From an uncultured Flammeovirgaceae bacterium (GTDB taxonomy: Bacteria > Bacteroidota > Bacteroidia > Cytophagales > Cyclobacteriaceae): 11,655 bases of DNA. Where the stretch lies: NCBI GenBank assembly GCA_946886805.1, contig CAMPJM010000086.1:1-11655 (forward strand). Direction: 5' to 3'. This document shows positions 1 through 11,655 of the stretch, in pieces. Within the stretch, counting starts at the first letter, position 1; each line of letters begins with the position of its first letter. The translations under genes were made by a program, and so were the position numbers. The notes under the pieces were generated by a model. That model made no database searches. It saw only the letters and a program-made list of their open reading frames with translations, and was not told the DNA's origin.

Positions 1-29
1 CTTTAAGGTTCTTAATTATATTGCAAAAA

Positions 30-103
30 GGGGGATTAGCTCAGTTGGCTAGAGTGTCCCGAATGCTTTCGGGAGGGTCGTCGGTTCGAATTCGGCATTC
101 AGA
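30..103 (+). pseudogene. tRNA-Ala-like shell 1, anticodon arm replaced by a hairpin
   Basis: The D arm is identical to that of the intact tRNA-Ala at 257-330, and the T arm can still fold using G-U pairs (stem 80-84 with 92-96). In place of the anticodon arm is TCCCGAATGCTTTCGGGA, a 7-bp perfect inverted repeat with a 4-nt TGCT loop, so there is no seven-base anticodon loop. The 3' acceptor strand ATTCAGA pairs only partly with the 5' GGGGGAT. It cannot work as a decoding tRNA, though it could be transcribed. Confidence 0.8.
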
Positions 104-143
104 TAGATATTGCTTTAAGGTTCTTAATTATATTTGCAAAAAA

Positions 144-217
144 GAGGGATTAGCTCCAGTTGGCTAGAGTGTCCCGAATGCTTTCGGGAGGGTCGCCTGT
201 TCGAATTGGCATTCAAG
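144..217 (+). pseudogene. tRNA-Ala-like shell 2, same hairpin in place of the anticodon arm
   Basis: This second shell is more decayed. There is an extra C in the D arm (GCTCCAGTTGG), a G-to-A change in the acceptor strand, and the T-stem is broken (CCTGTTCGAATTGGC). The TCCCGAATGCTTTCGGGA hairpin is nevertheless identical to that of shell 1. The hairpin is thus better kept than the rest of the tRNA body. It is not a functional tRNA. Confidence 0.8.
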
Positions 218-224
218 ACAGATA

Positions 225-250
225 TTGCTTTAAGGTTCTTAATTATATTG
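225..250 (+). promoter_or_regulatory. Probable tRNA promoter, Bacteroidota type
   Basis: TTG at 225-227 is followed after 16 nt by TATATTG at 244-250, close to the TTTG/TAnnTTTG pattern of the Bacteroidota primary sigma factor. It lies 6 nt before the tRNA-Ala 5' end, so transcripts would start at or just before the tRNA. The equivalent box in repeat unit 2 reads TATATTTG, a full match to TAnnTTTG. The spacer is shorter than usual, which lowers confidence. Confidence 0.45.
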
Positions 251-256
251 CAAAAA

Positions 257-330
257 GGGGGATTAGCTCAGTTGGCTAGAGTACCTGCATGGCATGCAGG
301 GGGTCGCCGGTTCGAATCCGGCATTCTCCA
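257..330 (+). tRNA. tRNA-Ala (anticodon GGC)
   Basis: A full cloverleaf can be drawn: acceptor 257-263 with 323-329, D stem GCTC/GAGT, anticodon stem CCTGC/GCAGG (284-288, 296-300) with loop ATGGCAT and anticodon GGC at 291-293, T stem GCCGG/CCGGC with loop TTCGAAT, and discriminator A330. The third acceptor pair is G-U (G259-T327), the classic identity element for alanyl-tRNA synthetase. CCA is not encoded. The gene is the only intact copy among three tandem units and runs directly into a GIY-YIG gene 17 nt downstream. Confidence 0.96.
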
Positions 331-347
331 CTTTTTTCAAACCTTTT

Positions 348-599
348 ATGGAGTATTTTTTGTACATTCTCTACTCTCCATCTGCGGACAAATATTACGC
401 TGGATCTTCTTGTGATCTCGAAAAGAGGTTAGCCCAACATAATGCTGCAAGAAATAAGTCGACAAAACATGGTATTCCTTGGGAAATAGTCTATACTGAA
501 GCTTTTACTACCAGGTCGGAAGCTCTAAAGCGAAAACTGGAAATTAAAAGAAAAAAAAGCAGAAGATACATCGAATGGCTACTTAGCTCAGCTGGATAG
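348..599 (+). CDS. Small GIY-YIG domain nuclease (UPF0213/YhbQ-like)
   Basis: An 83-residue single-domain protein of the GIY-YIG superfamily, which are DNA-cutting nuclease folds; the small UPF0213-type members are mostly uncharacterised. Visible motif parts are Y6-I-L (the GIY strand), Y16-Y-A-G19 (normally YIG), R27 in DLEKRLAQHN with H31, and the C-terminal K-R-K-L-E65-I-K segment carrying the expected catalytic glutamate. A longer reading from 294 would begin inside the tRNA anticodon loop, so ATG 348 is chosen; no Shine-Dalgarno is visible. It starts 17 nt after tRNA-Ala and probably shares its transcript. Its final codons (EWLLSSAG, stop) lie in a tRNA-like D arm at 577-599. The I-to-A change in YIG is unusual, but activity cannot be judged from sequence. 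Confidence 0.88.
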   Translation: MEYFLYILYSPSADKYYAGSSCDLEKRLAQHNAARNKSTKHGIPWEIVYTEAFTTRSEALKRKLEIKRKKSRRYIEWLLSSAG

Positions 600-625
600 A
601 GTGTCCCCTTCAGGGTTGAATTCCG
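577..625 (+). pseudogene. Truncated tRNA fragment (Arg-like D arm)
   Basis: GGCTACTTAGCTCAGCTGGA and the following TAGAG are a good acceptor start plus D arm of the type seen in bacterial tRNA-Arg. After that comes a short hairpin-prone GTCCCCTTCAGGG and a remnant of a T loop (TTGAATTCCG), with no anticodon arm and no 3' acceptor strand. As in the two upstream shells, the anticodon region is replaced by a C-rich/G-rich hairpin. The GIY-YIG stop codon TAG (597-599) is part of this D arm. Confidence 0.65.
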
Positions 626-652
626 TATTTATTTTCTGTTGCTATTCATGTT

Positions 653-671
653 AAAGCCTTTCAGGCTTTTT
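653..671 (+). terminator. Rho-independent terminator after the tRNA/GIY-YIG unit
   Basis: AAAGCCT (653-659), loop TTC, AGGCTTT (663-669) form a perfect 7-bp stem ending in a run of five T. It is well placed to end a transcript starting at the tRNA promoter. On the other strand the hairpin is not followed by T, so it should act only for plus-strand transcription. The remaining sequence to 867 shows no gene. Confidence 0.6.
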
Positions 672-867
672 AGATCCAGCGCAAAATATGGAAATGCCCG
701 TTTGGGTTATTGCAATTTGCTAGGGCTTAAATAAGTAAACAAACAACCCATAACAAGCATTCCCTGTACTGGGATCCCTACAAATAACAGCCGAGCCTGA
801 ATACCATCTCAGTAGCCCATAAAAATCTTGCTGGTGTTTTGCTCATATCAACATAATAGCTATACTC

Positions 868-1476
868 TTAAATCTCGATCATCCGGAAAGTCAGATTTAT
901 TCTCTCTCGTTTTTTCAACCTAGTCGGGGGCAAACGATGGAGCCAATTCGTTTGTGTTTTATCCTTCATCACCAACAAACTTCCATGCTCAAGGACCAGT
1001 GAAATTGTTTCTTTTGTTTGTTTATGTTTAAAAGAAAAGTTTCGCTCTGCGCCAAAGCTCAAAGAAGCTATTGCTCCATTCTTTCTCAATGCTTTTTCCG
1101 CATCGCTGTGCCAGGCCATACCTTCATTCCCATTGTGATACAAATTGAGCAGACAAGAATTAAATTTCTCACCTGTTTTTGCCTCCACTAATGTTTTTAG
1201 TTCAAGCAATTCCTTTGTCCATCCCAGAGCTTGCTTGGTGGTATTGGAATAATTATAATCAAATTGACTATCACCATACCAGGCTACTTTCCTCTTGGTT
1301 ATTATGTGCTTACCAAAAATAACCGCCTCATCATTTTTCCAGGCAATAGAATTTAACAGACAATCAAAATAATCATTTGCCTTTGTGGTCGGCAATATTT
1401 TTCCAAAATAATTTACTACCCCATCTTTAGGCAGTAGGTTATTGTTTTCAGCCGTTTCATTGCTAAATAGATCCAT
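868..1476 (-). CDS. alkB: Alpha-ketoglutarate-dependent dioxygenase AlkB
   Basis: A 202-residue Fe(II)/2-oxoglutarate dioxygenase that oxidatively removes methyl groups from 1-methyladenine and 3-methylcytosine in DNA. The metal triad is visible as H123-x-D125 in NLYHNGNEGMAWHSD and H180 in NWLHRLPPT. The 2-oxoglutarate and fold signature R192-x-N194-x-T-x-R198 lies near the C-terminus. Layout and length resemble the ALKBH2/ALKBH3-like bacterial group more than E. coli AlkB. It is the last gene of a minus-strand repair operon, 4 nt after the Ada-type metal-binding gene. The start at 1476 fits that tight spacing. No clear terminator is visible downstream. Confidence 0.93.
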   Translation of the reverse strand: MDLFSNETAENNNLLPKDGVVNYFGKILPTTKANDYFDCLLNSIAWKNDEAVIFGKHIITKRKVAWYGDSQFDYNYSNTTKQALGWTKELLELKTLVEAKTGEKFNSCLLNLYHNGNEGMAWHSDAEKALRKNGAIASLSFGAERNFSFKHKQTKETISLVLEHGSLLVMKDKTQTNWLHRLPPTRLKKRERINLTFRMIEI

Positions 1477-1480
1477 TTCT

Positions 1481-1753
1481 TTAGTTTTTTAAAGTGGTCT
1501 GTGAGGACACAGGATCACGGAGGCGGTGATTTTTATAATCAGCTTTCATACAATGGCCACAGGGTCGGAAACCATTCTCCTTGGCCTCTTGAACTGAATT
1601 AAAGAACACTCTATTTTCCTTTTTCATTCTTTTTCCGGAGGAACACTGTAGTGTACCAAAAATCTTCAACTTGCTATTACCGCCAAGGCAGATAATTTTA
1701 TTCTTAATTTGATTTCTTAAATCCTCGTCAGTTAAATTGCTATGGTATTTCAT
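1481..1753 (-). CDS. Stand-alone Ada-type metal-binding domain protein
   Basis: A 90-residue protein resembling the N-terminal zinc/methylphosphotriester domain of Ada. The stretch KLKIFGTLQC37 followed by ENRVFF and GFRPC65GHC68 aligns residue for residue with E. coli Ada from the EN pair to the C-x2-C pair. In Ada four cysteines (38, 42, 69, 72) hold zinc and Cys38 takes the methyl group. Here only C37, C65 and C68 fall in the domain; a K sits where a C-x3-C pair would put the other ligand, and C22 or H67 might substitute. C37 could match either Cys38 or Cys42, so methyl acceptance is uncertain. Its ATG directly abuts the stop of the preceding gene (no gap), so the genes are likely co-translated. 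The HTH and methyltransferase parts of Ada are on another gene of the operon. Confidence 0.75.
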   Translation of the reverse strand: MKYHSNLTDEDLRNQIKNKIICLGGNSKLKIFGTLQCSSGKRMKKENRVFFNSVQEAKENGFRPCGHCMKADYKNHRLRDPVSSQTTLKN

Positions 1754-2476
1754 CTAACTTATTGCGTCATGAAAAATAATTCCGAGGGTATGTCTTTCTC
1801 CTTTATGGATTTCACTTACCCCATGTTTCATATTGACCCGATAATACCCTTTATTGCTTTTTACGGGTCTGAAATTGGTTGTAAAAACCAACATTTCTCC
1901 TTTTTTAGGCTTCAGAACAATAGCCTTCGATTGTGCTCTTGGTGTTTGCTGTGTTAGTACGAATTCTCCACCGGCATAATCAACATCAGGTTCATTTAAA
2001 AATAATACTACTTGAATCGGGAAAAATATATCGCCATAAAGGTCCTGATGCAGTGTATTGTAGCCACTTTTCCCATATTTCAGGGTTAAAACTGTTGGCT
2101 TTAATTGACCGTTTGCGTGACAAAGCTTCTGTAGCGCTTGAAGAGAGTCGGGAAATACGGTTGCGATTTTAAGCACTTTCATCCAGGAATTTGCGATGGG
2201 AGCAAGTTTAGGATAAATAGTCTCCCTAATTTCCTGTATCAAATCCGGTAGGGGATAGCTATAATATTTGTATTCTCCCAGTCCAAACCGATAACGCTCC
2301 ATAACCACCGTCTTCCGAAAGAATTTACTGTCTCCATATTGCGCCTTCAGCTTTTCGCATTGTTCATTTGTTAGCAAACCCGGGAGAATTGAATAGCCTT
2401 TTGTATGCATTTCTTCAGTTGTTTTTTCGAAATCCATTTGAGCTATTTTCTGCTTTATACTTTCATAATTTGACAT
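1754..2476 (-). CDS. 2OG-Fe(II) oxygenase of the alkylation-repair operon
   Basis: A 240-residue oxygenase of the prolyl-4-hydroxylase-like 2OG-Fe(II) fold. The iron site reads H143-x-D145 in NTLHQDLYGD and H218 in NMKHGVSE, with R228 ten residues on as the expected 2-oxoglutarate-binding residue (GERHTLGIIFHD). It resembles the bacterial group COG3826, from memory. It is clearly distinct from AlkB: there is no R-x-N-x-T-x-R signature. The substrate is unknown. It sits between the AraC/MGMT gene (26 nt upstream) and the Ada-like gene (no gap downstream), so a role in alkylation damage is a reasonable inference from position only. Confidence 0.8.
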   Translation of the reverse strand: MSNYESIKQKIAQMDFEKTTEEMHTKGYSILPGLLTNEQCEKLKAQYGDSKFFRKTVVMERYRFGLGEYKYYSYPLPDLIQEIRETIYPKLAPIANSWMKVLKIATVFPDSLQALQKLCHANGQLKPTVLTLKYGKSGYNTLHQDLYGDIFFPIQVVLFLNEPDVDYAGGEFVLTQQTPRAQSKAIVLKPKKGEMLVFTTNFRPVKSNKGYYRVNMKHGVSEIHKGERHTLGIIFHDAIS

Positions 2477-2502
2477 AACACATTTCCTGATTTAGCATGC
2501 AA

Positions 2503-3351
2503 TTAAACTTCCTGGCTTATTCTAGCTGCTTCCCAACCTATGAGAGATGTTTTCCTTGTAGTCCCCCACATATAGCCTCCCAGTTTACCACTTGATTGGA
2601 TTACCCTATGACAGGGGATCAGAAAAGCAATGGGATTTTTCCCGATGGCAGTACCAACCGCCCTGGATGCTTTACTGCTTCCCAACCTTTGGGCAATTGA
2701 ACCATAAGTTGTAAGCCCGCCCATCGGTATAGTAAGAAGTGTTTCCCAAACCTTCAACTGAAAATCCGTTCCTTTTAGATGTAGCTTTATTTGGGGCAGT
2801 TTACTCCAATCATGGGAAAATATATAAAGAGCATTCTGCTGGATCACATCATGCATCTGTTTAAATTGAGCGTTTGGAAATTGGTTTTGCATCAATGAAA
2901 AGGCATTAGCTTCATCCTCAACGAAGGCCATATAACAAATCCCCTTTGGTGTAGAAGCTACTATTATATTTCCGAAAGGACTTTCTGCAAAGCTATAATT
3001 GATTGAAAGGTTTTTCCCGCCGGTTTTATATTCAGCAGGTGTCATACCTTCAATATTGATAAATAAATCATGAAGCCTTCCTGTTCCTGAAAGCCCAGTT
3101 TCATAGGCGGTCTCAAAAAGTGTGGCCTGGCTGTCTTTAAGCAATTTCTTGGCATGTTGGATACTTGTATATTGCAGGAACTTTTTCGGACTTGTACCTG
3201 CCCATTCGCTAAAAAGGCGATGAAAATGATAGGGGCTTAAATGCACTTTTTGGGCTACTTCATCTAAATTGGGTTGGGCCTTAAAGTTTAACTTTATAAA
3301 ATCTATTGCTTCGGCAATACGCTGGTAATTGATTAATTCCTGATCATTCAT
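2503..3351 (-). CDS. AraC-type regulator fused to O6-methylguanine-DNA methyltransferase (Ada without N-domain)
   Basis: From ATG 3351 the protein has 282 residues. Residues about 12-109 are an AraC/XylS helix-turn-helix domain (VHLSPYHFHRLFSEWAG and the second helix pair before MTPAEY). Residues about 118-277 are a DNA-[protein]-cysteine methyltransferase with P-C247-H-R as active site and GGY-W-G-RK closing the domain. It transfers methyl or alkyl groups from O6-alkylguanine in DNA to Cys247. Compared with E. coli Ada it lacks the N-terminal zinc domain, which occurs as a separate gene two positions downstream. A TTG start at 3375 would overlap the probable -7 box and is rejected. It is the first gene of the operon and may regulate it, but how it senses damage without the phosphotriester domain is not evident. 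Confidence 0.92.
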   Translation of the reverse strand: MNDQELINYQRIAEAIDFIKLNFKAQPNLDEVAQKVHLSPYHFHRLFSEWAGTSPKKFLQYTSIQHAKKLLKDSQATLFETAYETGLSGTGRLHDLFINIEGMTPAEYKTGGKNLSINYSFAESPFGNIIVASTPKGICYMAFVEDEANAFSLMQNQFPNAQFKQMHDVIQQNALYIFSHDWSKLPQIKLHLKGTDFQLKVWETLLTIPMGGLTTYGSIAQRLGSSKASRAVGTAIGKNPIAFLIPCHRVIQSSGKLGGYMWGTTRKTSLIGWEAARISQEV

Positions 3352-3372
3352 AACTTTATCTTTATTGTAAAG

Positions 3373-3403
3373 CAAAAATAAAACCCCTTTGCGTATGGCG
3401 AAA
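3373..3403 (-). promoter_or_regulatory. Promoter of the alkylation-repair operon
   Basis: Read on the minus strand, TATTTTTG (3380 to 3373) matches TAnnTTTG exactly, and TTTC (3403 to 3400) sits 19 nt upstream, close to the -33 TTTG element. The start site would fall near 3366, about 15 nt before ATG 3351. The element lies just after the MepB-family stop codon, so the repair operon can be expressed separately from that gene. Confidence 0.6.
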
Positions 3404-3414
3404 CCCGAAACTTG

Positions 3415-3957
3415 CTAAAGAGGATTCTCCTTCAATAGCTTTTCAACCCTTTTGAAATCTATCTCCCCATTTTCCGGGGTTTCTAAGAAATAATCCGATT
3501 GCCACTCCTGAGTCTTTTTGGCTTGCTTGCTGGTTGGCTTATCCCAGGGAGGATAAACTCTTATGGCTCTCTTTCCCTCCTTTGAATCATCCGAAATCAC
3601 ACCTTTCTTATGTAGAATAGATTTCGGAAATATAAACTGACCGAAATGGGACTCATTCCTGGTGCTGATAATAAACAGATCTATCTCATCAGAAACATCA
3701 AATGGCTGAATAGGTCCTTGCACACTCCTCTTCCACAAGGTTACAAACTGCCCTGATTTTGTTGGCGTTGTTTTGGCGATTCTATATTTGATGGACAGCT
3801 GATTCAGTTTGAAATTAAAAGCTCCATATTCTGCACTTTCTTTTTCCGGAATAAGCTCGCTCAAATCAAAACCACTTTTATTAAAAATAATTTCATTGAT
3901 GATTAAAAGGTCTTTTGGGATGATATTCGAATGTGAGGAAGGTTTTACAGTTGTCAT
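3415..3957 (-). CDS. MepB family protein
   Basis: A 180-residue soluble protein of the MepB family, named after the third gene of the S. aureus mepRAB operon; biochemical function is unknown. Recognition rests on three segments typical of the family: GQFVTLWKR (69-77), FGQFIFPKS (105-113) and KRAIRVYPPWDKPTSKQAK (129-147). No signal peptide or membrane segment is seen. The length fits a full-length member. It lies upstream of the repair operon on the same strand with 63 nt between, and that gap contains a good promoter, so a shared function is not implied. No mepA or mepR partner is visible. Confidence 0.87.
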   Translation of the reverse strand: MTTVKPSSHSNIIPKDLLIINEIIFNKSGFDLSELIPEKESAEYGAFNFKLNQLSIKYRIAKTTPTKSGQFVTLWKRSVQGPIQPFDVSDEIDLFIISTRNESHFGQFIFPKSILHKKGVISDDSKEGKRAIRVYPPWDKPTSKQAKKTQEWQSDYFLETPENGEIDFKRVEKLLKENPL

Positions 3958-4030
3958 TTAATTACCAAATCGATTTGCCTATTTACCTTATACCATTACA
4001 ACTGCAATACGTTTAATTACAGAAGAATAA

Positions 4031-4492
4031 TTAATCATCTAATAGAATAATTCTTGCAACTTTTTCAAAACTGCTTCCAATTCCATCAAAATTATTATCA
4101 TCAATATGTAAATTTATTTCATCTACCGTTATTATGCCCTCAAGCACTAAATTCTGGTTTTTATAGTTGCCACTAATGGTAATAAAACGACTTAATTCTC
4201 CCGAGTAGATAGATTTTTTCATTGAAACGTAATAAGAACCTTTAGAAACTTCCGCATTATTTTCGATGATTGCATATTTATTATCACTGGTCAAATAAAG
4301 CTGAATATTTTTACCTGTTGTGGTAGGGTTTTCATGAATGTGGAATGCAATTCCTCCGTCAGTTGATTTCCAAGCCCATTCTCCTACCAAATCTTTATTT
4401 TTCAGATTTAAATTATCGTCTGAATTACAAGATGTTATAACTGTGGAAAATATTAACACCCCCATTAATCTTTTCATATTGACATTAGACAT
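4031..4492 (-). CDS. Small secreted lipoprotein, unknown function
   Basis: From ATG 4492 it is a 153-residue protein with a lipoprotein signal peptide: K7-R8, a hydrophobic core, and the lipobox VITS-C22. The residues after the cysteine (N-S-D-D-N) resemble the acidic lipoprotein export signal of Flavobacteria (SDD type), so the protein may be exposed on the cell surface; this is inference. The mature part is beta-rich in appearance (GEWAWKS, NIQLYLTSDNKYAIIENN, KGSYYVS, FITISGNY), reminiscent of lipocalin-like domains, but I recognise no family. Alternative starts are GTG 4507 and ATG 4477; ATG 4492 gives a normal signal peptide and has AAAGG about 14 nt upstream. It is probably monocistronic. 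Confidence 0.78.
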   Translation of the reverse strand: MSNVNMKRLMGVLIFSTVITSCNSDDNLNLKNKDLVGEWAWKSTDGGIAFHIHENPTTTGKNIQLYLTSDNKYAIIENNAEVSKGSYYVSMKKSIYSGELSRFITISGNYKNQNLVLEGIITVDEINLHIDDNNFDGIGSSFEKVARIILLDD

Positions 4493-4581
4493 TTTTATTG
4501 AAGACACCTTTCAATACCCGATGGTTGTAGGAAATAATTTAGAGCAAATAAAACGTCTTAGGAAGGAAACATTGATTTAAG

Positions 4582-4610
4582 CAAAATTATGTAGAATTAT
4601 TTTCTATAAA
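4582..4610 (-). promoter_or_regulatory. Possible promoter of the lipoprotein gene
   Basis: On the minus strand TAATTTTG (4589 to 4582) matches TAnnTTTG exactly, and TTTA (4610 to 4607) lies 17 nt upstream as a weak -33 element. The implied 5' leader to ATG 4492 is about 80 nt. AT-rich DNA gives such matches by chance, so support is moderate. Confidence 0.35.
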
Positions 4611-4694
4611 TTTAAAAGTAATGATTCGACTACGCCAAAGGCATGGCTCTGCCAAAGTCAAATCTACATCACAGTCGCAGTCCAGGCACATTTT

Positions 4695-4710
4695 ATTCCT
4701 GATCAGGAAT
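4695..4710. repeat. 16-bp perfect palindrome
   Basis: ATTCCTGATCAGGAAT is fully self-complementary and lies downstream of the pseudogene at 4734, in otherwise featureless sequence (4511-4733). Neither strand has a T-run placed as in a terminator. It may be a protein-binding site or chance; nothing else is seen in this interval. Confidence 0.35.
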
Positions 4711-4733
4711 CGAAAGAAAAAAATGAATAAAAT

Positions 4734-4997
4734 CTATTTATATTTATTGACGTTTTGCTTCTTATCCTCAAATTTTCCTCTTGCATCAGGGAGATATTTT
4801 AATAACCAGAGACCCACCAAAAATAGAATAACAGAACCTATAAATGCCGGAATGGCAATCTCTGTGTTCGTCCAAAGCATTGTTTAATGCACTGTAAAGC
4901 AGCCAGATCTGAATACTCAAAATTCCTATTAGCAACATTTAATTCCCAACATGACGATACCGTACTTCTTTTATTTTAGAAGCGACTCTTTGTTCAT
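4734..4997 (-). pseudogene. Decayed second copy of the two-helix membrane protein gene
   Basis: From 4734 to about 4955 this matches the intact gene at 5859-6137, roughly four bases in five by eye. The last reading frame gives GSVILFLVGLWLLKYLPDAR and ends NKYK plus TAG, like the intact protein. A 2-bp loss near 4860 and a 1-bp loss near 4940 break the frame between segments that still read MLLIGILSIQIWLLYSALNN and the C-terminal helix. Upstream of MLGI the match fades; a frame running to ATG 4997 contains an in-frame stop. Differences within the readable parts are mainly synonymous or conservative, so the copy diverged as a working gene before it decayed. It lacks Rieske or other partners on its upstream side. 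Confidence 0.85.
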
Positions 4998-5209
4998 CAA
5001 GATATTTTCATTTTTTTATAGTATCCACCCTCGTAATTTTGTACGCGGCGGCTCTTGAACAGGCGACAAAAGCACTATAACCAAAGTGGACGCTATTCCG
5101 ATTCTTCTTTATATACGTTGCTGGACCATGCTTTCTCATTTCCACGCAGAATAACTCCCTGGTCCTAATCACTCACAAAGCTTTTTGTAGTTCATCCACG
5201 AGCGTCGTA
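4998..5209. other. Noncoding stretch, no recognisable gene
   Basis: Between the pseudogene and the Imm11-like stop codon all six frames are interrupted and no RNA gene, repeat or hairpin with a T-run was found. Short conceptual peptides did not resemble any family. Together with the pseudogene it looks like debris from a rearrangement. Confidence 0.5.
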
Positions 5210-5794
5210 CTACAAGATCAGAGCGTCACCGGGTTCTGTAAAGATTAGATCTTTGAAGCCTTTCGCCTCCAAATACTGTTTGACCTTTTCGTGCACAACA
5301 ATGGTTCGCATCCTTTGAGCCAAGCGGAACATATATAAGCCTTTAACTGGACGGGGCTCTAACTCCACATTTTTCATGCTTGCATCGCCAATTCGAGAAT
5401 CCGTTAGATAAACGGTTCCAGGCCCAGCCGCCTTGACCCAGCCGATAATATTAATGGCTTTGTAACCATCAACAGTGATTGAAGGGTCGGTTCGACTTCT
5501 CAGCACAACATCATAAGTCACGATATTGTCCACTCCCGCCTCTACCAGGGCATCAACAAAGGCTTTAGTCGCAACCGGTGGATTTTTATAGAAGTTGAGC
5601 GCTGTAAGATTTTCGTTGTCTTCTCTAATAGCAACGAATATAGGCTGCTCTGGCTCTACGGTAAATGGCTGGCCAAACATCCAGTCGTCTTCATTCTCCT
5701 CAGGTAGATCTGGCATGCTACCAAGCATCATTGGATCTACGGCGCCATAAGTATAATCTACGTTAAGAATATAGTATTTATCGTCACTCATCAT
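5210..5794 (-). CDS. Imm11 (DUF1629)-like protein, putative immunity protein
   Basis: A 194-residue soluble acidic protein. The C-terminal part, F-R-L-A-Q followed by IVVHEKVKQYLEAKGFKDLIF, and the middle part, with V-DALVEAGVDNIVTYDVVL and GYKAINIIGWV, have the shape of the Imm11/DUF1629 family, predicted immunity proteins of polymorphic toxin systems. The assignment is by pattern memory. No toxin gene lies beside it: the pseudogene is downstream and the respiratory cluster upstream. ATG 5794 and ATG 5791 are both possible, preceded by a purine-rich AAGAGA. It follows the two-helix membrane gene by 64 nt, with an inverted repeat between. Base composition appears somewhat richer in GC than nearby genes, compatible with transfer. 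Confidence 0.55.
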   Translation of the reverse strand: MMSDDKYYILNVDYTYGAVDPMMLGSMPDLPEENEDDWMFGQPFTVEPEQPIFVAIREDNENLTALNFYKNPPVATKAFVDALVEAGVDNIVTYDVVLRSRTDPSITVDGYKAINIIGWVKAAGPGTVYLTDSRIGDASMKNVELEPRPVKGLYMFRLAQRMRTIVVHEKVKQYLEAKGFKDLIFTEPGDALIL

Positions 5795-5813
5795 ATTGTC
5801 TCTTACTTATTTA

Positions 5814-5838
5814 CTGCAAAGTAACTATAGTTTTGCAG
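5814..5838. promoter_or_regulatory. Inverted repeat between respiratory cluster and Imm11-like gene
   Basis: CTGCAAA(GTA)ACTA and TAGTTTTGCAG form an 11-bp interrupted dyad, with the inner AACTATAGTT itself palindromic. No T-run follows on either strand, so it is more like an operator or RNA-processing site than a terminator. It lies 20 nt upstream of the Imm11-like start. Confidence 0.35.
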
Positions 5839-5858
5839 CAATACCATCCACGCAGCTT

Positions 5859-6137
5859 CTACTTGTACTTGTTTTGATCCTTTTCTTTCATATCCAGATT
5901 ACTTCGGGCATCAGGAAGATATTTTAGCAGCCACAACCCCACAAGAAACAATAAAACAGAACCTATAAATGCTGGAATGGCAATGTCTCTGTGTTCATCC
6001 AAAGCATTGTTCAGTGCGCTGTACAGCAGCCAGATCTGAATACTTAAAATTCCAATCAATAACATAATAATACCCAACATGAGGGTATTGGTCTTATTTG
6101 GATGAGCCTGGTTCTGAGCATCTCTAAAATCACTCAT
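5859..6137 (-). CDS. Small two-helix membrane protein of the nitrate reductase cluster
   Basis: A 92-residue protein with two clear transmembrane helices, about residues 18-40 and 53-71, joined by a short charged loop (LDEHRD), and hydrophilic ends. I cannot name the family with certainty. It follows the Rieske gene by 5 nt, so co-translation with it is likely, and it may be an accessory or anchor subunit of the same complex. A frameshifted relative lies about 860 bp downstream at 4734-4997, and the intact copy has kept the whole open frame. It has no heme- or metal-binding signature. Confidence 0.8.
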   Translation of the reverse strand: MSDFRDAQNQAHPNKTNTLMLGIIMLLIGILSIQIWLLYSALNNALDEHRDIAIPAFIGSVLLFLVGLWLLKYLPDARSNLDMKEKDQNKYK

Positions 6138-6142
6138 AATTT

Positions 6143-6667
6143 CTAAGTTATGTTTTCACCTTCTTTATAAGCCCTTACGTACACCTTGTCTTCCCGTACA
6201 ACCACGGTCAATTGTGGAAGGTCGCGGGGCGGTGGGCCTTGCAAAACTTCACCTGTATCTGCGCTAAACCAGCCATTATGACAAGGGCATTCAATTTTAT
6301 TTACTTCTTGTCTATAAACTACAGCACAGGAGAGATGGGTACATTTTTGTTCGAACGCACGCCATTCATTTTCCGACAGATGAATCAGGATATAAGGTAT
6401 TTCTTTAGTTCCTTTTATTGCAAATTGGGTCATTCCGCCAACAGGTACTTCAGACGCGTTACAAACAAAATGCTCTCCTTCCATTTCCTTCTCGGGAAAA
6501 GCAAAAGAATTCAACACTATATATCCGCTACCTAAGGCCAAGCCGCCAGAAAGCAAGCAAAGAAATTTTGCAAATTCCCTTCGCGAAACGTGCGTAGCCT
6601 CATCCTGCCTGATAGGAAAATCCGCTTTCCAATTTGGTGGCTTTTCTTCTTGTGGTTTATAAGCCAT
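6143..6667 (-). CDS. Rieske 2Fe-2S protein with Tat-type anchor
   Basis: A 174-residue Rieske iron-sulfur protein. The cluster ligands are C109-x-H111 in CTHLSC and C127-x2-H130 in CPCHNGWF, with C114 and C129 placed as the disulfide found in bc1-type Rieske proteins, and the GPPPRDLPQL proline loop at 144-153. S28-R-R-E-F-A-K34 followed by a hydrophobic segment to about residue 56 fits a Tat signal-anchor, which would place the cluster domain outside the cytoplasmic membrane. It carries electrons in quinol-oxidising chains. Here no bc1-type cytochrome b or c1 is present; the neighbours are a molybdenum enzyme and a NarI-like cytochrome. The 104 nt upstream (6668-6771) hold no gene and no clear promoter. 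Confidence 0.92.
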   Translation of the reverse strand: MAYKPQEEKPPNWKADFPIRQDEATHVSRREFAKFLCLLSGGLALGSGYIVLNSFAFPEKEMEGEHFVCNASEVPVGGMTQFAIKGTKEIPYILIHLSENEWRAFEQKCTHLSCAVVYRQEVNKIECPCHNGWFSADTGEVLQGPPPRDLPQLTVVVREDKVYVRAYKEGENIT

Positions 6668-6771
6668 GTTTTTAATTTTTTAATTAATAATGTGTCAATG
6701 TACTAATGGAAAACCTCGGTTCACGCATTGTTCGTAACAGTTACTATTTTCAGATATCAGCTTTCGCTTAT

Positions 6772-7347
6772 TTAAAACACCTTTAATTTTGTGCTACCTT
6801 TTGGCATCATTACATTTACCTTGGTATGGACTGTCTGCGCACCAAATTCAAAAGTATTGACAGGATCACTACTTGGTCGTTTTTTGCGCATTTCTTCTCT
6901 TGTACCAAAATAAAGGGCACCGCTGGGGCATACTGTTGCACACATCGGCTTTTTACCTATGCTCGTCCTGTCATAGCAAAGATTGCATTTCATCATCAAT
7001 TCGGCTGCTTCCATTTTTTTTGGCACACCAAATGGGCAGGCAAGTACGCAATTGGAACAACCGATGCAACGAGAAGTGTTTGCTGAATGCACAACCCCAT
7101 TGCTATCTTTTGCTATGGCATCAGCAGGACAAACATTAGCACAAGCAGGGTCTTCGCAGTGCATGCACACTTGTACAGTAGTTTGCACAGAATGCGCCCG
7201 GTCGACATAATTCACGTGGATCATAGTTTCCTGACCGTTTGTCTCGCACTCTGCACAAGCTGCTTCACAGGCATGACAGCCAATGCAGCGTTGCATGTCA
7301 ACAAAAAATTCCATGTCGGTATTAAAGTTCCTTTCTGGTTCTGCCAT
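6772..7347 (-). CDS. Four-cluster 4Fe-4S electron-transfer subunit (NrfC/DmsB type)
   Basis: A 191-residue ferredoxin-like subunit with sixteen cysteines in four groups: C21-x2-C24-x2-C27-x3-C31, C61-x2-C64-x4-C69-x3-C73, C94-x2-C97-x2-C100-x3-C104, and C121-x2-C124-x11-C136-x3-C140. This is the arrangement of the electron-transfer subunits of DMSO reductase-family enzymes, which pass electrons from a membrane subunit to the molybdenum subunit. No signal peptide is present, so it should be cytoplasmic unless carried out with a Tat partner. It lies 30 nt downstream of the catalytic gene and should form a complex with that product. Confidence 0.93.
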
Positions 7348-7377
7348 GATTTACTTTTCTTTTGTTAAAAAATGTTT

Positions 7378-9594
7378 TTAAATGCTTTGATAAGCAGTTG
7401 ATTCTGACACCGGCGGCGCCTTTCTTCCCAAATGCACCAATTTACAGGCACATACTTTAAATTCAGGTATTTTAGATATGGGATCCAAATTTCCTATGGT
7501 CAACTGGTTTGCCGATTTATGGCCTCCCCAATGGTAAGGTATAAACACGGTATCAGCCCTGATGGTAGTGACCACATGTGCTGGAAATTCTGCTTCTCCA
7601 CGTCGTGTGACCACTTTTATTAAATCTCTATCCTCTATTCCAAACTGTTGCGCCAGGCTTGGATGTATTTCCAATAGTGGTTCCGGATACTGGTCCAACA
7701 ATTTCCCGATACGCCTTGTTTGCGTTCCGCTTAGATATTGCGAAACTACTCTTCCTGTGGTAAGCACTATCGGGTATTCTTTATCCGTTGGCTCGCCTGG
7801 TGGACGATAAGGTGCCGGGTTAAAATGTGCTTTCCCATCCGGAGTTGCGAACTTCTTATCTTCCCAAAGCCTGGGGGTTCCAGGATGGTCAAGGCTCGGG
7901 CAAGGCCAGAAAACACCAAAATTATTGACAATTTTTTCATACGTGATGCCATAATAATCAGCAGTACCACCTTTTGAAGCTACCCTTAGTTCATTAAATA
8001 TTGCCTCACTATTTTCAAAGGCAAATTTATCACCTGCCCCAAGTCTTGCGGCTAATTCCTGTAAAATAGCGGCATCGGTTCGGGCATTGCCCGGAGGGGT
8101 GACGGCTGCGTTAATTTTTACCACCCTTCCTTCTGCAGTGGTTCCAGTTCCCTCTTCTTCTTCATGCAAGGCCCCCGCCAAAACAATATCAGCATGGCGA
8201 GCAGTTTCATTCAAAAAGAAATCTATGGCAACATAAAATTCCAGTTTCTCAAATGCCTCACGAACCATATTATTGTTAGGCAAGGAAACAACGGGGTTAA
8301 AACAAATGGAAATAAGTCCTTTTATCTCACCACGGTGAATGGCCTCTACCAATTCATAGGCGGAAAGGCCTTTGCCGGGCATGTCCTTCTCATCTATGCC
8401 CCACACTCCGGCAATATATTTCCGATGTTCGGGATTAGTAATATCCCTGTTTCCCGGAAGCTGATCACATTTATGCCCGTGTTCACGCCCCCCCTGTCCG
8501 TTTCCTTGTCCTGTAATAGTACCATATCCACAGTAAGGTTTGCCAATTCTGCCCGTGGCCAATACAAGATTGATGCAACCGATCACATTGTCAACCCCTT
8601 TTGAGTGATGTTCGATCCCCCGAGCATGCATCATAAAGCTGGTTTTAGCTTTCCCCCACATTTCAGCCGCTTGTTTTATACTTTCGGCGGGAATGCCCGT
8701 TACTTCCTCAGCCCAGGTGAGATTATAATCTTTTACCGCATCAATGGTCTCACCGAAACCACTGGTATAGTTGTCTATAAAATCATGATCGAGCCAATCG
8801 TTCTCGACCAACTGTTGTAGCATGGCTCCATAAAGTGCGGAATCGGTTCCCGGTCTTATCGGTAAATGTAAGTCTGCAGTTCTGGCCACGGGGGTAATCC
8901 GCGGATCTACCACTATTATTTTAGCGCCGTTATCCCTAGCTTCCCAGATATAATGGATTAATGTGGGGAAAGTTTCGCTTACATTAGATCCACAGATCAT
9001 AATTACCTTTGCATGTTTAAGATCTGCCCAACTATTGGAAATCCTATCCAGACCAAATGCCTTCTTATTTCCTGCCCCTGCACTTACCATGCATAATCGC
9101 CCGTTATAGTCGAGATTTGCCGTTTTTAAAGCTACCCGGGCAAATTTTCCTACCATATAGCTCAGTTCGTTCGTGAGTGATACGCCCGAAAGCATTCCAA
9201 AAGCATCGTTTCCATAAGTGCTCTGGATCCGCTTAATTTCAGAGACTGTTCTGCTCATGGCTGTTTCCCAATCTACGGATTGAAAACCCTTTCCTTCCAC
9301 CCGCTCAATAGGCGATTCAAGTCTATCAGGATGGTTGTTCTGAAGATACCGCACAACTCCCTTTGGACACATTCTACCTTCATTAAAAGGGAACTCCATC
9401 CACGGTTCAAAACCAACCACGGTATTGTCCTTCACTTTTAATTGGACGCCACACTGCATTCCGCAAAAGCAACAATGGGTTTTTACCAGTTTATCAGGTT
9501 CTGAATGGCCATGAAAACCTTCTTTTGGCGCATAAGCCTTATTGGGGCCGTAATTTTTAATTATTTCCTCTACTGAGGTTGGTAGTTTTGCCAT
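7378..9594 (-). CDS. Molybdopterin nitrate reductase catalytic subunit (NapA/NasC type)
   Basis: A 738-residue molybdenum bis-MGD oxidoreductase. The N-terminal 4Fe-4S site is C41-x2-C44-x3-C48-x27-C76 followed by P-K-G, with K78 as the residue usually linking cluster and cofactor. RLC168MVSA is the molybdenum-cysteine motif of NapA, NasC and NarB nitrate reductases and sets it apart from formate dehydrogenases. The C-terminal domain has IPYHWGG, LT-GNLDP and [10 protein letters not shown], as in that group. The reaction is probably nitrate to nitrite, although other oxyanions are possible in this family. There is no Tat or Sec signal, which favours a cytoplasmic enzyme like NasC. Length fits the NapA/NarB class. 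The upstream gap to the cytochrome b gene is a repeat array. No Mo-cofactor or chaperone genes are in view. Confidence 0.88.
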
Positions 9595-9607
9595 AATTTT
9601 TTTTAAA

Positions 9608-9746
9608 ATCTACAAGACGCAATAAATCTACAAGACGCGATAAATCGGTAAATGCGATAAACCGTTGAAAATGCAATAGATCATTAAAACCACGATAAAT
9701 CGTTAGAGACGCGATGAATCATGAGACGCGATGAATCGCGTCTCTA
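9608..9746. repeat. Degenerate 18-nt tandem repeat array ending in a perfect hairpin
   Basis: Seven successive units of 17-19 nt follow the pattern ATC-TN-AGACGCGATAA (first two ATCTACAAGACGCAATAA and ATCTACAAGACGCGATAA, from 9608). At the end closest to the cytochrome b gene, arms GAGACGCGAT (9723-9732) and ATCGCGTCTC (9735-9744) form a perfect 10-bp stem. The cytochrome b stop codon (9744-9746) is part of this element. There are no unique spacers, so it is not CRISPR. It fills nearly the whole 149-nt gap between two genes that should be co-expressed. Similar GAGACGCGA-type repeats are scattered in many Bacteroidota genomes, from memory. Confidence 0.85.
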
Positions 9747-10799
9747 CCCGAAAAATTTTCCTGTCTCCATTCTTGCTGCATACTGTGCTTTTGCCAAAGC
9801 AGCTCTTTTACCCTCGGGGCTATAATCCAGATGGCTTTTTCCGTCTTCCCTGCTAAAATCAAAATCCAATTCTTTCGTTACTTTTTTGAGATCATCAATA
9901 TGCAACTGCGAGGCGAACTCTTCTCCCGTATGGGGACAAACTGCCATTCCTAATTTTGAGCCCTCCCTTCTATAAATATTTGCACCCAATTGTGCAGGAC
10001 GTTGAAAAATATGAAAAAACTTTCCAAATGGAAGCCATACTAAAAACAAGATCACTGTGATGGCATGGGTTACAGACATAAACTCGAAAGTTTTCCCTTT
10101 TAGGAATGAATAATCATACGTCAGCCCTAAACCAGTTACAGATATGGCCAATAAAAGAATCAATGGTAGCCAATCTCCTTCAAAAGATTGGGTAGCAATC
10201 AAACCTCCATTTTTTAATCTTCTCCTCATCATCATTACCGCACCGATGATAATCATAAAAGAGCACCAGTTGAGTATATGAAAGGCATTAAAAGCAATGA
10301 ATGAACCCAATGGAAATTCAGCAACCTTGAAACCAAAAACATGGGCTTCATAGATATTGATATCGTTCGGGTTTAAAGTAAAATGAATCCATCCAAATGT
10401 AAGGGGAATAGTAACGGCAAAAGCAAGCATACATCCTGTAGCCAATAAAAAGTGACCCACCCAACGATTTCGCCCGCGGGGATAGATAAATCGCTGAAAC
10501 ATAATGTTTTTCACGAACTGCTTTATTGAATAGCCAATATAGGGAAGAAATTTTTTACTGAAAGCAAATTGCCAGGTCCTTCGCCAATATAAGCGTGTAG
10601 GAGGACGCTGGAGCCAAACAGAATACCGATAAATAATACCAAACACGGCAAAGACAGTCCCGAAAAGATAAGCGATAAGAGCTGCATCGAAATTCTGTAG
10701 ATCACGGGAGCCAACATAGACCAATATAATCACCAAAATAGTTGCGATAACAGCATTTATTAAAGCTTTCCCATTTAAAGTTGAAAAAATCCTGAACAT
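9744..10799 (-). CDS. NarI-like membrane cytochrome b subunit
   Basis: A 351-residue membrane protein with about six hydrophobic segments (near 12-30, 40-60, 114-136, 166-190, 210-228, 242-264) and a hydrophilic C-terminal tail of about 85 residues. H245 and H263, 18 residues apart in THAITVILFLVWLPFGKFFH, match the spacing and surroundings of heme ligands His187 and His205 of E. coli NarI. H116 and H174 are other membrane histidines; the second member of NarI's upstream pair is not conserved (L126 at +10). It would take electrons from quinol and pass them on. As the first gene of the minus-strand cluster it is separated from the catalytic gene by the repeat array. The tail carries C288-P-H-T, without a recognised motif. 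Confidence 0.8.
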   Translation of the reverse strand: MFRIFSTLNGKALINAVIATILVIILVYVGSRDLQNFDAALIAYLFGTVFAVFGIIYRYSVWLQRPPTRLYWRRTWQFAFSKKFLPYIGYSIKQFVKNIMFQRFIYPRGRNRWVGHFLLATGCMLAFAVTIPLTFGWIHFTLNPNDINIYEAHVFGFKVAEFPLGSFIAFNAFHILNWCSFMIIIGAVMMMRRRLKNGGLIATQSFEGDWLPLILLLAISVTGLGLTYDYSFLKGKTFEFMSVTHAITVILFLVWLPFGKFFHIFQRPAQLGANIYRREGSKLGMAVCPHTGEEFASQLHIDDLKKVTKELDFDFSREDGKSHLDYSPEGKRAALAKAQYAARMETGKFFG

Positions 10800-10885
10800 A
10801 TCGGCTTTTTTTAATATTTATAAAATTACCCCTTTGTTTTTATAGTTTAATCCCAATATATTAAACCCTCCAACAAATAAAAAAC
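10800..10885. promoter_or_regulatory. Divergent intergenic region with a dyad
   Basis: The 86 nt between the outward-facing cytochrome b and transporter genes must hold both promoters. GTTTAAT (10845-10851) and ATTAAAC (10860-10866) form a 7-bp inverted repeat with an 8-nt spacer, a plausible operator near the midpoint. TATAGTTT overlaps it on the plus strand as a weak -7 box. It does not match the FNR/CRP half-sites. Confidence 0.4.
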
Positions 10886-11655
10886 ATGAATGCCCTTTCT
10901 TATATAAAATCAGAAATAAAAAATTTATTTCCTGCATATTTTGCTTTTGTTATGTCTACGGGAATTGTTTCCATAGCAGCACATCTATTAGGGTTTCCCA
11001 AGGTAAGCATATTTCTGTTTTGGATTAATAACATCGTCTTTCCGATTTTGTTGGCAATGTTTATTTTTAGGCTCATATTTTATTTTAACTCATTTCTTGA
11101 AGATTTCACTTCCCATGCCAAAGGAGCTGGATTTTTTACCTTAGTGGCGGCTTCCTGTATTCTTGGGAAACAGTATCTGTTTTTAACTGATACCACTCAG
11201 CCCGCAATCATTCTGTGGTATTTTGCTTTTGTTCTATGGATCTTATTAATCTATTCGTTTTTTGTGATCATTATCGTAAAAAAGGAAAAACCTCCTTTCG
11301 AAAAAGGCATCAATGGCATTTGGCTCATCATTGTAGTAGCTACGCAGTCTTTGTCAATATTGGGGATTTTACTTGCTGAAGTACTTCCGTTTCCTATTGA
11401 GAGGGTGATTTTTTTAATGCTTTCGGGGTATATGCTCGGCTGCATGTTGTATATCATTCTGATTACGCTCATTTTTTACCGTCTTGTCTTCTTCCCAATT
11501 AGGGCTGAGGAGTTTGCTCCGCCGTTCTGGATCAATATGGGGGCTGTAGCAATTACTTCACTTGCAGGTGCTACGCTTATATTAAAAATGGAAGAGATTT
11601 CGGCACTGGTAGGTTTTGTTCCTTTTTTGAAAGGCTTTAGTTTATTTTTCTGGGC
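10886..11655 (+). CDS. TehA/SLAC1-family transporter (C4-dicarboxylate/tellurite resistance), 3' truncated by window
   Basis: The frame opens at ATG 10886 and is still open at the window end, giving 256 residues. The sequence begins MNALSYIKSEIKNLFPAYFA and is followed by FVMSTGIVSIAAHLLG, the first-helix signature of the TDT family (TehA, Mae1, SLAC1). At least seven hydrophobic segments are visible, and PPFWINMGAVAITSLAGATL fits a later conserved helix. Members move dicarboxylates, sulfite, or inorganic anions including chloride and nitrate. The substrate cannot be told from the visible part. It is divergently arranged with the nitrate reductase cluster. About one fifth to one quarter of the protein is expected beyond the window. 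Confidence 0.85.
   Translation, partial: MNALSYIKSEIKNLFPAYFAFVMSTGIVSIAAHLLGFPKVSIFLFWINNIVFPILLAMFIFRLIFYFNSFLEDFTSHAKGAGFFTLVAASCILGKQYLFLTDTTQPAIILWYFAFVLWILLIYSFFVIIIVKKEKPPFEKGINGIWLIIVVATQSLSILGILLAEVLPFPIERVIFLMLSGYMLGCMLYIILITLIFYRLVFFPIRAEEFAPPFWINMGAVAITSLAGATLILKMEEISALVGFVPFLKGFSLFFW

Follow-up and report, generated by a model that had tools for sequence, protein, structure and literature searches.

SegB, a free-standing homing endonuclease of the T-even phages, is the closest described system. This GIY-YIG enzyme of phage T6 cuts inside tRNA genes (reported cut motif RAWTSGAAC), SegB with its catalytic residues is required for the tandem amplification of tRNA-Tyr plus segB, segB homologs are seen near tRNAs in phages, and the 5' end of the tRNA gene shares microhomology with the 3' end of the nuclease gene (PMC13096335). 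On reading, the cut motif is the reverse complement of a tRNA T-loop.

Dispersed short palindromes tied to a small nuclease gene are also known from the REP elements, where RAYT is the nuclease linked to the palindromes. A REP study treats GTAG- and CGTC-tagged repeats (PMC3733652), and neither TCCCG nor GIY was returned by a term search of it. Among sequence relatives with solved structures, the UPF0213 GIY-YIG proteins and SLX1 have to be considered. SLX1 acts on branched or hairpin DNA and works with a partner protein; we know of no tRNA association or palindrome partner for either UPF0213 or SLX1. Genomic islands at tRNA genes usually consist of an intact tRNA, an insert, and a partial copy of the 3' part of the tRNA.

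The DNA analysed here (the window) is a stretch of 11,655 nucleotides from an uncultured Flammeovirgaceae bacterium, and the parts of its tRNA and nuclease array described below lie on the forward strand. Pairwise alignment indicated that a leader and a tRNA sequence are repeated thrice (1-112, 113-227 and 228-345), with the leader CTTTAAGGTTCTTAATTATATTGCAAAAAG being shared. The first two tandem units (1-227 taken together) each carry a tRNA-Ala copy, while the third carries an intact tRNA-Ala(GGC) at 257-331 (Rfam, 61.3 bits). This was the sole tRNA called by ARAGORN in the window, and copies 1 and 2 failed as functional tRNAs in this test. Copy 1 (30-100) is without the 3' acceptor end, and it matched RF00005 with 24.3 bits, which is below the gathering score of 29. 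Copy 2 (144-214) is more decayed, with an additional C in the D arm and a broken T stem, and was absent from the Rfam scan of the window. In both copies the hairpin TCCCGAATGCTTTCGGGA stands exactly where the intact tRNA has its 17-nt anticodon arm, CCTGCATGGCATGCAGG (284-300). This 18-mer folds into a 7-bp stem with a 4-nt loop and occurs exactly twice in the window, at 57-74 (copy 1) and 172-189 (copy 2), as the first-pass annotation had described, and the arm swap is exact. Perfect stems of at least 7 bp with a loop of 3-9 nt are present at 12 places in the window, and these include both of the hairpins as well as the intact anticodon arm.

The copies in the window are whole-unit tandem duplicates, and the two hairpins are identical because the units were duplicated in tandem. 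The identity of the hairpins in the window alone is therefore no evidence of selection, and the earlier argument, which rested on the improbability of decay producing one palindrome on two occasions, has little force here. The real evidence is the recurrence of the hairpin in other genomes, rather than the two equal hairpins in the window. Since the window begins within a unit, the array may extend further upstream. The feature also reaches beyond positions 30-217, to which the earlier description had been confined: a GIY-YIG nuclease ORF of 83 aa (348-599) and a third, partial copy (about 582-630) belong to it. Copy 3 consists of a part of the tRNA D arm followed by a decayed hairpin, TCCCCTTCAGGG, and a T-arm remnant (by eye, in comparison to the related loci L002, L003, L004 and L008). 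An assembly artefact was considered and rejected, since arrays or copies are seen inside near-whole-genome contigs (L115 in G141 C1, of 3,665,746 bases, and L123 in G340 C1, of 3,939,633 bases) and in named isolates (L003, L009).

The GIY-YIG ORF lies downstream of the intact tRNA-Ala, in the same direction, and matches the PF01541 profile (E 7.6e-14, 52.2 bits against a cutoff of 22.6, scanned as ORF 294-599). As with SegB, the nuclease gene thus adjoins a tRNA gene. The last codons of the ORF (LLSSAG, then TAG) are, by eye, the D arm of copy 3, with the stop codon falling within its D loop. The relatives P0002, P0003 and P0013 terminate in LISSAG, which is likewise the D arm read in frame. 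A nuclease end that is read from the D arm also recalls the tRNA 5'/nuclease 3' microhomology of the SegB system.

We observed that the window protein has a Lys at a column where at least 90% of the 22 proteins in the family alignment (A1) have a Glu. The UPF0213 and SLX1 chains also have Glu at this position in the printed alignments, and family members that retain it exist. We take this near-invariant Glu to be the catalytic residue of the nuclease family, and the window nuclease is probably dead. With the conserved acidic residue lost and copies 2 and 3 eroded, the window system as a whole is probably a decayed relic. The nearest solved structures to the family profile in the PDB were UPF0213 proteins and SLX1 (1zg2, 1ywl; 7cq2, 4xlg), and SLX1 is named as a structure-specific endonuclease in these matches. 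This kinship suggests structure-specific cutting by the nuclease family, and the known action of SLX1 on branched or hairpin DNA would fit an action at the bases of the hairpins here.

Relatives of the nuclease at E <= 1e-8 to the A1 profile (built from the 22 proteins) were found in 209 of 345 Bacteroidota genomes, often in tandem. When viral contigs were evaluated with A1 (using one peptide pattern), none of the 104 stretches was a relative of the nuclease, and a phage source was thus not identified. The 30 nt spanning the window hairpin had no exact match in the viral contigs, and a PHROGs scan of three proteins gave no family. A search of phages with the window nuclease returned four Listeria phage records at 41% identity. 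Positions 1-1500 of the window matched 196 plasmid records, the best 20 of which match only 249-364 (the intact tRNA and its flanks).

The window has other features, away from this array. Between two genes, at 9603-9744, are short repeats (of the ACGCGATAAATC type) ending in a 22-nt palindrome, GAGACGCGATGAATCGCGTCTC, and these are perhaps another palindrome family. The small gene at 5859-6137 seems, by eye, to have a decayed second copy at 4740-4940. A run of genes at 868-3375 resembles DNA-alkylation repair on the basis of profile matches, with two 2OG-Fe(II) oxygenases (one of the Oxygenase-NA family), an Ada metal-binding domain protein, and an AraC/O6-methylguanine methyltransferase fusion.

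Twelve loci (L001-L012) were selected from the genome collection solely on a protein match. TCCCG-type hairpins were present in tRNA copies adjoining the gene in nine of these (L001-L006 and L008-L010, near flanks read). The hairpin of L003 ends in CGGGG, and L007 carries a CCCCG variant. L011 (Woesebacteria) had no TCCCG-type hairpin in its near flanks, and its closest tRNA is some 1.8 kb from the nuclease gene; L012 is a contig end where the sequence stops at the gene. The tRNAs called by ARAGORN in L001-L010 were Ala, Met and Asp. In these ten loci (about 100 kb), every called tRNA was no more than about 210 bp from the nuclease gene; L008 and L010 had no call.

We further evaluated a larger set of 50 loci, comprising the 30 best and 20 hand-picked lower ones (one per genome among those 20), of which four (L077, L080, L082 and L083) had already been met through the hairpin pattern or the first protein set. 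An intact tRNA was present within 500 bp of the nuclease in 46 loci, a TCCCG-CGGGA hairpin within 500 bp in 36, and one or the other in 48. The tRNA and the nuclease were on the same strand in all 46, with the tRNA upstream in 40 and downstream in 6. A partial copy of that tRNA (at least 14 nt, at least 90%) was seen within 500 bp of the pair in 44 of 46 (0 of 46 for the shuffled-tRNA control). The parent tRNAs include Ala, Asp, Gly, Val, Pro, Arg, Ser and Asn, and many of the copies in the relatives are without one end (the 5' or 3' half) of the tRNA body. No tRNA was found within 500 bp in 4 of the 50 loci, and no partial copy in 2 of the 46. In 14 of the 50, the TCCCG hairpin was not found within 500 bp, and some of these carry TCCG, TCTCG or CCCGCC stems.

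The layout of the arrays can be written as H-S-H-S-P or P-S-H-S-H. Here P denotes the original hairpin and H the one with the TCCCG stem, and S is the stretch separating consecutive hairpins. Both orders are present, and the nuclease gene, where there is one, lies within S. A tRNA with an intact P usually adjoins the copies, and more than one intact tRNA is seen in L009, L100, L108 and L109. While the window has a single GIY-YIG gene, there are five tandem copies in L076 and three each in L108 and L115, each with an adjoining hairpin. All five nuclease copies of L076 (in genome G303) have the same hairpin 3' of them. The repeat unit is 315 bp in L076 and 358 bp in L108. These are repeats of the same kind as the tandem amplification of the tRNA-plus-nuclease segment by SegB. 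SegB is, however, a phage enzyme and the genes here are in bacterial genomes, the likeness being one of layout. In addition, the spare copies here are partial and have a standard swapped hairpin, for which the part of the SegB report available to us gives no counterpart (PMC13096335).

When the 345 genomes of the phylum were searched with a pattern for this stem in this tRNA position (AGAGYGTCCCGN{2,12}CGGGANGGTC), 16 of them had matches, at 26 places in all (reversed-pattern control, 0). The palindrome is therefore not limited to one genome; confinement to a single genome was the outcome that the first-pass annotation had named as speaking against it. ARAGORN scored three of the 26 places as tRNAs (one in L021, two in L027). 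The L027 copies (G087 C4) have a TCCCG stem with the 7-nt loop CTGCAAG, lie by a tRNA-Ala, and are called as tRNA-Cys; an annotation could mistake copies of this type for functional tRNAs. When the first stem base was A, C or G, the same pattern context was found in none of 40 genomes; the T form was present in 18 of the 40, but those had been included for that match or for the nuclease gene. Of nine nuclease-bearing genomes, only three had the strict anticodon pattern, since it misses swaps outside the anticodon arm and D arms of different sequence. Some of the copies were without a GIY-YIG gene in the stretch examined (L018, L020, L023, L025, L029 and L030, among others).

A dispersed palindrome population was seen with TCCCGAN{2,7}TCGGGA, which occurs 0-111 times per genome (64 genomes). 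The reversed hairpin control was zero in 38 of the 64 and above the true count in five (G002, G014, G022, G026 and G032). The median number of hairpins per genome was 8 with the nuclease and 2.5 without it (20 genomes each, one-sided Mann-Whitney p = 1.2e-4, in a comparison that ignores kinship and genome size). G100 has 26 TCCCGA-TCGGGA hairpins (several at contig ends and possibly counted twice), of which 20 were, by reading, in tRNA copies. Their parents are Ser, Arg(CCT), Arg(ACG), Asn, Val, Met and one Arg-like tRNA, and the other six hairpins are in dispersed repeats (four), in a tRNA terminator (one), and elsewhere (one). In G025, which has 82 hairpins, tRNA copies were, by reading, seen in L066, L067 and L069 out of 15 loci, the remainder being mostly outside such copies. 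The same palindrome in shells of other tRNAs had been proposed earlier as a check, and the hairpin was indeed present in copies of many tRNAs. H thus extends beyond the proposed element, since hairpins of this class also sit in dispersed repeats and in a terminator.

We then considered what the hairpin replaces. Using the flanks X and Y of H, we searched the same locus for X-P-Y without H. This gave 35 distinct replaced segments (P), some from overlapping loci and some being close variants of each other. Sixteen of them were 17 nt long, and 15 of these 16 close with at least 5 pairs, as expected of anticodon arms. Of 15 short P (not all independent), 11 had at least two complementary terminal base pairs, against 1.10 expected for equally long windows taken from the same context, and none of 100,000 simulations reached 11; the other four were without two terminal pairs. 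This terminal pairing of the replaced segments indicates that, in most cases, a hairpin has been swapped for a hairpin, base to base. For the insertion scars suggested in the first-pass annotation, 'insertion' is not quite right, because the hairpin mostly replaces an existing inverted repeat.

The swapped arm varies, and may be the anticodon, T or D arm. A T-arm example of P is CGAGTTCG, in Asp and Gly tRNAs, and further examples are CAACCTTG in Gly and GAAGTTTC in Arg(CCT). The same TCCCG/CGGGA stem, with a variable tip, is seen over parent stems of unrelated sequence. Swaps were also seen outside tRNAs. In L057, H replaces CAAC-spacer-GTTG between repeats that are CRISPR-like (a label given by eye only), and in L065 it replaces a 19-nt palindrome, the other-strand match being a 31-nt P without closing pairs. 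H was more stable than P in 26 of 27 hand-paired cases (DNA folding parameters); this carries little weight, since H was selected for its GC stem. In the same 27 cases the tips of H were slightly closer to the loop of their own tRNA than to those of others (permutation p = 0.0025), a hint that only the stem may have been rewritten.

In L057 (G003 C2:1-1500), a hairpin-bearing unit of 132 bp is repeated at about 563-930, with hairpins at 563, 695 and 827. By eye, the tRNA copies of L026, L027, L029 and L031 have, in addition to the anticodon-arm TCCCG hairpin, other and longer palindromes that follow GGTTC in the T loop.

The reading that we favour, with moderate confidence, is that the copies belong to a chromosomal GIY-YIG element, which undergoes SegB-like amplification around Bacteroidota tRNA genes and leaves hairpin-swapped copies behind. 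The nuclease would cut tRNA genes at or near hairpins, and recombinational repair of the cuts would lead to tandem segmental duplications, as in phage SegB. Selection would keep one working tRNA copy, and in the spare copies the hairpin would be exchanged for H, which may abolish the cut site or may be the preferred partner sequence of the nuclease. As the SegB layout matches the layout here, nuclease-driven duplication appears to be the likeliest source of the spare copies. What counts against this model is that the escape of the working copy needs explaining if the enzyme cuts the tRNA hairpin. We also put forward, more tentatively, a broader proposal. A structure-specific GIY-YIG nuclease would cut hairpins at their base, and the standard TCCCG hairpin would replace them one-for-one in tRNA genes, CRISPR-like arrays and dispersed repeats; duplicated tRNA genes would be the usual refuge, because the working copy is kept. 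This would be a new class of mobile DNA. The mobile-element branch of the first-pass annotation has gained strong circumstantial support (multiple genomes, many tRNAs, and a GIY-YIG nuclease gene alongside), and its interpretation as a whole is partly supported.

The TCCCG hairpin might instead be an independent, REP-like mobile palindrome, moved by another enzyme and replacing hairpins wherever redundancy allows. The GIY-YIG gene would then be a separate, tRNA-associated homing element whose only part is to supply the spare copies. Hairpins of this class for which no GIY-YIG gene was observed do occur in the dispersed repeats L047, L051, L055 and L056, between the CRISPR-like repeats of L057, outside tRNA copies in G025, and in gene-less copies. 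We nevertheless consider this doubtful, since the hairpin lies within 500 bp in 36 of 50 nuclease loci and hairpin counts track the presence of the nuclease. The likeness to REP/RAYT is itself partial, as the enzyme here is a GIY-YIG protein and the palindrome takes the place of inverted repeats that the tRNA copies already had. Among the 9 of the 32 window ORFs that were scanned, no RAYT (Y1) transposase was seen.

The window units, which are plain tandem duplicates, would also be accounted for if a tRNA gene had simply been duplicated in tandem and had then decayed, the hairpin having come from mutations in the anticodon stem and no element being involved. In a weaker form of this explanation the stem is rewritten and the loop partly kept, and the slight resemblance of the tips to their own tRNA's loop in the 27 hand-paired cases (p = 0.0025) agrees with it. 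However, one TCCCG/CGGGA stem is found over unrelated parent stems, in T arms, D arms and a CRISPR-like array, none of 40 genomes had another first stem base in the same context, and the copies are accompanied by a nuclease gene. Strained by this recurrence, the explanation is unlikely.

A slightly poorer case can be made for the copies being attachment-site scars of integrative elements that use tRNA genes and carry the GIY-YIG gene as cargo. Both 3'-type and 5'-type layouts do occur, and the intact tRNA, the insert and the partial tRNA repeat resemble those of the genomic islands. But the insert here is very small (units of 315 bp in L076 and 358 bp in L108 have little room beyond the GIY-YIG gene), the hairpin in the partial copy is foreign, which would not be so in a faithful attachment repeat, and no integrase was found among the 9 of 32 window ORFs scanned. 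That the copies yield a functional small RNA, such as the decoy for tRNA-recognising proteins suggested in the first-pass annotation, is very improbable: they could be transcribed, as the leader DNA was duplicated along with them in the window, but many copies are without a 5' or 3' half, the swapped arm varies, and the sequence outside the hairpin decays.

Together, the recurrence of tRNA, nuclease and hairpin, as judged from sequence comparison, points to an undescribed kind of selfish DNA living on tRNA genes. In the literature, which was searched by title and the start of the abstract, no TCCCG hairpins in tRNA copies appeared among the matches listed. The window is one case of a widespread tRNA-GIY-YIG-hairpin association, for which no description was found among those matches. 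If our preferred reading of a SegB-like element is right, it would account for pseudo-tRNA calls and for GIY-YIG genes with ends that derive from tRNA sequence, and it would offer a directly testable nuclease-substrate pair. The SegB principle, in which a GIY-YIG nuclease drives the amplification of a tRNA locus, would extend from phages to bacterial chromosomes, with a new step added, the replacement of one hairpin by another. A large part of the Bacteroidota (209 of 345 genomes, with the tRNA link counted at 50 loci) would then carry a selfish tRNA-gene system.
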